Positions 1 through 64,000 of a DNA stretch of 64,000 nucleotides are shown one piece after another; within the stretch, counting starts at the first letter, position 1; each line of letters begins with the position of its first letter. The translations under genes and the position numbers were made by a program. The notes under the pieces are model-generated. The model saw nothing but the letters and a program-made list of their open reading frames with translations, was not told the origin of the DNA and searched no databases. This DNA comes from an uncultured Alteromonadaceae bacterium (GTDB lineage Bacteria > Pseudomonadota > Gammaproteobacteria > Pseudomonadales > Halieaceae). The stretch is taken from positions 1-64,000 of the forward strand of contig CAJYAI010000002.1 in NCBI GenBank assembly GCA_913064725.1. The letters are read 5' to 3'.

Positions 1-1
1 G

Positions 2-190
2 CTCATTTACAGTGAGCATAATTACGCTATCTCTGGAGCCTCAAGTGTTGTTCTCAACGGTGAGACGCTTGCTGAGCGGCAGCGGGCAGGGGCGTTTACG
101 GTCATAGAGATTTTGCCAGACAGCGTGATACTGCGTTGGCGCGAAACCGTGTTTCGAGTGCGGGCTCGTAACAGTTGGATCAATCTGTAG
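2..190 (+). CDS. gspB: Type II secretion GspB-like protein, C-terminal part (partial)
   Basis: The reading frame enters from the left edge and ends at a TAG, giving 62 residues. The sequence begins LIYSEHNYAISG, contains SVVLNGETLAERQ and ends in RARNSWINL. This matches the periplasmic C-terminal domain of GspB, the partner of the GspA ATPase in assembling the outer-membrane secretin of type II secretion. Only this end is present, so the N-terminal membrane segment and any gspA neighbour lie outside the window. The ORF track missed it because it has no start inside the window. The family call rests on the recognisable INYSEH...SVVLNG...LNSWINL pattern. Confidence 0.72.
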   Translation, partial: LIYSEHNYAISGASSVVLNGETLAERQRAGAFTVIEILPDSVILRWRETVFRVRARNSWINL

Positions 191-213
191 TCACGGCCAG
201 TAAAAAGCCAAAA

Positions 214-287
214 TCCCAAGACCCAAGACCCAAGACCCAAGACCCAAGACCCAAGACCCGGCCGAGACCCGAGACCCGAAACCCAAG
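214..287. repeat. Heptamer tandem array between gspB and tas
   Basis: On the plus strand the unit is CCCAAGA, repeated about six times without error. It continues through a short GGCC interruption into CCGAGAC variants and a final CCCAAGG. On the minus strand it reads as GGGTCTT repeats. It sits in the gap between two convergent genes, 24 bases after the gspB stop and about 20 bases from the tas stop. The unit is not a multiple of three and no conserved ORF uses it. It looks like a slipped-strand microsatellite; no terminator function is evident. Confidence 0.9.
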
Positions 288-306
288 GTTTCATAGCCGA
301 GGCAAA

Positions 307-1335
307 TTAAGGTGCTGGGTTGGGAATCGCTTGCTGTATAGCTTCGATGGCCTTTAGAACGTCTTTACTGAGCACGACATCGAGGCTGTCAATATTCATT
401 TTTAGCTGCTCCATCGTGGTCGCGCCAATGATATTAGAGAGCAAAAAGGGACGCGTATTGACGAAGGCCAGCGCCATATGCGTGGGGTTTAGCCCATGGT
501 CATCGGCCAGCTGCAGGTAACGTTCTGTCGCCTCGAGGGTTTCTCGACCATCGTATCGGGTAAAGCGCTCAAACACCGCCATTCGTGAGTCGTGTGGCAT
601 GGCTCCGTGTCTGTATTTGCCCGTAAGCAGGCCCATACCCAGCGGTGAGTAGGCCAATAGGCCAACATCTTCTCTGTGCGATACCTCTGCCATGGCAATT
701 TCATAGGTGCGATTGAGCAGGCTGTAGGGATTTTGGATGCTTTCAACTCTGGGTAATCCCGCTTGGTCAGCTAAGTTTAAGAACGTCATTGTCCCCCAGG
801 GCGTCTCGTTGGATAGGCCTATGGTTCGAATCTTCCCCGATGTCACTAGTTCTTCTAGTGCGCGCAGCGTTTCTTCAATCGGTGTTTCGGGTTGTTCCCG
901 ATGGTAGTAGCCGCGCTGACCAAAAAAATTGGTATACCGATCTGGCCAATGGAGTTGGTAGAGGTCAATGCAGTCCGTTTGTAGACGCTTCAATGAGCCG
1001 TTTAGCGCTTCGATTAACTGTATTCTTGTGAAACGCGGCCCGCCTCTCAGATAGTGAAACTCGGGGTTGGGCCCTGCGGCTTTTGTCGCCAGTACATAGT
1101 GGTCACGCAATCCGGTCTTTTTGAACCACGAGCCTATGTACTCTTCAGTCCGGCCCTGTGTTTCCGCTTTTGGCGGAACGGGATACATCTCGGCCGCGTC
1201 AAGCATGTTGATGCCTCGATCCAAGGCATACGATATCTGTTCATGCGCCTGGGCCTCACTGTTTTGTTGCCCCCAGGTCATGGTTCCAAGACAGATCTTG
1301 GAGACCTCTCGACCATTAATAGCTCGTAATGTCAT
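307..1335 (-). CDS. tas: Aldo/keto reductase, Tas family
   Basis: NADP(H)-dependent oxidoreductase of the aldo/keto reductase superfamily, 342 aa against about 346 for E. coli Tas, which it resembles along its length (GTMTWGQQNSEAQAH, then AEMYPVPPKAETQGRTEEY). The catalytic set is visible: Asp46 and Tyr51 in LDAAEMY, a Lys in the VLATKAAG strand and a His in YQLHWPDR. The physiological substrate is not known for the family. The ATG overlaps the stop of the upstream alkaline phosphatase by four bases (ATGA), so the two are probably co-translated. There is no signal peptide, so it should act in the cytoplasm. Confidence 0.88.
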   Translation of the reverse strand: MTLRAINGREVSKICLGTMTWGQQNSEAQAHEQISYALDRGINMLDAAEMYPVPPKAETQGRTEEYIGSWFKKTGLRDHYVLATKAAGPNPEFHYLRGGPRFTRIQLIEALNGSLKRLQTDCIDLYQLHWPDRYTNFFGQRGYYHREQPETPIEETLRALEELVTSGKIRTIGLSNETPWGTMTFLNLADQAGLPRVESIQNPYSLLNRTYEIAMAEVSHREDVGLLAYSPLGMGLLTGKYRHGAMPHDSRMAVFERFTRYDGRETLEATERYLQLADDHGLNPTHMALAFVNTRPFLLSNIIGATTMEQLKMNIDSLDVVLSKDVLKAIEAIQQAIPNPAP

Positions 1336-2699
1336 CGCTCCAGCTCCAAATAGCGCATCATGGCCTGATAAATGTCACGTTGATGCATAAACGGTTTTAG
1401 TACGGTCCGGCCCTCGGCATTTGCGAATAGAGGGACGTTCACACCGGTGTGTTCTTCCGAGTCAATGTTGTTGGTAGCATAATTTATGCGCATCACACCG
1501 CCCTCGGGTGTTGCCACTCGTGCCACTTTGCCAGGGCTGTACACCGGTATCGGTAAATACTTGTATAGCGTTGGGTCAGGAACAATTTGCGCGGCTTGCC
1601 CGTGATCGGCTGTGACGATAATGAGGGTGTTAGGGTGTTCTTGCGCGTAAACTAGAGCAACTTTTAACGACGCTTCAAGCTGTTCAATTTCACCAATCGA
1701 GCCGCAAGGATCTCGCTCATGGGCGCGCTTGTCGATCGACGCCGATTCGATCGTTAAAAAGAAGCCTTTATCGTTGTCACGTGAAAGGTGATCAATGGCA
1801 TAGCGTGTCATCGCCTCGAGCGAAGGCATACCGGCAAACTCGGGATTGGCCTCGCAGCGTATAATTTCAGGCTGCGTTACAGAGCCGATCATGTCATAGA
1901 TATGATTCAGCCAGCTCCGCTTCATCGATTCGGCAGTGCGGCCCTCTGATCCCCGCCACTTCACGGGCATGGTGTCCTCAGAGAAGAGCCCTATGACCCT
2001 GCCCGGGTGGCTGCCGCGTAGGTCTGCTGCGTCTGATAGGAACGTCACGCCAGCTACCGTGGCAAGCGTTCGCGCCGATGGTTGCGATCCATACTGTGGA
2101 GTAAAATGCTCTTCGCCCCCGCCAAGGATGACATCAACCTGGCTTGTCGCAAGTTGCTCGGCAATCGAGCCTAAGCCGCCATTTTCGACCAGATCCTCTG
2201 GACAGCCATCAAAGGTCACACCGTATTTTTTACCACCATGTATTGTCATAGGGCTCTCGCAAGCTCTTACCGCGACATGCGCTGCAAAGGCTGCGGGTGT
2301 CGCGTCGGTGACAGAGGCGGTGCTGACGATGCCGGTTTTGTATCCGTCCGCTGCGGCAGCCTCGAGAACCGTCGGTACGACTGTGTTATTGCCATCCTTG
2401 CCGACGCGTCCTATTTGCGTCACGGCACCTGTGGCTAATGAGGTCGCGGTATTAGCAGAATCCGCAACATAGAGCGGATTGCCCTCGCTATCGATTGTCT
2501 CCACCTGCACAGCGCCCCTTACAGAGAGTTCATCGAGCAAGAGGCTGCCAGATTGGCCCGCAAGATAATTACGTCCCATGGTCACATGGGTATCGTCAAA
2601 TCCATCGCCCACGATCAGGATGACCGAACGCGGACTAGCGTGGATCGGGCTCGATAGTAACCAGGTGCAGGCGAGTGCTGTAAGAATCAGTGATCGCAT
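1332..2699 (-). CDS. Alkaline phosphatase, secreted (PhoA family)
   Basis: Hydrolyses phosphate monoesters in the periplasm. I chose the ATG at 2699 (455 aa) rather than the track's longer start because it opens a clear signal peptide (MRSLILTALACTWLLSSPIHA). Family motifs follow in order: VGDGFDD with metal-ligand Asp32; ADSANTAT with the nucleophile Ser81; TADHGQ; and EHTGVNVP near the C-terminus with a metal-ligand His. It is divergent from amtB across about 170 bases and overlaps tas by four bases. Two TGTGACA motifs in the divergent gap might be regulatory, but no full Pho box is visible. A phosphate-starvation role is inferred from the family. Confidence 0.85.
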   Translation of the reverse strand: MRSLILTALACTWLLSSPIHASPRSVILIVGDGFDDTHVTMGRNYLAGQSGSLLLDELSVRGAVQVETIDSEGNPLYVADSANTATSLATGAVTQIGRVGKDGNNTVVPTVLEAAAADGYKTGIVSTASVTDATPAAFAAHVAVRACESPMTIHGGKKYGVTFDGCPEDLVENGGLGSIAEQLATSQVDVILGGGEEHFTPQYGSQPSARTLATVAGVTFLSDAADLRGSHPGRVIGLFSEDTMPVKWRGSEGRTAESMKRSWLNHIYDMIGSVTQPEIIRCEANPEFAGMPSLEAMTRYAIDHLSRDNDKGFFLTIESASIDKRAHERDPCGSIGEIEQLEASLKVALVYAQEHPNTLIIVTADHGQAAQIVPDPTLYKYLPIPVYSPGKVARVATPEGGVMRINYATNNIDSEEHTGVNVPLFANAEGRTVLKPFMHQRDIYQAMMRYLELER

Positions 2700-2784
2700 C
2701 GTGGAATGCCTTTTAGGGTGTCGGGCTTGGGTGTTTTCGTGCCAAGAGAATAAACGCAATACGACGTGATAAACACCCCGACGA

Positions 2785-2835
2785 TGTGACAGTTTTTTAA
2801 GGCGGGTGGGTCGCGGGCCAAGCCACAATGTGACA
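2785..2835. promoter_or_regulatory. Two direct TGTGACA motifs in the phosphatase/amtB divergent gap
   Basis: TGTGACA occurs at 2785-2791 and 2829-2835, 44 bases apart in the same orientation. On the minus strand this reads TGTCACA, which shares CTGTCA-like bases with Pho-box half-sites and TGTGA with CRP half-sites. Neither full consensus is present. A shared regulator site for the two divergent genes is possible but unproven. Confidence 0.25.
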
Positions 2836-2869
2836 AAATTCAACATCAAAATAATACTGAGGTATCACC

Positions 2870-4177
2870 GTGTTCAATTTATCCAATAGCGCCCGCTGCG
2901 TCACGCTGCTGGCGCTAACAAGCTTTAGTGCGCCCAGTTTTGCATCAGATACCGGGCACACGGCCTGGATGCTGACAGCGACTGCGTTGGTACTATTTAT
3001 GACGATCCCCGGCTTGTCACTGTTTTACGCGGGTTTGGTGCGGGCAAAAAATGTGTTGTCAGTGTTGATGCAGTGCTTTGCAATCACAGGCCTGATGTCA
3101 CTGCTGTGGTTTTTTGCCGGCTACACGATAGCTTTCGGTACCGATGGGGTCGATCCGGGCCCTTATGTTGGTGACATGGGTAATCTATTCCTAGCCAATG
3201 TGTCGATGGATAGCATGAGAAATGGCATTCCTGAAGCCTTGTTTGTCATGTTCCAAATGACCTTTGCGGTGATTACCCCGGCACTCATTGTCGGTGGTTT
3301 TGCTGAGCGCATGAAGTTTTCTGCAATGCTGCTTTTCAGCGCAGCCTGGATGCTCCTTGTGTACGCACCCGTGTGTCACTGGGTATGGGGTGGCGGCTGG
3401 CTCGGTAGCATGGGATTGCAAGATTTTGCGGGTGGAACGGTGGTTCATATCACAGCAGGCGTGGCGGCGTTAGTAGCCGCTGTGATGATGGGGTCGCGAA
3501 AAGGATTTGGATCGACCGCTATGCCTCCGCATAATCTCACCATCACCGTCACGGGCGCAGGTATGTTGTGGGTCGGATGGTTTGGCTTTAACGCAGGGTC
3601 TGCGCTAGCTGCCGACAATAGTGCCGCGATGGCCATGTTGGTAACGCATTTGAGTGCCGCCTGTGGCTCTTTAGCGTGGATGACCATGGAGTGGCTTCGA
3701 CATGGTAAGCCCTCGGTGTTGGGCATCGTGACTGGGATGGTCGCAGGTCTGGGTACGATAACGCCCGCCTCGGGCTCTGTCGGTCCTGCCGCCGCGGTGG
3801 TTATTGGACTTACAGCAGGTGTTGTTTGCTATTTCGCAACGATTACCCTCAAGAACACCTTAAAAATCGACGATAGTTTGGATGTCTTCCCGGTTCACGG
3901 CGTCGGGGGCATGCTGGGCACCCTCTTGATTGGTGTATTTGCAGCGCCGTCCATTGGCATTTTCAGTGGCAATGGCTTCTCAGAGGGTGTCTCGTCAATG
4001 GGCGGTCAGCTCTACATCCAATTCTATGGTGTTGTGGTCACGTTTGTATTCACTGTGATTGCTAGCTGGATTTTGCTCAAAGTCGTCGATCAGCTAGTGG
4101 GCCTGCGGGTGGATGAGGACGAAGAGACCGAGGGTCTCGATCTCGTATTACACGATGAGCGTGGATACGATCTCTGA
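2870..4177 (+). CDS. amtB: Ammonium transporter
   Basis: Trimeric inner-membrane ammonium channel, 435 aa. It starts at GTG, preceded by GAGGT. A signal sequence of about 26 residues (ending PSFAS) is followed by roughly eleven hydrophobic helices. The signature PGLSLFYAGLVRAKNVLSV is present, as are both pore histidines, in GGTVVHITAG and DVFPVHGVGG. The C-terminus carries the cytoplasmic tail (VGLRVDEDEE) that usually contacts the PII protein GlnK. No glnK lies beside it, which is unusual because glnK-amtB is a common operon; PII must be encoded elsewhere. No sigma-54 promoter is evident upstream. Confidence 0.95.
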   Translation: MFNLSNSARCVTLLALTSFSAPSFASDTGHTAWMLTATALVLFMTIPGLSLFYAGLVRAKNVLSVLMQCFAITGLMSLLWFFAGYTIAFGTDGVDPGPYVGDMGNLFLANVSMDSMRNGIPEALFVMFQMTFAVITPALIVGGFAERMKFSAMLLFSAAWMLLVYAPVCHWVWGGGWLGSMGLQDFAGGTVVHITAGVAALVAAVMMGSRKGFGSTAMPPHNLTITVTGAGMLWVGWFGFNAGSALAADNSAAMAMLVTHLSAACGSLAWMTMEWLRHGKPSVLGIVTGMVAGLGTITPASGSVGPAAAVVIGLTAGVVCYFATITLKNTLKIDDSLDVFPVHGVGGMLGTLLIGVFAAPSIGIFSGNGFSEGVSSMGGQLYIQFYGVVVTFVFTVIASWILLKVVDQLVGLRVDEDEETEGLDLVLHDERGYDL

Positions 4178-4200
4178 GTTAATTTGGTAAGGGGCGTTGC

Positions 4201-5736
4201 TCAGTTGAGGTCTTTTGAGACTTTTACTTTAATGCCCAGTTTTTCAAAAGCCGGTTTTGACTCGGATATTTCCCAAATCGTCAGTGGAAATTCGTCCTGC
4301 CACCGCTCTGAGAAATGCACTTTTAACTTGTCGTCTTTGGCGTTTGCGGTAAAGGTCGGTTGCACATTGGATGTGCCCGCGTGTTTTAGAATCACCGCTA
4401 GTCGCAGTATGACGAGCATGCGGGCGAATTTATCCCGCTGCTTATTGGGGATATCGTCGAAGAGGTAGGAGGGTAGTTTGCCGCGGTGTCCACGTAAAAG
4501 CCGACTCATGGTGAGCTGATCTCCCTGTGAGAAGCCAGGCATATCCGAGTTTTCGACGACGTACGCCGCGTGCCGATTGTAATGTTTCTGGGAGATGGCA
4601 ATGCCGATCTCATGGAGGCGGGCCGACCAAACCAATAACTCGATGTCACTGTCTGACAAGCTCCATGAGCTCGCAGTTTGGGATGCCAAATGCCGTGCAT
4701 AAAGGCCAACCGTCTCGGCCGTAGCGATGTCCACTGAATAGCGTTGCTGCATGGCTTGGATCGTTCTCTCTCGAACATCTTCATGCCTCAGCCTTCCCAT
4801 CAGGTCATAGATTACTCCCTCTCGGAGTGCGCCTGCGGAAGTTCGCATCGTGTCTACACCAAGGACATCAAAAATCGCACTCGTGATGGCGACTCCTGCG
4901 GTAATTACGCCTCTACGCCGCTCATTGAGGCCCTCTAGATCAATGTCCTCAAAAGAGTCAAAACTCAGTAATGCTTTGCGAAGCTTTTTGAGCGACTTCG
5001 AGTCAATGCCTTCACTCCGCCATCCAGCAGACGTGATGAGCAGTTCGATCGCCTGGAGTGTCCCCGATGATCCGACAGCCTCGGCCCAGTGACTGTGTTT
5101 AAAATTCCGGCGAATATGCGAGATCTCCAGACTCGCTTGATCATAGGCCTTTACGAATCGTTCCTTTGTGATCTTGCCGTCGGAGAAAAATCTATCCGAG
5201 TAGCTTACACAGCCAAGTTGTAAGCTCTCGAGTCGCCGAGGCTCAAATCGCTGTCCAAGAATGAACTCCGTACTGCCGCCACCAATATCGACCACTAGGC
5301 GGCTCTTTTCGTCATCGGAAAGGGTATGCGCTACGCCCAGATACACAAGCCGCGCTTCCTCACGGCCGTAGATCACCTCGACAGGAGCCCCGAGAATGGC
5401 CTCCGCTGGTTCCGTGAACTCATTGCGATTCCAGGCTTGCCGCAATGCGTTGGTTCCCACAGCACGAATCTGTGTCGGCTTGACGGAGCTGAGTAATTGC
5501 TGAAAGCGCTCTAGGCACACCAAGCCCCTGTCGATGGCCTCAGATGTCAGCAAATGATTTTTAAGTTCTTTACCTAGCTGTACTTTTTCAGCGAGCACAT
5601 GCAGTGGCCGAATTTCACCATGCTCTAGACGGGCTACGATCAAATGAAAGGAGTTACTGCCGATATCGATTGCCGCGTAAACGGGATCACTGCCTGAATC
5701 TGTCTCGGTTGGTATGACGGAAAGATCAAGTTTCAC
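4201..5736 (-). CDS. ppx: Exopolyphosphatase, Ppx/GppA family
   Basis: Removes terminal phosphates from polyphosphate (and/or pppGpp), 511 aa, close to E. coli Ppx (513). It starts at GTG. The N-terminal actin-like ATPase fold shows the phosphate-1 motif AAIDIGSNSFHLIVA and the phosphate-2 motif VVDIGGGSTEFILG. The C-terminal half has an HD-like helical domain (ARLHEIGIAISQKHYNRHAAY). It follows alr by 54 bases on the same strand and may be the last gene of a dat-alr-ppx unit. Separating Ppx from GppA by sequence alone is hard; the length and the C-terminal domain favour Ppx. Confidence 0.9.
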   Translation of the reverse strand: MKLDLSVIPTETDSGSDPVYAAIDIGSNSFHLIVARLEHGEIRPLHVLAEKVQLGKELKNHLLTSEAIDRGLVCLERFQQLLSSVKPTQIRAVGTNALRQAWNRNEFTEPAEAILGAPVEVIYGREEARLVYLGVAHTLSDDEKSRLVVDIGGGSTEFILGQRFEPRRLESLQLGCVSYSDRFFSDGKITKERFVKAYDQASLEISHIRRNFKHSHWAEAVGSSGTLQAIELLITSAGWRSEGIDSKSLKKLRKALLSFDSFEDIDLEGLNERRRGVITAGVAITSAIFDVLGVDTMRTSAGALREGVIYDLMGRLRHEDVRERTIQAMQQRYSVDIATAETVGLYARHLASQTASSWSLSDSDIELLVWSARLHEIGIAISQKHYNRHAAYVVENSDMPGFSQGDQLTMSRLLRGHRGKLPSYLFDDIPNKQRDKFARMLVILRLAVILKHAGTSNVQPTFTANAKDDKLKVHFSERWQDEFPLTIWEISESKPAFEKLGIKVKVSKDLN

Positions 5737-5790
5737 GGTGAGTCCAAGTACAGCGTATTGTCGCAGAATAAATCAATCTGATGAGCATGG

Positions 5791-6885
5791 TTAGTCCACG
5801 TCGCTCCCAATGGGATTAAATTGGCGTGGCACACGCTCAGTGATTCGTGTGCAGAGCTCATACCCGATGGTGCTGCAGTGACGGGCTATGGTGTCGACAG
5901 AGGGGTTGCTACCCCACAGTACAATCCTGTCACCCACATTGAGGCTCGCTTGATCCGTGATGTCCGCGGTAATCATATCCATCGATACGGTGCCTATCAG
6001 CGGGATGTGACCTGAAGCTGAGCCCAGTGGCGTACCGTTTCTTGCTGAGCGCGGATAGCCATCGGCATAGCCAACGGGAATGGTTGCGATGCGGGTCGGA
6101 CGCTCAGCTACCCATCGGCCGCCATAGCCAACAGACTCGCCAGCCGCAATGCTGCGAATACTGGCGATGCGAGACTCAAACTGCATCACGGGCTTGAGCG
6201 GTGATAGGTGCGCCGCGTCAATGAGGGAACCACCGTAGAGTGAATAGCCCAGCCTGACCCAAGTCTCTGCTGGGCCGATGTTACCTACCGTAGCGGCCGA
6301 ATTTGAAAAGCTGCCTTGGTTGTTGTGGCCATGACCAGCCTCGTTCACTGCACGCCAGCGATCAAGCTGTTTTGCTGTCAGCGCCGATTGCGACGACTCC
6401 GCATCCGCAAAGTGACTCATTAAAACCGTTTCTGTTACGCCGAGCTGGCTCAGTCGAGCCTGTATAGCAGGCATCTCTTCCGGCATAAAACCAAGGCGGT
6501 GCATGCCCGTATCGCACTTAATCCAAACCTGCTCGAACTCACAACGTTTCTGACTGAGCCAATCCAGGTGGTGGTGGCTGGACAGAGCCGGCCAGAGTGA
6601 TGCAGCTGACATCACTGACAGATCTTCGAGGGTATGCGGTCCTTGGAGCACCAAAATGGGTGTATCGATACCTGCACTTCGCAACGTCAGTGCTTCTTCC
6701 GTGAAGGCTACGGCAAAGGCATCGACCAGCGGCGATAGCGTTTGCGCGCAGTCGACAGCGCCATGACCGTAGGCGTCGGCCTTCACAACGGCCATTACTT
6801 TACGAGAGCCCGCTTGCAAGCGCAGCGTCGACGCGTTGCGGCGCAATGCGGCTAAATCAATGGTAACGCGGGTTGGGCGACTCAT
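5791..6885 (-). CDS. alr: Alanine racemase
   Basis: PLP enzyme that interconverts L- and D-alanine for peptidoglycan, 364 aa, a full family length. The N-terminal TIM barrel carries the PLP lysine Lys35 in VVKADAYGHG. The C-terminal beta domain contains the SVGYGGRW segment with the catalytic tyrosine and the GTVSMDMI motif. It overlaps the stop of the upstream D-amino-acid transaminase by four bases (ATGA), so the two D-amino-acid enzymes are translationally coupled. It could be the anabolic Alr or the catabolic DadX; the absence of a dadA neighbour favours Alr. Confidence 0.95.
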   Translation of the reverse strand: MSRPTRVTIDLAALRRNASTLRLQAGSRKVMAVVKADAYGHGAVDCAQTLSPLVDAFAVAFTEEALTLRSAGIDTPILVLQGPHTLEDLSVMSAASLWPALSSHHHLDWLSQKRCEFEQVWIKCDTGMHRLGFMPEEMPAIQARLSQLGVTETVLMSHFADAESSQSALTAKQLDRWRAVNEAGHGHNNQGSFSNSAATVGNIGPAETWVRLGYSLYGGSLIDAAHLSPLKPVMQFESRIASIRSIAAGESVGYGGRWVAERPTRIATIPVGYADGYPRSARNGTPLGSASGHIPLIGTVSMDMITADITDQASLNVGDRIVLWGSNPSVDTIARHCSTIGYELCTRITERVPRQFNPIGSDVD

Positions 6886-7745
6886 TCGAAGTGATCAAAT
6901 CGATGCTCGTCGAACAGCGTTTGTGCCCGAGACCAGATTGGCCCGGGCGCGCCGTTCCCTACGGATTGGCCATCGATGCTCACAATCGGTTCCAGCTCTT
7001 TAGTTGAGCTACTCAACCAAACCTCATCAGCGTCAAATACCGCATCGCGGCTCAGGTGTTCCTCTCGGACAGTAAATTCGCTGTGCTCGCGCAGAATCAC
7101 GAGAGCCATATCACGTGTCACGCCTGCGAGCTTATGCCGATCTAACGGTGGCGTGCTGACTGTCTCTCCCTTGACCACAAACACGTTGCAAGCAGCGGCC
7201 TCTGTTAGTTGATCACAGTCGTCAAATAATAAGGTCTCGCCAGCGCCGCTGTTCACCCCGTCCATCATATGAAGGACATTGCCGAGTAAAGATGTACTTT
7301 TGATATGGCAGCGCTGCCACCGCATATCTTGCGCTGTTGCAACCTGCCAATGCGTTACCTTTGAGGGATCGCCGGGCACTGGCTGCGGAATCTCGAACGT
7401 ATAAGCGAAGATCGTCGGTGTGGGCTGTGCTGGAAACGCGTGCTGGCGTGTCATGGTGACGCCGCGTGTGATTTGCAAATAGATGCCGAGATTGCCGGCG
7501 CCATTTCTGGTGAGGAGATCTTGGAAGATATTAGTTAGTTCAGCGCGGCCCCAGGACGTCTCAATGCCAATATCGCGCAGTCCAGACTCAAGTCGAGCTA
7601 GGTGCAGGTGGAGCCCTACGAGCCTCCCACCATAGGAGGGTATGACTTCGTAAATACCGTCACCGAAAAGGAAGCCACGGTCCATGGGCGAGATCTTGGC
7701 ATCTTCTAGCGCAATAAACGCACCATTTAAAAAGGCGATGGTCAT
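6882..7745 (-). CDS. D-amino-acid transaminase (fold-type IV PLP enzyme)
   Basis: Class IV aminotransferase, most like D-alanine:2-oxoglutarate transaminase, which makes D-glutamate and pyruvate. I use the ATG at 7745 (288 aa): the track's first 12 residues are unlike the family, and AAGGA lies upstream of this ATG. The N-terminus FLNGAF...MDRGFLFGDGIYEVIPSYGG is typical. The PLP lysine lies in CHIKSTSLLGNVL, matching the DAAT motif DIKSLNLLGN. Coupling to alr supports D-amino-acid metabolism over branched-chain transamination. It may supply D-glutamate for the cell wall, or recycle D-amino acids. Confidence 0.85.
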   Translation of the reverse strand: MTIAFLNGAFIALEDAKISPMDRGFLFGDGIYEVIPSYGGRLVGLHLHLARLESGLRDIGIETSWGRAELTNIFQDLLTRNGAGNLGIYLQITRGVTMTRQHAFPAQPTPTIFAYTFEIPQPVPGDPSKVTHWQVATAQDMRWQRCHIKSTSLLGNVLHMMDGVNSGAGETLLFDDCDQLTEAAACNVFVVKGETVSTPPLDRHKLAGVTRDMALVILREHSEFTVREEHLSRDAVFDADEVWLSSSTKELEPIVSIDGQSVGNGAPGPIWSRAQTLFDEHRFDHFE

Positions 7746-7750
7746 CGAAA

Positions 7751-7835
7751 TCTTATCCTTTGCTCTACTGTCTCTTGCCACCCGTGCTGAAGGTTTTATA
7801 GTACTCGAGTAGCGCAGTACATAAAAAGGATAAGA
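7751..7835. promoter_or_regulatory. Divergent control region with an 11-bp perfect inverted repeat
   Basis: TCTTATCCTTT (7751-7761) and AAAGGATAAGA (7825-7835) form a perfect 11-base inverted repeat with a 63-base centre. Each arm lies just upstream of one of the two divergent genes, dat and the acyl-CoA ligase, and each includes that gene's AAGGA ribosome-binding site. The extra matching bases beyond the SD core suggest either an operator or coincident ribosome-binding sites. Confidence 0.45.
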
Positions 7836-7840
7836 CGAAC

Positions 7841-9358
7841 ATGCCGACTATTACAGATCATGCGGTTGCCAATCCGCAAAAGCCCGCGTTCATCATGGGC
7901 GCAAGCGGAGAGGTCGTGACCTTCGGAGAGCTTGATGCGACTGCTAATAAAGTCGCACAGCTGCTTCGTGCCGAGGGCATTGAACAAGGGCAGCATATTG
8001 CGATGATGATGAAAAATTGTCGCGAGTTTATGGAAGTCATGTTCGGTTGTATGCGCGCGGGTGTTGTCTTTACACCGATTAGCACACACCTGAAAAAGGA
8101 AGAGACCGCGTACATCATCAATAATTGTCGCGCGCAGCTTTTTATCGCTTCGGCGTCGCTGATCGACGTGGCTGCGGAGGCCGCGGATCAGGCGCCGGCA
8201 TTGACGAGACGCTTCATCGTTGGAGGTGAGAAGGCTGGCTTCTCGGATTGGCATGCGGCTTTGGCCTCGTATCCCTCAGAACCCATAGCAGACGAAAGTC
8301 TGGGTGTGCCCATGCTGTATTCCTCGGGAACAACCGGGAAGCCCAAGGGCGTGTTCCGAGCACCTGAAAATATCGATTTGGATGCGCCGCATCCGCTCAA
8401 GTTGGCGGGCGCCTATTACGGATTTGATGCCGACACCAGATATCTATCACCGGCACCGCTTTATCACGCCGCCCCGTTGCACTACAACACGCTCAATCTG
8501 ATTCAGGGTGGGACATCAATCATTATGGAGCGGTTCGATCCCGAGCAAGCCCTTGCATTGATCGAGCGCTACAAAGCCACGCATAGCCAGTGGGTGCCCG
8601 TCATGTTCGTTCGTATGCTCAAGTTGCCCGAGGCGATTCGAGAAAAATATGACGTTTCGAGTATGCGCAGAGCTATTCACGCGGCCGCACCTTGTCCCAT
8701 AGACATCAAACGCCAGATGATTTCGTGGTGGGGTCCTGTGATTTGCGAGTACTACTCCTCCAGCGAAGGTGTTGGCTTCACGTTAATTGATGCCGAGGAT
8801 TGGTTGAATCATCCGGGTTCGGTGGGGCGTCCGCTCACGGGAATTCCTAAAATTCTCGATGATGACCTCAATGAGCTGCCCGTTGGTGAAGTGGGACAGA
8901 TCTACTTCGCAGAGGTCGCACGTTTTGAGTATTTCGACGAACCCGATAAGACGGATGAAGCATTCGATGCCCGGGGCTGGGGTACCGTTGGTGATATGGG
9001 TTACCTCGATGAGGAAGGTTATCTGTATCTGACAGATCGCAAGAATTTCATGATCATCACGGGCGGAGTCAATGTCTATCCTGCCGAAATTGAGGGGCTG
9101 TTAGTGACTCATCCGAAAGTGGCTGACGTTGCCGTCTTTGGGATTCCGAACGAGGAGTTTGGAGAGGAAGTAAAAGCGGTGGTGCAGTTAATGAATCACG
9201 CGGACGCGACTGATGAGCTGGCAGAGGAGCTCACACTGTGGATGAAGGATCGGCTGTCTTCAGTCAAGGTTCCGAAATCCATCGACTTTATGGTGCAACT
9301 ACCTCGCATGGATAATGGCAAGCTTTACAAGCGTCACCTGATGGATGCGTATCGTTGA
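7841..9358 (+). CDS. AMP-dependent acyl-CoA synthetase
   Basis: Adenylate-forming enzyme, 505 aa, that activates a carboxylic acid to its CoA thioester. ATP-binding motif A3 is LYSSGTTGKPKGV. Later come YYSSSEGVGF, the hinge TDRKNFMIITGG with the Asp-Arg pair, and the C-terminal catalytic lysine in MDNGKLYKRHL. The N-terminus (MPTITDHAVANPQKPAFI) resembles the acyl-CoA synthetases common in marine gammaproteobacteria rather than acetyl-CoA synthetase. The acid substrate cannot be deduced. It is divergent from dat and convergent with the GntP permease. Its 3' end is part of a 17-base tandem repeat that includes the stop codon. Confidence 0.87.
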   Translation: MPTITDHAVANPQKPAFIMGASGEVVTFGELDATANKVAQLLRAEGIEQGQHIAMMMKNCREFMEVMFGCMRAGVVFTPISTHLKKEETAYIINNCRAQLFIASASLIDVAAEAADQAPALTRRFIVGGEKAGFSDWHAALASYPSEPIADESLGVPMLYSSGTTGKPKGVFRAPENIDLDAPHPLKLAGAYYGFDADTRYLSPAPLYHAAPLHYNTLNLIQGGTSIIMERFDPEQALALIERYKATHSQWVPVMFVRMLKLPEAIREKYDVSSMRRAIHAAAPCPIDIKRQMISWWGPVICEYYSSSEGVGFTLIDAEDWLNHPGSVGRPLTGIPKILDDDLNELPVGEVGQIYFAEVARFEYFDEPDKTDEAFDARGWGTVGDMGYLDEEGYLYLTDRKNFMIITGGVNVYPAEIEGLLVTHPKVADVAVFGIPNEEFGEEVKAVVQLMNHADATDELAEELTLWMKDRLSSVKVPKSIDFMVQLPRMDNGKLYKRHLMDAYR

Positions 9359-9390
9359 TGGCTGCGTATCGCTGATGGCTGCGTATCAAT
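9340..9390 (+). repeat. 17-bp tandem repeat, three units, across a stop codon
   Basis: Three 17-base units run without gap: GATGGATGCGTATCGTT, GATGGCTGCGTATCGCT and GATGGCTGCGTATCAAT. The first is the coding end of the acyl-CoA ligase (codons for MDAYR), and the TGA stop spans the first junction at 9356-9358. The second and third units lie beyond the stop. Because 17 is not a multiple of three, the extra copies cannot extend the protein in frame. Confidence 0.93.
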
Positions 9391-9466
9391 AGTCACCTGA
9401 GATCTGCCAAGCCGTGTTGACGACGCGTGAAGCGCGGTTTTGCAAAGCCCTTGTTAAGCCGATTTA

Positions 9467-10828
9467 TCACCGAATGCCCATGGTAGCCGCCAGCATGATA
9501 GTCAAGGTTGCTATGACTGGGATGACCACGGTGATCACACCCGTGTCACGATATGCCTCTTTGTGTGTCAACTGTGTAATCGTCAGCATGGTAATGACCG
9601 CGCCGCAATGTGGTAACGAATCAAAACCGCCGGCGGCGACTGTTGCAACGCGATGCACTACCTCGGGGTCGAGCCCCATTGCAATGTAGTCCTGCGCCAT
9701 GGTCTGCATGAAGATTTGTAATCCGCCTGAGGCGGATCCTGTAATGGCCGAAATCACACTTACAGAGCCAAACAGAGACAGTAGTGGCGGCAGGGACGAA
9801 TTTAAGACCACATCGCCCAGCTGCTGGAATCCAGCTGTTTGGACGACAACGCCCCCGTAGCCAATAATCGCGGCGCTATTAAGCATGGGCATCAGCGAAT
9901 CATTGGTGCCGTTACCAAGGGTGGTGAAGGCTGTCTTTCGAATGTTGCCAAACAGAGCGAGACAGATAATGGTGCCAACGCCAAGAGAGATACTGGGCCA
10001 CATAATGGGCTGAGCACTTGCAAACTGCATCAATTCGGCCAACGCGCCAAACTCAAAAGTAAACAGTCGCGGGGACACAATAAGTGCGATCACGATCACA
10101 AGCGGTAATGCAGCAAACGGCCATGATGGCAGATCTGAACTGTCTCGCTCCTGAATAACGTCGCGGGGCCCTGGGATGAAGCCTTCGCCTGCCACTTTCG
10201 CTCTCACTCGCTGATGCTCGAGATACCAAATGCCAAGGACGATCATGACCGCGGCAGCGATAAAGCCAAGAAGTGGTGCCGCAGTTAGGCTTGTTCCTAG
10301 CGCTGACGCCGAAATGGCATTTTGAATGGAGGGCGTGCCCGGCAAGGCGGTTAAGGTAAAGGTGCCAGCGCCCAACGCCAGTGCTGCACAGAATAAGCGC
10401 TTCGGAATGTCGGCTTCTTTGAGTAATTGAAGCCCTAGTGGATAAACCGCAAAGATGACGACAAAAACAACGACACCCCCGTAGGTCAGGGCAGCACAGG
10501 CGATGGTTGTAATAATGAGCGCTCGGTCTGCCCCCAGCCTTCTTACCAATGCGAGTGCGATGCTGGCGGCAGCGCCGCTGTCGCCCATGGCGCGACCAAA
10601 TACCGCACCTGCCGCAAATAAAAAGAAAAACTTCCCAGCAAAAGTGAACGCACCCAGTGGCCCGCTCGCAAATCCATTGAGCAAGGAGTCGGCGAGTGGC
10701 AGGGCGTTTGTCACAATGATAAACAGCGAGCTCAAGATAGCCGCAAACATAATGTCCACACCACGCAGTGCGAGCCAAATGAGCAGGGCAACGCTACCGA
10801 GCAACCCAAAATACCCCACAATCTCCAT
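9467..10828 (-). CDS. GntP-family permease
   Basis: Inner-membrane carboxylate:proton symporter of the GntP class, 453 aa, with about twelve hydrophobic segments. Family features include the long re-entrant glycine-rich stretches FGRAMGDSGAAASIA and AALTYGGVVVFVVIFAVYPL, plus TALPGTPSIQNAI, matching the conserved PGTP(S/T)xQN pattern. I prefer the ATG at 10828, which has GAGGA seven bases upstream, over the track's TTG at 10834. The substrate is likely a hydroxy- or keto-carboxylate (gluconate-like or 3-hydroxybutyrate-like) but cannot be fixed from sequence. It stands alone between convergent and divergent neighbours. Confidence 0.82.
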   Translation of the reverse strand: MEIVGYFGLLGSVALLIWLALRGVDIMFAAILSSLFIIVTNALPLADSLLNGFASGPLGAFTFAGKFFFLFAAGAVFGRAMGDSGAAASIALALVRRLGADRALIITTIACAALTYGGVVVFVVIFAVYPLGLQLLKEADIPKRLFCAALALGAGTFTLTALPGTPSIQNAISASALGTSLTAAPLLGFIAAAVMIVLGIWYLEHQRVRAKVAGEGFIPGPRDVIQERDSSDLPSWPFAALPLVIVIALIVSPRLFTFEFGALAELMQFASAQPIMWPSISLGVGTIICLALFGNIRKTAFTTLGNGTNDSLMPMLNSAAIIGYGGVVVQTAGFQQLGDVVLNSSLPPLLSLFGSVSVISAITGSASGGLQIFMQTMAQDYIAMGLDPEVVHRVATVAAGGFDSLPHCGAVITMLTITQLTHKEAYRDTGVITVVIPVIATLTIMLAATMGIR

Positions 10829-10944
10829 TATCAATCCTCAGTGCTAACCTGATGTGCATGTAAAAGCCTGTCGACAACGGCAGTTTAGCTTGAGACCCTA
10901 CCTGACGGTAGATTTCATTGCGTGCCAACGCGTGTGGAGCAGTT

Positions 10945-12723
10945 TTGACTGAAGCGAGCAAAGATACTAAAGGCGGCGGCGCGATAGCGCGTCATCGCTA
11001 TCTCGAAGTCTTGCACCAGTTTACGATGAGCCAAGCATCGCTCACCGCGGTTGATGATATTTGCTGGAACATCGCGAAAACCGCCATCGGTGATCTCGGT
11101 TTTGTCGATTGTGTAGTTTACCTACTGAACGATGAGGGTTCTGCTCTTACCCAGCGCGCCGCGCACGGCGATAAAAATCCCGGTGACCGCCAGATTCTCG
11201 ATCCTATCGTTATTCCAGTGGGGGAGGGTATCGTCGGTTCCGTTGCCAAGTCCGGGCAATTACAGCTAGTCAATGACACGCGTTACGATCCACGCTATAT
11301 CCTTGATGACAATTTTCGCTGCTCCGAGCTGGCAGTACCGATTCTTCACGATGGGCGTGTCGTAGGTGTACTGGACTCTGAACACCCTGAGCCCCACTTT
11401 TTCTCCGAGGAAGACGTCGCTTTGTTTACGACCATTGCTTCGTTGGCGTCGACGCGTCTAGATACGGCATTGGCCCTCGAGCGCTTAGAGGCGCAAGCGA
11501 TTGAGCTCGAGGAGGCGCGCTCTGCGGCCGAGGCCGCGTCCCATGCAAAGAGCCAGTTTATCGCCAGTATCTCGCATGATATGCGGACTCCGCTGACGGC
11601 GATTATTGGCTATTCGCACTTACTGGAAGAGGGCTCCGGTAGTTCTGAGCAACGCGACAAATGGCAGCGTGCTGTTATTTCTAATGCGCAGTATATGAAC
11701 GGCGTGATTGGCAATATTCTCGATATGGCTGCTATCGAGAGGGGGCAGCTATCGCTAACCATGGACCGTATCGAGGTCAAGGCATGGGTAGCGAGTCTCG
11801 AGCCGTTGATTGAGCAGCGTGCGGAGCAAAAAGGGTTGTCAGTTCTGTTTATAGTCGACAGCAAAGCACCGATTTTTTGGGTGTCTGACCGCGCGAAACT
11901 CAGCGAACTTACGATGAATTTATTAATAAACGCTATCAAATATACAATGCAAGGCCATGTAAAAATTGAAGTTTCTAAGGAAGCTATTAACTCAACTGAG
12001 TATCTCAAAATACTGATTAGTGATTCAGGTATTGGCATCAGTAGTGAATCACTAAGTGCCATTTTCGAGCCCTTTGTGCGGGTCCACGATCTGAAGCACT
12101 ATTCGAAAGTGGAGGGCACAGGACTAGGACTGACCGTCGTTAAGTCCTTTACCGAGGCTCTGCAAGGCAAAATTCATGTGGAGTCCGAGGTCGGGAAGGG
12201 GACATGTGTCGAGGTGCTGATTCCAAGCGGAGAGCGCAACGTCCGCCTCGACAATTCGAGTCAGATTGCCTCTGCTAAGGCCACTGATCCTCACCTCGCA
12301 CAGGTAGAGACCGATACAGGGTGCCTGCTTGAAGCGCGGTCGATTCTTGTTTGCGAGGATAGTCAGACTGTCGCAATGCTCATTCAGGCCATACTCGAGC
12401 GCGCGGGAGCACGTGTCACCGTAGTTGAGAACGGTGCGTTGGCCATTGCGGCTATTGCGCCAGACACCGATCACTTTGACGCAGTCGTTACTGACATTCA
12501 GATGCCCATCATTGACGGGTATGAGTTGGCAAATCAGCTGAGACAACTGGGTTGGGCCAAGCCTATCATTGCGTTGACGGCGCTTGCGGCACCCGAGGAT
12601 AAGGCCCGGTGTCTCGCCGCCGGCTGTTCAGATTACCTCACAAAGCCAATAGACCCTGCCGACTTCCCGACAGCTCTTGCAAACGCAATTCGATCTCACT
12701 CACAAGAGGCGGTGATGCCTTAA
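10945..12723 (+). CDS. Hybrid histidine kinase: GAF sensor, HisKA, HATPase, receiver
   Basis: Cytoplasmic two-component sensor of about 592 aa. The order is an N-terminal GAF domain (roughly residues 25-175), a short coiled coil, HisKA with the phospho-accepting His in SISHDMRTPLTAIIGY (residue 211), and an HATPase_c with N box (NLLINAIKYT), DSGIGI and GTGLGL. It ends in a receiver domain with the acceptor Asp in AVVTDIQMP and the lysine in YLTKPID. There are no membrane helices. I prefer the TTG at 10945 because GGAG sits five bases upstream; the track's TTG at 10918 lacks one. No response regulator or Hpt gene is adjacent, so its output is unknown. Its stop overlaps that of the convergent phosphotransferase. 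Confidence 0.9.
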   Translation: MTEASKDTKGGGAIARHRYLEVLHQFTMSQASLTAVDDICWNIAKTAIGDLGFVDCVVYLLNDEGSALTQRAAHGDKNPGDRQILDPIVIPVGEGIVGSVAKSGQLQLVNDTRYDPRYILDDNFRCSELAVPILHDGRVVGVLDSEHPEPHFFSEEDVALFTTIASLASTRLDTALALERLEAQAIELEEARSAAEAASHAKSQFIASISHDMRTPLTAIIGYSHLLEEGSGSSEQRDKWQRAVISNAQYMNGVIGNILDMAAIERGQLSLTMDRIEVKAWVASLEPLIEQRAEQKGLSVLFIVDSKAPIFWVSDRAKLSELTMNLLINAIKYTMQGHVKIEVSKEAINSTEYLKILISDSGIGISSESLSAIFEPFVRVHDLKHYSKVEGTGLGLTVVKSFTEALQGKIHVESEVGKGTCVEVLIPSGERNVRLDNSSQIASAKATDPHLAQVETDTGCLLEARSILVCEDSQTVAMLIQAILERAGARVTVVENGALAIAAIAPDTDHFDAVVTDIQMPIIDGYELANQLRQLGWAKPIIALTALAAPEDKARCLAAGCSDYLTKPIDPADFPTALANAIRSHSQEAVMP

Positions 12724-13733
12724 TCGGTGTAAGCCGCTCCCATCGCTGACAGGGGTTCTACCATGGCCGCTTTTGCTGCGGCTTCTGGGCTTGATGCGGT
12801 GCCTATTTGAGCTCGCTTTCGTATTCCCTGCGTAATTGATGCCAGGCGGAAAAAGCAAAACGCCATATAAAAGTGCCAATCTTTGATACCAGGTTGCCCG
12901 GTGCGCTCGCAGTACAGATCAATATAGCTGTCATCATCAGGGATGCTTAGCTCCGATCGATTCAAACCCGCTAAGCCGTTGATGCCAGATTCTCTTGGAA
13001 ATTGCCACGCCATAAGCTGGTAGGCGAGATCGGCAAGGGGATGCCCCAACGTCGACAGTTCCCAGTCTAGAATGCCGATAATGCGCGGTTCGGTTGGATG
13101 AAAAATCATATTGTCGAGACGGTAATCCCCGTGCACTAGTGCGACGCGACCATCGTCCTCTGGCATGTTGTTGGGCAACCACTCAATGAGTTTTTCCATC
13201 TCCGCGATGCTGTCTGTCTCGGCGGCTCGATATTGTTTGGTCCATCTCCCAATCTGACGCTCAAAATAGTTACCCGGCTTTCCGTAATCACTTAGGCCAA
13301 CCTCCTCAAGGTTGAGCATATGCATATCGGCCATGACCTGGTTCATTTGATCGTAAATCGCTGCCCGGTGGTGGTCGCTTACCTCCGGTAATGCGGGATC
13401 CCAGAAAATCCGTCCCTCGAGGTGTTCCATGATGTAAAACATGGAGCCAATGACCGCGTCGTCGTCGCATAGGGCGATAGCTCTCGGGACCGGGACACGC
13501 GTCGGCTCTAACGCCGATAAGACCTTAAACTCCCGATCTACTGCATGCGCCGAAGCGAGCAGTGTGCCCATGGGCTTGCGGCGCAGCACGTAGTGTCGGT
13601 CACCTGACGTAAGCTTAAATGTGGGATTGGACTGTCCCCCGGCAAATTTTTCGGCGGTTAGATTGCCCGCAAACGAGGGTACGTGATCCTTCATCCAACC
13701 ACTCAGATGCGTTAAGTCGAGTTCTTGCGCCAT
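12720..13733 (-). CDS. APH-like phosphotransferase (ACAD10/11 kinase-domain type)
   Basis: Kinase-fold protein of 337 aa in the aminoglycoside-phosphotransferase superfamily. It belongs to the acyl-CoA-associated branch: FAGGQSNPTFKL (glycine loop), YVLRRKPMG (ATP lysine region), catalytic loop LVHGDYRLDNMIFH and metal-binding ILDWELSTLGHPLADLAY. This branch matches the kinase domain of ACAD10/11 and LvaA, which phosphorylate 4-hydroxyacyl-CoAs; it is not an antibiotic-resistance enzyme. The neighbouring divergent acyl-CoA ligase and enoyl-CoA hydratase support a role in fatty-acid catabolism. A GGAG lies upstream of the ATG. Confidence 0.85.
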   Translation of the reverse strand: MAQELDLTHLSGWMKDHVPSFAGNLTAEKFAGGQSNPTFKLTSGDRHYVLRRKPMGTLLASAHAVDREFKVLSALEPTRVPVPRAIALCDDDAVIGSMFYIMEHLEGRIFWDPALPEVSDHHRAAIYDQMNQVMADMHMLNLEEVGLSDYGKPGNYFERQIGRWTKQYRAAETDSIAEMEKLIEWLPNNMPEDDGRVALVHGDYRLDNMIFHPTEPRIIGILDWELSTLGHPLADLAYQLMAWQFPRESGINGLAGLNRSELSIPDDDSYIDLYCERTGQPGIKDWHFYMAFCFFRLASITQGIRKRAQIGTASSPEAAAKAAMVEPLSAMGAAYTD

Positions 13734-13895
13734 TTTTTGTTCTCCGATGTAGCTAAGTGCCTGCCGATTAAGTATTGTTCTTCAGCGCCTTATACACGTG
13801 GCGATAGTGACTCGCAAATGGAGCCCCTGTGTGGTGGATGCGTTGCTCGCGCGGCCAATAATTAAAAACAAAAGTTGTATGGAGATGAAAGCCCT

Positions 13896-15605
13896 ATGTC
13901 TGTTGTAGCCCGTTTCAAAGAAGCATTAGAGATGACCACTGCTCCCGGTGGACTACTAGAGCTAACAACCATCGAGAGAGATGGCGTCCCGGTAAAAGCA
14001 TTTGCACAGGCGCCAGGATCGATGCGCGACCTTTGGGCGCTGTCAACAGGGCACGGCGATGCCGAATATATGGTCTACGGCGACGAACGCTGGACGTACT
14101 CAGAGACGGCAAAAGTGGTCGCCGAGTTCGCTGGGTGGCTTACTCAGCAGGGGATAGGTCCTGGTGATCACGTTGCCATTGCCATGCGCAATTATCCCGA
14201 GTGGATGATGGCGCATTGGGCTGTCAATAGCCTTGGAGCGGCCATCGTCGGCATGAACGCCTGGTGGGTGGCTGGCGAGATGGATTACGCGCTGAACGAC
14301 TCGCGCCCCAAGGTGCTTATCGCGGATGACCGACGTCTTGAGGCGTTTGCTGAAATCCAGCATAAGTACCCTGATGTAAAAGTGGTGTCAGTGAGGGAGA
14401 AAGCATCGCCGGTAGAGGCTGTTGATTTCCATGCAGCGAGGATCGAAGGCGCGCAACTACCGGCTATTGAGATAGATCCTGACAGCGTCGCCTGTATTTT
14501 CTACACCTCCGGTACTACGGGCAGACCGAAGGGTGCGCAGCTGACTAATCGGGGCTGTGTTACTAATGTGCTAAATGTTGTCGCAATGGGTCGCACCTAT
14601 GCGACGGCGGCAGCCTTGGGTAAAGCCTCGGACGCGTCAGATGTTGAGGTGCAGTCTCCTCCTGCTGCGACGGCATTGATCGCAACACCACTCTTTCACG
14701 TGACGGCGAATAATTGTGCGGTACAGGCCGGCACGTTGGCTGGCAGCCGTTTCATTTTGATGTACAAGTGGGACACGGTAGATGCGCTAAAGTTAATCGA
14801 AGCTGAGGGTGTAAATACCATCAGCGCGGTGCCGATGATGACTCGCGAGCTTCTGATGCATCCGGATTTTGCAGATTACGATACGTCAAGTCTGGCGAGC
14901 ATGGGTGGTGGCGGCGCGGCAATGCAGCCTGATCTTGCCCGAAAAGTTGATCAAATCACTCAAAAGGCCCGTCCCGCTCAAGGTTATGGTATGACCGAGG
15001 TCTGCGGGATCATTAGTTACATTGCGGGCGACGTGTTCTTAGATAGGCCCGAGAGCTGTGGTGCGTTGGCGCCAACCTTTGATGGCAAGGTCGTAGACGG
15101 CGAGGGTTGCGTCCTCCAGCCCGGAGAGATCGGCGAGGTATGTGTCAAAGGCGCGGCGGTCATCAAGGGTTACTTGAATCGCCCAGAAGCCACCGCAGAG
15201 ACCATCGTAGATGGCTGGTTGCACACCGGTGATATTGGCTATTTTGATGAGGATGGCTTTTTGTATTTGGTCGATCGCGCGAAGGATATGATTCTGCGTG
15301 GTGGGGAAAATATTTACGGGGCTGAAGTTGAGTTTGCTGTCTTTGATCATCCGGCTGTCCTTGAGTGTGTTGCATTTGCGGTACCTGACGAGCGTCTGGG
15401 TGAAGAGGTTGGTGTTGCGATTCACCTCAAAGAAGCGGCTATGCTCGATGCGGCGGGTCTGCGTGAGCATCTGTCAACACGCCTTTCTGCCTTCAAAGTG
15501 CCGAAATACATCTGGTTCCTCGCCGAGCCTTTGCCGCGTAACGCAAATGGTAAGTTTCTCAAGCGGGAGTTGCGCGACGTGCTCGATCCGGGATCTGCAG
15601 ATTAA
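13896..15605 (+). CDS. AMP-dependent fatty-acyl-CoA synthetase
   Basis: Class I adenylate-forming acyl-CoA ligase of about 569 aa. I use the ATG at 13896 (MSVVARFKEALEMTT), which removes seven unlikely residues from the track ORF; GGAG lies 12 bases upstream. Motifs: IFYTSGTTGRPKGA (A3), GYGMTEVCG (A5), GWLHTGDIGYFDEDGF with the ribose-binding Asp, VDRAKDMILRGGENIYGAEVE and the C-terminal lysine in NANGKFLKREL. This is the architecture of long- or medium-chain fatty-acid or aromatic-acid ligases. It is followed after 117 bases by an enoyl-CoA hydratase, so the two probably form a degradation unit, divergent from the phosphotransferase. Confidence 0.88.
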   Translation: MSVVARFKEALEMTTAPGGLLELTTIERDGVPVKAFAQAPGSMRDLWALSTGHGDAEYMVYGDERWTYSETAKVVAEFAGWLTQQGIGPGDHVAIAMRNYPEWMMAHWAVNSLGAAIVGMNAWWVAGEMDYALNDSRPKVLIADDRRLEAFAEIQHKYPDVKVVSVREKASPVEAVDFHAARIEGAQLPAIEIDPDSVACIFYTSGTTGRPKGAQLTNRGCVTNVLNVVAMGRTYATAAALGKASDASDVEVQSPPAATALIATPLFHVTANNCAVQAGTLAGSRFILMYKWDTVDALKLIEAEGVNTISAVPMMTRELLMHPDFADYDTSSLASMGGGGAAMQPDLARKVDQITQKARPAQGYGMTEVCGIISYIAGDVFLDRPESCGALAPTFDGKVVDGEGCVLQPGEIGEVCVKGAAVIKGYLNRPEATAETIVDGWLHTGDIGYFDEDGFLYLVDRAKDMILRGGENIYGAEVEFAVFDHPAVLECVAFAVPDERLGEEVGVAIHLKEAAMLDAAGLREHLSTRLSAFKVPKYIWFLAEPLPRNANGKFLKRELRDVLDPGSAD

Positions 15606-15722
15606 GAGCGGCACAGGAAGAAAAACAGGTCAGGGAAAGGGCGTGCTAATGTCGCCAAGCTACTGTGGTAAAGCTAACTTGGTTACCTATCACCGTGACG
15701 ATAAAAGCAAAGGATTAAGGCT

Positions 15723-16511
15723 ATGAACCAATACGATACGCTTGAGGTCAGCCATGACGGCGACGTCATGATTATTGCGCTCAATCGCCCCGAGAAAATG
15801 AATACGTTCAACACGGCGCTTCGCAGAGAGATTGCGACGGCGGCAATCGAGGCGAATTTGGACGACTCAGTCCGTGTTGTTGTGTTGACGGGTAACGGCC
15901 GGGCATTTAGCGCAGGAGCAGATCTATCCGAAAGCGACGGCATGGGAACTGGCAAGGCGGTAGAGAGCGACCTCAATTTTGAGTATAAGCCTGGTGTCCT
16001 TGCCATCCATAATAGCTCTAAGCCGTGGATTGCGCTCATCAATGGCCCGTGTGCCGGCATTGCCTATTCCTATGCAATGGCCTGTGACTTGGCCTGCATG
16101 GGCGATAGCGCCTACTTGTATCAACCCTTTTCGGCCATTGGCCTGGTGCCCGATGGTGGCGCAACCTGGTTGATCCCTCGATTGGTTGGCACCAAACGAG
16201 CCTACGAGTTAATGGCGTTGGGCGAAAAGCTAAGTTCAAGCAAAGCACTCGCAATGGGTATGGTAAATAGAGTGTTTCCCGACGCCTCATTGCGCGACGA
16301 CGGGATAGCGTACGCGCGTGAGGTAGCCGAGCGATCGCCCCTTGCTTTGAGTTACACAAAAGCGGCTGTCAATTTCGGACAGACGCACTCACTCGATGCA
16401 ACCATCTCAAAGGAAGCGGAGTTACAAGCTCTCTGCATCGATAGCGAAGACGCGAAAAACGCGGTCATCGCGTTTTTCAATAAAGAAAAGCCTCAGTGGC
16501 AAGGCCGCTAA
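15723..16511 (+). CDS. Enoyl-CoA hydratase/isomerase
   Basis: Crotonase-fold protein, 262 aa, a usual single-domain length. The oxyanion-hole segments are AFSAGADLSESDGMG and NGPCAGIAYSYAMACDLA, followed by FSAIGLVPDGGATWLIPRLVG, which places a Pro-Asp where hydratases carry their second catalytic acid. The first catalytic acid position (usually an Glu in the NGPCAG helix region) is not obvious, so isomerase or another crotonase activity is possible. It probably acts on the CoA ester made by the upstream ligase. The ATG is preceded by AAGG. Confidence 0.87.
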   Translation: MNQYDTLEVSHDGDVMIIALNRPEKMNTFNTALRREIATAAIEANLDDSVRVVVLTGNGRAFSAGADLSESDGMGTGKAVESDLNFEYKPGVLAIHNSSKPWIALINGPCAGIAYSYAMACDLACMGDSAYLYQPFSAIGLVPDGGATWLIPRLVGTKRAYELMALGEKLSSSKALAMGMVNRVFPDASLRDDGIAYAREVAERSPLALSYTKAAVNFGQTHSLDATISKEAELQALCIDSEDAKNAVIAFFNKEKPQWQGR

Positions 16512-16542
16512 TCGACTTTTTTATTGCGAGAGGATCAAACGA

Positions 16543-18405
16543 GTGAAATTAGCGCCATACCTAATTATTCTAAGCGTCATGGTCAGTACTCAAGTACTGG
16601 CGACAGAGAAGCAAATTTATTGGGGAGACACCCATCTCCACACCAATCGCTCGTTTGATGCCTTTACGAACCGCAACTTTTCAGTCGGTCCAGATGACGC
16701 CTATCGCTTCGCGCGCGGGCTACCGGTAGAGCACCCGGGGCACAAAGCACGGGTTCAGTTAGAGACACCGCTCGACTTTTTGGTTGTATCGGATCATGCA
16801 GAGTTTTTGGGAAGCATTCGTCACTTGTATAACGATGGCATTCCGACCGATGGGATGGGCTTTTTTCAGAAGTTACGGCTCTGGTACGGACAGTATTTGA
16901 TTCGCGACGCCATCGATAAAGGTGAGGGTCGGGCGTTTTTTGTCAGTCAGTTACCAGAACCTTTCGACACGCCCCAAGAGGGCATTTCTGAGTGGGATCT
17001 TGCCGGTTCAGTGTTTCCGCGGGTTCCCGTCATCGAGGACAAGGCGTGGGCTGACATAACGGACGCGGCTGACGCCAATAATATTCCGGGAGAGTTCTCG
17101 GCAATCTTAGGATGGGAGTACAGTTTAATCCCCGGTGGCGCCAATCTTCACCGAGTCGTTATGACCGACCTAGATGGCGAATCAGCTAAGCAATTTCAGC
17201 CTTTTGGATCAGACGACAGCTTATACCCAGAAGATCTATGGGCGTGGCTTGAGGAAACCAGTGAGCAAACCGGTGGCAACTTTATCGCCATCCCACATAA
17301 TTCAAATATCTCAAAAGGCGCCATGTTTGACACCATTACGATGCGTAATGAGCCGATTGGCCCAGAGTATGCTGAGGTGAGGCGCCGTTGGGAGCCCATT
17401 GTTGAGGTAACGCAATACAAAGGGGACTCGGAAACAGACCCAGCCTTGTCGCCAGATGACCCTTTTGCTGATTTTGAGGCTTATCCTTATTACATTCAGC
17501 GAGAGTGGACGCAGTACAAGCCCCAGGTCGGTGATTTTATGCGGTCGGCGCTGCTGCGCGGCCTGCAGATTGAGCGGGAAATTGGCGTCAATCCCTATCA
17601 GTTTGGTGTCATTGGCTCTACCGACGCGCATACAGGGTTGGCAGCCGCAGAGGAAAACAATTTTCACGGTAAGTTTGCGACCGATTCCACGCCGGCGCGA
17701 AAGCTAAATGGTTGGTCGGATAATGCCAATAGCTCATTTGGTTGGGCCATGGGCGCACAGGGACTTGCCGCTGTCTGGGCAGCCGAAAATACCCGCGAAG
17801 CTATCATGGCAGCGATGAAGCGACGTGAAACCTATGCAACGACCGGCCCACGGATTGGACTGCGTTTTATCGCTGGTTATGGCCTCGAGAAAGGCGCGCT
17901 TGAGGCGTCCTCGTTTCCATTTGAAAGCAGTGGTGCGGTCCCGATGGGAGGCGAGCTAACAGCGTCGAGCAGCGGATCCCCCGTATTCTTGGTTCATGCG
18001 ATGGCAGATCCAAAATCGGGAAGTCTTGATCGAGTGCAAATTATCAAAGGATGGCTCGGGCCGGACGGTAGCGCGAACGAGAAGGTATTTGATGTGGCAT
18101 GGTCTTCTGCAGATCGTCTCAGGCCTGACGGGACGCTGAAGCCCGTTCCTAATACGGTTGATCTCGATACAGGCACATGGCGTAACGACGCTGGTGCCAC
18201 AAATTTGACCGCCGAGTGGCGTGATCCGACCTTCGACCCTAGGGTCGCCGCGTTTTATTACGTTCGAGTGCTAGAGATACCCACGCCACGCCATTCGCTA
18301 TTAGACAAGATCGCCTTGGGCAGTGATGTAGACATCGATACTCGCCGACCTGATACCATTCAGGAGCGCGCCTATTCGTCCCCTATCTGGTATCGACCAA
18401 ACTGA
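16543..18405 (+). CDS. Secreted DUF3604 protein
   Basis: Exported protein of 620 aa belonging to the uncharacterised DUF3604 family. The GTG at 16543 is preferred: it starts a signal peptide (MKLAPYLIILSVMVSTQVLA) with an AGAGG upstream, whereas the track's start lies inside the hydratase gene. The mature N-terminus IYWGDTHLHTNRSFDAF has a His-x-His pair typical of PHP-like metal phosphoesterases. Further motifs are VVSDHAEF, GWEYS, IPHNSN and GSTDAHTGLAAAEE, giving more His/Asp candidates for metal binding. The fold inference (metal-dependent hydrolase) comes from these motifs; the substrate is unknown. It follows the hydratase by 31 bases. Confidence 0.85.
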   Translation: MKLAPYLIILSVMVSTQVLATEKQIYWGDTHLHTNRSFDAFTNRNFSVGPDDAYRFARGLPVEHPGHKARVQLETPLDFLVVSDHAEFLGSIRHLYNDGIPTDGMGFFQKLRLWYGQYLIRDAIDKGEGRAFFVSQLPEPFDTPQEGISEWDLAGSVFPRVPVIEDKAWADITDAADANNIPGEFSAILGWEYSLIPGGANLHRVVMTDLDGESAKQFQPFGSDDSLYPEDLWAWLEETSEQTGGNFIAIPHNSNISKGAMFDTITMRNEPIGPEYAEVRRRWEPIVEVTQYKGDSETDPALSPDDPFADFEAYPYYIQREWTQYKPQVGDFMRSALLRGLQIEREIGVNPYQFGVIGSTDAHTGLAAAEENNFHGKFATDSTPARKLNGWSDNANSSFGWAMGAQGLAAVWAAENTREAIMAAMKRRETYATTGPRIGLRFIAGYGLEKGALEASSFPFESSGAVPMGGELTASSSGSPVFLVHAMADPKSGSLDRVQIIKGWLGPDGSANEKVFDVAWSSADRLRPDGTLKPVPNTVDLDTGTWRNDAGATNLTAEWRDPTFDPRVAAFYYVRVLEIPTPRHSLLDKIALGSDVDIDTRRPDTIQERAYSSPIWYRPN

Positions 18406-18440
18406 CTTAACGATACCCCGATCCCTTAGGCTGCATCTCC

Positions 18441-21143
18441 TTAAGTAGCGACAACCACGCGTATGCCCTGTAGCTGGGGTTCTGCGCGCGCGACAGCGTC
18501 AACACTCTCTGACTGTAGCTGTCGGATCAGGTCAATTTCATCTCGCCGGACTGATCCGTTGCGGCGCCCGAGAGCTTCTAGTCGCTCAGCCTCGCCGGAT
18601 AAAGAGCGTTTAATGTTTTCCTGGGCGTAGGTGCGAAGTGCTATGACATCATGGGCGGCTCTGTCCTGGAGTCGCTTTAGTGTCTGTACGATACTGTGGC
18701 GTAGCTCACGGATCACTCCCGCACTTTGCGTCGGACTGACAGACGTCAGAAGCCCGGTTAATGTCTTGCAGTCAACGGCGCTACTAAGGTCGCGTCCATC
18801 AATGGTGACTAAATACCGGATGGGTGTTTGATCAAGATATCGTCCAATTTGTAGCCGCCTGGGTGCCGGACAATCGGCCGTAAAAAGCGTCTCCACCATG
18901 ACGGTGCCGGGTTTGATACTTTTCTGCTTGATTAGCGCGACCGCGGCATTACCAAGTTCAGAGTTGTAGACGACGTCGATCACCTCCCTCACGATCGGGT
19001 GTTCCCACGTCAAAAAGTGTAAGTCGTCGCGACTCAGTGCAAGCTCTCGGTCAAAGGTGCAGCTGATGCCACTGTCATCTAAAAATGGCAATTCACCAGT
19101 GACCAGGTTCTCGGTCGGTTTCAGTATGACAGTCTCATCACTGCCGGCCTCGGTATGAATGCCGAGTCGATCAAATAAGTTGTCTGTAAAGTCGACCAGC
19201 GCTGATTGACGCTCGTTCGCCACTATGGCGTCGATTAGATGAGCTGCTTTTTGAGGGTCATGCGACGTGATTTCTAGAAGTCGATCACGGCCCCGATCCA
19301 TCTGTGCGGAGAGTTGTTTATACAGCGCTTGCGTCTCGTGCAGCAGAGCTTCTGATAGGGAGCCACTCTGCTCGCAAGCATGCAGTCGCTGCCCCAGCTC
19401 TGCGTAGAGCAAATGGCCAATAGAGCAGCTCATCTCAAATGCATTTAAGCCTTCGTGAAACCAGCGAAAACGAACTTCCTCAAGGGAATTTGCTGCGACC
19501 GGTACGTGTATGTTTACAACCCCTACCTGACCGATTCTATCCAAGCGACCAATCCGCTGCTCTAATAGATCGGGATGCTCGGGTAAGTCGTAGCACACCA
19601 GATGTTGCGCGAATTGAAAGTTTCGACCCTCACTGCCAATCTCAGAGCAGATGAGGGCTCGCGCGCCACTCTCAGCATCGGCGAAATAGGCTGCTGCGCG
19701 ATCGCGTTCAATCAACGATAGATTTTCATGAAATGATGCACAGCGGATGCCAACCTGGAGGTGAAGGTAGTGTTCCAGATGCATTGCCGTCTCTTTATCT
19801 CGGCAAATGACTAAAACCTTTTGTTGCTTGAGCGACTTAAGAAGCGATGCCAGCCACTGTGAACGCTCTGTAGCGCCACCCTGATCGATCAACGCCTCTT
19901 CAGGCAGCGTATATCGATGAAGCTCACGTGACGGAAACCCGGTAACAGACTTCCTAGTGTTCCTAAACAAGACGCGCCCTGTACCGTACTGATCGACGAG
20001 CGAGCGAATCAACTCCGCTACTGGCAGGCTAGGGTCAATATCCGCAGGAAGGCGTGCGGGTGTTTCGCCACGGGCGAGTGCTTCAACAAGCGCGTTAGTC
20101 GCTTCAAATTCTTCTTGTTCTTTTACAAACTGCTCAAACTGATTGAATCGATTTGGATCTAATAATTGAAGTCGCTCAAAATGACTTTCGATACCTGACT
20201 GACCCGGTGTCGCAGTGAGCAGTAGTAATCCACGTGCGAGTTTCGCAAGCTGCGTCAGCGCTGCATCCAACTCTGTCTGTGCAGTCTCGCCTAAATTGCG
20301 ATGATGTGCTTCATCGACGATGAGGAAGTCCCACTCAGCAGCCAAGAGCTGGGCCCTGGCGATGTCATTGTGCTCGATAAATGACCAAGGCGTCAGAACA
20401 AGCTGATCATTCGCAAAGTCAAATGTGTCAGCTTCGGCATCGAATCTCGCCTCGTCATAGATCGCAAACCGCAAATTAAATCGCCGCAACATCTCAACTA
20501 GCCACTGATGCAGTAGTGGGTCTGGCACCGCAATAAGGGCCCGCTGTACTCGACCGCGAAAGATCTGCTGAGTCAGTATGAGGCCGGCTTCGATGGTTTT
20601 ACCCAAACCAACTTCGTCGGCAAGCAATACCCTGGGGGCAAATCGACTGCCAACCTCGCTTGCGACATAGATCTGGTGTGAAAGTAGAGACGTTCTTGCC
20701 CCAATCAAACCACTGGTATCGCTTGACAGAAGCCGGGCTCGCTCTGCGAGCGTCTGATAGCGAAGGAAGAAGTCAGTAACCTTGTCTAGTTGATTGTTAA
20801 GAAGTCGGTCATACGGTGTATTTACCGTCACTTCAGGAGCGATAAATTGTTCGTGGACAGTGAACGTTTCGCCGGTCTCGGGCTCTACTGTCTCGTAACT
20901 GAGAGTGCCTGAAATGTCATCGACCTGAGTCACCTCTAAAACGCGTCCGTTAATATGCAAAAGACGATCACCGACTTTAAGTTCGTAGCGTGTCAGTGGA
21001 GCTCGATCGGTTGCATAGGTTCGCTCTTCCTCGGCAGAGGGGTAGAGCAGGGTGACGCGGCGCATATCGGCCTCAACACAGATACCTAGGCCAAGTTCCA
21101 GATCTGCGTGGCTGATCCAGCGCTGTCCAATAGCAAAGCTCAC
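18441..21143 (-). CDS. rapA: RNA polymerase-associated SNF2 ATPase
   Basis: Swi2/Snf2 ATPase that recycles stalled RNA polymerase, 900 aa against 968 in E. coli. The N-terminal Tudor-like part (IGQRWISHADLELGLGICV) binds RNA polymerase. Walker A is ADEVGLGKTIEAGLI (about residues 175-189) and the DEAH box is VDEAHHRNLG. Helicase C-terminal motifs include FAQHLVCYDLPEHPDLLEQRIGRLDRIGQ. The C-terminal RapA-specific domain follows (FLTWEHPIVREVIDVV). It starts at GTG and overlaps the tatD stop by four bases (GTGA), so it is translationally coupled to tatD, an unusual pairing. Confidence 0.94.
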   Translation of the reverse strand: MSFAIGQRWISHADLELGLGICVEADMRRVTLLYPSAEEERTYATDRAPLTRYELKVGDRLLHINGRVLEVTQVDDISGTLSYETVEPETGETFTVHEQFIAPEVTVNTPYDRLLNNQLDKVTDFFLRYQTLAERARLLSSDTSGLIGARTSLLSHQIYVASEVGSRFAPRVLLADEVGLGKTIEAGLILTQQIFRGRVQRALIAVPDPLLHQWLVEMLRRFNLRFAIYDEARFDAEADTFDFANDQLVLTPWSFIEHNDIARAQLLAAEWDFLIVDEAHHRNLGETAQTELDAALTQLAKLARGLLLLTATPGQSGIESHFERLQLLDPNRFNQFEQFVKEQEEFEATNALVEALARGETPARLPADIDPSLPVAELIRSLVDQYGTGRVLFRNTRKSVTGFPSRELHRYTLPEEALIDQGGATERSQWLASLLKSLKQQKVLVICRDKETAMHLEHYLHLQVGIRCASFHENLSLIERDRAAAYFADAESGARALICSEIGSEGRNFQFAQHLVCYDLPEHPDLLEQRIGRLDRIGQVGVVNIHVPVAANSLEEVRFRWFHEGLNAFEMSCSIGHLLYAELGQRLHACEQSGSLSEALLHETQALYKQLSAQMDRGRDRLLEITSHDPQKAAHLIDAIVANERQSALVDFTDNLFDRLGIHTEAGSDETVILKPTENLVTGELPFLDDSGISCTFDRELALSRDDLHFLTWEHPIVREVIDVVYNSELGNAAVALIKQKSIKPGTVMVETLFTADCPAPRRLQIGRYLDQTPIRYLVTIDGRDLSSAVDCKTLTGLLTSVSPTQSAGVIRELRHSIVQTLKRLQDRAAHDVIALRTYAQENIKRSLSGEAERLEALGRRNGSVRRDEIDLIRQLQSESVDAVARAEPQLQGIRVVVAT

Positions 21144-21955
21144 TGGGCGTTAACAAACAAACAGTCGAGACTGTTCTTGTAGGTAATTGCGAGGAGTTCA
21201 TCCACAGAGACCTCTTTGAGATCTGCAATTGTTTGCGCAATGAACGGCAGATAGAAGGGTGCATTGGGAACACCGCGGTAGGGTACTGGGGTCAGATAGG
21301 GGGCGTCTGTTTCCAACAGAATTCGCTCCAAGGGGGTCTGTCGGATCACCTCGCGCACATTTTCTGCATTCTTGAACGTCGCGATCCCATTGAAACCAAG
21401 ATAAAAGCCCTCTGCCAGGCAGAACTCGGCCAAATCCATACTGCTGGTGAAGCTGTGAATGACGCCCTTTTGGGGTAATTGCCGTGCGAGGTTACCCAGC
21501 ACATGCTTCGTGTCCGCTTCTGCTTCCCGTGTGTGAATGACAACGGGCTTACCGCAGTCAGCAGCTATGTTGAGCTGGCCCTCGAACGCAGCTATCTGAG
21601 TCTGTGCATCGGCATGCTCATAATAATAATCTAGGCCAATTTCACCGATGGCGAGTACCCTGTCATGCAAAGCAGACGCCTGTAGTTCAGCGTCGAAATC
21701 CTTGTTCCATGATGCTGCCTCATGCGGGTGTAGCCCTTGAGTACACCAGATTTGGTCATAAGTCTCAGCGATATCCCTGACCAACTGCTGGTTATCGCGG
21801 GAGACCGCGATGGTCACTATACGTTCTACGCCTACCGCCTGAGACTTACTCAGAGTCAACTCTAGTTGCTCACGGTCAAGATAGTCGAGGTGACAGTGCG
21901 TCTCGATTATTTTCCCATCTAGCAGGGGTATCGGTGGTCGAGCTTTTTTGCCCAT
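21140..21955 (-). CDS. TatD-family metal-dependent nuclease
   Basis: TIM-barrel metal-dependent DNase of the TatD family, about 271 aa. Metal-ligand motifs appear in order: ETHCHLDYLDR, GEIGLDYYYEH, PVVIHTREAEAD, GVIHSFTSS and LLETDAPYLTP. I prefer the ATG at 21955 (MGKKARPP), with GGAG six bases upstream, over the track's GTG four codons earlier. It is probably a 3'-5' exonuclease or D-Tyr-tRNA-related hydrolase as proposed for TatD relatives (TatD, YcfH, YjjV); which paralogue it is cannot be settled here. It is the first gene of a tatD-rapA pair. Confidence 0.87.
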   Translation of the reverse strand: MGKKARPPIPLLDGKIIETHCHLDYLDREQLELTLSKSQAVGVERIVTIAVSRDNQQLVRDIAETYDQIWCTQGLHPHEAASWNKDFDAELQASALHDRVLAIGEIGLDYYYEHADAQTQIAAFEGQLNIAADCGKPVVIHTREAEADTKHVLGNLARQLPQKGVIHSFTSSMDLAEFCLAEGFYLGFNGIATFKNAENVREVIRQTPLERILLETDAPYLTPVPYRGVPNAPFYLPFIAQTIADLKEVSVDELLAITYKNSLDCLFVNAQ

Positions 21956-22016
21956 GACTGTCTCCACTAAAAGCGGCGCGGATTATGGCATAGGTCCGGT
22001 GAGAATTGTGAGTTGA

Positions 22017-22044
22017 GTTAGCCTCATTGAGTCAGCCTCGATGC
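22017..22044 (-). repeat. 14-bp tandem duplication at the LysR stop codon
   Basis: Read on the minus strand, two 14-base units are adjacent: TCGAGGCTGACTCA and ATGAGGCTAACTCA, with 11 of 14 bases matching. The TGA stop of the LysR gene (22032-22034) is inside the first unit. The second unit lies fully downstream of the gene. Confidence 0.75.
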
Positions 22045-22973
22045 ACCGTGCGGACTCGGAGCCCTCTCACGGCGTCTATAACCTCATTCCAAAACCATTG
22101 GTGTATCGGTGAGCGCGCGGTGCGGTCGTGAGCGACTAATGAATACGCAACAGTCTGTCCATAGTCACCCGGCAAAGGCAGTGTCACCAGGTCGAGCGTT
22201 GCACCATCATTGCGTGCCATATAAGCAGGGCAGACCAAGGTATAATTGGTGCTTCTGAGGATTTCAAATGCAGTTAGCAAATGCGATGTCTCTACGCTTC
22301 CTTTGGCACTACCTAGGACCTGGGATGTTGATTGGTCTACGTAATCCGTTTGTGCACGGTCGGCAATATATAAGTTTATTTGGGGAAATAAACGAAGATT
22401 ATCTTCAGTGAGCGGTTGCTGTGTTAGCGGATGATCTCGCCGGACAAAAATAGCCAGCGGCGAGCTCGCTAGCTCGAAATGTCGAAATTCGGACGGGTAT
22501 GCGTTGCGGCTGAGCTGGATCGCAAAGTCGAGTCTACCATCTGCCAGCATATCAAGCTGTTGTTCCGCCCGTGTAATCGTTCTGAGCTTGAGTTTCGGGG
22601 CTCGAGTTTCCAGCCGTGCTGTCAGGGATGGGAGTAGCGTAAAGCCCACATACTCTGAAATTGCTATGGCAATCTCGCCCCTAAATGCCTGCGGACTGAA
22701 CTCGCCAGCATCCAGCAGACCCTCGATATCGGCAAGGACGTGAATGAGTTCGTTAGCCAGGGCTTCTGCGCGGGGCGTAGGCTGTATGCCTCTTTTACTG
22801 CGTGCGAATAGGGGGTCGTCGAATGTGTCTCTAAGGCGATTTAAGGTCTTTGACATGGCGGGTTGTGTGACATTAAGACGATCCGCGGCTTTAGAAACGC
22901 TTCGTTCCTCTATGAGGACATGCAGCGCCACCAACAGATTGAGGTCCGCTTTTGCTAGCTTGCTGACATCCAT
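22032..22973 (-). CDS. LysR-family transcriptional regulator
   Basis: DNA-binding regulator of 313 aa, typical for the family. The N-terminal winged helix-turn-helix spans about residues 8-66 (LNLLVALHVLIEERSVSKAADRLN, then TQPAMSKTLNRLRDTFDDPLF). A periplasmic-binding-protein-like effector domain follows from about residue 90. The ATG has GAGG upstream. It is divergent from the candidate small-RNA unit, about 150 bases from the secreted-protein gene, so either could be its target. The effector is unknown. Confidence 0.93.
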   Translation of the reverse strand: MDVSKLAKADLNLLVALHVLIEERSVSKAADRLNVTQPAMSKTLNRLRDTFDDPLFARSKRGIQPTPRAEALANELIHVLADIEGLLDAGEFSPQAFRGEIAIAISEYVGFTLLPSLTARLETRAPKLKLRTITRAEQQLDMLADGRLDFAIQLSRNAYPSEFRHFELASSPLAIFVRRDHPLTQQPLTEDNLRLFPQINLYIADRAQTDYVDQSTSQVLGSAKGSVETSHLLTAFEILRSTNYTLVCPAYMARNDGATLDLVTLPLPGDYGQTVAYSLVAHDRTARSPIHQWFWNEVIDAVRGLRVRTVHRG

Positions 22974-23013
22974 GATATAACCTCTAAGAATGTATTTTAT
23001 GATAATAATGAAT

Positions 23014-23041
23014 TTGAATTAATTTGCATTCTTTTTATACT
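23014..23041 (+). promoter_or_regulatory. Sigma-70-type promoter ahead of a short transcript
   Basis: TTGAAT (23014-23019) and TATACT (23036-23041) are spaced by 16 bases in an AT-rich stretch. Each hexamer is close to the TTGACA/TATAAT consensus. Transcription would start near 23048, only 34 bases before a strong terminator hairpin. Confidence 0.55.
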
Positions 23042-23047
23042 TACTGC

Positions 23048-23107
23048 GTGTGTTTAGGCACATTCCGCTCAAGTTTCTTTTGCCCGCTCTCATGCGGGCT
23101 TTTTTTT
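23048..23107 (+). ncRNA. Candidate ~60-nt small RNA or attenuated leader
   Basis: The predicted start (from the 23036 minus-10 box) and the rho-independent terminator ending at 23107 enclose about 60 nucleotides with no convincing ORF. The 3' end has the GC hairpin plus U-tract usual for Hfq-type small RNAs. The same geometry would fit a leader that attenuates the gene starting at 23124. No known family was recognised. Confidence 0.4.
23082..23107 (+). terminator. Strong intrinsic terminator upstream of the 23124 gene
   Basis: The stem GCCCGC/GCGGGC with loop TCTCAT is followed by eight Ts. It works only on the plus strand, because the other side of the stem has no A-run. The only upstream gene (LysR) points away, so the terminator must serve a transcript that starts in the 22974-23081 gap. 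It ends 16 bases before the ATG of the next gene. Confidence 0.85.
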
Positions 23108-23123
23108 GAGCTATATTGACGGC

Positions 23124-24344
23124 ATGGTCACTTTATACCGACGCCTTTATCTATCGTCCATGCTGCTTTTGTTGCCCGATATTGCCGGGGCTGTGTTGGT
23201 GCCGCAGCCGGTAGGTATGTTTGTTGAGCCTGTTCGTGGCGTCTATGTCTCCGACGATAAGATGATTGATTCAACTGGGTTGCTGGACCACACAAGGCGA
23301 ACCAAGGACGTCGTAGAGCTGCAAGCAACGCTGGGAGCCTATCATGCGTCACTTGGCGAAAAGTGGCTCGAGTTAGCTCACGAGGCAGTTCTGCTGGGAC
23401 AGTCTGAAAACGCCGCGGCATTTTTTCAGCTAGGCCTGCACAATGTTAGGCTTAACTCCGGCTTGACCACAAAAAGCCAGGTAGGAGCTTTGTCTGACTG
23501 GATAGCGGTGCTTCGGAAGGTCGGAGATAGTGAGGCGCTAAGTCAGCAGTTGGCATACCGATATCGTCTTACGGGCCTTGACGCTACAGTTTTGACTGAG
23601 GAGCAGCTTGATTTTGCGTTGCAGTACTTCGATCACGAGCTAGCGATGCTCGCGACGTCGTCTTGGCATAATCGAGATCGGGAGATCCTAAGGTTACATG
23701 ACGATATTGAGGACGTAGTAGATCGCTCGTGTGAGGGGGATAGTGCCCAAGCGGCTGCGTGCCTCGCGTTTGTCAAACGACGCTTATATCTTCTTTATTT
23801 GACGGTTTACGCGGTTGAGCCCTACGTGCAAGACCAGAAGAGGTCGCTTCTATATTCACCTAGGTTAATGGCAGACCCTTCGCCTACAGATGAGCAGCTC
23901 GAAGTAATCGAACGGGGGGCTTTTTTGACGGGCATTAGAATGCTCGAGGATGCGCAGGATTTTGTCGGTGCTGATGACGAGTTGGAGCTGTTATTAGCCG
24001 ACTGGCGCTGGTTTTTTGATCGCACCGGTGTGGCCATGAAGACATTCTCACGTTTAGCGCAAGAGGATCCCGAGCGTTTCGAGCAGCCGGTGGAGCTACC
24101 GCATGGCCTTATCGAGCAAACCTCGCTGCCAGCAACGGCGTCCGACGCGAGGGCGACATTTACCTTCCAGGTATCTACGCGGGGGCGTGTTCGTAACCTT
24201 CGTGCAGTGTTGGGGACCGAGCAATCGTCCGTGCCACGTAAACTGAGAGCCGGAATACGGGAGCTCAGATTTAGACCCGCGGTATCGGCTGGCGGTGAGG
24301 CTCTGCAGGTGAACCTGACCAGGACTTATCGCGAGACGCGCTGA
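23124..24344 (+). CDS. Secreted hypothetical protein with TonB-C-like C-terminus
   Basis: Exported protein of 406 aa with no named function. I prefer the ATG at 23124 (MVTLYRRLYLSSMLLLLPDIAGA), which gives a clean signal peptide; the track's TTG start would overlap the terminator's T-tract. Residues 50-300 are alpha-helical in character, with repeated AxxxxxxLG/ALxxF patterns (LELAHEAVLLGQSENAAAFF) like tetratricopeptide repeats. The last 70 residues (ATFTFQVSTRGRVRNLRAV, then RELRFRPAVSAGGEALQVN) resemble a TonB C-terminal-like beta domain. An envelope role is inferred. Its 5' region holds a strong terminator, so expression probably depends on read-through or an internal promoter. Confidence 0.7.
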   Translation: MVTLYRRLYLSSMLLLLPDIAGAVLVPQPVGMFVEPVRGVYVSDDKMIDSTGLLDHTRRTKDVVELQATLGAYHASLGEKWLELAHEAVLLGQSENAAAFFQLGLHNVRLNSGLTTKSQVGALSDWIAVLRKVGDSEALSQQLAYRYRLTGLDATVLTEEQLDFALQYFDHELAMLATSSWHNRDREILRLHDDIEDVVDRSCEGDSAQAAACLAFVKRRLYLLYLTVYAVEPYVQDQKRSLLYSPRLMADPSPTDEQLEVIERGAFLTGIRMLEDAQDFVGADDELELLLADWRWFFDRTGVAMKTFSRLAQEDPERFEQPVELPHGLIEQTSLPATASDARATFTFQVSTRGRVRNLRAVLGTEQSSVPRKLRAGIRELRFRPAVSAGGEALQVNLTRTYRETR

Positions 24345-24346
24345 AT

Positions 24347-24961
24347 TCAAGCGTTTTCAATGACAAGAATGACGCCCGAGGAGCGTGTGCCCTTGACACG
24401 CCACTCCAGTAATTCGCCACCGTAGCCTGAGAGAATGGCCTCTGCGACCCGCAAAAAGGGGGCTCTTTGAGGATCGGCAATAAGAATTCGTTTGGTACCG
24501 CTGTCGATGGCTCGACTGATCATTTCGGTAACGGGCTCTGCTAGGTCGTCCCAAAAACAGATGTCGGATCCGATCAGCCAGTCTGTCGCGCCTAGTATGT
24601 TTTCGTCGATGTCTTCAAAGTGCGCGACAATAGGATTGACGCTAACATCGTTGAGCTGGGCGGTGAGCTCCAGGTAGGGCATGACACAACGGTCAGCATC
24701 GACACTGGCGACCGCTGCACCAAATGTTTTAGCACACCAGATGCCAGCGAGTCCCCAGCCGCACCCTGCGTCGATGACCGACGTTGGGGCTAAAGATGAG
24801 TTTGATGCGATAAAGTCGATGAGCAGGTGCCCAGAACCCCAGAGCTTAGTGCCATGGATGCTTGGGTTGTGACCATTGCGCTTAAGACGACGGACCTCTG
24901 GATGGCGGGCAAACGGTACGGTTAAACCTGCCACGGTTTTTGATATGGGGTGCTTCCTCAC
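24347..24961 (-). CDS. Class I SAM-dependent methyltransferase
   Basis: Small Rossmann-fold methyltransferase of 204 aa. The SAM-binding motif I is VIDAGCGWGLAGIWCAK, with an acidic residue in ASVDADR (motif II) and GSDICFWDD further on. The arrangement resembles the METTL/ETFB lysine methyltransferase and nicotinamide-N-methyltransferase-like groups, so a protein substrate is possible. It starts at GTG with TAGGAG upstream, 40 bases after the cspA stop, and may be co-transcribed with cspA. It is convergent with the preceding secreted-protein gene. Confidence 0.78.
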   Translation of the reverse strand: MRKHPISKTVAGLTVPFARHPEVRRLKRNGHNPSIHGTKLWGSGHLLIDFIASNSSLAPTSVIDAGCGWGLAGIWCAKTFGAAVASVDADRCVMPYLELTAQLNDVSVNPIVAHFEDIDENILGATDWLIGSDICFWDDLAEPVTEMISRAIDSGTKRILIADPQRAPFLRVAEAILSGYGGELLEWRVKGTRSSGVILVIENA

Positions 24962-24977
24962 GATACGCTCCTAGACA

Positions 24978-25000
24978 GCGAACGCGAGGTCTCGGTTCGC
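24978..25000 (-). other. Hairpin between cspA and the methyltransferase gene
   Basis: GCGAAC and GTTCGC flank an inner CGAG/CTCG stem immediately after the cspA stop codon. No T-run follows on the minus strand, so it is not a standard intrinsic terminator. It could stabilise the cspA mRNA 3' end or mark a processing site. Confidence 0.5.
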
Positions 25001-25001
25001 C

Positions 25002-25217
25002 TTAGCTGGTTTTTTTTACAGCCTCGGCTTGAAGCCCTTTCGGCCCTTCGACCAACTCAAACTCGACCTCTTCACCTTCGGCGAGACTTTTAAAGCCGTC
25101 GCCTTCTATGGCCCGAAAGTGCACAAATATATCCTCAGAGCGGTCCGGCATTGTGATAAAACCGAACCCCTTTGCATTGTTGAACCACTTTACGGTGCCG
25201 ATGCAGCGTTCCGCCAT
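25002..25217 (-). CDS. Cold-shock-domain protein (CspA family)
   Basis: Single-stranded nucleic-acid chaperone, 71 aa. The RNP1 motif KGFGFITM and RNP2 motif DIFVHFRAI are both present in a complete OB fold ([15 protein letters not shown]). GGAG stands seven bases before the ATG. It follows valS by about 50 bases, across a small AGCGCT palindrome. Whether it is cold-induced or constitutive cannot be told from this sequence, which lacks the long 5' leader typical of E. coli cspA. Confidence 0.95.
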
Positions 25218-25268
25218 CGTCTGCTCCGCTTTGCGTTATTATTTGGTAGCTATAACAGCGCTTGAGCG

Positions 25269-28028
25269 CTAACGCAACAGTTCGAGGTTGGTTTTTTGCG
25301 CCTGTACCGACGATATGGCGGTGGTCACCTCGGCCAATTTGGCCCTTTCTGCCTCAACGACGTGTTCGGGGGCCCGAGCCGTAAACTTCTCATTAGACAG
25401 CTTACCGGTCAGTCGGGTCTGCTCGCCGCCCAGCCTTGTAAGTTCTTTTTCAAGCCTCTCGAGCTCTTTTGCAAAATCAACAACACCAGCCATTGGGACC
25501 ATTACCTCTATGGTGCCCGCCAGTGCACTGAGTACCGGCATCTGATCTTCATCGGACTGAATGGCTCGGATGGTTGACACTTTTGCGAGCTTTTCTAGCG
25601 ATGGTTTGTGGCGTTGGATGCGCTCCAAGTCTGTGTCTACCGTATTACCCAACACGATATCTAGGCTATCCCCCGGTGGGATATTGGCTTCATTTCTGAT
25701 GGTCCGAATGGCGACGATGATGGTTTTTAACCATTCCATTTCAGCCTCGGCATCTACGTTTACAGCATCGCTGTCTGGCGCCGGCCATTGCGCAAGCATG
25801 ATGGTATCGCCCTGTAATCCTAGCCTTGGAGTCACGTTTTGCCAGATTTCCTCGGTGATAAAGGGAGTGAGCGGATGCATCAGACGCAGTATTGTTTCCA
25901 GCACTTCCAGTAGTGTTTTCAGTGTTCCTTGTCTCAGCTCGCTGGGGGCCGAGTCATCCCACAAAACTGGTTTAGATAATTCTAGATACCAATCGCAGTA
26001 TTCGTTCCATACGAAGTCGTACAATGTTTGCGCCGCATGATCGAAACGGTATTGCTCAAGATTTTTGGTGGTATCCACCACCGCGGTTTGCAGTTTGCTC
26101 CTGATCCACTGATCCGCCAAGCTATATCGATATTCGCAGGTGTGATCGAAGCCCTCCGTGTTCATAAGGACATAACGCGCCGCGTTCCACAATTTGTTGC
26201 AGAAATTTCTAAACCCCTCCATACGTCCGAGGTCGAATTTAATGTCACGACCGGTCGATGCAAGCGAATAAAAGGTATAACGCAATGCGTCGGTACCATA
26301 TCCGGGAATCCCATCCGGGAATTGTCGGCGTGTTGCCTTATCGATTTTCTGCGCTTGTTGGGGCTGCATCAGCGCCGAAGTGCGCTTTTGGACTAGGCTT
26401 TCAATGTCGATGCCATCAATGAGATCGATAGGGTCAAGTACATTGCCCTTCGACTTTGACATCTTTTGCCCTTCGGCGTCTCTTACTAGACCGTGAACGT
26501 AGACCTGCTTGAAGGGAACTTCCTTTTTTAAATGCAGCGACATCATGATCATGCGGGCAACCCAGAAGAAAATGATATCAAATCCAGTTACCAGGACCGA
26601 TGCTGGGTGGAAGCGCTTCAGCTCCTCGGTTTCTCGGGGCCACCCAAGCGTAGAAAAGGTCCAAAGTGCCGAAGAAAACCAGGTGTCCAGGACATCATCA
26701 TCCTGTGTCAGCACGCACGTGTCCGGGAGGTCGTGTGACTTACGAACTGCCGCCTCGTCGTTACCAACGTACACGTTTCCGCTTGAGTCATACCAGGCGG
26801 GTATGCGATGCCCCCACCACAGCTGGCGGCTAATGCACCAATCCTGAATATCCCGCATCCACGAAAAGTAGGTGTTTTCCCATTGTTTAGGGATAAATTC
26901 AACGGCACCAGTCTCAACTGCTTCAATCGCAGGACCCGCTAACTTCTTCGCATCGACATACCACTGAAGCGTCAACCACGGTTCTATGACCACGCCTGAC
27001 CGGTCACCTCTTGGAACCTTCAGCTGGTGATCATCAATCTTCTCGAGTAATCCAAGTGCGTCCATCGCTGCCACCACAGCCTTGCGGCCGTCGAAACGGT
27101 CTAATCCTTGGAATTGCTTCGGCACGTTTTCGTTAAGGCAGGCATCTGCGGTCAATATGTTAATGACTGGCAGCTGGTGGCGTTCGCCCATCGCATAATC
27201 ATTAAAGTCGTGCGCCGGCGTGATCTTCACGCAGCCTGATCCGAAGTCGGCATCGACGTAGTCGTCCGCAATGATAGGGATTTCTCGTCCGGTCAACGGC
27301 AGTAGGATGGTCTGACCGATGAGGTGTGCGTAGCGGTCGTCAACTGGATTTACTGCAACCGCCGTATCGCCGAGCATCGTCTCGGGCCGCGTGGTGGCGA
27401 CAATGACAGCCTCATCGCTGCCCTTGATAGGGTAGCGAAGGTGCCAGAGATAGCCGGCTTCTTCTTCTTGAACGACTTCGAGGTCAGAAATGGCCGTGTG
27501 TAGTTTTGGGTCCCAATTGACGAGGCGCTGGCCACGGTATATTAGACCTTCGTTGTAGAGCTGCACAAAGACCTCTCGGACGGCCTCTGATAGCTCCGGA
27601 TCCATGGTGAAGCGTTCGCGAGACCAATCAACGGACGCACCCAAACGCCTAAGCTGCTGGGTTATTGTTCCACCGGACTCGGCTTTCCATTCCCAAACTT
27701 TATCAATGAAACCATCGCGTCCCAAATCGTGGCGCGATATTCCCTTTGCTTCGAGTTGTCGCTCTACGAGCATTTGCGTTGCTATACCGGCGTGGTCAGT
27801 TCCCACCTGCCAAAGAGTGCTGTGCCCCTTCATACGATGAAAACGGATTAAGGCATCCATGATCGCTTGTTGAAAGCCATGTCCCATATGCAAAGTGCCG
27901 GTCACATTGGGTGGCGGGATTGGAATGCAATACGACAGGTCACCGTCTCTGGGTGCGAAGTGGTTTTTATCCTCCCACTCGCTATACCAACGCGACTCAA
28001 TGTCTCCTGGTGAAAAAGTCTTATCCAT
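25269..28028 (-). CDS. valS: Valyl-tRNA synthetase
   Basis: Class I aminoacyl-tRNA synthetase, 919 aa, charging tRNA-Val with valine. The HIGH motif is [15 protein letters not shown], the editing (CP1) domain contains [17 protein letters not shown], and the KMSKS motif is [16 protein letters not shown]-terminal coiled-coil arm ([19 protein letters not shown]) is the valyl-specific tRNA-binding element. GAGG precedes the ATG. It is third in the pepA-holC-valS unit, a common gammaproteobacterial arrangement. Confidence 0.97.
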
Positions 28029-28058
28029 GAATTGAATGAACCTCGTACGCTCGTCGCA

Positions 28059-28076
28059 CCTTGCTAAACTTGCTAA
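28059..28076 (-). repeat. 9-bp tandem duplication across the holC stop codon
   Basis: On the minus strand TTAGCAAGT is followed directly by TTAGCAAGG, matching at 8 of 9 bases. The TAG stop of holC (28073-28075) lies in the first unit. Confidence 0.7.
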
Positions 28077-28495
28077 GACAGATCATGTTTACTGAGAGGA
28101 TATCCACGATCTTTGTAGTGTCGCCACGCGCTGCGCAGTGCCTCTAATGAGTCGGCATCCTGAGTCACAACCTCTGCCACTCGTTGAAACCGCGCAAAAT
28201 AACTTGGTGGCGTTAATGCCAAATTAATCAACACATCATCGTGCGACGCTGGCGGCAGGTCATACGTCAGAACTACCTGTTCCTCGGGATCCGCGGATGC
28301 AAGACTATGTGGCACGAAGCTGGCTGGCTTAAAGTCCCATAGATACTGGTCTAAGGCTTCCATCTGTCCTTGCGATGCGCAGTTTATAAAAATGCGATGC
28401 CCCCTGCCGAGCGCTTTTTCAGCAAGTCGGGCGGCTACGCTCAGGCGAGCCTCAGCGCCGGCAGAATTAACCACATAAAAGTCGACTCGTGTCAT
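28073..28495 (-). CDS. holC: DNA polymerase III chi subunit
   Basis: Clamp-loader accessory subunit of the replicase, 140 aa, which links the clamp loader (with psi) to single-strand DNA-binding protein. The chi fold starts with [36 protein letters not shown] and continues with [17 protein letters not shown], typical of the family. It lies seven bases after pepA and 44 bases before valS on the same strand, the usual pepA-holC-valS order. Confidence 0.92.
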
Positions 28496-28502
28496 GAACG
28501 CG

Positions 28503-29996
28503 TTAACGGCCGGACTTTTGACGGAGATACTCTACTAGCAGCGGTACCGGACGTCCTGTTGCGCCTTTTTGCATACTCTGAAATGCCGTGCCTGCCACAT
28601 CGAGGTGTGCCCACTTGTACTTTTCTGCGAAGCGAGCCAAAAAGCAGGCGGCGGTGATGCTGCCCGCAGTACCCGTGCCAATATTCTGCATATCTGCATA
28701 TTTACTGTTTAGCTGTCGGTCATATCGCTTATTGATTGGCAGACGCCACGCTTCGTCGCCTGATGCTGTACCGGCGTTACCGAGCGCCTCTGCGAGTCCG
28801 TCATCATTTGCAAACAAGCCAGATGCTTCATATCCGAGAGACATGATAATTGCACCCGTGAGTGTCGCTATATCGACCACTTCTTTGGGCTTAAAACGCT
28901 CCACGTAGGTGAGCGCATCGCACAATACCAAGCGTCCCTCGGCATCCGTATTCAGTATTTCAATGGTTTTGCCGGACATTGATGTAACGACATCTCCGGG
29001 CTTGGTTGCTCGACCGCTGGGCATGTTTTCCGCGGCGGCGACGACGCCAATGACATTGACGTTAAGGCCCAGTTCGGCAACCACTTGCATGACGCCAAAA
29101 ACCGAACCGGCGCCGCCCATATCAAATTTCATGGATTCCATGCCTTTCGGTGGCTTTAGCGAAATACCGCCGGTATCGAAAGTGATGCCTTTTCCGACAA
29201 GGCAGTAGGGCGCTTGTTTAGCGGGCCCACCAGCGTATTTCATGACGATGAGCTTCGACGGCTCGTCACTACCGTGGCCCACTGACAGCAGTGAACCCAT
29301 GCCAAGGTCCGCCATTTTTTTCTCATCGAGGACATTGACCGATATCGTGTCAAATCGGCGTCCAAGTGCACGCCCTTCCTTAGCGAGGTAGGACGGTGTA
29401 CATACATTCCCCGGTAAGTTGACGAGTTCGCGGGTTAGGTTGGCGCCATTGCCTATAGACTGCCCGGTCGTGAGGGCTTTTTTCGCTCGAGTCATTGGCA
29501 GCATATCGCCCGCCGCAACGGATAACTTCTTCAGACTGGGACCGGATTTTGGCGTCCCCAACGTAGCGGTGTAGTGATAGCAACTCATGACAACATCGCG
29601 ACTTAAAAATTCTAGAAAACGTTCGAGCTGATCAGCATCATCGGATACGACCTCGGCAATCACCGTGGCCGCTTTTACATTTGATCCCGCGAGTGCTTTT
29701 GCGATCGCGCCAGTGACAGTCAGTTGCGCGTCGAGGTCAAAGGCAGATCGCTCGCCACATCCAATTGCCAATACTCTGGCAATGCGGGTGTCTCCGATCA
29801 TGCTGGCGACTTTCCCTAACTTGGCGCTGGCATCTCCAATATCCATTGCGCGTTGCAACACATCGCCCGTGGCCTTGCTGACAGCTGAGGCGGTTGCACT
29901 AAGGTCTTCGCCAGCAAAAAGTGGAATAACGATAATGTCTGTCTTCGAGGTTGCTATGCTGGATAGTTTCGATGCGTGAACACTGACGTTGCTCAT
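28503..29996 (-). CDS. pepA: Leucyl aminopeptidase
   Basis: M17 family aminopeptidase, 497 aa. The family signature NTDAEGRLVLCDAL is intact, and LVGKGITFDTGGISLKP carries the first metal-binding and catalytic lysine region. The N-terminal regulatory/DNA-binding lobe (residues 1-160) is present at full length. In other gammaproteobacteria PepA also acts as an accessory DNA-binding protein at plasmid cer sites and carAB; whether that applies here is unknown. It is first in the operon and divergent from lptF. Confidence 0.96.
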   Translation of the reverse strand: MSNVSVHASKLSSIATSKTDIIVIPLFAGEDLSATASAVSKATGDVLQRAMDIGDASAKLGKVASMIGDTRIARVLAIGCGERSAFDLDAQLTVTGAIAKALAGSNVKAATVIAEVVSDDADQLERFLEFLSRDVVMSCYHYTATLGTPKSGPSLKKLSVAAGDMLPMTRAKKALTTGQSIGNGANLTRELVNLPGNVCTPSYLAKEGRALGRRFDTISVNVLDEKKMADLGMGSLLSVGHGSDEPSKLIVMKYAGGPAKQAPYCLVGKGITFDTGGISLKPPKGMESMKFDMGGAGSVFGVMQVVAELGLNVNVIGVVAAAENMPSGRATKPGDVVTSMSGKTIEILNTDAEGRLVLCDALTYVERFKPKEVVDIATLTGAIIMSLGYEASGLFANDDGLAEALGNAGTASGDEAWRLPINKRYDRQLNSKYADMQNIGTGTAGSITAACFLARFAEKYKWAHLDVAGTAFQSMQKGATGRPVPLLVEYLRQKSGR

Positions 29997-30105
29997 GGTA
30001 TTTCCTTACGTAAATCGGGCTGGCTAAACTGGCGCGTAGTGTATGATGATGCGCAGCAGAACTAAACCTCGATAGTCAATTAAGCAACCCCAATTGTGAC
30101 TGAAC

Positions 30106-31200
30106 ATGCGCACATTACGGTACCTTACGTCCGATGTTATGACACACACACTGGCTGTATCGCTGGTGTTGTTTTTAGTCGTATTCAGCGGTCGCTTTAT
30201 AAAGTATCTCACTGAGGCCGCTATAGGCGACTTGGCTGCGGGCATACTTCTACCGGTTATGCTTTACAAGTTGCCGGCATTTTTCGAATTAATTCTGCCA
30301 CTGGGCTTTTATGTTGGCTTGCTACTATCATTTGGAAGGCTGTATGCAGACAGCGAAATGGTGGTTTTCAGAGCAAGCGGTATAAGTCAGTTTCAGCTAT
30401 TGCGTCTTGTCGCACCGGTGGTATTACTAGTTACTGTTACGGTGGCGCTTATTTCACTCTTTCTGGGGCCATACGGTGCGTCAAAGGCCAATCAACTTCT
30501 GGCTGAGCCACGATCTGCAGAGGGGATGCATGTGCTCTCAGAAGGACGCTTTAAGAAGCAACGAGGTGGTGACTACGTTACTTACGTCGAACGCATTGAG
30601 GAAGGCGGACTAATGGAAACGGTCTTTGTCGCAGAGCGCCAAAGGTCAGAGTCGGGCATTACGCTCTCTGCCACACTCGCAGACACCGGTTATATCGATA
30701 TCGATCCGTCGACTGCGAGGCGCTACCTAGTCTTGTCAAATGGTAAGCGCTACGACGTAACTCCAGGTAGCGCTGAATTGACGGCAGTACAGTTTAAGGC
30801 CTATCGATCACTTATTCCTCAGGTCGAGGGTGGGCTGCGGTCGCAAGTTTATGGTGAAACACTGGCGACGCACCGGCTGCTTCAAAGCCAAACCCCTGAG
30901 CATCTTGCAATAGTCGGCTGGCGAGTATCGCTACCGGTAATTGTGCCAATCGTGGCGCTGTTTGCTATTCCGCTCAGCAGAACAGACGCTAGGCGCGGGC
31001 GCTACGCCCGTCTGGGACCGGCTCTTTCGATTTTTTTGCTTTATTTTATTCTATTGTCGCAAGCTCGGACTGTGTCGGAGGAAACAGGTTCGGCCCTGAT
31101 GTATATCGGTGTGCACATGACTTTCGCCGCAGTTGGTGGCGCTCTGTTGTGGCTAGATGACATCAGTGCTTGGTTTAGGAAAACGCGTGAAGCAGCTTAA
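30106..31200 (+). CDS. lptF: LPS export permease LptF
   Basis: Inner-membrane subunit of the LptB2FG transporter, which extracts lipopolysaccharide from the inner membrane, 364 aa. Three N-terminal helices (for example HTLAVSLVLFLVVFSG), a periplasmic beta-jellyroll domain (about residues 130-260) and three C-terminal helices follow the family plan. The start is MRTLRYLTSDVM. The next gene, lptG, starts inside its last codons, so the two are coupled. pepA is divergent, as in many gammaproteobacteria. Confidence 0.95.
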   Translation: MRTLRYLTSDVMTHTLAVSLVLFLVVFSGRFIKYLTEAAIGDLAAGILLPVMLYKLPAFFELILPLGFYVGLLLSFGRLYADSEMVVFRASGISQFQLLRLVAPVVLLVTVTVALISLFLGPYGASKANQLLAEPRSAEGMHVLSEGRFKKQRGGDYVTYVERIEEGGLMETVFVAERQRSESGITLSATLADTGYIDIDPSTARRYLVLSNGKRYDVTPGSAELTAVQFKAYRSLIPQVEGGLRSQVYGETLATHRLLQSQTPEHLAIVGWRVSLPVIVPIVALFAIPLSRTDARRGRYARLGPALSIFLLYFILLSQARTVSEETGSALMYIGVHMTFAAVGGALLWLDDISAWFRKTREAA

Positions 31201-32248
31201 CCACTACCTGCTAAGCACGTTGTTCTGGGCAATTTTAGGGGTCCTTGTGGTGTTGGTGCTTTTGGACGGTCTGAGCGATCTCATCGATGGTTTGGGCGAT
31301 CTCAGTAGCACCTATAGCTTCACAGATTTACTGATTTACATTGGTTTGACCTTACCTCGGCGGATCGAAGAATTTGTCCCTTTTGCCACACTGATCGGTG
31401 CCTTATTTGGGCTGGGGCGGTTGGGCTCAAGTAGTGAGTTGACGATTATCCGTGGTGCCGGGGTCTCTATGCCGCAGCTCGCTTGGATGGCCGTTAAGCC
31501 CGCCCTACTAGTCGCCATGGGGGGGCTGGCTATCGGTGAATTCGTTGCGCCCGTGTCTGAGCAAATCGCGGTTAGTCAGCGTGCGATGGCGCAGCGTGAT
31601 GATCCGAATCTAGCGGGACGGTATGGCGCTTGGAATCGCGATGGGAGGACGTTTGTTCACGTCGATGCAGTTCAGCGAGGCGGCTTAATCTTTGGTGTCA
31701 CGCTCATTGAGTTTAATGACGCCGGTGCACTGACGCGATCTGTCAGTGCCGATCGAGGCACATTCCAGGGCGACCGCTGGCTTCTAGAAGGCGTATCTAC
31801 CACTGAGTTAACGACTTCTGGTACGTCTGTGACGCGTCAAACGACTCGCGAATGGCGTTCTGGCATCACCCCCAACTTATTGACATTGGATACCGTAAAG
31901 CCTGAGAGTTTGCCGGTGACACAGCTCTGGCAGTACGCGGCTTATTTGAGGAATCAGGGTTTATTAGCCAATGATATCGAGTTCGCGTTTTGGAATAAGG
32001 TATTACAACCCCTTTCGTGCGCGGGCCTCGTCGTTCTTGCAATGTCATTTATCTTTGGCCCATTGCGGGAGACTAATATGAGTGCCCGAATCTTTGCTGG
32101 CGTTCTAGCGGGCGTAGTCTTTCGCATCAGCCAAGATTTTTTTGGACCGGTAACCCTACTAGCCGGTTTAAGCGGTGGCGTTGCCGCAATGCTGACGGTA
32201 GCGCTGTGTTGGGGTGTCGGTTTGGCGTTGTTGTTAAGACGACAATAG
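31187..32248 (+). CDS. lptG: LPS export permease LptG
   Basis: Second permease of the LPS exporter, partner of LptF, about 353 aa. I choose the GTG at 31187 (VKQLNHYLLSTLFW) because the first ten track residues are hydrophilic and unlike the family. This start overlaps the end of lptF by 14 bases. Six hydrophobic helices flank a periplasmic domain, with the typical DGLSDLIDGLGDL loop after the first helix and LPRRIEEFVPFATLIG in the coupling region. It ends one base from the convergent RDD gene. Confidence 0.94.
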   Translation: MKQLNHYLLSTLFWAILGVLVVLVLLDGLSDLIDGLGDLSSTYSFTDLLIYIGLTLPRRIEEFVPFATLIGALFGLGRLGSSSELTIIRGAGVSMPQLAWMAVKPALLVAMGGLAIGEFVAPVSEQIAVSQRAMAQRDDPNLAGRYGAWNRDGRTFVHVDAVQRGGLIFGVTLIEFNDAGALTRSVSADRGTFQGDRWLLEGVSTTELTTSGTSVTRQTTREWRSGITPNLLTLDTVKPESLPVTQLWQYAAYLRNQGLLANDIEFAFWNKVLQPLSCAGLVVLAMSFIFGPLRETNMSARIFAGVLAGVVFRISQDFFGPVTLLAGLSGGVAAMLTVALCWGVGLALLLRRQ

Positions 32249-32797
32249 TCACGGTTTCCTCATGCCTTTGTTGCGAGGTGGCGTCAATCGTAAGTGGCTT
32301 TGAGATACGTAATCGTGAAAATATAGGCGCTCAGTGTTCGTCCAACGCCATAAAAATCCCGATGAAGCGATGATGCCTGATGTCACGTAAAGCACTATAC
32401 CCGCCGAGCGAATGTCAAAAAACACATAGGGTATTAACGCTAAGATGAGGGGGATAGAAGCGCTGATCACTCTGATCGTTGCCTGTTGCCAGGAAATAGG
32501 CGCCAGACCGACGCGGGATACAAGTTTCACTCGCCATGCTTGCATGCCAAGTGTTTGGCCTTTTTGTCGCCAAAACACGCCGTAAAAGCCAATTAAAGCG
32601 GCGTAGCCGAGAAGCCATTGTTGCCAGGCGGGTACCGATCGCGTAGCGGCTGTTTCGACTGGACCATGCACTGCGAGCAGAGCGGCGGATGTCAGCATAA
32701 GGAGTGGAACAATAAGGAATAGATCGTAAACCATAGCGACCAGGTGACGCCAAACTGGGAGTTCGGCAAGCGCGTCATGTTCGGCGGAAAGAGCCAT
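32249..32797 (-). CDS. RDD-family membrane protein
   Basis: Small integral membrane protein of about 182 aa carrying the RDD domain. WRHLVAMVYDLFLIVPLLML supplies the conserved Arg and first Asp; three or four hydrophobic helices follow. Its function is unknown (transport has been suggested for relatives). An RDD gene next to lptG is common in gammaproteobacteria. ATG at 32797 is preferred over the adjacent in-frame GTG because of the GGA spacing. It lies 19 bases after the hypothetical gene at 33194, so they may be co-transcribed. Confidence 0.85.
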   Translation of the reverse strand: MALSAEHDALAELPVWRHLVAMVYDLFLIVPLLMLTSAALLAVHGPVETAATRSVPAWQQWLLGYAALIGFYGVFWRQKGQTLGMQAWRVKLVSRVGLAPISWQQATIRVISASIPLILALIPYVFFDIRSAGIVLYVTSGIIASSGFLWRWTNTERLYFHDYVSQSHLRLTPPRNKGMRKP

Positions 32798-32816
32798 CAC
32801 AGGTTTCCTATCGTGA

Positions 32817-33194
32817 TTAATTCTCCAATTGTAAGTGATCTGTCCTTACTTTCGGAGGCGTCCTGTCACGCGGGTAGTTCGGTATCGTTTCGCCTGCGGC
32901 GGCAAGCGTCAATGGCGGTATTTTGTCATGATTTGGCTTGGTGGCGGTTTCGAGACTGTCGGCTGAGTTGACGTCGACAATGCTGACATATCCACCCCAG
33001 GACTCGAATTGTGTTGACAGTTGTTCGGCTTCTGCGAGGGAGCAATTCCGTTTTATTCGGTGCGTCTTGCCATTGACTAAAATGGTTGCCTGCTCAAGAG
33101 GTAAGTTAAATGTCAGCTGAAGTTGGGACTCAATGTATTGCAGTATCTCTGCGTCGACTGAGCTACCATCGAACCAAACGTCGAACGAAGCCAT
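32817..33194 (-). CDS. Hypothetical protein, 125 aa
   Basis: I do not recognise the family with confidence. The first 75 residues (FDVWFDGSSVDAEILQYIE, then NGKTHRIKRNCSLAEAEQL) form a compact alpha/beta unit, reminiscent of the small ferredoxin-like domain seen at the N-terminus of some proteobacterial membrane proteins. The last 45 residues are polar and proline-rich and are probably disordered. No signal peptide or helix is visible. GAGGG lies upstream of the ATG at 33194. It precedes the RDD gene on the same strand and is divergent from bolA. Confidence 0.6.
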   Translation of the reverse strand: MASFDVWFDGSSVDAEILQYIESQLQLTFNLPLEQATILVNGKTHRIKRNCSLAEAEQLSTQFESWGGYVSIVDVNSADSLETATKPNHDKIPPLTLAAAGETIPNYPRDRTPPKVRTDHLQLEN

Positions 33195-33261
33195 CACGTA
33201 AACCCTCGCGTCCTTTAATGCCCATCTGATATTCTTGCACTACGTAGTGAGAGTCAATCGT

Positions 33262-33570
33262 ATGTCAACCATCCAAGATCACGTAAAACAGAGTCTGGCT
33301 GAGCGCTTTTCCCCGCTTTTTCTGGAGACTGTGAATGAAAGCCACATGCATAATGTACCGCCAGGTTCGGAAAGCCATTTTAAGGTGACGTTGGTATCTT
33401 CGGAGTTTGATGGACTGCGGATGGTCAAACGACATCAACAAGTTTACCAAGCATTGTCTGACTTAATGGGGTCGCCAATTCATGCGCTGGCATTACACAC
33501 CTATACTGAGGCGGAGTGGGCTGCGAGAAGTGGATCGCCAGCTTCACCCAAGTGCCTTGGTGGAAGTTAG
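33262..33570 (+). CDS. BolA-family protein
   Basis: Small stress-associated protein of 102 aa that in relatives pairs with monothiol glutaredoxins in iron-sulfur handling. The ATG at 33262 ([16 protein letters not shown]) starts the domain; the track adds nine upstream codons. Family features are [22 protein letters not shown] and [15 protein letters not shown], followed by the conserved [14 protein letters not shown] segment. It is three bases before trhO, so the two are co-transcribed. BolA or its paralogue IbaG cannot be separated with certainty; the length favours BolA. Confidence 0.9.
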
Positions 33571-33572
33571 GC

Positions 33573-34514
33573 GTGACATCGGTCGTCGAACCCAGCAACA
33601 CGCAAGTAGTCGCGCTTTACCGTTTTGTGCGTCTTGATGATTTCAAAGCCTTGCGTGAGCCGCTATTGACCTTTTGTACACAACGCCAGATCAAGGGCAC
33701 GCTGCTATTAGCCCATGAAGGGATAAACGGCACGATATCAGGGACCCCCGACGCTATTTCCGAGGTGCTGGCTTACTTGAGATCTGACGACAGATTGGCT
33801 GATTTGGATTGCAAAGTATCCTTTCACGAGGAGCGCCCGTTCCTGAGAATGAAGGTCAAGTTAAAGCGCGAAATCGTGACTATGGGTGTTGAAGATATTG
33901 ACCCCAATCAATGTGTCGGCCACTACGCTTCGCCCGATCAATGGAACGACTTGATCGACGATCCGGAAGTGTTAGTCGTCGACACGCGTAATGCCTACGA
34001 GGTCGAGATCGGAACCTTCCGCGGCGCGCTGAGCCCAAATACCAATAGCTTCAGGGAGTTCCCCGATTGGGTTGACCGTAATCTAGATCCCAGCAAGCAT
34101 AAAAAGATCGCTATGTTTTGCACTGGCGGTATTCGTTGCGAGAAGTCGACGTCGCTGCTAGTTGCCAAGGGCTTTAAAGATGTTTGGCATCTTAAGGGTG
34201 GTATTTTGAATTATCTCGAGAAGACGCCAAGAGATACGACGCGGTGGGAGGGGGAGTGTTTCGTCTTTGACAGTCGCGTTGCCGTTAACCACGAGCTGCA
34301 AAAGGGAAGCTATGATCAGTGCTTTGCCTGCCGGTTCCCCATCGACGAGGCGCAAAAACAGTCGTCGTTTTATGTGCCCGGTATCTCATGCCCTCGTTGT
34401 TATGACGAGCACAGTGCAGATCAGAAGGCGCGTTTTGCTGAGCGTCAGCGTCAGATAACACTCGCCAAAGCGCGTGGGGAGGTTCATCTTGGTGCAGCAG
34501 CGCCAGACGGGTAG
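33573..34514 (+). CDS. trhO: tRNA uridine(34) hydroxylase, rhodanese-like (TrhO/YceA)
   Basis: Hydroxylates wobble uridine 34 in tRNAs as the first step towards cmo5U-type modifications in relatives, about 313 aa. The N-terminal acylphosphatase-like part ([17 protein letters not shown]) leads to a rhodanese domain with the active-site loop [13 protein letters not shown] cysteine-rich C-terminal tail ([18 protein letters not shown]) is present. I prefer the GTG at 33573, with GGAAG upstream, over the track's ATG inside bolA. It is coupled to bolA. Confidence 0.92.
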
Positions 34515-34516
34515 TA

Positions 34517-35278
34517 TTAATGACTGTCGCTGGGCAAGTGCGCGAGCGCGAACGCCAGCGATACGCTCGAGGAGTCGCCGCTCGAAATAATGCCAATGGC
34601 CTCCAGTTCCCCGCCCGGTAAACGGCGAGCAACCAAACCTCCAGAGTCTCCCTTTTTAAGACCGCAGTTGAGAGTGATTATTTTCTCTACCGATGAACCG
34701 GGACAGATCAAACTCCGTTGTTCAGATTGTCCTCCTGTTGAGATGCCGCCCCAGCCAATACCAATCAACGATTCAGCAGCTGATGCGGGTTGTGAGCTAA
34801 TTCGAATCGGAGTTATGTCTGCAAAGGCGTCTGCTGGCGCGGTCATTACAAGCCAATCATTCGCCATGTTGCCGCCAGATCGCACGATCCTTACGCTCAC
34901 AGTCTGTCCCAAGATAGAGACAGTGGGTGATTTTTGTAGAGATAGCTCACCGTCAATGCAGTGCCAAGCGGATAAGAGAATTGCACTATGCTCATCTTTG
35001 TTGATCAAAAAAGCGCTGCAACGCTCGATGAAGTGTCGTCGCACACCTGTTTCTATCCGTTGCAAACTAATCTCAAAAGGCAGTACGAAACGACGTTCAT
35101 GGGTTGTTAGGTGTGAGTCGTCAAGCTGATCCCCAGAGACCGCGTGCATCGCGCTAAATAACAGCAATACGACGGTAAAAACGGCAACATTTAACCGAGT
35201 GTATTGCAAAAACGCAGGAACGCAGCGATGAAACACTTCTTGCACCTCGCGGATCGGAGTGATTAAGTGGCGCCCCAT
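34517..35278 (-). CDS. Trypsin-like serine protease, membrane-anchored or secreted
   Basis: Chymotrypsin-fold protease candidate of 253 aa. The ATG at 35278 is preferred because the longer track start runs into the 5' end of rarD. The hydrophobic segment LNVAVFTVVLLLFSAMHAVSG (about residues 29-49) is an N-terminal anchor or long signal peptide. Triad segments: ILLSAWHCIDG (His), NMANDWLVMTAP (probable Asp) and CGLKKGDSGGLVARR (Ser). The cysteines near CPGSS and NCGLKK may form disulfides, fitting an extracytoplasmic site. It has no PDZ domain, so it is not a DegP-type enzyme. The substrate is unknown. Confidence 0.75.
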   Translation of the reverse strand: MGRHLITPIREVQEVFHRCVPAFLQYTRLNVAVFTVVLLLFSAMHAVSGDQLDDSHLTTHERRFVLPFEISLQRIETGVRRHFIERCSAFLINKDEHSAILLSAWHCIDGELSLQKSPTVSILGQTVSVRIVRSGGNMANDWLVMTAPADAFADITPIRISSQPASAAESLIGIGWGGISTGGQSEQRSLICPGSSVEKIITLNCGLKKGDSGGLVARRLPGGELEAIGIISSGDSSSVSLAFALAHLPSDSH

Positions 35279-35308
35279 TTCATGGCAACGCGATAGGGAC
35301 CATATCAG

Positions 35309-36187
35309 TTGAAACAACAGGATGCATTTCAAGGCATTTCACTTGCGTTAGTCGCGAATTTGATATGGGGACTTGCCGCGCTGTATTGGATACAGACCAA
35401 GCCCGTAGGTGCTGTCGATATTATGGCCCATCGCGGGCTCTGGACCTTACCGGTGACCTTCGCAATTATCGTCTCCTTTGGCAGGCTGTCCGACACCATG
35501 GCGTTATTGCGATCTATGCGTTTCGTACTTTGGGTGGCGCTGGCCGCGCTTATGCTGTCTATCAACTGGGGCGTTTACGTCTTCGCTGTAACCAATGAAC
35601 GGGCGACTGAGGCAAGTCTTGGATACTTCATGTTGCCACTGCTCACTATCGCCCTGGGTATTGTTGCGTTCGGTGAGCGACCCAAGCCGATTCAGCTTGT
35701 GGCGATAGCGTTGGCTGTGGTCGCAGTCATCGTCCAGCTCGTGGCATATGGACGTTTGCCCTGGGTATCCTTGGTCCTAGCCCTGAGCTTTGCGCTGTAT
35801 GCGGCAATTCGTAAGCAAATCCAAGCGGATTCTCTTCAGGGGCTGTTTCTCGAGTCACTCTGTATGGCACCGTTTGCATTGGTGTGGATAGGTTTCAACG
35901 AAGGAGCCGGCTTGGGCGACTATGGTTTAAAGGTTGATATCTTTCTTGTGTTCGGTGGCATTTTTACGGCAGCACCATTACTAGCCTACGTGGCAGCGGC
36001 TCGAATATTGCCTTTGTCTACTCTCGGTTTGTTGACCTACGTCGGACCCACACTCCAGCTGTTGGTCGCGGTATTAGTACTAAAAGAGCCCGCTAATGTC
36101 ATCACCGCATTGACATTTGGTCTGGTTTGGCTCGGCGTTATCGCAGTCAGTTTTGAGACTTGGCGCTCTACTGAAAAAACGATCTGA
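35309..36187 (+). CDS. rarD: RarD/EamA-type permease
   Basis: Drug/metabolite transporter superfamily member, 292 aa, with about ten membrane helices in two EamA halves. The N-terminus GISLALVANLIWGLAALYW and NWGVYVFAVTNERATEASLGYF are typical of RarD. It starts at TTG; no strong SD is visible. It is divergent from the protease gene by 30 bases. The physiological substrate of RarD is not established; E. coli RarD is named for a chloramphenicol-sensitivity phenotype. Confidence 0.87.
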   Translation: MKQQDAFQGISLALVANLIWGLAALYWIQTKPVGAVDIMAHRGLWTLPVTFAIIVSFGRLSDTMALLRSMRFVLWVALAALMLSINWGVYVFAVTNERATEASLGYFMLPLLTIALGIVAFGERPKPIQLVAIALAVVAVIVQLVAYGRLPWVSLVLALSFALYAAIRKQIQADSLQGLFLESLCMAPFALVWIGFNEGAGLGDYGLKVDIFLVFGGIFTAAPLLAYVAAARILPLSTLGLLTYVGPTLQLLVAVLVLKEPANVITALTFGLVWLGVIAVSFETWRSTEKTI

Positions 36188-39100
36188 TCACCGTTCGTAG
36201 GACGTCAGAAGCTGCGCGGGCGATAGCGCGACGGCGGAGTGTCGCTCCACAAAATCGATACCACTATCTTCAATACGCTGAGTGATCGAGGGATCCCTGA
36301 CTGAAATGGTCTGGCCCAAGATATGGTGTACATCGGTAATGATTTGCGGAAGAACATGAGACCAAGGCTCATTTTGAGCCGCTTTTTCCCAAAAGTTGGC
36401 CTCTAGTACTAGGTCAGTCGCATGAAGCTGGTTAATGGACTCTGAATTGCTACGAGCCGGATTGTACTCTTCAAGCACGATATGGCACCCGATTGATCGA
36501 AGGGCGTTGGTGAGACGGTGGCAAGCTACCGACTCTCGAATCTGCATTGAGTCGGCGATCAAAAAGCTCAATTGTGACGTGCCCACCGTATGCTCAGAGA
36601 TGAGCGTTAAAATACGATCAAGCGCTGCAGAGTGCAGACATGTTTCTGGCATAAGACGCACAAATATGTGGGGGGGGAGGTCGGTGAGACGCTCGATCTT
36701 CGCCAGTATGCGGCAGGCTTCCGCCAGCTCGACAAAGTTTGTTGCGATACGAATATCCCGCTGGTGAAACTGTTGCCTGACCTCTTGTCCCTTCTCGAAG
36801 GGGTTATGTCGAGTCATGAGATACGCGTGCTCAGCAGAGTCTGGTCGATCTACCGGCACACGCACAATGGATTGAAGTCTGATGTCGGCTGTTACCGATT
36901 CGAGGCGCAAAAAGGCTTCCTCTATGGCGACATGGAGTGTTTTAGGCGTGACTGTGCGCCGGTCATCTGGAACGGGAGAATTGCTTATCGAAGCGCTGAC
37001 ATCCCCCGTTATTCTGTCAATGACAGCTTGCGCTGAAGGTTCCGTTACCGGGTCAATGGGCTCTATACACACATCGATCACTGACTCCACGGCCAAGACA
37101 CGCGCAACGGATTCAACAATGTGCGCTGTATCGGTCGAAGTAACCACGACACAGGCTTTATTGGCAAAGGGCGCCTCTATGGCTCTTACGCTGAGACCAT
37201 CGCGTGTCAACGCGTCAGCCAGCGTGTCTTTATTGATCTCCGATCCAATTGAAAAAGAAATCGCAGACTCGTGGACCCCAGCTCTTCGAGCACGTCGCAT
37301 TGCCCGTTCGATTTCATGCAAAAGAGTGCCCGCAACGCCGTCTATGCCATTTAAAAATTGCGCGCTGAGATCGTTCTTGGTGTCGCTAAGTTTAGAGAAC
37401 AGCGTTTGCTCAACGAGGCTAAGTCGTTCGAGTGTGCTTAGCGGCCGCAGTGACCTTCCAAACTCTGCCGCCATCTGTAGCACCGATACATCTCGTTGTT
37501 TAACGCCTCGCTCGTCACTCAACACAAACCGGGTATTGTGTCGATTCACCCATACTACTTGGAGATATCGGCTGTGAGCCGCTCGCGCTTCCAAAAACCA
37601 TGTATCCAATTCGAGCTTTTGAACCGCACTAACTTTGCGCGCAAGGCGCGGGCGGCCCTTTACACAAACGGATAGCTCAGTGGGCAGTAAGTCAATATCG
37701 GCGCCCCAGTTGTATGGTGCGGTTACTAGCTCTGCCGGCGATGTTGTTCTCGCGCTCGCACAAGTCTCAATAGCTGCCTCAATCGCAGGCCTTTGCAGCG
37801 CCGCGTCTATAAATACGGCCATGATATCTGCTTTCGTGATTGACAAATCGGGTTCTTGACTAGAGCTACCGGCGAATCGAATAAGTACAGACAAGGCCTC
37901 TTCAAAGTGGCGGGGTTCCGCTCCTTTTAGGGTGTCCACCACCCATTGATCAAAAAGACCTGACGAGATTGTATCGATAAGATGCCTTGGCTGCGGTCCA
38001 TCGCCAGCGTTGGCAATGATCGAGTTCAAGACGCTTAAGCGTGCGGTATCAATTCGATCCGCTGCATTCTCTTTGGCAATTAGACGGTCGCGATTAAGTC
38101 TCTGTTGTGAGATCAGTTTGGTTGATAAGTCGCTGAGCGCATCACTCGCCCAAACCAGCGATACCAATGTGCCATCAAAGCGGGCGACGACTTGGGAAAC
38201 GATTTCGATGAAATCATGCAGGTATCGCTCTCTACCCCGCGGTAATAATGTTACGAGATCGGCGATACGGTCGACGAGCAACCGACCTGGATGGTCACCA
38301 TCGATCAGGAAATCCAGATCACTTAGTGAGAGTTCCAAAAAGCACAGCTCGAGTCCGTAGAAGGGCGATTGCATGCCTACCGGTGGAGCGATGCGGTCGA
38401 AAACATGGTCGAATAACCCGGCAGAAATTTTGACGGCTTCGATGAGTCTGTCGTAGATTGCCGCTTTCGGGGTGAAGCCAATCGCCTCAATTATCGAGTC
38501 CGCGGTATACCGTACGTCAATACCCTCCCGACGCAACCGCGCCAGTTCACGAGTAATGCGCAGCGATTCCGCTTCAATGTCCAAAGTGCTGGGAGGATTT
38601 GTGAAGAGTAAGTTATGCGTGCCGGTTAACAAGCGATTTCTCGCAGCTTCGTCACGAGCGGGCGGCGATAGGCGACGTGGCACAAACTCACCCCGCCCAC
38701 CCGATGCCGTTAAAAATACATCGGGTGGCAGTTGAGGCGCGGGCGCTTGGCGAGTGACTGGGGACACGTGGCCGGAGAGGGTGTCAATTGCCACCGAATT
38801 CACCCAATCTGACGAGTGCAGAAGCGGGTGACCAGCGGCACTGAGCGAGGCAGCTGCGGCCATGTCCTTTCGTCTCTGCTCGCTCATAGCTGACTGATCC
38901 GCGGCACTGACCGGATCGCTGGCATTTTGCGAGTTCGTGTCGAGCTCCGATGCTTGAGTCCTGTGATGGTCAGAAGATGAGCTCTGCGGAATCAGAATCT
39001 GTGATCCGGATTTGCCCAGCACTTCTCGAACATCAGGTAAAAGCCCCAGAGACTCTAAATGCGCATTCAATATGTTATAAATGGGTTCGAGTTCGGGTAA

Positions 39101-39694
39101 CAGGTTCCGAGCGAATGCAGAATCTGCATCGACTAAAAATGCTCTCGGAAATCCTATGGTTTGCAGTGCCTGACGGTAGGCGCTGCAAATCGTTCTTGGG
39201 CTCACCGGCAGTTCTATAGTGCTCGCTTCGACTCCTAAAACATGAGCAAGTCGCAGCATGAGACTCTCCAGATCGAGCCAAAAGCGTTCGGTACCCGATC
39301 GCACGATCTTTTCAATCGCCAAGGTGTCTTCAAATTCCTCAAGCGGTATCAGTGCCAATCTGGCTTCGGTTATGACTCTCCCATCGCCATCGCCATCGCC
39401 ATCACCGTTGTCGACAAACGCATTATTGTCGATCGTATATTCTTCGAATTTTTGAGAAACGGCAGCCGATATTTCAGCGACGACAGAACGTGATGCCCGC
39501 TGTAACGTGGTGAACGCGCGATAACATGCTTCTTGATTGTCGGGAGCTAGTCGAGAGCTTGTGGAGAGCGTAAAAAGATGTTCGGCTGTCTCGCCAATGA
39601 CTAATGATAAACATGGCTTTAGATGCTCAGTGCTGAGCGCCTTCAAAGACGTTATTGTGTCGCTATTAGTTATGGTCTTGCTCAAACGCGCCAC
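36188..39694 (-). CDS. DUF1631 protein with a degenerate EAL-like C-terminus
   Basis: Very long cytoplasmic protein of 1168 aa; function unknown. The N-terminal and middle parts match the DUF1631 pattern, ending in the PilZ-like signature region LELDTWFLEARAAHSRYLQVVW...RFVLSDERG...LSLVEQTLFSKL (about residues 690-780). The last 250 residues resemble a worn EAL domain: LQSIVRV near its start, LSFLIADS in place of the metal-binding Glu strand, and EEYNPA in place of DDFG. Key catalytic acids are missing, so c-di-GMP cleavage is unlikely; binding remains possible. A Gly-Asp repeat (residues 97-105) is encoded by a hexamer repeat. It starts at GTG and stops one base from rarD. Confidence 0.8.
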   Translation of the reverse strand: MARLSKTITNSDTITSLKALSTEHLKPCLSLVIGETAEHLFTLSTSSRLAPDNQEACYRAFTTLQRASRSVVAEISAAVSQKFEEYTIDNNAFVDNGDGDGDGDGRVITEARLALIPLEEFEDTLAIEKIVRSGTERFWLDLESLMLRLAHVLGVEASTIELPVSPRTICSAYRQALQTIGFPRAFLVDADSAFARNLLPELEPIYNILNAHLESLGLLPDVREVLGKSGSQILIPQSSSSDHHRTQASELDTNSQNASDPVSAADQSAMSEQRRKDMAAAASLSAAGHPLLHSSDWVNSVAIDTLSGHVSPVTRQAPAPQLPPDVFLTASGGRGEFVPRRLSPPARDEAARNRLLTGTHNLLFTNPPSTLDIEAESLRITRELARLRREGIDVRYTADSIIEAIGFTPKAAIYDRLIEAVKISAGLFDHVFDRIAPPVGMQSPFYGLELCFLELSLSDLDFLIDGDHPGRLLVDRIADLVTLLPRGRERYLHDFIEIVSQVVARFDGTLVSLVWASDALSDLSTKLISQQRLNRDRLIAKENAADRIDTARLSVLNSIIANAGDGPQPRHLIDTISSGLFDQWVVDTLKGAEPRHFEEALSVLIRFAGSSSQEPDLSITKADIMAVFIDAALQRPAIEAAIETCASARTTSPAELVTAPYNWGADIDLLPTELSVCVKGRPRLARKVSAVQKLELDTWFLEARAAHSRYLQVVWVNRHNTRFVLSDERGVKQRDVSVLQMAAEFGRSLRPLSTLERLSLVEQTLFSKLSDTKNDLSAQFLNGIDGVAGTLLHEIERAMRRARRAGVHESAISFSIGSEINKDTLADALTRDGLSVRAIEAPFANKACVVVTSTDTAHIVESVARVLAVESVIDVCIEPIDPVTEPSAQAVIDRITGDVSASISNSPVPDDRRTVTPKTLHVAIEEAFLRLESVTADIRLQSIVRVPVDRPDSAEHAYLMTRHNPFEKGQEVRQQFHQRDIRIATNFVELAEACRILAKIERLTDLPPHIFVRLMPETCLHSAALDRILTLISEHTVGTSQLSFLIADSMQIRESVACHRLTNALRSIGCHIVLEEYNPARSNSESINQLHATDLVLEANFWEKAAQNEPWSHVLPQIITDVHHILGQTISVRDPSITQRIEDSGIDFVERHSAVALSPAQLLTSYER
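39381..39406 (-). repeat. Hexamer repeat encoding (Gly-Asp)n in the DUF1631 gene
   Basis: CCATCG occurs three times in a row, followed by CCATCA (plus strand), encoding NGDGDGDGDG. The unit is six bases, so copy-number changes keep the reading frame. Confidence 0.9.
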
Positions 39695-39792
39695 CTATTC
39701 GCCAGCATTGCTCACCGACACCGGTTCGGGTATTGAGTGTTACAGTAGTGCGACGCCACATCAAGCTGCGATACCTACAAGAGGAGCGATTG

Positions 39793-40473
39793 ATGCTAGC
39801 TGACGCGTGCCCCGAAAATTGGCGTCCTCATCTGCTGGATACGTTAAATGGCGACATTGGCCGTCACATTCAGGCCCAATTAAACGCTGAATCTACTGGT
39901 GGGTACGTCTATTTCCCCCCCGCAGGCACGTTATTTTCGGCCCTCGAGGGCTTGGACCCATCATCAGTGCGAGTAGTCATTTTAGGCCAAGATCCATACC
40001 ACGGTCGGGATCAGGCCACGGGCAGGGCCTTCGAGGTGATGAACGGTATGCCTATGCCACCGTCCTTGCGAAATATACGTAAGCTGTTGGAATGCGATGT
40101 TGGTGTAGTACCCGGAGATCGATTTGAGCTCGGGTGTTGGTGTAACCAGGGTGTGTTACTGCTTAATACTGCTCTCACGGTTCGAGCAAACTCGCCGGGT
40201 TCCCATCAGCATATAGGGTGGCAAGCGGTGACTGATCAAATCATTAAGATCGTCGTTGAGCAGCCTGAGCCTACTGTTTTTATGCTCTGGGGGGCACACG
40301 CTCAAAAAAAAGCGGCTCTGGTAAAGGGAGCACAGAATCAGGTGTTATCGGCTCCACACCCGTCGCCACTGAGTGCCTACCGCGGTTTTTTCAGTTGCCG
40401 CCACTTTAGTAAAGCGAATGAGTGGCTGATTAAACACCATGAGTCCGCCATTGATTGGACATGTGCCTGTTAA
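39793..40473 (+). CDS. ung: Uracil-DNA glycosylase
   Basis: Family 1 uracil-DNA glycosylase, about 226 aa, which excises uracil from DNA in base-excision repair. The water-activating motif is VILGQDPYHGRDQATG. LLLNTALTVR and the HPSPLSAYRGFF minor-groove loop are intact. I use the ATG at 39793 (MLADACPENW), with GAGGAG upstream, dropping 20 track residues. It is divergent from the DUF1631 gene. Confidence 0.96.
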   Translation: MLADACPENWRPHLLDTLNGDIGRHIQAQLNAESTGGYVYFPPAGTLFSALEGLDPSSVRVVILGQDPYHGRDQATGRAFEVMNGMPMPPSLRNIRKLLECDVGVVPGDRFELGCWCNQGVLLLNTALTVRANSPGSHQHIGWQAVTDQIIKIVVEQPEPTVFMLWGAHAQKKAALVKGAQNQVLSAPHPSPLSAYRGFFSCRHFSKANEWLIKHHESAIDWTCAC

Positions 40474-40492
40474 ATTAGGCGTTAACTTAAGC
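40469..40492. repeat. Imperfect 12-bp tandem duplication across the ung and ygfZ stops
   Basis: GTTAAATTAGGC and GTTAACTTAAGC are adjacent and match at 10 of 12 positions. The first unit contains the ung stop (TAA, 40471-40473); the second contains the minus-strand stop of ygfZ (40487-40489). The low complexity of the unit makes chance similarity possible. Confidence 0.4.
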
Positions 40493-41287
40493 AAAAGGCA
40501 GCGTTACTGCAGGCTGTCCATTGATGCTGATACTCCGGGTAGCGACGTCCACGACTGCCTCGCAGAGGCTAAGTTGACCGTTGTCAGTTGATGTAGTTTC
40601 AACCACGGATCCTATATTTTTCTCAGATTCGTTATCGTAAATCCGATCACTAACTGAAGGCGGGTTGACCGACTTTGTCGACACAAGTGTAAGACGGCGC
40701 TTTGGCTGCCCCCGGTAATGCAGTCGCGCGATGATCTCCTGTCCTGTGTAGCAGCCCTTATCAAAATCAATGAAGCTACGAAGGTCGTAGTTAAGATCTT
40801 GAGGTAAAAATAGGTTCATTGTGGTCGAGCAAATTCGAGCATAGCCCGTCATGAGTCGGTGACGTTGCCATGCGACATCCGACATCGCAGCCTCAGGCGG
40901 CCGGTCGTGTTCCTGCCATAATTCAAAATGCTGATCGCCACGCGATATCGTAATGTCTGATCTGTACGTTGACGCATCGCCACTGCAGCCCCAACAGGTC
41001 CAACCGAGTGCCGTGACGGTGGTTTTAGAGAACATAAGGTATTTTGATAAGTGCGCGATAAGTGCACTTGCTACGCCCGTATCGGTTCTGAGTAAGATTC
41101 TCTCGTCTGCTACTGCAATCGCTGAAAAATCGGCGATGACGCGGCCCTTTAAATCGCAGAACGCACCATCCACTGGCGTGTTTAGTGTCAGGGTCTTAAA
41201 GTTTCGTGTGCTTTGTCCGTGTAAAACCGATCGAACGTCCGGACCTGTGAACGCCAGTACGGTGTCGCTCAATTGTTGATTAACCAT
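40487..41287 (-). CDS. ygfZ: Folate-binding protein YgfZ (iron-sulfur protein maintenance)
   Basis: GcvT-like tetrahydrofolate-binding protein that helps maintain certain Fe-S enzymes, about 266 aa. The signature KGCYTGQEIIARLHYRGQPKRRL is intact, including the key Cys. I use the ATG at 41287 (MVNQQLSDTVLAFTG); the 26 extra track residues would run back over the sdhE promoter area. It is divergent from sdhE, a common pairing. Confidence 0.92.
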   Translation of the reverse strand: MVNQQLSDTVLAFTGPDVRSVLHGQSTRNFKTLTLNTPVDGAFCDLKGRVIADFSAIAVADERILLRTDTGVASALIAHLSKYLMFSKTTVTALGWTCWGCSGDASTYRSDITISRGDQHFELWQEHDRPPEAAMSDVAWQRHRLMTGYARICSTTMNLFLPQDLNYDLRSFIDFDKGCYTGQEIIARLHYRGQPKRRLTLVSTKSVNPPSVSDRIYDNESEKNIGSVVETTSTDNGQLSLCEAVVDVATRSISINGQPAVTLPFA

Positions 41288-41347
41288 AAAAGTTCCTAAT
41301 ACCGCTAAGACCTCGAACGATGACTCACAATGCGTTACTGTGCCGCC

Positions 41348-41608
41348 ATGACAGATGATGACCATAACAGAATGCGTTGGGCAAGTCGGCGAGGACTACT
41401 TGAATTAGATTTATTCCTCGGCGACTTCGTTGCCTATGAATATCCTAAGCTGTCGATGGAAATGAAAGCTCAGTATAAGGAGCTGATGACGTCTGCTGAT
41501 CAAGACATATTTGAGTGGCTGATGGGAAGAAAGGTGTCAGATGCAGCGCTAACACCCATTGTGACCGCCATCCGTGACTATAAACGCACGGTTCGTAAAG
41601 GTTACTGA
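41348..41608 (+). CDS. sdhE: Succinate dehydrogenase flavinylation factor
   Basis: Small protein of 86 aa that promotes covalent FAD attachment to SdhA. The conserved RRGLLELD motif (RGxxE) and FEWLMGRK are present. I prefer the second in-frame ATG at 41348 ([16 protein letters not shown]). It lies opposite ygfZ and ends overlapping the convergent nadB by seven bases. Confidence 0.93.
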
Positions 41609-43233
41609 TCGCTTGCAGCGTAATCTGGTAGGGTCAGTAGGCCACAGGTTGCGTTAACCGGCACGAGGACTGTATCTGAGGCTTGGTCCTGCAATCTTGG
41701 GTAGTCACTGTTAAAGTGAAGGCCCCGCGACTCCTTCCGATGCTGTGCGCAGGCGACCATCAGCTTTGCCACCTGTGTCAGGTTTCTGAGTTCTAGTAAT
41801 TCTTTGGTGATGGTGAAGCTTGCATAATAATCATCTACTTCCTGCTCTAACACGGCAATGTGATTAGCAGCTCGCTTCAGTCGCCTGTTGGTCCTAACAA
41901 TCCCTACATAATCCCACATCAGTCGGCGCAGTGCGTGCCAGCTATGCTGGATGACGACGGCCTCATCTGACATTCTGACTCGACTATCATCCCATTTAGG
42001 CAGACTTTCACTCATCACTTCAGGGAGATGAGACTGAATATGTTCGGCTGCACTCAAGGCGTACACGAAACATTCGAGTAACGAATTACTGGCCATTCGA
42101 TTCGCACCGTGCAATCCGGTACAGGCAGTCTCGCCGATAACATAGAGACCGTCGATGTCTGTTGCGCCAAAGCGATTAACGACGACACCACCGCAGGTAT
42201 AATGTGCAGCGGGAACGACGGGGATTCGGTCTCTTGTTATATCAAGTCCGAGACTGTCGCATTGGGCTAGCACGGATGGGAAATGCGCCTCAATCTCCGC
42301 TGATGGCTTATGGCTGATGTCCAGGTAAACACATTCGAGTCCGAGCCGCTTCATTTCGTAGTCTATAGCTCTTGCCACCACATCTCGCGGTGCCAGCTCT
42401 GCGCGGGCGTCAAATCGAGGCATAAACCGTTCACCCGATGGCAGGTGAAGCGTAGCTCCCTCGCCACGCAGTGCTTCGGTCAGAAGAAAAGTTCTAGCCT
42501 TTGGATGGTAGAGGCAAGTCGGATGAAATTGATTGAACTCCAAATTCGCCACGCGACATCCCGCACGCCAGGCTAGCGCAATACCGTCACCTGTTGCCCC
42601 ATCGGGATTACTGGTAAATTGATATGCCTTGCTCGCACCGCCGGTGGCTAAGACAATCGCTCTAGCACCGACCGTTTCCACTTCGCCAGTAAGTGTGTTG
42701 AGCACATACGCACCAACAGTGGCGCCGTTGTTTACGATTAGATCAACAACGCATCGGTCGGTTAGGATGCGGACGTTGTTGCGCTCGTTAATGCGTGCGT
42801 TAAGCGCTTTCGAAATGGCACTACCCGTGCTATCGGCAGAGTGCAGTATGCGTCGGATGGAGTGTCCACCCTCCATCGTCAGGTGAAACTCTCTAAACTC
42901 CTGGTCCGGTTGGTCGTTTCTTAAATCAAAATCAACACCTTGTGCGATTAACCAATCGACCACTTCGCGGCTTCGTTGAATTGTAAAGTTGACTGCAGCT
43001 TCATGGCAGAGGCCTGCCCCGGCTTGAAGCGTGTCAGCTACGTGAGATTCGATAGAATCTCGCTCGTGCAGTACTGCAGCCATGCCTCCTTGAGCCCAAG
43101 ACGTTGACCCTGAGTGCAGGTCGGCTTTGGATAATAAGCCGATAGAGAGTGTCTCTGGCAGTTGCAGCGCCAAGCTCAGACCAGCAGCACCACTTCCTAC
43201 AATCAGGACATCAAAATGTATATCGCGCACCAT
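41602..43233 (-). CDS. nadB: L-aspartate oxidase
   Basis: FAD enzyme that makes iminoaspartate for NAD synthesis, about 543 aa. The FAD-binding motif is [19 protein letters not shown]. Active-site features include [29 protein letters not shown] and [19 protein letters not shown] use the ATG at 43233 (MVRDIHFD) rather than the longer track start, since relatives begin close to the FAD motif. It is divergent from rpoE, the conserved gammaproteobacterial neighbourhood. nadA and nadC are not in the window. Confidence 0.95.
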
Positions 43234-43301
43234 GGACTCCGTGTTCTCGCTGCGGCACCCTGTCACCTTAGGCTGCTGATGTCGCATTGTGACAAAGTTT
43301 T

Positions 43302-43329
43302 GGAACTTTTCGAATCAGTTGGCGTCTTA
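43302..43329 (+). promoter_or_regulatory. Sigma-E-type promoter of rpoE (autoregulated)
   Basis: GGAACTT (43302-43308), 16 bases, then TCTTA (43325-43329). The -35 is identical to the RpoE consensus and the -10 fits TCnnA. It is about 64 bases before the rpoE GTG, so sigma-E probably controls its own operon, as in E. coli and Pseudomonas. Confidence 0.75.
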
Positions 43330-43392
43330 GATCAGTGAACCAGATTGGGCACAAGCGAAAGATGCCAGATCTGTCAGGTGGGAAGAAGTACT

Positions 43393-43977
43393 GTGGCGCT
43401 CAGTGATGGTGACGATAAACTGGTTAAGCGCGCGAAAAAGGGCGACTCTCGGGCGTTTGACCTGTTGGTATTGAAGTATCAGGGGCGCGTAGCCCAGCTC
43501 GTGTCGCGGTATGTTCGCAACAACGCAGAGGTCGAGGATGTGACGCAAGAGGCCTTCATAAAAGCATATCGAGCCTTGCCTTCGTTTCGTGGAGACAGTG
43601 CGTTTTATACCTGGCTGTACCGCATCGCGGCAAATGCCGCAAAGAATCATTTGGTCGCCATGGGGCGCAGGCCGTCATCCGACGTGGCGCTCGACGGGGC
43701 AGAGGCGTTTGAAATTCCTGATCGCCTGACTGATGCTGAGTCGCCAGATGAGGTTATTATGGCGCAGGAGTTAAAGGACGTTATTGCAAAGGCTATCGAC
43801 GCCTTGCCTGCTGAATTGAGATCAGCCTTGACCCTCAGAGAGTTTGAAGGGTTGAGCTACGAAGAGATCGCTGAGGTCATAGAGTGCCCTATTGGTACTG
43901 TGAGGTCTCGGATTTTTAGGGCTAGAGAAGCAATTGATCAACGTGTGGCATTGCAGCTGCAGGGGGGTGCTAAGTGA
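43393..43977 (+). CDS. rpoE: Envelope-stress sigma factor RpoE/AlgU
   Basis: ECF sigma factor of 194 aa. Region 2 contains KYQGRVAQLVSRYVRNNAEVEDVTQEAFIKAYRALPSFRGDSAFYTWLYRIAANAAKN, almost identical in pattern to AlgU. Region 4 carries TLREFEGLSYEEIAEVIECPIGTVRSRIFRAREAI. I prefer the GTG at 43393, with GGAAG upstream, over the longer track ATG. It directs transcription of envelope-repair genes and is held by RseA, encoded immediately downstream (overlap of four bases). Confidence 0.96.
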   Translation: MALSDGDDKLVKRAKKGDSRAFDLLVLKYQGRVAQLVSRYVRNNAEVEDVTQEAFIKAYRALPSFRGDSAFYTWLYRIAANAAKNHLVAMGRRPSSDVALDGAEAFEIPDRLTDAESPDEVIMAQELKDVIAKAIDALPAELRSALTLREFEGLSYEEIAEVIECPIGTVRSRIFRAREAIDQRVALQLQGGAK

Positions 43978-44612
43978 CTGAGAACGGTGGGTCGGATATG
44001 ACTGAAGATGACGTGATTAAGGCCAAGCAGAGTGTTTCCGCGCTAATGGACGACGAGGCCAATGATTTAGACGTCGCCAGAGCACTCCGTGGTGTTGCCG
44101 ATTCTGATGACTTAAGAGCATTTTGGCGTCGCCAGCAGTTAGTGCGTGAATCAATGCAGGGCAGCGCATTTAACACAGCGTCCCTTGATGTCAGCGATGC
44201 TGTCAAGCAAACGATTGCGGCCGATACGCGGCGGTATGCGAATCCGCTGGTATCAATGGCTGTAGCGGCCTCGGTTACCGTGGCAGTGGTGCTCGGTAGT
44301 CAACAGGCATTGCTCCTTAACACGCAACCGCTCAATGCTGTAACGGCCCCTGGCGCTGTGGTTCAAATGCCTGGAGCGGGCGTGATTCAAGCGAGTTTCG
44401 AGGAATCATCCGTCCCGCAGTTGCGGTCTGTGCCCTCTACGCAGGCGAGCCCCTCGATACAGAGTGACCAATACACTAATCGAGTCAGCTATAATCGCGT
44501 CGCTAGCGAGCGGCTCCAATCGTTGCTATCGGTTCACTATGCGGCTGCCTCTGAGGCATCCATTACGCCGTTCGTGACTCGCTCAATCGCTCCCGAAATG
44601 GCGCCCAAATAA
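43974..44612 (+). CDS. rseA: Anti-sigma-E factor RseA/MucA
   Basis: Single-pass inner-membrane anti-sigma factor of 212 aa. The cytoplasmic N-terminal domain has the conserved VSALMDDEANDLDVARAL motif that clamps RpoE. A membrane helix (LVSMAVAASVTVAVVLGS) sits at about residues 90-108, followed by a periplasmic domain cut by proteases under stress. It starts at GTG, overlapping the rpoE stop, with a GGGGG stretch upstream. Its stop codon is at the junction of a 15-base tandem duplication. Confidence 0.9.
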   Translation: MTENGGSDMTEDDVIKAKQSVSALMDDEANDLDVARALRGVADSDDLRAFWRRQQLVRESMQGSAFNTASLDVSDAVKQTIAADTRRYANPLVSMAVAASVTVAVVLGSQQALLLNTQPLNAVTAPGAVVQMPGAGVIQASFEESSVPQLRSVPSTQASPSIQSDQYTNRVSYNRVASERLQSLLSVHYAAASEASITPFVTRSIAPEMAPK

Positions 44613-44625
44613 ATGGCGCCCTAAT
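44596..44625 (+). repeat. 15-bp tandem duplication at the rseA stop codon
   Basis: AAATGGCGCCCAAAT is followed directly by AAATGGCGCCCTAAT, matching at 14 of 15 bases. The TAA stop (44610-44612) spans the junction. The second copy separates rseA from the rseB ribosome-binding site. Confidence 0.9.
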
Positions 44626-44638
44626 ATCAGAGGTGGCA

Positions 44639-45526
44639 GTGATCAAAGCAGTACAGGTTGTCATATGGATAGGCCTACTGACAGGTGTCGTCCCCCATGC
44701 ATTATCCGCGGATACTAACGCTGACTGTACTCTGAGTCCTGCCGTGACCGACGCTGTCGATAGGTTGCAGCGAGCTCATGCTAATTTTTCGGTTTCGGGC
44801 ACCTTTTTAAAAGAGTCGTCTGCGGAAAGGGCATTTATCTCCAGCTCGCTTGCCGCTGGGGACGAGACGGGCAGTCTGACATACCTCAACGCGTCGAACT
44901 CAGGATCATCACAGACCATATGGGCGCCACAAGGACCGACACTGTCTGCTTGTGACCTCCATCGCGTTTATGTGCTGTCGATTGAGACCAGAACTAAAGT
45001 GGCAGGGCGGTCAACATCGATATTGCACCTGCGGCCCCGGGATGGTTTGCGGTTAGGTTACCGTTTAGCGATAGATGATATATCCGGTCTGATACTGAGA
45101 TCAGAGTCGCTGGGTGGTGATGGCAGACTGTTAGAGCGTCACGAGTACGCGTCCGTGTCCATAACGCCGAATGATGGAGCCGTGGGGACTCAATTTTCGC
45201 AAGCAGATGAGAAGGCGGAGATTACCCTCATGCAAGACCTCGAGCTCGTCGGATTGCCCTTAGGTTACCGTGGCAGACTAGCGCGTGGCTCAGAGCAACG
45301 AGCACTGTTTGTCAGCGATGGTATAGCGTCGGCAACGGTCGTATTTGAGCCATTGCCAAACGGGCTATCACCGGGTGAAGGGGCTGCTCGACGCGGTGCT
45401 ACATTAACGTATTCTCGTGGCAGTATTGTCGGGGGAGCAGGGGTGCTGGTCACAGTGATCGGTGAGGTCCCATTGCCCGCAGCCCGTTTAATAGCGGACG
45501 CGGTAAAAGTGGTACCGAGGCGCTAA
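44639..45526 (+). CDS. rseB: Periplasmic sigma-E regulator RseB/MucB
   Basis: Periplasmic protein, about 295 aa, that binds RseA and senses mislocalised outer-membrane lipid or LPS. A signal peptide (VVIWIGLLTGVVPHALSA) precedes the MucB/RseB N-terminal domain (DAVDRLQRAHANFSVSGTF, then VYVLSIETRTKVAGRSTSILHLRPRDGLRLGYRLAID). I use the GTG at 44639 because AGAGG lies five bases upstream; the track's GTG at 44633 falls on that SD. It sits in the rpoE operon. Confidence 0.9.
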   Translation: MIKAVQVVIWIGLLTGVVPHALSADTNADCTLSPAVTDAVDRLQRAHANFSVSGTFLKESSAERAFISSSLAAGDETGSLTYLNASNSGSSQTIWAPQGPTLSACDLHRVYVLSIETRTKVAGRSTSILHLRPRDGLRLGYRLAIDDISGLILRSESLGGDGRLLERHEYASVSITPNDGAVGTQFSQADEKAEITLMQDLELVGLPLGYRGRLARGSEQRALFVSDGIASATVVFEPLPNGLSPGEGAARRGATLTYSRGSIVGGAGVLVTVIGEVPLPAARLIADAVKVVPRR

Positions 45527-45531
45527 CCCTC

Positions 45532-46011
45532 ATGAAAGTGCTTGAAATTGGCAGGGTTGTCGCATTGGAAAAGACCAAGGTCTGGGTAGAAACCATTCGC
45601 ACTTCTGCGTGTGGATCTTGTGCTGCCAGATCGGGTTGCGGTCATCGAACACTTGCCGGTGCGCTCACAAGTGACAAAGGCCTTGTCAGAGTTGGTGAGT
45701 CTGAATCGCTCAGAGCGGGCGCTTGTTCAGTCAATGACCGGGTTGAAATTTCAATACCGAGAACCACATTGTCTTCAGGCGCGCTACTGTTGTACGGGAG
45801 CCCTCTCGTAGCCGGCATTGTTGTAGCTACGGTCTTGAGCCCTGCGCACGACCTTATTATTGCCGCCGGCTTTTTTGGCGGTCTTTTCGCCGCGTTTCTT
45901 GCGCTGAAGTGGCTGTCGACGCGCGAGCTGTTCGGTAATGTTGAGCCGCGTTTGGAGCGTCTCGTTGAAATTAACGTGGGTGACTCACCAGTGCCGGTTG
46001 AGATCTCCTAG
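45532..46011 (+). CDS. rseC: RseC/MucC family membrane protein
   Basis: Inner-membrane protein of 159 aa. The N-terminal cytoplasmic part carries the conserved CGSCAARSGCG cysteine cluster. Two helices follow (LLLYGSPLVAGIVVATVL and LIIAAGFFGGLFAAFLALKW). Relatives modulate sigma-E signalling and help reduce SoxR. It lies six bases after rseB in the operon. Confidence 0.92.
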   Translation: MKVLEIGRVVALEKTKVWVETIRTSACGSCAARSGCGHRTLAGALTSDKGLVRVGESESLRAGACSVNDRVEISIPRTTLSSGALLLYGSPLVAGIVVATVLSPAHDLIIAAGFFGGLFAAFLALKWLSTRELFGNVEPRLERLVEINVGDSPVPVEIS

Positions 46012-46094
46012 CGCTAATTGTGTGTCTGAGCGCAAAGATGAGCGTCACTAGCTAATCCCGGCTTTGCGTGAAAAATTTATGAGAGGTATTTATC

Positions 46095-47498
46095 ATGTTG
46101 CTGCGATTTTCCTTTGGTTTGCTGTTGTTGTGTTCCAGTCACGTCTTGCACGCTGCCCTTCCGGATTTTGCTCAGATCGTCGAGGAGCGGTCCCCTGCTG
46201 TGGTGAAAATCATCGCTGAGGCCACAGCGCCCGTGGCGACATCGCGAGATCAAATGCCGGAGCTAGAAGAGCTCGAGCAACTTCCGGAAGCACTCCGTCG
46301 CTTTTTTCAATACCGAAACCCGCCAGCTCCGAGGGCTGGGGGTACCGGCTCTGGTTTTATAATTTCCGACGATGGTTACATCGTAACGAACCACCATGTT
46401 GTCGACGGCGCGGATACTGTGATCGTGCGAATGTCTGATCGTCGTGAATTTGATGCAGAGGTCGTCGGTACAGATCAGCGCTCTGATTTAGCTCTCTTGC
46501 GGGTCAGCGCCACTAATCTCCCCTTCGTCAGTCTAGGGAGTTCGAGCGACTTGAGAGTAGGGCAATGGGTATTGGCCATCGGATCACCATTCGGACTTGA
46601 TTATTCTGTGACTGCTGGAATTGTCAGTGCCAAAGGGCGAAGCCTGCCGACTGAGCGCGGTGAGAATTATGTGCCCTTCATTCAAACCGACGTCGCGATT
46701 AATCCGGGCAACTCGGGGGGGCCACTTTTCGACCTGAGTGGCGATGTTGTGGGTGTTAACTCTCAAATCTTCACGCGGTCGGGTGGATCTATTGGTTTGT
46801 CGTTTGCCATTCCAGCAAAGGTGGTAGCAAACATCATAGACCAATTGAAAGCGCGGGGAGAGGTCGTGCGCGGTTGGTTAGGTGTCAGTATTCAGGATGT
46901 TAATAAGACACTCGCTGATTCATTTGATCTAGACCGTCCACGCGGCGCATTGATCGCGCAGGTTGGGGGCGGATCTCCAGCGGAACGAGCCGGTTTAGAG
47001 TCCGGCGATATCATCGTCGAGGTGGATGGGGAGTCAATCGAGGTATCGGCCGATCTGCCGCATGTTGTGGGTTTGCTCGCACCGGGCACGATAGTGGATG
47101 TCACCGTCATTAGAGAAGGAGAATCCAAAGGTCTACGTGTCGAGATCGGCGCTTTAGAGGCCGATGAAGTGGCTCGTATCGAGACCAGCACCAATGAGCC
47201 TGGCGTATTGCGTGTCCTGGGGATGACGCTGCGTGACGCCGAGGAGGCGGACGACGAAACTGCGGCTGATGTGCGTGGTGGAGCTGTGGTTGTCGATGTG
47301 GAAATGGCATCTCCGGCCTTTGAGGCAGGTATTAGACCCAACGATATCGTGACTCGGTTTGGACGGACTGCTATTAGCCGCTTAGACGACATGCAACAAG
47401 CCGTCGATAAAATCGATGCAGGTGATTCAGTGCCAATGAGGCTTACTCGGCAGGGGACCCCGTTATTCATTGGTATCAAAGTACCGGAAAATGACTAA
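46095..47498 (+). CDS. degP: Periplasmic Do-type serine protease (DegP/MucD)
   Basis: HtrA-family protease and chaperone of 467 aa, close to Pseudomonas MucD. A signal peptide (LLRFSFGLLLLCSSHVLHA) is followed by the trypsin-like domain with His in VTNHHVVDGAD, Asp in QRSDLALLRV and Ser in INPGNSGGPLF. Two PDZ domains follow (about residues 265-360 and 370-460). It degrades misfolded envelope proteins. It is the last gene of the rpoE cluster, followed by a strong terminator. Confidence 0.95.
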   Translation: MLLRFSFGLLLLCSSHVLHAALPDFAQIVEERSPAVVKIIAEATAPVATSRDQMPELEELEQLPEALRRFFQYRNPPAPRAGGTGSGFIISDDGYIVTNHHVVDGADTVIVRMSDRREFDAEVVGTDQRSDLALLRVSATNLPFVSLGSSSDLRVGQWVLAIGSPFGLDYSVTAGIVSAKGRSLPTERGENYVPFIQTDVAINPGNSGGPLFDLSGDVVGVNSQIFTRSGGSIGLSFAIPAKVVANIIDQLKARGEVVRGWLGVSIQDVNKTLADSFDLDRPRGALIAQVGGGSPAERAGLESGDIIVEVDGESIEVSADLPHVVGLLAPGTIVDVTVIREGESKGLRVEIGALEADEVARIETSTNEPGVLRVLGMTLRDAEEADDETAADVRGGAVVVDVEMASPAFEAGIRPNDIVTRFGRTAISRLDDMQQAVDKIDAGDSVPMRLTRQGTPLFIGIKVPEND

Positions 47499-47547
47499 GC
47501 ATTGAGTGGTCAGGGCATTGGCCCCTGCGCTAAACTCCGCCTCCGAT

Positions 47548-47575
47548 AGGGCCCGAGACCGGGCCCTTATTTATT
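47548..47575 (+). terminator. Intrinsic terminator of the rpoE-degP operon
   Basis: AGGGCCCG pairs with CGGGCCCT around a four-base AGAC loop, then TTATTTATTAT. It lies between the degP stop and the lepA start. Confidence 0.8.
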
Positions 47576-47590
47576 ATCTAGGGAGCCGCA

Positions 47591-49387
47591 GTGACCGATC
47601 TGAGTCACATTCGCAATTTTTCAATTATCGCGCACATTGATCACGGTAAGTCGACGCTAGCTGACCGGTTCATTCAGCATTGTGGGGGATTGTCAGCCCG
47701 CGATATGGCTGAGCAGGTGCTCGACTCGATGGATATTGAGCGTGAGCGCGGCATCACCATCAAAGCTCAGAGTGTCACCCTAGACTATACCGCGCGTAGC
47801 GGCAGAGTTTATCAGCTGAATTTTATTGATACTCCCGGGCATGTTGATTTCTCGTATGAGGTGTCGCGCTCGTTGGCAGCCTGCGAAGGTGCCCTTTTGG
47901 TGGTGGATGCAGGGCAGGGCGTAGAGGCCCAGTCGGTAGCGAATTGCTATACCGCTATTGAGCAGGGCCTTGAGGTGTTGCCCATTCTTAATAAAATGGA
48001 TTTGGCTCAGGCGGAACCCGATCGGGTAAAGAACGAAATCGAGGAAATCATTGGTATTGAGGCGAGTGAGGCTGTTCCCGTTAGCGCCAAGACCGGTTTA
48101 GGCATTGAGGATGCCCTTGAGTATTTAGTCGAGCATATACCGCCGCCTATAGGCGACTATGATAAGCCGCTGCAGGCTCTGATCATTGACTCCTGGTTTG
48201 ACAACTACCTCGGCGTCGTATCGCTGGTCCGAGTCAAAGAGGGCAGCTTGAGAAAGCGCGATAAATTTATGGTGAAATCCACCGGCAAAGTTCATCAAGC
48301 CGACATGATTGGCGTATTTACACCTCGTCGAACAGTGACTGATCAGTTGCGGGCAGGCGAGGTGGGTTTCATCGTCGCGGGCATTAAAGACATCAAAGGA
48401 GCTCCGGTTGGCGACACTTTAATTGCCTCTAACGCAGCCAATACGGCGGCCTTACCCGGATTCAAGGAGGTAAAACCTCAGGTATACGCCGGTATCTTCA
48501 CGATTAATGCCGATGACTATGAAGACTTTAGGGATGCGTTGGGGAAGCTGACCCTCAATGACGCCTCATTGTTTTACGAACCTGAATCCTCGGACGCATT
48601 AGGCTTTGGATTTCGCTGCGGCTTTCTCGGCATGTTGCATATGGAAATTATTCAGGAGCGACTCGAGAGGGAATACAACCTTGATTTGATAACGACCGCC
48701 CCTACGGTTATCTATGAGGTCGTGAAGAAGGGCGGCGATGTCGTTAACGTCGATAATCCATCGAAGCTTCCTGATTTGGGTGATATTGAGAGCATGCGCG
48801 AACCTATAGCGCGCTGCACGATTCTGACACCGCAGGATTACCTCGGCGCAGTCATTACTTTATGTGTCGAAAAGCGCGGGTCTCAAGTGGATCTGCAGTT
48901 CCTGGGCCAGCAAGTTCAAGTGGTTTACGATATCCCTATGGCTGAGGTGGTGTTGGACTTTTTCGATCGCTTAAAATCGGCTAGTAGAGGTTACGCGTCT
49001 CTCGACTATTCATTTGAGCGCTTCGAGACGGCGCCATTGTCGCGCTTAGATGTTCTCATTAACGGTGATAAAGTCGATGCACTATCGGTGATTGTGCATA
49101 GAGACTATATTCAGAGTCGCGGTCGCGTGTTGACGGAGAAGATGAAGGATCTCATTCCTCGTCAAATGTTTGATGTCGCGATACAGGCAGCTGTAGGCGG
49201 GAAAATAGTGGCTCGGCAAACCGTCAAGGCACTTCGCAAAAATGTGACAGCTAAATGCTATGGCGGTGACGTTACTCGAAAGAAAAAGCTGTTGGAGAAG
49301 CAAAAAGCAGGCAAGAAACGTATGAAGCAGGTAGGCAATGTTGAGATACCACAAACCGCCTTTTTGGCGGTGCTTCAAGTCGACTAG
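47591..49387 (+). CDS. lepA: Elongation factor 4
   Basis: Translational GTPase, 598 aa, that acts on stalled or stressed ribosomes. It has G1 ([13 protein letters not shown]), the GITIKAQS switch region, G3 (DTPGHVDF) and G4 (NKMD). The LepA-specific C-terminal domain ends in [32 protein letters not shown]. It starts at GTG with AGGGAG upstream and leads the lepA-lepB-rnc-era-recO unit. Confidence 0.97.
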
Positions 49388-49411
49388 TGTACTGCCTGCG
49401 AGGATATAACG

Positions 49412-50251
49412 TTGAATATTGATCTGCCTCTGATACTTACCCTGATTGTCGGTGTGAGCGGCGCTATCTGGATGGTTGACGGGCTACTTTTTGCCAGGGC
49501 TCGCGCTGCACGGCTAGAACAACTTCAAAATCAGTACCCGGGCTGGCAGGATAGTGGCTCTTCGGATGCCAAACTGTTTGCCGCCGCTGCGGCTCGAGCA
49601 GCGACCGACCCCGTGGTTGTAGAGTATGCAAAGTCGTTTTTTCCGGTGTTGGCCTTCGTACTAGTATTGCGATCGTTTCTTTATGAGCCGTTTCAGATTC
49701 CCTCGTCGTCGATGGTGCCAACGCTGCAGGTCGGTGATTATATTTTGGTAAACAAATACCGATACGGCTTGAGACTGCCGGTTACGCGGACCAAGATCTG
49801 GGATATGGCGTCGCCGCAAAGGGGCGATGTGATGGTTTTTTATCCGCCCCATGCGAACGATCAGTATTACATCAAGCGGGTCATTGGTATCCCAGGGGAT
49901 CGTGTGCAGTACCGCAATAAGCAGTTGACGGTAAATGGTGAGGCGATCCCGCGAGAATGGCTAGTGGATGCCGAAGGTACAGCGCGAATGCAGATTGGGT
50001 TGGAGACACCGCGAGGCGATAGGGCTCATCCAATACAAGTGGATCGGATGCGGCCTGCGCGAGATTTTTTTGTTGTCGTGCGGCCCGGTCATTACTTCAT
50101 GATGGGGGATAACCGCGATAACAGCAGCGATAGCCGTGTTTGGGGACAGGTACCTGAGGCAGATATTGTTGGCGAAGCAGTGGCGATCTGGATGCACTGG
50201 GAGTCATTATTCAGTATTCCGAGCTTTGATCGAGTAGGCGGGCTGCATTGA
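49412..50251 (+). CDS. lepB: Signal peptidase I
   Basis: Membrane serine protease of 279 aa that removes signal peptides from exported proteins. Two N-terminal helices (LPLILTLIVGVSGAIWMV and FFPVLAFVLVLRSFLYEPF) precede the catalytic domain. The catalytic Ser is in IPSSSMVPTL and the general-base Lys in YYIKRVIGIPGDRV. MGDNRDNSSDSRVWG is the box E signature. It begins at TTG, with GAGGA upstream, 24 bases after lepA. Confidence 0.95.
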   Translation: MNIDLPLILTLIVGVSGAIWMVDGLLFARARAARLEQLQNQYPGWQDSGSSDAKLFAAAAARAATDPVVVEYAKSFFPVLAFVLVLRSFLYEPFQIPSSSMVPTLQVGDYILVNKYRYGLRLPVTRTKIWDMASPQRGDVMVFYPPHANDQYYIKRVIGIPGDRVQYRNKQLTVNGEAIPREWLVDAEGTARMQIGLETPRGDRAHPIQVDRMRPARDFFVVVRPGHYFMMGDNRDNSSDSRVWGQVPEADIVGEAVAIWMHWESLFSIPSFDRVGGLH

Positions 50252-50658
50252 TTAGCGCCTCAACTTGGCCCTCGTACCGAGGCTCGCAGGTACCGCCGAA
50301 GGGCGTTCGCGGCAGTGGTACCGTTTCCGTTTTTTGCGCAGTTATTACTGCCTGGGTATTACTCACGGCGATCTTACGCGTACTACCGGTGTATCTTGAG
50401 CACAGAACAATTGTCAGTGTGATGGGATCGGTTGTGGAAGGCTACGCATCGGGTACGGATTCGACGAGCGATGTAAGAGAAGCGCTGAATCGCGCTTGGT
50501 CCGTGAACCGTATCGATCAAGCGGACGTCGATGATGTGAAAATTGAGCGTTTAAGATCCCATGTTGTGCTCCGGCTGAATTATCAGGCTGAGTTTCCTCT
50601 GTTCGGACCCGTCAACGGTGTATGGGACTTCGATGAAGTGGAAGTCGATGGCCGATAG
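50248..50658 (+). CDS. DUF4845 membrane protein
   Basis: Short protein of 136 aa with one N-terminal helix (VSVFCAVITAWVLLTAILRVLPVYL) and a periplasmic C-terminal part. It matches the DUF4845 family, usually found between lepB and rnc; the function is unknown. It starts at TTG, overlapping the lepB stop (TTGA). The following rnc starts inside its last codons, so the whole cluster is tightly coupled. Confidence 0.8.
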   Translation: MISASTWPSYRGSQVPPKGVRGSGTVSVFCAVITAWVLLTAILRVLPVYLEHRTIVSVMGSVVEGYASGTDSTSDVREALNRAWSVNRIDQADVDDVKIERLRSHVVLRLNYQAEFPLFGPVNGVWDFDEVEVDGR

Positions 50659-51364
50659 TTCGATGACGGGCGCGCCGCGGTCGACGGTGAAGCTCACTCA
50701 TGTGGCTCTTCAGCGCGCGATTGGCTACCAATTTGCGGACGAAGCGCTGCTAGTCAGAGCTCTTACCCACCGTAGCTTCGGCGCAGACAATAACGAGAGA
50801 CTCGAATTTATTGGCGACGGTATTGTCAACGCTGTAGCCGCCAATCTCCTTTACCATTCGTTCCCAGCGCTTGACGAGGGCGATTTATCGCGTCTGCGAT
50901 CAAAGCTGGTATCAAAAGAGGGATTGGCCAGAGTAGCTGCCCGTTTTGATCTGAGTGCTTCGATACGCCTTGGCGCGGGTGAACGGAAAAGTGGTGGTAG
51001 ACAGCGAGCCAGTATTTTGGCCGATGCGGTAGAAGCTATTGCGGGCGCTGTCCTTATTGAGTCTGGATTTGACGTGGCGAGTAATGTTGTCGCTACTTGG
51101 TTTGACGAGGACGTGGCTTCCCTGGATGTAAGCCGTTCTCGTGACGCGAAGACACGATTGCAGGAGTGGTTGCAAGGCAGAGGCCACTCTCTACCGCAAT
51201 ACGCGGTTCGATCTATTAGTGGCGAAGACCACCATCAGATGTTTGATGTCGTCTGCTCCTGTGATGCTACCGATGTCACAGGTGAGGGCAGTGCGTCCAG
51301 CCGGAAAAAAGCCGAGCAAATTGCGGCTGACGCGTTGTTGGAGATATTGAGTAATGACAGATAA
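50648..51364 (+). CDS. rnc: Ribonuclease III
   Basis: Double-strand RNA endonuclease of about 238 aa used in rRNA and mRNA processing. The signature ERLEFIGDGIVNAVAANLL contains the catalytic acids, though the usual GD(S/A)VL is GDGIV here. The second acidic site lies in ILADAVEAIAGAVL. The double-strand RNA-binding domain begins at TRLQEWLQGRGHSLPQY. I prefer ATG 50648, which has GGAAG upstream, over the track's earlier ATG inside the DUF4845 gene. Confidence 0.93.
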   Translation: MADSSMTGAPRSTVKLTHVALQRAIGYQFADEALLVRALTHRSFGADNNERLEFIGDGIVNAVAANLLYHSFPALDEGDLSRLRSKLVSKEGLARVAARFDLSASIRLGAGERKSGGRQRASILADAVEAIAGAVLIESGFDVASNVVATWFDEDVASLDVSRSRDAKTRLQEWLQGRGHSLPQYAVRSISGEDHHQMFDVVCSCDATDVTGEGSASSRKKAEQIAADALLEILSNDR

Positions 51365-52262
51365 ACCCGAAACGCATTGCGGTTTGGTCGCCTTGGTAGG
51401 TCGGCCCAACGTGGGTAAGTCTACGCTTTTAAACTTCATGTTAGAGCAAAAGCTGAGCATAACGTCTCGCAAGCCCCAGACAACGCGTCAGCAGGTCTTA
51501 GGCGTCAAGACTGTGGGCGCCGACCAAATGATTTTTGTTGATACACCAGGCCTGCATCGACACGAGCCTAAGGCGATTAATAAGGCTATGAACCGCTCGG
51601 CCACGTCCGCCATAGCTGACGTCGATATCGTACTTTTTCTGATCGACCGAGCGAAATGGACCGAGGAGGATGCGTGGGTCTTGGAGAAACTGGTTTCAGT
51701 CAAGGCGCCGGTAGCTCTGGTCATTAATAAAGTGGATTTACTCGACGACTACGGGGCACTGCTGCCGGAGATGGGTGAACTGCAGGCGCTGCACGAGTTC
51801 GCAGGAATTTTCCCAATTTCGGCATTACGCCAAAAAAACTTGGATGTTCTGGAGACGTTTATCAGAGATAAGTTGCCAGAGGGACACCATTTATTTCCCG
51901 AGGGGCAAATCACAAACCGGACAGAGCGCTTTCTGGCGGCAGAACTCATACGGGAAAAGATAATTCGTCAGCTGGGCGATGAGTTGCCACACACTACGGC
52001 CGTTGAAATTGAATCATTTCAGTCTGATGATCGGGGTGTACTGCACATTAATGCGATTATCTTCGTCGAACGAGACGGGCAAAAGCGGATCGTTATCGGG
52101 ACGGCTGGATCGCGGTTGCGATCCATTGGAACCGAGGCTAGGCGAGACATGGAAAAGGCCTTTGACAGTAAGGTCATGTTGAAGTTGTGGGTCAAGGTAA
52201 AGTCCGGTTGGTCCGATGATATTCGTGCCTTGCGGAGTTTGGGGCTCGAAGGCGAGTCGTGA
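51354..52262 (+). CDS. era: GTPase Era
   Basis: Ribosome-assembly GTPase of 302 aa that binds 16S rRNA. G1 is GRPNVGKSTLLNFML, G3 is DTPGLHRHEPKAIN and G4 is NKVDLL. The C-terminal KH domain carries VERDGQKRIVIGTAGSRLRSIG. Its start overlaps the rnc stop by about ten bases and its end overlaps recO. Confidence 0.96.
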   Translation: MTDKPETHCGLVALVGRPNVGKSTLLNFMLEQKLSITSRKPQTTRQQVLGVKTVGADQMIFVDTPGLHRHEPKAINKAMNRSATSAIADVDIVLFLIDRAKWTEEDAWVLEKLVSVKAPVALVINKVDLLDDYGALLPEMGELQALHEFAGIFPISALRQKNLDVLETFIRDKLPEGHHLFPEGQITNRTERFLAAELIREKIIRQLGDELPHTTAVEIESFQSDDRGVLHINAIIFVERDGQKRIVIGTAGSRLRSIGTEARRDMEKAFDSKVMLKLWVKVKSGWSDDIRALRSLGLEGES

Positions 52263-52996
52263 CTGCCTCGATGCAGCCTGCGTGGGTCTTAGGCCGCCAA
52301 CCGTACAGAGACTCTAGCTATTTGGTTCATCTGATAACCGCTCAAGACGGGCGAGTTTCAGCCGTTGTCAAAGGCGCACATCGGAAACAACAAGGAGGCA
52401 TGATGGCGAGTTTATTGCAGCCTTTTAACCCCCTGTTGGTGAAGCTGGGGGGGCTGAGCGAGCTGAAATACATGGCCTCCGCAGAAAGCGCCGGCATGGC
52501 GCTGGCTCTCAATGGTGAGAAGTGGTTGACCGGTTTATATCTTAATGAATTGCTTACTCGTCTCTTACCTAAGCACGACCCCGCGCCAACGGTATTCTCC
52601 GCTTACGGTCGATCGCTCGAAACGATTTCGAGATCCGATGAGGCCGAGCTGACCTTGCGCCGGTTTGAGCTCATTTTATTGGAGGTATTGGGCTACGAGA
52701 TCCAGTGGACGGTGGATGCAGCGGGAAGCAAAGTTCAGGCGGATTCGTATTATAACTATTACTCCGATAGGGGATTTATTGAGGTCGCCCCGGGTTCCGA
52801 TCGAGCCGAATTGTGTGGTGCTGATCTTATGACATTGAATCGGTGGTTCGCTGATAATGCAGCTATCGATGCCACCCTGCGTGTCAAATTAAAGCGGATC
52901 ATGCGCGAGGCCATTTCGTATCGACTTGGCGGGCAGCCTCTGAAGGTAAGAGACGCCTTTAACGAGTGGCGGCAGCTAAGGGGCATTCCGGAGTGA
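52259..52996 (+). CDS. recO: DNA repair protein RecO
   Basis: RecF-pathway mediator of 245 aa that loads RecA. The OB-fold N-terminus (AWVLGRQPYRDSSYLVHLITAQDGRVSAVVKGAHRKQ) and the helical remainder fit the family. It starts at GTG, overlapping the era stop (GTGA). In many relatives pdxJ follows recO; here acpS follows after four bases. Confidence 0.93.
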   Translation: MTASMQPAWVLGRQPYRDSSYLVHLITAQDGRVSAVVKGAHRKQQGGMMASLLQPFNPLLVKLGGLSELKYMASAESAGMALALNGEKWLTGLYLNELLTRLLPKHDPAPTVFSAYGRSLETISRSDEAELTLRRFELILLEVLGYEIQWTVDAAGSKVQADSYYNYYSDRGFIEVAPGSDRAELCGADLMTLNRWFADNAAIDATLRVKLKRIMREAISYRLGGQPLKVRDAFNEWRQLRGIPE

Positions 52997-53000
52997 CGGT

Positions 53001-53366
53001 GTGATTAAAGGTGTTGGTGTCGATATTGTCCTCATCTCCAGAGTTGATGCGGCTTTCGATCGTTTTGGATTGCGGTTTGCGCGGAAAATACTATCGGCGA
53101 CTGAGGTGGAAAACTGCGATATTAATGCGCGCTTTCTGGCCAAGCGATTTGCGGCGAAGGAGGCGATCGTCAAGGCCCTGGGTACCGGTTTTCGCGGTGG
53201 CATAACAATGCCAGCGATCACGGTGTCAAAAAGTGAGTTGAATCAACCTTTAGTTATTCTCTCCGGACCCGCATTAGCTAGACTAGAGGCGATCGGGGCA
53301 AGTGAGATTATGGTCTCCATTTCGGATGAAGTAGACTCAGTAATTGCATTTGCTATCGCACAGTGA
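53001..53366 (+). CDS. acpS: Holo-[acyl-carrier-protein] synthase
   Basis: Phosphopantetheinyl transferase of 121 aa that activates acyl-carrier protein. Motifs GVGVDIVLISRV and FLAKRFAAKEAIVKALGTGFRGGI carry the metal-ligand Asp and Glu. It starts at GTG, four bases after recO, with the pdxJ gene usually found between them absent. Confidence 0.95.
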   Translation: MIKGVGVDIVLISRVDAAFDRFGLRFARKILSATEVENCDINARFLAKRFAAKEAIVKALGTGFRGGITMPAITVSKSELNQPLVILSGPALARLEAIGASEIMVSISDEVDSVIAFAIAQ

Positions 53367-53407
53367 CGACTCTTTTTCAGGCGCGTTTATAGGATCAGAT
53401 ATTCCTT

Positions 53408-54304
53408 ATGTCAGCGGACAACTACCCAACCATAGAATCGACCATTGGAAATACTCCGCTAGTGCGGTTGCAGCGCATGCTGAAGAACCCCAAGAGCGTC
53501 GTTCTGGCTAAGTTGGAGGGGAACAACCCCGCTGGATCAGTCAAGGACAGACCTGCCATGAGTATGATCCGAGAGGCGGAAATAAGGGGTCGGATCAAGC
53601 CGGGCGATACCATTATCGAGGCCACAAGCGGTAATACGGGGATTGCGCTTGCGATGGCGGCCGCCATCCGGGGGTATCACCTAAAATTGATTATGCCCAG
53701 CCACATGAGTAGTGAGCGTAAGCAGTCAATGGCAGCCTACGGAGCTGAGCTTATAGAGGTTTCTCAGTCCGAGGGAATGGAGGGCGCCCGGGATCTGGCT
53801 GATGCGATGGCGATGGCGGGCGAGGGCATTGTCCTCGATCAGTTCGCTAATCCGGACAACCCCCTTGGGCATGTTGCGACCACGGGTCCCGAGATTTGGG
53901 AGCAAACGCAGGGTCGCGTGACGCATTTTGTTAGCTCTATGGGTACGACGGGTACGATTATGGGCGTGTCATCCTTTTTAAAAGCGCAGAACCCCCGCAT
54001 TCAAATCATTGGCCTGCAGCCGATTGAAGGATCACAAATCCCGGGAATAAGACGCTGGCCCGAGGCTTATCGACCCACTATTTTTGATGAATCCGCTGTT
54101 GACCAAGTGGTAGACGTATCTCAAGACGTGGCAGAGGCGACGATGCGCCGGATGGCACGCGAGGAGGGAATCTTTGCAGGTGTGTCCTCTGGCGCATCGA
54201 TTGCGACCGCCATTGGAATTGCAGAGGCCCACGACAATCTCACGGTCGTCGCAATAGTGTGTGACAGAGGCGATCGTTACTTATCCACTGGCGTTTATGA
54301 GTAG
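53408..54304 (+). CDS. cysM: Cysteine synthase B
   Basis: O-acetylserine (or thiosulfate) sulfhydrylase, 298 aa, PLP-dependent. The PLP lysine is in GNNPAGSVKDRPA, followed by EATSGNTGIALAMAA and SSMGTTGTIMG (phosphate cup). The length and GNNPAGSVKDR favour CysM over CysK. In Pseudomonas cysM precedes rlmD-relA-mazG; here mazG follows after five bases and rlmD-relA are absent. Confidence 0.92.
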   Translation: MSADNYPTIESTIGNTPLVRLQRMLKNPKSVVLAKLEGNNPAGSVKDRPAMSMIREAEIRGRIKPGDTIIEATSGNTGIALAMAAAIRGYHLKLIMPSHMSSERKQSMAAYGAELIEVSQSEGMEGARDLADAMAMAGEGIVLDQFANPDNPLGHVATTGPEIWEQTQGRVTHFVSSMGTTGTIMGVSSFLKAQNPRIQIIGLQPIEGSQIPGIRRWPEAYRPTIFDESAVDQVVDVSQDVAEATMRRMAREEGIFAGVSSGASIATAIGIAEAHDNLTVVAIVCDRGDRYLSTGVYE

Positions 54305-54309
54305 CTGGC

Positions 54310-55137
54310 ATGGCGACGCATTCCTACGACATCAATGACCTCAAGCGACTGATGGAGCGGTTGCGGGATCCAGCTTATGGCTGCCCCTGGGATCTTCAGC
54401 AGTCCTATCAATCCATAGCGCCGTTTACGCTCGAAGAATGCTTAGAACTCATTGATGCGCTAGAGCAACACGACTACGGTCATGTCGAGGAGGAGCTTGG
54501 GGATCTTTTATTTCAGATCATATTCTACGCTCAACTGGGTAAAGAGGATGGGTGGTTTGATTTCGACAGTGTTGTGGCGCGCATCACAGACAAGCTGATA
54601 CGTCGGCATCCCCACGTTTTTCATGAGGGCCAGCTAGAGGGCGTTATTGAAGAGCATAGCTCGCTGGAGAGCATTAAAGCTAATTGGGAGCGGGGTAAAT
54701 CGTTAGAGCGTGCTCAGCGTGCTCAAATGAGCGTGATGGATGACATCCCAACGACGCTGAGTGCCTTGGCCAGAGCGCAAAAGCTTCAAAAACGCGCTGC
54801 AACCGTCGGGTTTGACTTTGCTGACGATGAGGCCGTGTCGGCGCAGTTGGCGAGCGAAATCGAGGAGTTGAGGCAGGCTACGCTTACTGAGAAGGCGGTT
54901 GAGATCGAGAATGAGCTTGGCGACGTATTATTTACTGTTGTAAATATGGCTCGGCATTTAAAAGTAGACTCGGAGGCGGCACTTCGCAAAGCAAACCGAC
55001 GTTTCGAGGGACGGGTAAGGGCCGCAGAGACAGCAGCTCGCGGTGAGGATAGCGAGCTTGAATGGGAGGACTCTGATCGCCTTGACGAGCGCTGGAAAGA
55101 AGCGAAGCGCAAGGAAAGAACAAATCACGACTTGTAA
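54310..55137 (+). CDS. mazG: Nucleoside triphosphate pyrophosphohydrolase MazG
   Basis: Hydrolyses NTPs, including damaged ones, to NMP and PPi; 275 aa. Two MazG domains are present: EECLELIDAL...EEELGDLLFQI (about residues 40-65) and EIEELRQATLTEKAVEIENELGDVLFTVVNMARHL (about 175-215), each with the EExxE/ExxD metal-binding pattern. It is five bases after cysM and should be co-transcribed. Confidence 0.94.
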   Translation: MATHSYDINDLKRLMERLRDPAYGCPWDLQQSYQSIAPFTLEECLELIDALEQHDYGHVEEELGDLLFQIIFYAQLGKEDGWFDFDSVVARITDKLIRRHPHVFHEGQLEGVIEEHSSLESIKANWERGKSLERAQRAQMSVMDDIPTTLSALARAQKLQKRAATVGFDFADDEAVSAQLASEIEELRQATLTEKAVEIENELGDVLFTVVNMARHLKVDSEAALRKANRRFEGRVRAAETAARGEDSELEWEDSDRLDERWKEAKRKERTNHDL

Positions 55138-55178
55138 GCCGGTCGACCGATGTGTATTTTCTCGCCCTTCGGTTTTGA

Positions 55179-55850
<672 letters not shown>

Positions 55851-55905
55851 TACGCTGCGCCCCCCCATACCGCGTCTGTCTGACAGGCAAATAGGCAGGT
55901 CCAAC

Positions 55906-56823
55906 ATGGATGTTACGCCCATTATTTATCACTATCCCGCGTCGCCATACGCTGAAAAAGTACGCTTGTTAGCTGGCTACTTGGGCGTTCCCTGGCGCTC
56001 GTGTGATGTGCCTATTCAACCTCCACGGGATACATTGGCACTGCTCGCGGGTGGCTATCGCCGTATTCCAGTTATGCAGCTTGGTGCCGATATATTTTGT
56101 GATACCGCCATTATCTGCGATGAGATAATTGCCCTAGGTGAGAGACCGCTTGCGCCTTGCGATGACGAGGCCCTCGCGCTTGCTAGAGTAGCCGAAACGG
56201 AGGTATTTTTTGCTGCCATCCGCCAGAATACACAGTTCAAAATTGCGCTAGGACTCGTGCTGAGGCTGGGCATAAGAGGCATGTTGGCTTTTGCAAGAGA
56301 TCGACGATCTTTCGCGCAGGGGCACGGAGCCGCGGCATTGTCGCCCGAGGTAGCGAGAACCGTCTTTCGCGACTTTTTAGTGGAGTTAGATGCGCGACTT
56401 GGCAGTGACGATTTTGTTGGTGGTGAATCACCGTGTCTCAGTGACTTTTGTTGTTATCACCCTATTTTCCTCGCTAAGGGGTTTAACGCCATAAAGGATT
56501 CTCAGTTGTCTCCTGCGGTGAGGTCTTGGGTGAAACGGATGGCCGTATTGGGTTGGGGACACCATGACCCTGTCACCGGTTCTACTGCGATTGATGTGGC
56601 GAAACAGTCAGACCCGCGGATCTTGACTGGCGTCGGAACAAATTGCGCTAATGTGGGTCAGTGGGTAACAGTGACCCCGACGGATACTGGAAGAGTGCCG
56701 GTAACCGGTACGCTTGTTAGCCAAGACGAGCGCCGGACAGTCATTGCTCGGCGGTCGGATGACGTCGGTTTATGCCACGTGCATTTTCCGAGATTGGGAT
56801 TCGAGTGCCTCACTATTAGCTAG
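55906..56823 (+). CDS. Glutathione S-transferase-like protein with C-terminal extension
   Basis: 305 aa, longer than the roughly 200-220 of usual GSTs. The thioredoxin-like N-terminus is YHYPASPYAEKVRLLAGYLGVPW, with a possible catalytic Ser/Tyr, then YRRIPVMQLGADIFCDTAII with the cis-Pro. An all-helical middle follows. The last 80 residues (NVGQWVTVTPTDTGRVPVTGTLVS) look like a small all-beta domain I do not recognise. It leads the GST-SDR-ferredoxin-P450 run, so it may act on products of that pathway. The stop codon begins a 15-base triplicated repeat. Confidence 0.78.
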   Translation: MDVTPIIYHYPASPYAEKVRLLAGYLGVPWRSCDVPIQPPRDTLALLAGGYRRIPVMQLGADIFCDTAIICDEIIALGERPLAPCDDEALALARVAETEVFFAAIRQNTQFKIALGLVLRLGIRGMLAFARDRRSFAQGHGAAALSPEVARTVFRDFLVELDARLGSDDFVGGESPCLSDFCCYHPIFLAKGFNAIKDSQLSPAVRSWVKRMAVLGWGHHDPVTGSTAIDVAKQSDPRILTGVGTNCANVGQWVTVTPTDTGRVPVTGTLVSQDERRTVIARRSDDVGLCHVHFPRLGFECLTIS

Positions 56824-56859
56824 GGCTGCATTAGTTAGGGCTACATTAGTGAAGGCTAC
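56815..56859 (+). repeat. 15-bp tandem triplication at the GST-like gene stop
   Basis: Three units follow each other: ATTAGCTAGGGCTGC, ATTAGTTAGGGCTAC and ATTAGTGAAGGCTAC. The gene's TAG stop (56821-56823) lies in the first. Later units lie in the gap before the SDR gene and contain further stops. Confidence 0.9.
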
Positions 56860-56886
56860 GGATAACGTCAGGATGAGGCGAGACAC

Positions 56887-57648
56887 ATGAAGGGAACAGT
56901 CCTTATAACCGGTGCATCGGCGGGTCTTGGCGCCGAGTTTGCTAGGCAGCTCGACGGCTGCGCCGATCGGTTGATTCTAGTGGCGCGTCGTGGTGAAAAG
57001 CTTCAGTCCCTGGCTGCTACCTTGAGTATCCCGGTCACTATTATTGAACAGGATCTTAGCGTGATTGGATCACCTGCCGAACTGTGCCAGACAATCGATG
57101 ACGCGGGTCTGTGTGTTGATGTACTGATCAATAACGCCGGGATTGCAGGGCCCAATTTATTAGACGTGTCCGATTTTCAAGTCCAACGATCGTTTGAGCA
57201 GCTTATGATGAGTACGGTTGCCGAACTCTGTAGCCGTCTCATTCCCGGTATGCGTGAGCGCGGGTATGGACGGGTGATCAATGTAGCATCGGTGGCCGGA
57301 CGTTTTCCCAGTTCGGATACGGGTAACTATGGTCCAGCAAAAGCGTATGTCATTGCTTTGTCAGAAGAGCTCAACCTTGCCTGTCGGGGGGCTGATGTCG
57401 TTGTTTCTGCCTTGTGTCCGGGCTTCACCCACACGGAGTTTCACGAGGTGGCTGGCATGATGGAGGCAAAAACGAGTTCACCTGATTGGCTGTGGTATGA
57501 CGCGACTACGGTAGTTCGAGAGAGCCTGCAAGGATGTGATCAAGGGCGCTCTATCGTCATTTCTGGTCGGTTGTACCGATGGCTCGATCCATGGTTACGC
57601 TCCAGTTTGTTCCGAGGCCTTTTGCTGCGACTTGCTGGGCGGGGTTAA
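56887..57648 (+). CDS. Short-chain dehydrogenase/reductase
   Basis: NAD(P)-dependent oxidoreductase, 253 aa, of the classical SDR type. The cofactor loop is LITGASAGLGAEFARQL; LINNAGIAGP, the catalytic Ser (VASVAG) and YGPAKAYVI with the Tyr-xxx-Lys pair are all present. Resembles the YqjQ/DltE-like branch. With CYP153 two genes on, oxidation of a hydroxylated product is possible but unproven. Confidence 0.85.
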   Translation: MKGTVLITGASAGLGAEFARQLDGCADRLILVARRGEKLQSLAATLSIPVTIIEQDLSVIGSPAELCQTIDDAGLCVDVLINNAGIAGPNLLDVSDFQVQRSFEQLMMSTVAELCSRLIPGMRERGYGRVINVASVAGRFPSSDTGNYGPAKAYVIALSEELNLACRGADVVVSALCPGFTHTEFHEVAGMMEAKTSSPDWLWYDATTVVRESLQGCDQGRSIVISGRLYRWLDPWLRSSLFRGLLLRLAGRG

Positions 57649-57737
57649 GGTGAGCAACCACATCTTGGCTCTGGCACTTCGGGGGCAAATAATTCACAAT
57701 TCGCGCACGTTAAGTTCACTAGATTAGGGGTAGATCA

Positions 57738-58055
57738 ATGCCAGTTATAAAGTTCATTGAATTCGATGGGACCACGCACGAGGTCGATGCAGATGAGGGT
57801 ATGAGTGTCATGGAAGTGGCAATGAAGTATGACGTCCCCGGGATTGATGCCGACTGTGGTGGTGGTGCGGTCTGCGGAACGTGTCACTGCTTTGTGGAAA
57901 AATCCGCTGGGTCCTTGCCAACGGTTGATCCTCAGGAGGAATCAATGCTGGGGCTGCGCCCAGATCGAGAGAGTAATTCGCGCTTGAGTTGTCAGCTTCA
58001 GGTCAGTAACAGCATTGGCGATATGACGGTAAAGCTTCCCGAATTTCAGATGTAG
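57738..58055 (+). CDS. 2Fe-2S ferredoxin (P450 electron donor)
   Basis: Adrenodoxin/putidaredoxin-type ferredoxin of 105 aa. Cysteine ligands lie in DADCGGGAVCGTCHCF and the fourth in NSRLSCQLQVS, giving the C-x5-C-x2-C...C spacing of vertebrate-type ferredoxins. The gene is 14 bases before the P450, so it should feed electrons to it. The partner ferredoxin reductase is not in the window. Confidence 0.93.
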   Translation: MPVIKFIEFDGTTHEVDADEGMSVMEVAMKYDVPGIDADCGGGAVCGTCHCFVEKSAGSLPTVDPQEESMLGLRPDRESNSRLSCQLQVSNSIGDMTVKLPEFQM

Positions 58056-58069
58056 AGCGTCGGTGGGTT

Positions 58070-59323
58070 ATGAATGACAAGCGTGATCACATCATCCCTG
58101 ACTCACTAACGACACCACTTTCAGATCTTGATGTCTCAGATCCCAGACGGTTTGAGCAAGACTGCTGGCAACCCCTGTTTAGGAGGTTGCGAGCAGAGTC
58201 GCCGGTTCACTTTCAAGCGTCGAGTCCTGCCGGGCCGTTTTGGTCTATAACGCGCTTTGACGATATCGTTGAGATTGAAAAAAATACCCAAATTTTCTCG
58301 TCAGAGCCCACGATAGCCATCGTTGACCCGCCCCCAGATAGAGGCTCACTGATGTTTATTGCGATGGATCAGCCCGAGCATGATATTCAGCGGCGTGCGG
58401 TTCAGCCCGTTGTAGCACCAAAGAATCTCAGGGAGTTTGAGACCTTGATCCGCCAGCGCACGGGAGAGGCGTTGGACGCTCTACCCATTGGCGAGGTCTT
58501 TGATTGGGTTGAGCTTGTCTCACGCAACCTGACCACGCAGATGCTAGCTACGCTCTTTGATTTCCCTTGGCAGCTTCGTCATAAATTATCGGAGTGGTCA
58601 GATGCGATCACATCCGACGAGCGGATGACTGCGGGTCGCGGTCTAACCGAGGACCAGCGTTTAGATGTGATTATGGAGATTTTGGAGGTCTTCACGCGGC
58701 TATGGCACGAACGGGCGGGAGATGGTGTTGAGTCCTTTGACCTAATTCGACTTTTGCAACGTGACGCTCATACGGCCAACCTGGTCAATGATCCCAAAAA
58801 TTACATTGGGAATCTTATTTTACTGATAGTGGGGGGCAACGATACGACGCGGAACTCCATGTCGGGTGGCGTTTTATTTCTCAACGATTTTCCAGAGCAG
58901 TTTGAGCGTGTAAAGGCTGACAGGAGTCTTATCCCATCCATGGTCTCTGAAATTATCCGTTTTCAGACGCCACTGTCGCACATGCGGCGAACCGTGACAC
59001 AGGATACCGACTTTAAAGGTCATAGGATGAAGGCGGGTGACAAGGTGGTCTTGTGGTATTGCTCCGCCAATCGAGACGAATTGGTGATCCCCAATGCAGA
59101 TCGTTTCCTGATCGATCGATCCGGCGTGCGCAATCATGCGGCCTTCGGGTTCGGTATTCACCGTTGTATGGGCAATCGTCTGGCTGAAATGCAGCTGCGG
59201 ATTGTTTGGGAGGAGGCCCTGAAGCGTTTTGCCACCATCGAGGTTGTGACGCCTCCCACACGCCTTTGCCATAACTTTGTTCGCGGCTACTCACATATGC
59301 CAGTGCGCGTACAGCGTCATTAG
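58070..59323 (+). CDS. Cytochrome P450, CYP153 type (alkane hydroxylase-like)
   Basis: Bacterial class I P450, 417 aa. I-helix motif: LIVGGNDTTRNSMSGGVLF. ExxR helix: SEIIRFQTPLSHMRR. Heme-binding loop: AAFGFGIHRCMGNRLAEMQLRIVWEEALKRF. The N-terminal pattern (DLDVSDP, PVHFQASSPAGPFWSITRFDDI) and VAPKNLREFE are very close to CYP153, soluble terminal hydroxylases of medium-chain alkanes and related lipids. This substrate class is inferred from the family. The ferredoxin gene lies 14 bases upstream. Confidence 0.88.
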   Translation: MNDKRDHIIPDSLTTPLSDLDVSDPRRFEQDCWQPLFRRLRAESPVHFQASSPAGPFWSITRFDDIVEIEKNTQIFSSEPTIAIVDPPPDRGSLMFIAMDQPEHDIQRRAVQPVVAPKNLREFETLIRQRTGEALDALPIGEVFDWVELVSRNLTTQMLATLFDFPWQLRHKLSEWSDAITSDERMTAGRGLTEDQRLDVIMEILEVFTRLWHERAGDGVESFDLIRLLQRDAHTANLVNDPKNYIGNLILLIVGGNDTTRNSMSGGVLFLNDFPEQFERVKADRSLIPSMVSEIIRFQTPLSHMRRTVTQDTDFKGHRMKAGDKVVLWYCSANRDELVIPNADRFLIDRSGVRNHAAFGFGIHRCMGNRLAEMQLRIVWEEALKRFATIEVVTPPTRLCHNFVRGYSHMPVRVQRH

Positions 59324-59341
59324 ACGCAGCGTCCCAGTGTG

Positions 59342-59500
59342 ATGGTAAGAGTAATTTTGATGGTAGGTACTCGGATAGTAGTTGCTGGGATGGTAGGTAC
59401 TCGGATAGTAGTTGCTGGGACGGTAGGTGCTCGGATAGTAGTTGCTCGGATGGTAGGTGCTCGGATAGTAGTTGCTCGGGTGGTAGGTGCTCGGATGTGA
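59342..59500 (+). CDS. 52-aa ORF built from a 10-residue repeat
   Basis: ATG at 59342 begins MVRVILMVGTRIVVAG, then 10-residue units (MVGTRIVVAG and variants with GARIVVAR) run to a TGA at 59498. The last codon is ATG, and the TGA overlaps the GTG start of the DUF429 gene (GTGA), so its translation could couple to that gene. It falls below the ORF-track threshold. No SD is visible and the unit length (30 bases) alone keeps all frames open, so it may be a by-product of the repeat rather than a gene. Confidence 0.3.
   Translation: MVRVILMVGTRIVVAGMVGTRIVVAGTVGARIVVARMVGARIVVARVVGARM
59359..59496. repeat. 30-bp minisatellite, about 4.6 units
   Basis: Units start at 59359, 59389, 59419, 59449 and a partial 59479. 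Each is GATGGTAGGTACTCG then GATAGTAGTTGCTGG with point changes, and the two halves are themselves 15-base variants of each other. It fills the gap between the P450 stop and the DUF429 start. Units are contiguous, without spacers, so it is not a CRISPR. Confidence 0.95.
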
Positions 59501-60246
59501 ACAATAGTGTACTGCCCGCTGTCGGGATTGATGGCTGCAGAGCCGGATGGATTGTCGCGTACAGACATGAGGGGTGTGTTGCACTCAGGTTATTTACATC
59601 CCTGGCTGCTTTGAATGAGCGATTAGCGAGTGATGCGTCGGTTATGATTGATATGCCTATCGGGCTGCATGTCGCTGACAGCGTAAGACAGTGCGATGTG
59701 CTTGCTCGACGCTGTCTCAGTCCTTATCGATCAACCAGTGTTTTTGGCGTACCACCGAGACCCATCACACGCATAGGGGACTATGCGGAAGCAAATGCAG
59801 CGTCACGCGAACTGACTGGAAAAGGCTTGAGTAAGCAGTCTTTTTACTTGTTTCCCAAAATAAGGGAGGTGGACGACTGGTTGATCAATGAGCATCGGCA
59901 GGGGCGGTGGAGTGAATGCCATCCAGAGGTGGCCTTTGCGTCGTTGAACGGGGGGCTCCCTTTGGAAGAGTCAAAAAAAACGGATCTTGGCCGGCAGCAG
60001 CGCATCGATCTTCTTCGCGAGGTGGGTGATGTCGACGGATGCCTCGCCACAGCGCTGGAGATGTATCCGCGGAGGGCCCTTTTGGCAGACGATTGTGTTG
60101 ATGCTCTCGTGTGCCTCCTAACCGCGGAGAGACCACAGAGTGAGCGAATCGCCATTCCTGATAATGCCTTTCACGATGCGCGAGGACTGGCCATGCAGAT
60201 CGTGGCGCCCGCAGTCAAATTAACTGGCGACTTTGAGCGCGGCTGA
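59497..60246 (+). CDS. DUF429 protein, RNase H-like fold
   Basis: 249 aa protein of the DUF429 family. AVGIDGCRAGWIVAYRH resembles the first strand (Asp-containing) of RNase H/actin-like nuclease folds; further conserved segments are VMIDMPIGLH, ARRCL, YLFPKIREVDDWL and ECHPEVAFASLNGG. A nuclease function has been predicted for the family but not shown. It starts at GTG, right after the minisatellite. It ends inside the convergent amidohydrolase gene by 27 bases. Confidence 0.78.
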   Translation: MNNSVLPAVGIDGCRAGWIVAYRHEGCVALRLFTSLAALNERLASDASVMIDMPIGLHVADSVRQCDVLARRCLSPYRSTSVFGVPPRPITRIGDYAEANAASRELTGKGLSKQSFYLFPKIREVDDWLINEHRQGRWSECHPEVAFASLNGGLPLEESKKTDLGRQQRIDLLREVGDVDGCLATALEMYPRRALLADDCVDALVCLLTAERPQSERIAIPDNAFHDARGLAMQIVAPAVKLTGDFERG

Positions 60247-61971
60247 CTCCGGCGCGTCCTGAGGTCCTCTGATTAAGCCTCCTGGTGTTGTGCCTAGAAA
60301 GCGTCCGCCATCGAATGTTTGGACACCTGATTTGAAGGTGGCGCGATATCCCGTCGCAGATTGGAGCAATCGCTTGCCGCCTGCGGGTAGGTCACGAGCG
60401 ACCCATGGCTGACTCATACCGATCTTATCGAGTTCGATAATATTAATATCAGCGAGGTATCCCGGTGCAAGAATACCCCGATCCTCGAGTCCGTAAACGC
60501 GAGCCGTATCGGCACATTGGCGCTTTATCGCCTCGCTTAGAGTGATACGAAATCCATCACGATCTCGCACCCAATGCTGCAGCATGAAGGTAGGCGACGC
60601 TGCATCGCAAATCGTGCCGCAGTGGGCACCACCATCTGACAATGAGTTGATGCAGTCATCAGATTGCAAGACGGGCTCGAGAAAATTCAAGTTACCATCG
60701 GCGTAGTTAAGCAATGGAAAATAGATAAATCCCGTTCCATTTTGGCCCGTCATTAAATCGTAGGCATACTCAGCACCCGATACGCCGGCGCCAGCCGCGA
60801 GATGGGCAATGGATTGTTGTTCCGTGGGCTCGTAATTGAATCCTTCGGTTAGCGCATATTGCATGTCAAAGGCGTTGGCCATGAGTTGGCCCAGTAACTG
60901 TAGCTCACTATCGGGGAAAATAGAGTCTTCCGCTATGAGCTTTGCCTTGAAGTCAGGGTCCAGTAGCTTCTCGAGTTGTGCGGATTCGCCGAGATCTGCG
61001 GCTTCTGCCCAACTGGGTTTAAAGGAAAAAGGGTTAAACGTGGTCCGCCAACCGAGAACTAGGCCTGTGCCTCGCATGGAAATTTGAGCGAGAATATTGG
61101 CACCTTTGGCATTTTGCTCGCGCATCTGTGCCAGTTGATCGTCAAAGTTCATCGCTTTTATCGGTGACTGCAAGGCTGCGAACGTGACAGGTACTCCTGA
61201 CTCTCGACTCAGATCACCCATCCACTCAAACTCATTCCACTCGGGCAACAGATCGCTCGCCATTTCGAAGACGCCATGTCCTGCCCGCTTCATCCCTTTT
61301 CCTATGCCCATTAACTCTTCAGGTGTGGCGGTTGTCCCCGGCACTAACTCTCCGTCGATCGACTTGTGAAGAACGGTGCGCGATGTTGAGAACCCTAACG
61401 CGCCCGCTGTTAAACCCTCTTCAACGATCTGCGCCATTCGAGCAATATCAGACTCGGTTGGTGGCTCGTTTGCCGCGCCACGATCACCCATAACATAGGC
61501 TCTGACCGCTCCGTGCGGTACCTGCGTGGCAACATCCACAGCTCGGGGCATGGCTTCTAGCGCGTCTAGGTATTCAGGAAAGCTCTCCCAATTCCACTTC
61601 ATCCCTTCGGATAGTGCGGACCCCGGTATGTCTTCAACGCCCTCCATCAGGCCAATCAACCAGTCGTGTCGATCTGGAGCAGCAGGGGCAAAGCCGACTC
61701 CGCAGTTACCCATCACGACCGTTGTTACGCCATGCCAAGAGGAGGGAGCCATTTCTTCATCCCAGGTCGCTTGTCCGTCGTAATGTGTGTGTATATCGAC
61801 AAAACCCGGTGCAACATAGCAATCACGTGCATCGACAATCCGAGCCGCTTCTCCTAGATCAGTGCCAATCGCCATAACTCGGTCGCCTGTAACTGCTACG
61901 TCGGCGACGAAGGGCGCGGCGCCAGTACCATCAACGACAGTACCGTGCTTGATAATCAGATCGAATGTCAT
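60220..61971 (-). CDS. D-aminoacylase-like amidohydrolase
   Basis: 583 aa metal-dependent amidohydrolase, most like N-acyl-D-amino-acid deacylases. The first metal site is [35 protein letters not shown] and SDGGAHCGT (with Asp near the C-terminus) follow. These match the DAA/DAN-type plan. It could instead be a dihydropyrimidinase-like enzyme, but HTHYDGQ...[17 protein letters not shown] is the D-aminoacylase form. Together with dat and alr 53 kb away this suggests D-amino-acid use, though they are not linked. There is no signal peptide. Confidence 0.84.
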
Positions 61972-62118
61972 ATTGCGTTCCCAATTTTTATTGTCAGTAC
62001 AATTTCCCTCGTCGCTGCGGGGTCTGTCAACCTGGTTTGTTAGCTGACGTTTGACGATTGAGTTTGTTCTCGATCAAACGTAACGTGTAAGGCATCCAGA
62101 TAATACGAAAGTGACGCT

Positions 62119-63384
62119 ATGAATTTCGATATTCCCACGGATGTTCGTCAGTTTCTCGATGAGGTGGAACAGTTCATTGAGCGAGAGATCAAGCCCCTTG
62201 AAAGCGCGGATGACAACATGCGCTTTTTTGATCACCGTCGGGAGGACGCAAGAACCGACTGGGATCGTCAGGGCCTGCCAAGCGAGGAGTGGGAAGCATT
62301 GCTTGCTGAGGCAAAGCGCCGGGCAATAGCGGCGGGAATTTACAGTTATCCATTCCCCAGCGGACACGGCGGACGAGACGGCAACAATCTCGGGATGGCG
62401 ATTGTAAGAGAACACCTCGCAGCCATGGGGTTGGGACTGCACAACGATCTTCAGAACGAGCATTCAATCGTCGGAAACAATATTGGATTGCTGTTGATGC
62501 TGGAGTACGGGACGCCTGAGCAGCAAGCAGAGTGGTTGCCAGGTCTAAAAAACGCGACTCGCGGTTTTGCCTTCGCGATCTCCGAGCCAGACCATGGCTC
62601 AGATGCTACTCACATGGAGACGGTTGCCCATCGTGATGGTGACGATTGGGTGATTAGTGGTGTTAAAACCTGGAATACCGGCGTTCACGCTGCCCACAGT
62701 GACATGGTGATGGCACGAACCTCCGGCAGCGCCGGGGACGCCCAGGGGATTACTGCATTTCTGGTTCCTATGGATGCCGCGGGTGTGGAAATAGAAGAAT
62801 ATCTGTGGACGTTTAATATGCCATCGGATCACGCTCGGGTTAGGTTCAACAGTGTCCGTGTCCCCGATGAGGCCATTTTTGGTGGTGAGGGGAGAGGACT
62901 GCAGGTAGTGCAGCACTTCTTTAATGAAAACCGAATTCGTCAGGCGGCCTCGAGTCTGGGCGCGGCGCAATACTGCGTTGATCAAGCTGTGGCGCACGCA
63001 AAGGAGCGAAAGCCGTTTGGTAAGGCCCTAGCGACTAACCAGGGTATTCAGTTTCCTCTCGTGGACCTGCAGGCGCGCTGTGAAATGCTGCGAGCGTTGA
63101 TTCACAAGACGGCATGGCTAATGGATCGTGACGGTGCTTTTTCCGCCTCAGACAAGGTTTCGATCTGTAACTATCAAGCCAACCAACTGTGTTGCGAGGC
63201 TGCCGATACGGCCATGCAGGTTCATGGTGGTATGGGCTACTCTCGCTATAAGCCTTTTGAGCATATTTATCGACATCATCGGCGATATCGGATTACCGAG
63301 GGCGCTGATGAAATTCAAAAGCGGCGCGTCGCAGGTTATCTATTCGGTTTCATGGGACAGAAAAAGCCCAAGGGCGTCAGTTAA
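62119..63384 (+). CDS. Acyl-CoA dehydrogenase
   Basis: Flavoprotein of 421 aa that removes hydrogens from an acyl-CoA. Motifs: FAFAISEPDHGSDATHMET (FAD/substrate), KTWNTGVHAA, and the C-terminal AMQVHGGMGYSRYKPFEHIYRHHRRYRI, a common ACAD signature variant. The usual Glu catalytic base is not obvious in this segment. The following gene, three bases away, is an APH-like phosphotransferase, a pairing that mirrors ACAD10/11. Confidence 0.9.
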   Translation: MNFDIPTDVRQFLDEVEQFIEREIKPLESADDNMRFFDHRREDARTDWDRQGLPSEEWEALLAEAKRRAIAAGIYSYPFPSGHGGRDGNNLGMAIVREHLAAMGLGLHNDLQNEHSIVGNNIGLLLMLEYGTPEQQAEWLPGLKNATRGFAFAISEPDHGSDATHMETVAHRDGDDWVISGVKTWNTGVHAAHSDMVMARTSGSAGDAQGITAFLVPMDAAGVEIEEYLWTFNMPSDHARVRFNSVRVPDEAIFGGEGRGLQVVQHFFNENRIRQAASSLGAAQYCVDQAVAHAKERKPFGKALATNQGIQFPLVDLQARCEMLRALIHKTAWLMDRDGAFSASDKVSICNYQANQLCCEAADTAMQVHGGMGYSRYKPFEHIYRHHRRYRITEGADEIQKRRVAGYLFGFMGQKKPKGVS

Positions 63385-63386
63385 TT

Positions 63387-64000
63387 GTGCTCGAGGTTGA
63401 TTTCGAATCAAAGTTGTCGAAGTTTGTTGAACGCTCACTTTCAGGGATGCGACTGGTCAGTGTTCAGCAGCTCACGTCAGGCGCCTCGCAACAAACGTTT
63501 AAAGTCAGCGTTAAAGACAGCGAGGCGAACGAGTATCATTATGCTCTGCGCCGCGCGCAGCCTGGGTTATCGGCAACGTCGCAAGGACAAGTAACGCCAT
63601 CCACCGAAGCGGCACTCCTGGGCCTGGCCGCAGATGCCAATATTCCCGTGCCCACTGTTGCGGCATCACTCAGGCCCTCAGATAACTTGGGTGAGGGTTA
63701 TCTAATGGCGTGGCTAGAGGGCGAAACTTTAGGTCAGCGTATTGTTAAAATACCTGAGCTCGGGAAGTTCAGACCAACACTGGCCTATCAATGTGGCCAA
63801 GCCCTTGCGCGCATTCACGCCATAGACGTGCCCAGCGCGATCAAGGATTCGCTGAGTTGTGTGTCTCCAGCATCCTTGGTCCACGCAACCTGGGAGACCT
63901 ACATCGCACTTAATACCCCGCAGCCAATGATTGATTTTACCGCGCAATGGCTACTGCACAATCTGCCACCCGACGTTGATGCTCGATTGGTACATGGCGA
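63387..64000 (+). CDS. APH-like phosphotransferase (partial, runs off the end)
   Basis: Open to the window edge: 204 complete codons from the GTG at 63387, three bases after the acyl-CoA dehydrogenase stop, with AAGGG upstream. The N-terminus LEVDFESKLSKFVERSLSGMRLVSVQQLTSGASQQTFKV shows the glycine loop; YALRRAQPG the ATP lysine region; GYLMAWLEGETLGQRI the hinge; and LVHG at the edge begins the catalytic loop. It is homologous to the phosphotransferase at 12720 and probably acts with the dehydrogenase. The track omitted it because it has no stop. Confidence 0.82.
   Translation, partial: MLEVDFESKLSKFVERSLSGMRLVSVQQLTSGASQQTFKVSVKDSEANEYHYALRRAQPGLSATSQGQVTPSTEAALLGLAADANIPVPTVAASLRPSDNLGEGYLMAWLEGETLGQRIVKIPELGKFRPTLAYQCGQALARIHAIDVPSAIKDSLSCVSPASLVHATWETYIALNTPQPMIDFTAQWLLHNLPPDVDARLVHG

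Follow-up and report, generated by a model that had tools for sequence, protein, structure and literature searches.

A candidate second class of LvaAB-type kinase and acyl-CoA dehydrogenase module encoded by adjacent genes in a Halieaceae bacterium

The acyl-CoA dehydrogenase (ACAD) and kinase genes at the downstream end of the window (the whole 64,000-nucleotide stretch of DNA that was analyzed) are best explained, at a probability of about 0.5, as a two-gene module of a second LvaAB-kinase/ACAD class, which would phosphorylate a hydroxyacyl-CoA and then process it. The two genes form a strongly conserved functional unit with obligate-like genetic coupling, and the dehydrogenase belongs to a clade, here the E-type clade, in which the residues that hold phosphate in ACAD11 are replaced and the catalytic base is Glu. 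The features discussed are as follows.

62119 to 63384, + strand: 421-aa E-type acyl-CoA dehydrogenase, with Glu394 as base and an RIRQAASS helix in place of the HCMR of LvaC/ACAD11
63387 to 64000, + strand: N-terminal part (APH) of a fused LvaA-LvaB-type kinase, GTG start
60220 to 61971, - strand: Amidohydro_3 family protein of 583 aa, its gene pointing away from the dehydrogenase-kinase module
12720 to 13733, - strand: 337-aa kinase of the ACAD10/11 type, free-standing and outside the module

The sequence bears out the gene pair. The dehydrogenase reading frame starts with ATG, ends with a TAA at 63384, and codes for PF02771 (N-terminal), PF02770 (middle), and PF00441 (C-terminal) domains; two bases separate its stop from the kinase GTG at 63387, the start being the third base past the stop, just as an earlier note on this DNA had it in placing an APH-like kinase three bases after the dehydrogenase. 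The kinase gene crosses the window end and finishes at contig position 64766, coding for 459 aa (L007:7388-8767) with an APH domain (PF01636, E 4e-32, residues 26 to 269) and a DUF6285 domain (PF19802, E 1.7e-22, residues 367 to 454), the latter encoded at contig positions 64485 to 64748, outside the window. A promoter and terminator scan of the pair gave no signal above that of shuffled sequences. We note that window positions 57738 to 59323 code for a 2Fe-2S ferredoxin and then a CYP153A-type P450, with CYP153 alkane hydroxylases as the best PDB matches. The association of these two genes with the module is conserved only within the genus and oppositely oriented genes intervene, and we reject it on these grounds as a clue to the substrate.

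The APH catalytic motifs of the kinase are intact, including HGDFRNGN (HGDxxxxN; D205 and N210) and DWE (D223), and APH and DUF6285 are joined in one polypeptide. A complete lva-like operon is encoded on a Stutzerimonas stutzeri plasmid (NZ_CP078510; locus L082), comprising a PrpR-type regulator, APH, DUF6285, histidine phosphatase, ACAD, SDR, acyl-CoA synthetase, DUF485, and acetate symporter; its ACAD is of the HCMR/Asp type. In Pseudomonas putida, LvaB (12 kDa) is reported to bind LvaA and to be required for growth on levulinate (PMC6692424). Because DUF6285 lies at the lvaB position of the lva-like operon, we read the kinase as a fused LvaA-LvaB, identifying DUF6285 with LvaB by operon position and size, with the P. 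putida protein compared by description. The window pair thus resembles LvaA, LvaB, and LvaC of P. putida and the S. stutzeri operon in that an APH kinase with conserved motifs, DUF6285, and an ACAD relative are encoded together. It differs in that LvaB is fused to the kinase, in that no SDR, ligase, LvaR regulator, or transporter is attached, and in that kinase and ACAD each fall in a clade apart from that of their lva operon counterparts. A fold search with a kinase-DUF6285 model returned APH kinases, with no match to the DUF6285 part among the best 50, and a full-text search of the open-access literature found no papers on DUF6285. In LvaC-type clusters of Thermus, Azoarcus, Azospirillum, and Stutzerimonas (five loci), a histidine phosphatase family gene follows DUF6285.

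The pairing extends well beyond this genome. Among 80 named loci, whose ACADs are 71 to 82% identical, a kinase adjoins the E-type ACAD in 61, spread over several phyla; of the others, five are at the end of a contig and 14 lack a kinase neighbor. A stricter same-strand count retains 59 of the 61, and with adjacency of only about 0.7% expected by chance (from 6 APH matches in the 2.63-Mb genome), the pairing is not a chance one. Close orthologues of the dehydrogenase and of the kinase are found in an identical set of 13 genomes in a sample of the same genus and order. More broadly, among 399 Pseudomonadota genomes an E-type ACAD is present in 31, DUF6285 in 40, and both in 30, such that 30/31 ACAD-bearing genomes have DUF6285, compared with 10/368 of the rest (Fisher P = 1.9e-35, a value that overstates the evidence, since the test treats genomes as independent and many share a family, one family alone supplying 12). 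In the 31st ACAD genome, the kinase next to the ACAD gives a degenerate match to DUF6285. In the ten sampled genomes in which the ACAD has no adjacent kinase, an APH-DUF6285 pair or fusion is encoded elsewhere in all ten, and of the ten DUF6285 genomes lacking an E-type ACAD, eight have an HCMR/Asp ACAD adjoining the kinase.

The better argument for coupling comes from the varied gene orders and the kinase tree rather than from the P value. The fused kinase may lie downstream, and separate APH and DUF6285 genes either upstream or downstream; in a tree of 65 kinases the partner type changes just once, which together with the co-occurrence indicates that kinase and ACAD diverged as pairs. No third gene, including substrate or transport genes, is conserved with the pair in the neighborhoods of the module loci, and we abandoned deduction of the substrate from neighbors for this reason. 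We note that in six genomes of the same genus an E-clade fused kinase is present but E-type ACADs are absent, which, like the lack of conserved substrate or transport genes around the module, counts against the module reading.

The dehydrogenase is where the window pair departs from the known systems. In mouse ACAD11, R626, H634, and R637 hold the 4-phosphate and D753 is the base, and the ACAD step is lost when R626, H634, or R637 is replaced non-conservatively with Ala or Leu (PMC12440821). The earlier note proposed a split ACAD10/11-LvaA/LvaC-type module, in which LvaC/ACAD11 active-site residues would be found in the dehydrogenase. Instead, in a register set by the ACAD11 sequences (R626 in QGR, R631, HCMR, and D753, with window R272 aligned in the same set), F267, Q275, and S278 lie at R626, H634, and R637, and E394 lies at D753. 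The same Phe/Gln/Ser and Glu occupy the clamp and base positions in 117 of 117 collected E-type orthologues. In the LvaC/ACAD10/11 clade, Arg at the R626 position and Asp at the D753 position are found in all 18 members, and the HCMR His and second Arg in 17, the exception being an ACAD on contig 7 of the same genome. H238 (H597 of ACAD11) and R391, three residues before the catalytic acid, are common to the E-type and LvaC/ACAD10/11 clades and absent from canonical ACADs. E394 aligns with the SCAD Glu and is at the MCAD Glu376 position. The window enzyme is like SCAD and MCAD in fold, FAD domains, Glu base, and a conserved Arg (R272), but is only about 27 to 28% identical to them, has an N-terminal insertion, and shares the E-type clade's own invariant residues (R274, Q275, H159, H190, W230, N233, H386, H387, and R389, as well as H238). 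A fold search with the dehydrogenase model gave generic ACAD matches and did not discriminate between these classes.

Phylogeny is in accord with the residues. In a careful, unrooted tree of three clades, the E-type ACADs form a separate clade (support 100/100) apart from 13 canonical ACADs. In a wider quick tree that includes the genome's other ACADs and has long branches, the window dehydrogenase is separate from those ACADs and the E-type clade is sister to the LvaC/ACAD10/11 clade (SH-aLRT 98), a relationship that we regard as likely, given its long stem and the lack of a root in the careful tree. On sequence grounds, the window dehydrogenase is neither an LvaC/ACAD11-type enzyme nor an ordinary beta-oxidation enzyme; clustering with the latter, which the earlier note had named as evidence against its proposal, is not what the trees give. 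What survives of that proposal is the LvaA-family kinase, with motifs intact and LvaB fused, and the conserved unit; the LvaC/ACAD11 character of the dehydrogenase does not.

In the module that we favor, the kinase, with its C-terminal LvaB (DUF6285) part helping phosphorylation, would, judging from its family, phosphorylate a hydroxyl on an acyl-CoA, and the ACAD, whose base is Glu and whose pocket is built differently, would process the phosphorylated acyl-CoA to an enoyl-CoA entering beta-oxidation. Action of the ACAD on the phosphorylated product is suggested by its exclusive coupling to the kinase and its kinship with LvaC, and we infer a hydroxyacyl-CoA substrate and departure of phosphate in the ACAD step. 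Since the enzyme lacks both the Asp and the phosphate ligands published for ACAD11, the pocket would either hold phosphate differently or accept a substrate other than that of LvaC. We tentatively suggest, at somewhat short of even odds, an independent second route of hydroxyl removal, in which an LvaAB kinase has co-evolved with sister ACADs that have a Glu base and no cationic clamp, the substrate or hydroxyl position probably being other than the C4 of ACAD10/11. The absence of the ACAD11 phosphate clamp and the presence of a Glu base, as in ETF-linked dehydrogenases, both count against the favored reading.

Kinase-plus-ACAD dehydroxylation has reportedly been explained only recently, in 2017 for LvaABC (Rand et al.) and in 2024-2025 for ACAD10/11. 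Its catalytic mechanism is described as unclear (PMC12440821), and an open-access literature search for a described kinase-ACAD pair of the E type gave ACAD10/11 papers only. A conserved natural pair in which the clamp and catalytic acid are replaced and the kinase is kept would reveal which residues the reaction really requires, and would give access to an uncharacterized catabolic route in about 8% (31/399) of the sampled Pseudomonadota genomes. It also gives DUF6285 a working role as an LvaB-type kinase subunit, and cautions that not every kinase-ACAD pair should be annotated as a module for 4-hydroxy fatty acids.

The main rival is that the ACAD is a true ETF-dependent enzyme for a polar or branched acyl-CoA that never touches phosphate, with dehydrogenation before or after a kinase step elsewhere in the pathway (e.g., one making a tertiary or omega-hydroxyl into a leaving group for another enzyme). 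A Glu at the MCAD/SCAD position and uncharged residues in place of the ACAD11 phosphate ligands are as expected for such an enzyme, and adenylating CoA ligases, enoyl-CoA hydratases, or CoA-transferases adjoin several loci. There is also a relative by fold, the 25-hydroxysteroid kinase of Sterolibacterium (PDB 9FSG/9FT5), which is likewise APH-like and phosphorylates an alcohol to set up loss of the phosphate; it makes a phosphoester for which the phosphate-eliminating lyase is reported as unknown (PMC8449060). Its substrate, however, is a steroid rather than an acyl-CoA, identity in the fold match is about 18%, and neither DUF6285 nor an ACAD partner is reported for it. The strict one-to-one link between ACAD clade and kinase clade exceeds what is usual for two steps of a general pathway, no third gene is kept with the pair, and the ACAD is kin to LvaC, with H238 and R391 in common, rather than to the sampled beta-oxidation ACADs. 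We consider ETF-dependent dehydrogenation rather unlikely on balance, though a serious competitor.

The usual LvaC/ACAD10/11 module acting on 4-hydroxy fatty acids, simply split over two genes, would account for the same gene types, the LvaA-LvaB kinase, and an ACAD clade near LvaC. Mammalian ACAD10 and ACAD11 (PDB 8V3U and 2WBI) also have kinase and acyl-CoA dehydrogenase domains as a working pair, together with the shared His and the Arg preceding the catalytic acid; the window pair, in contrast, is two separate proteins without HCMR, without R626, and with Glu rather than Asp, and the ACAD10/ACAD11 kinase domains lack DUF6285. The catalytic Asp and each of the three residues published as binding phosphate are replaced, invariantly so, and these replacements and the separate clade lead us to reject a plain LvaC/ACAD11 assignment. 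The genome, moreover, has a separate, real ACAD10/11-type set, and in Sulfitobacter both ACAD types lie near one kinase, suggesting different jobs. The standard module is thus improbable here.

That separate set is the one to which the use of 4-hydroxyacyl-CoA, ascribed by the earlier note to the window pair, is the better fit. The kinase at 12720 to 13733 matches the ACAD11 kinase domain at 1e-86, as against about 1e-10 for the module kinase, and by this comparison is the stronger of the two candidates for the known 4-hydroxyacyl-CoA kinase in this genome. Its likely partner is encoded on contig 26 (C26:22836-24014), an ACAD that has HHCMR and Asp and matches ACAD11 at 1e-121. We note that the 12720 to 13733 kinase gene and a gene for an AMP-binding CoA ligase are divergently oriented, with an enoyl-CoA hydratase gene nearby.

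Least probable, and by some way, is a kinase acting on something other than an acyl-CoA (e.g., a free alcohol or drug-like compound) with the ACAD paired for metabolic convenience: APH-fold kinases have very varied substrates, the nearest folds of the kinase model include steroid and antibiotic kinases, and the six kinase-only genomes fit, but the kinase is nested among LvaA-LvaB kinases, carries DUF6285, and co-occurs with the ACAD (P = 2e-35). An ordinary beta-oxidation ACAD beside a chance neighbor is rejected by the co-occurrence and by the congruence of the kinase tree.

The two-gene module is found in Gamma- and Alphaproteobacteria, Actinomycetota, and Myxococcota, and in haloarchaea with a more divergent small partner. 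Three haloarchaeal plasmid loci code for an E-type ACAD and an APH kinase accompanied, in between or alongside, by a helical protein of roughly 159 aa; this protein has weak similarity to LvaB and may be a divergent form of it. Hydantoinase/oxoprolinase, acetoacetate decarboxylase-like, or AMP-binding genes are neighbors at these loci. The ACAD-less fused APH-DUF6285 kinase of the same genus (five loci, L174 to L178) adjoins a gene for a 570-aa amidohydrolase-like protein. Lastly, the contig 7 ACAD (C7:1546-2736) falls in the ACAD10/11 clade and has the Asp (ADGPDEVH) with QYAMG at the HCMR position; its phosphate site may be a naturally occurring variant.
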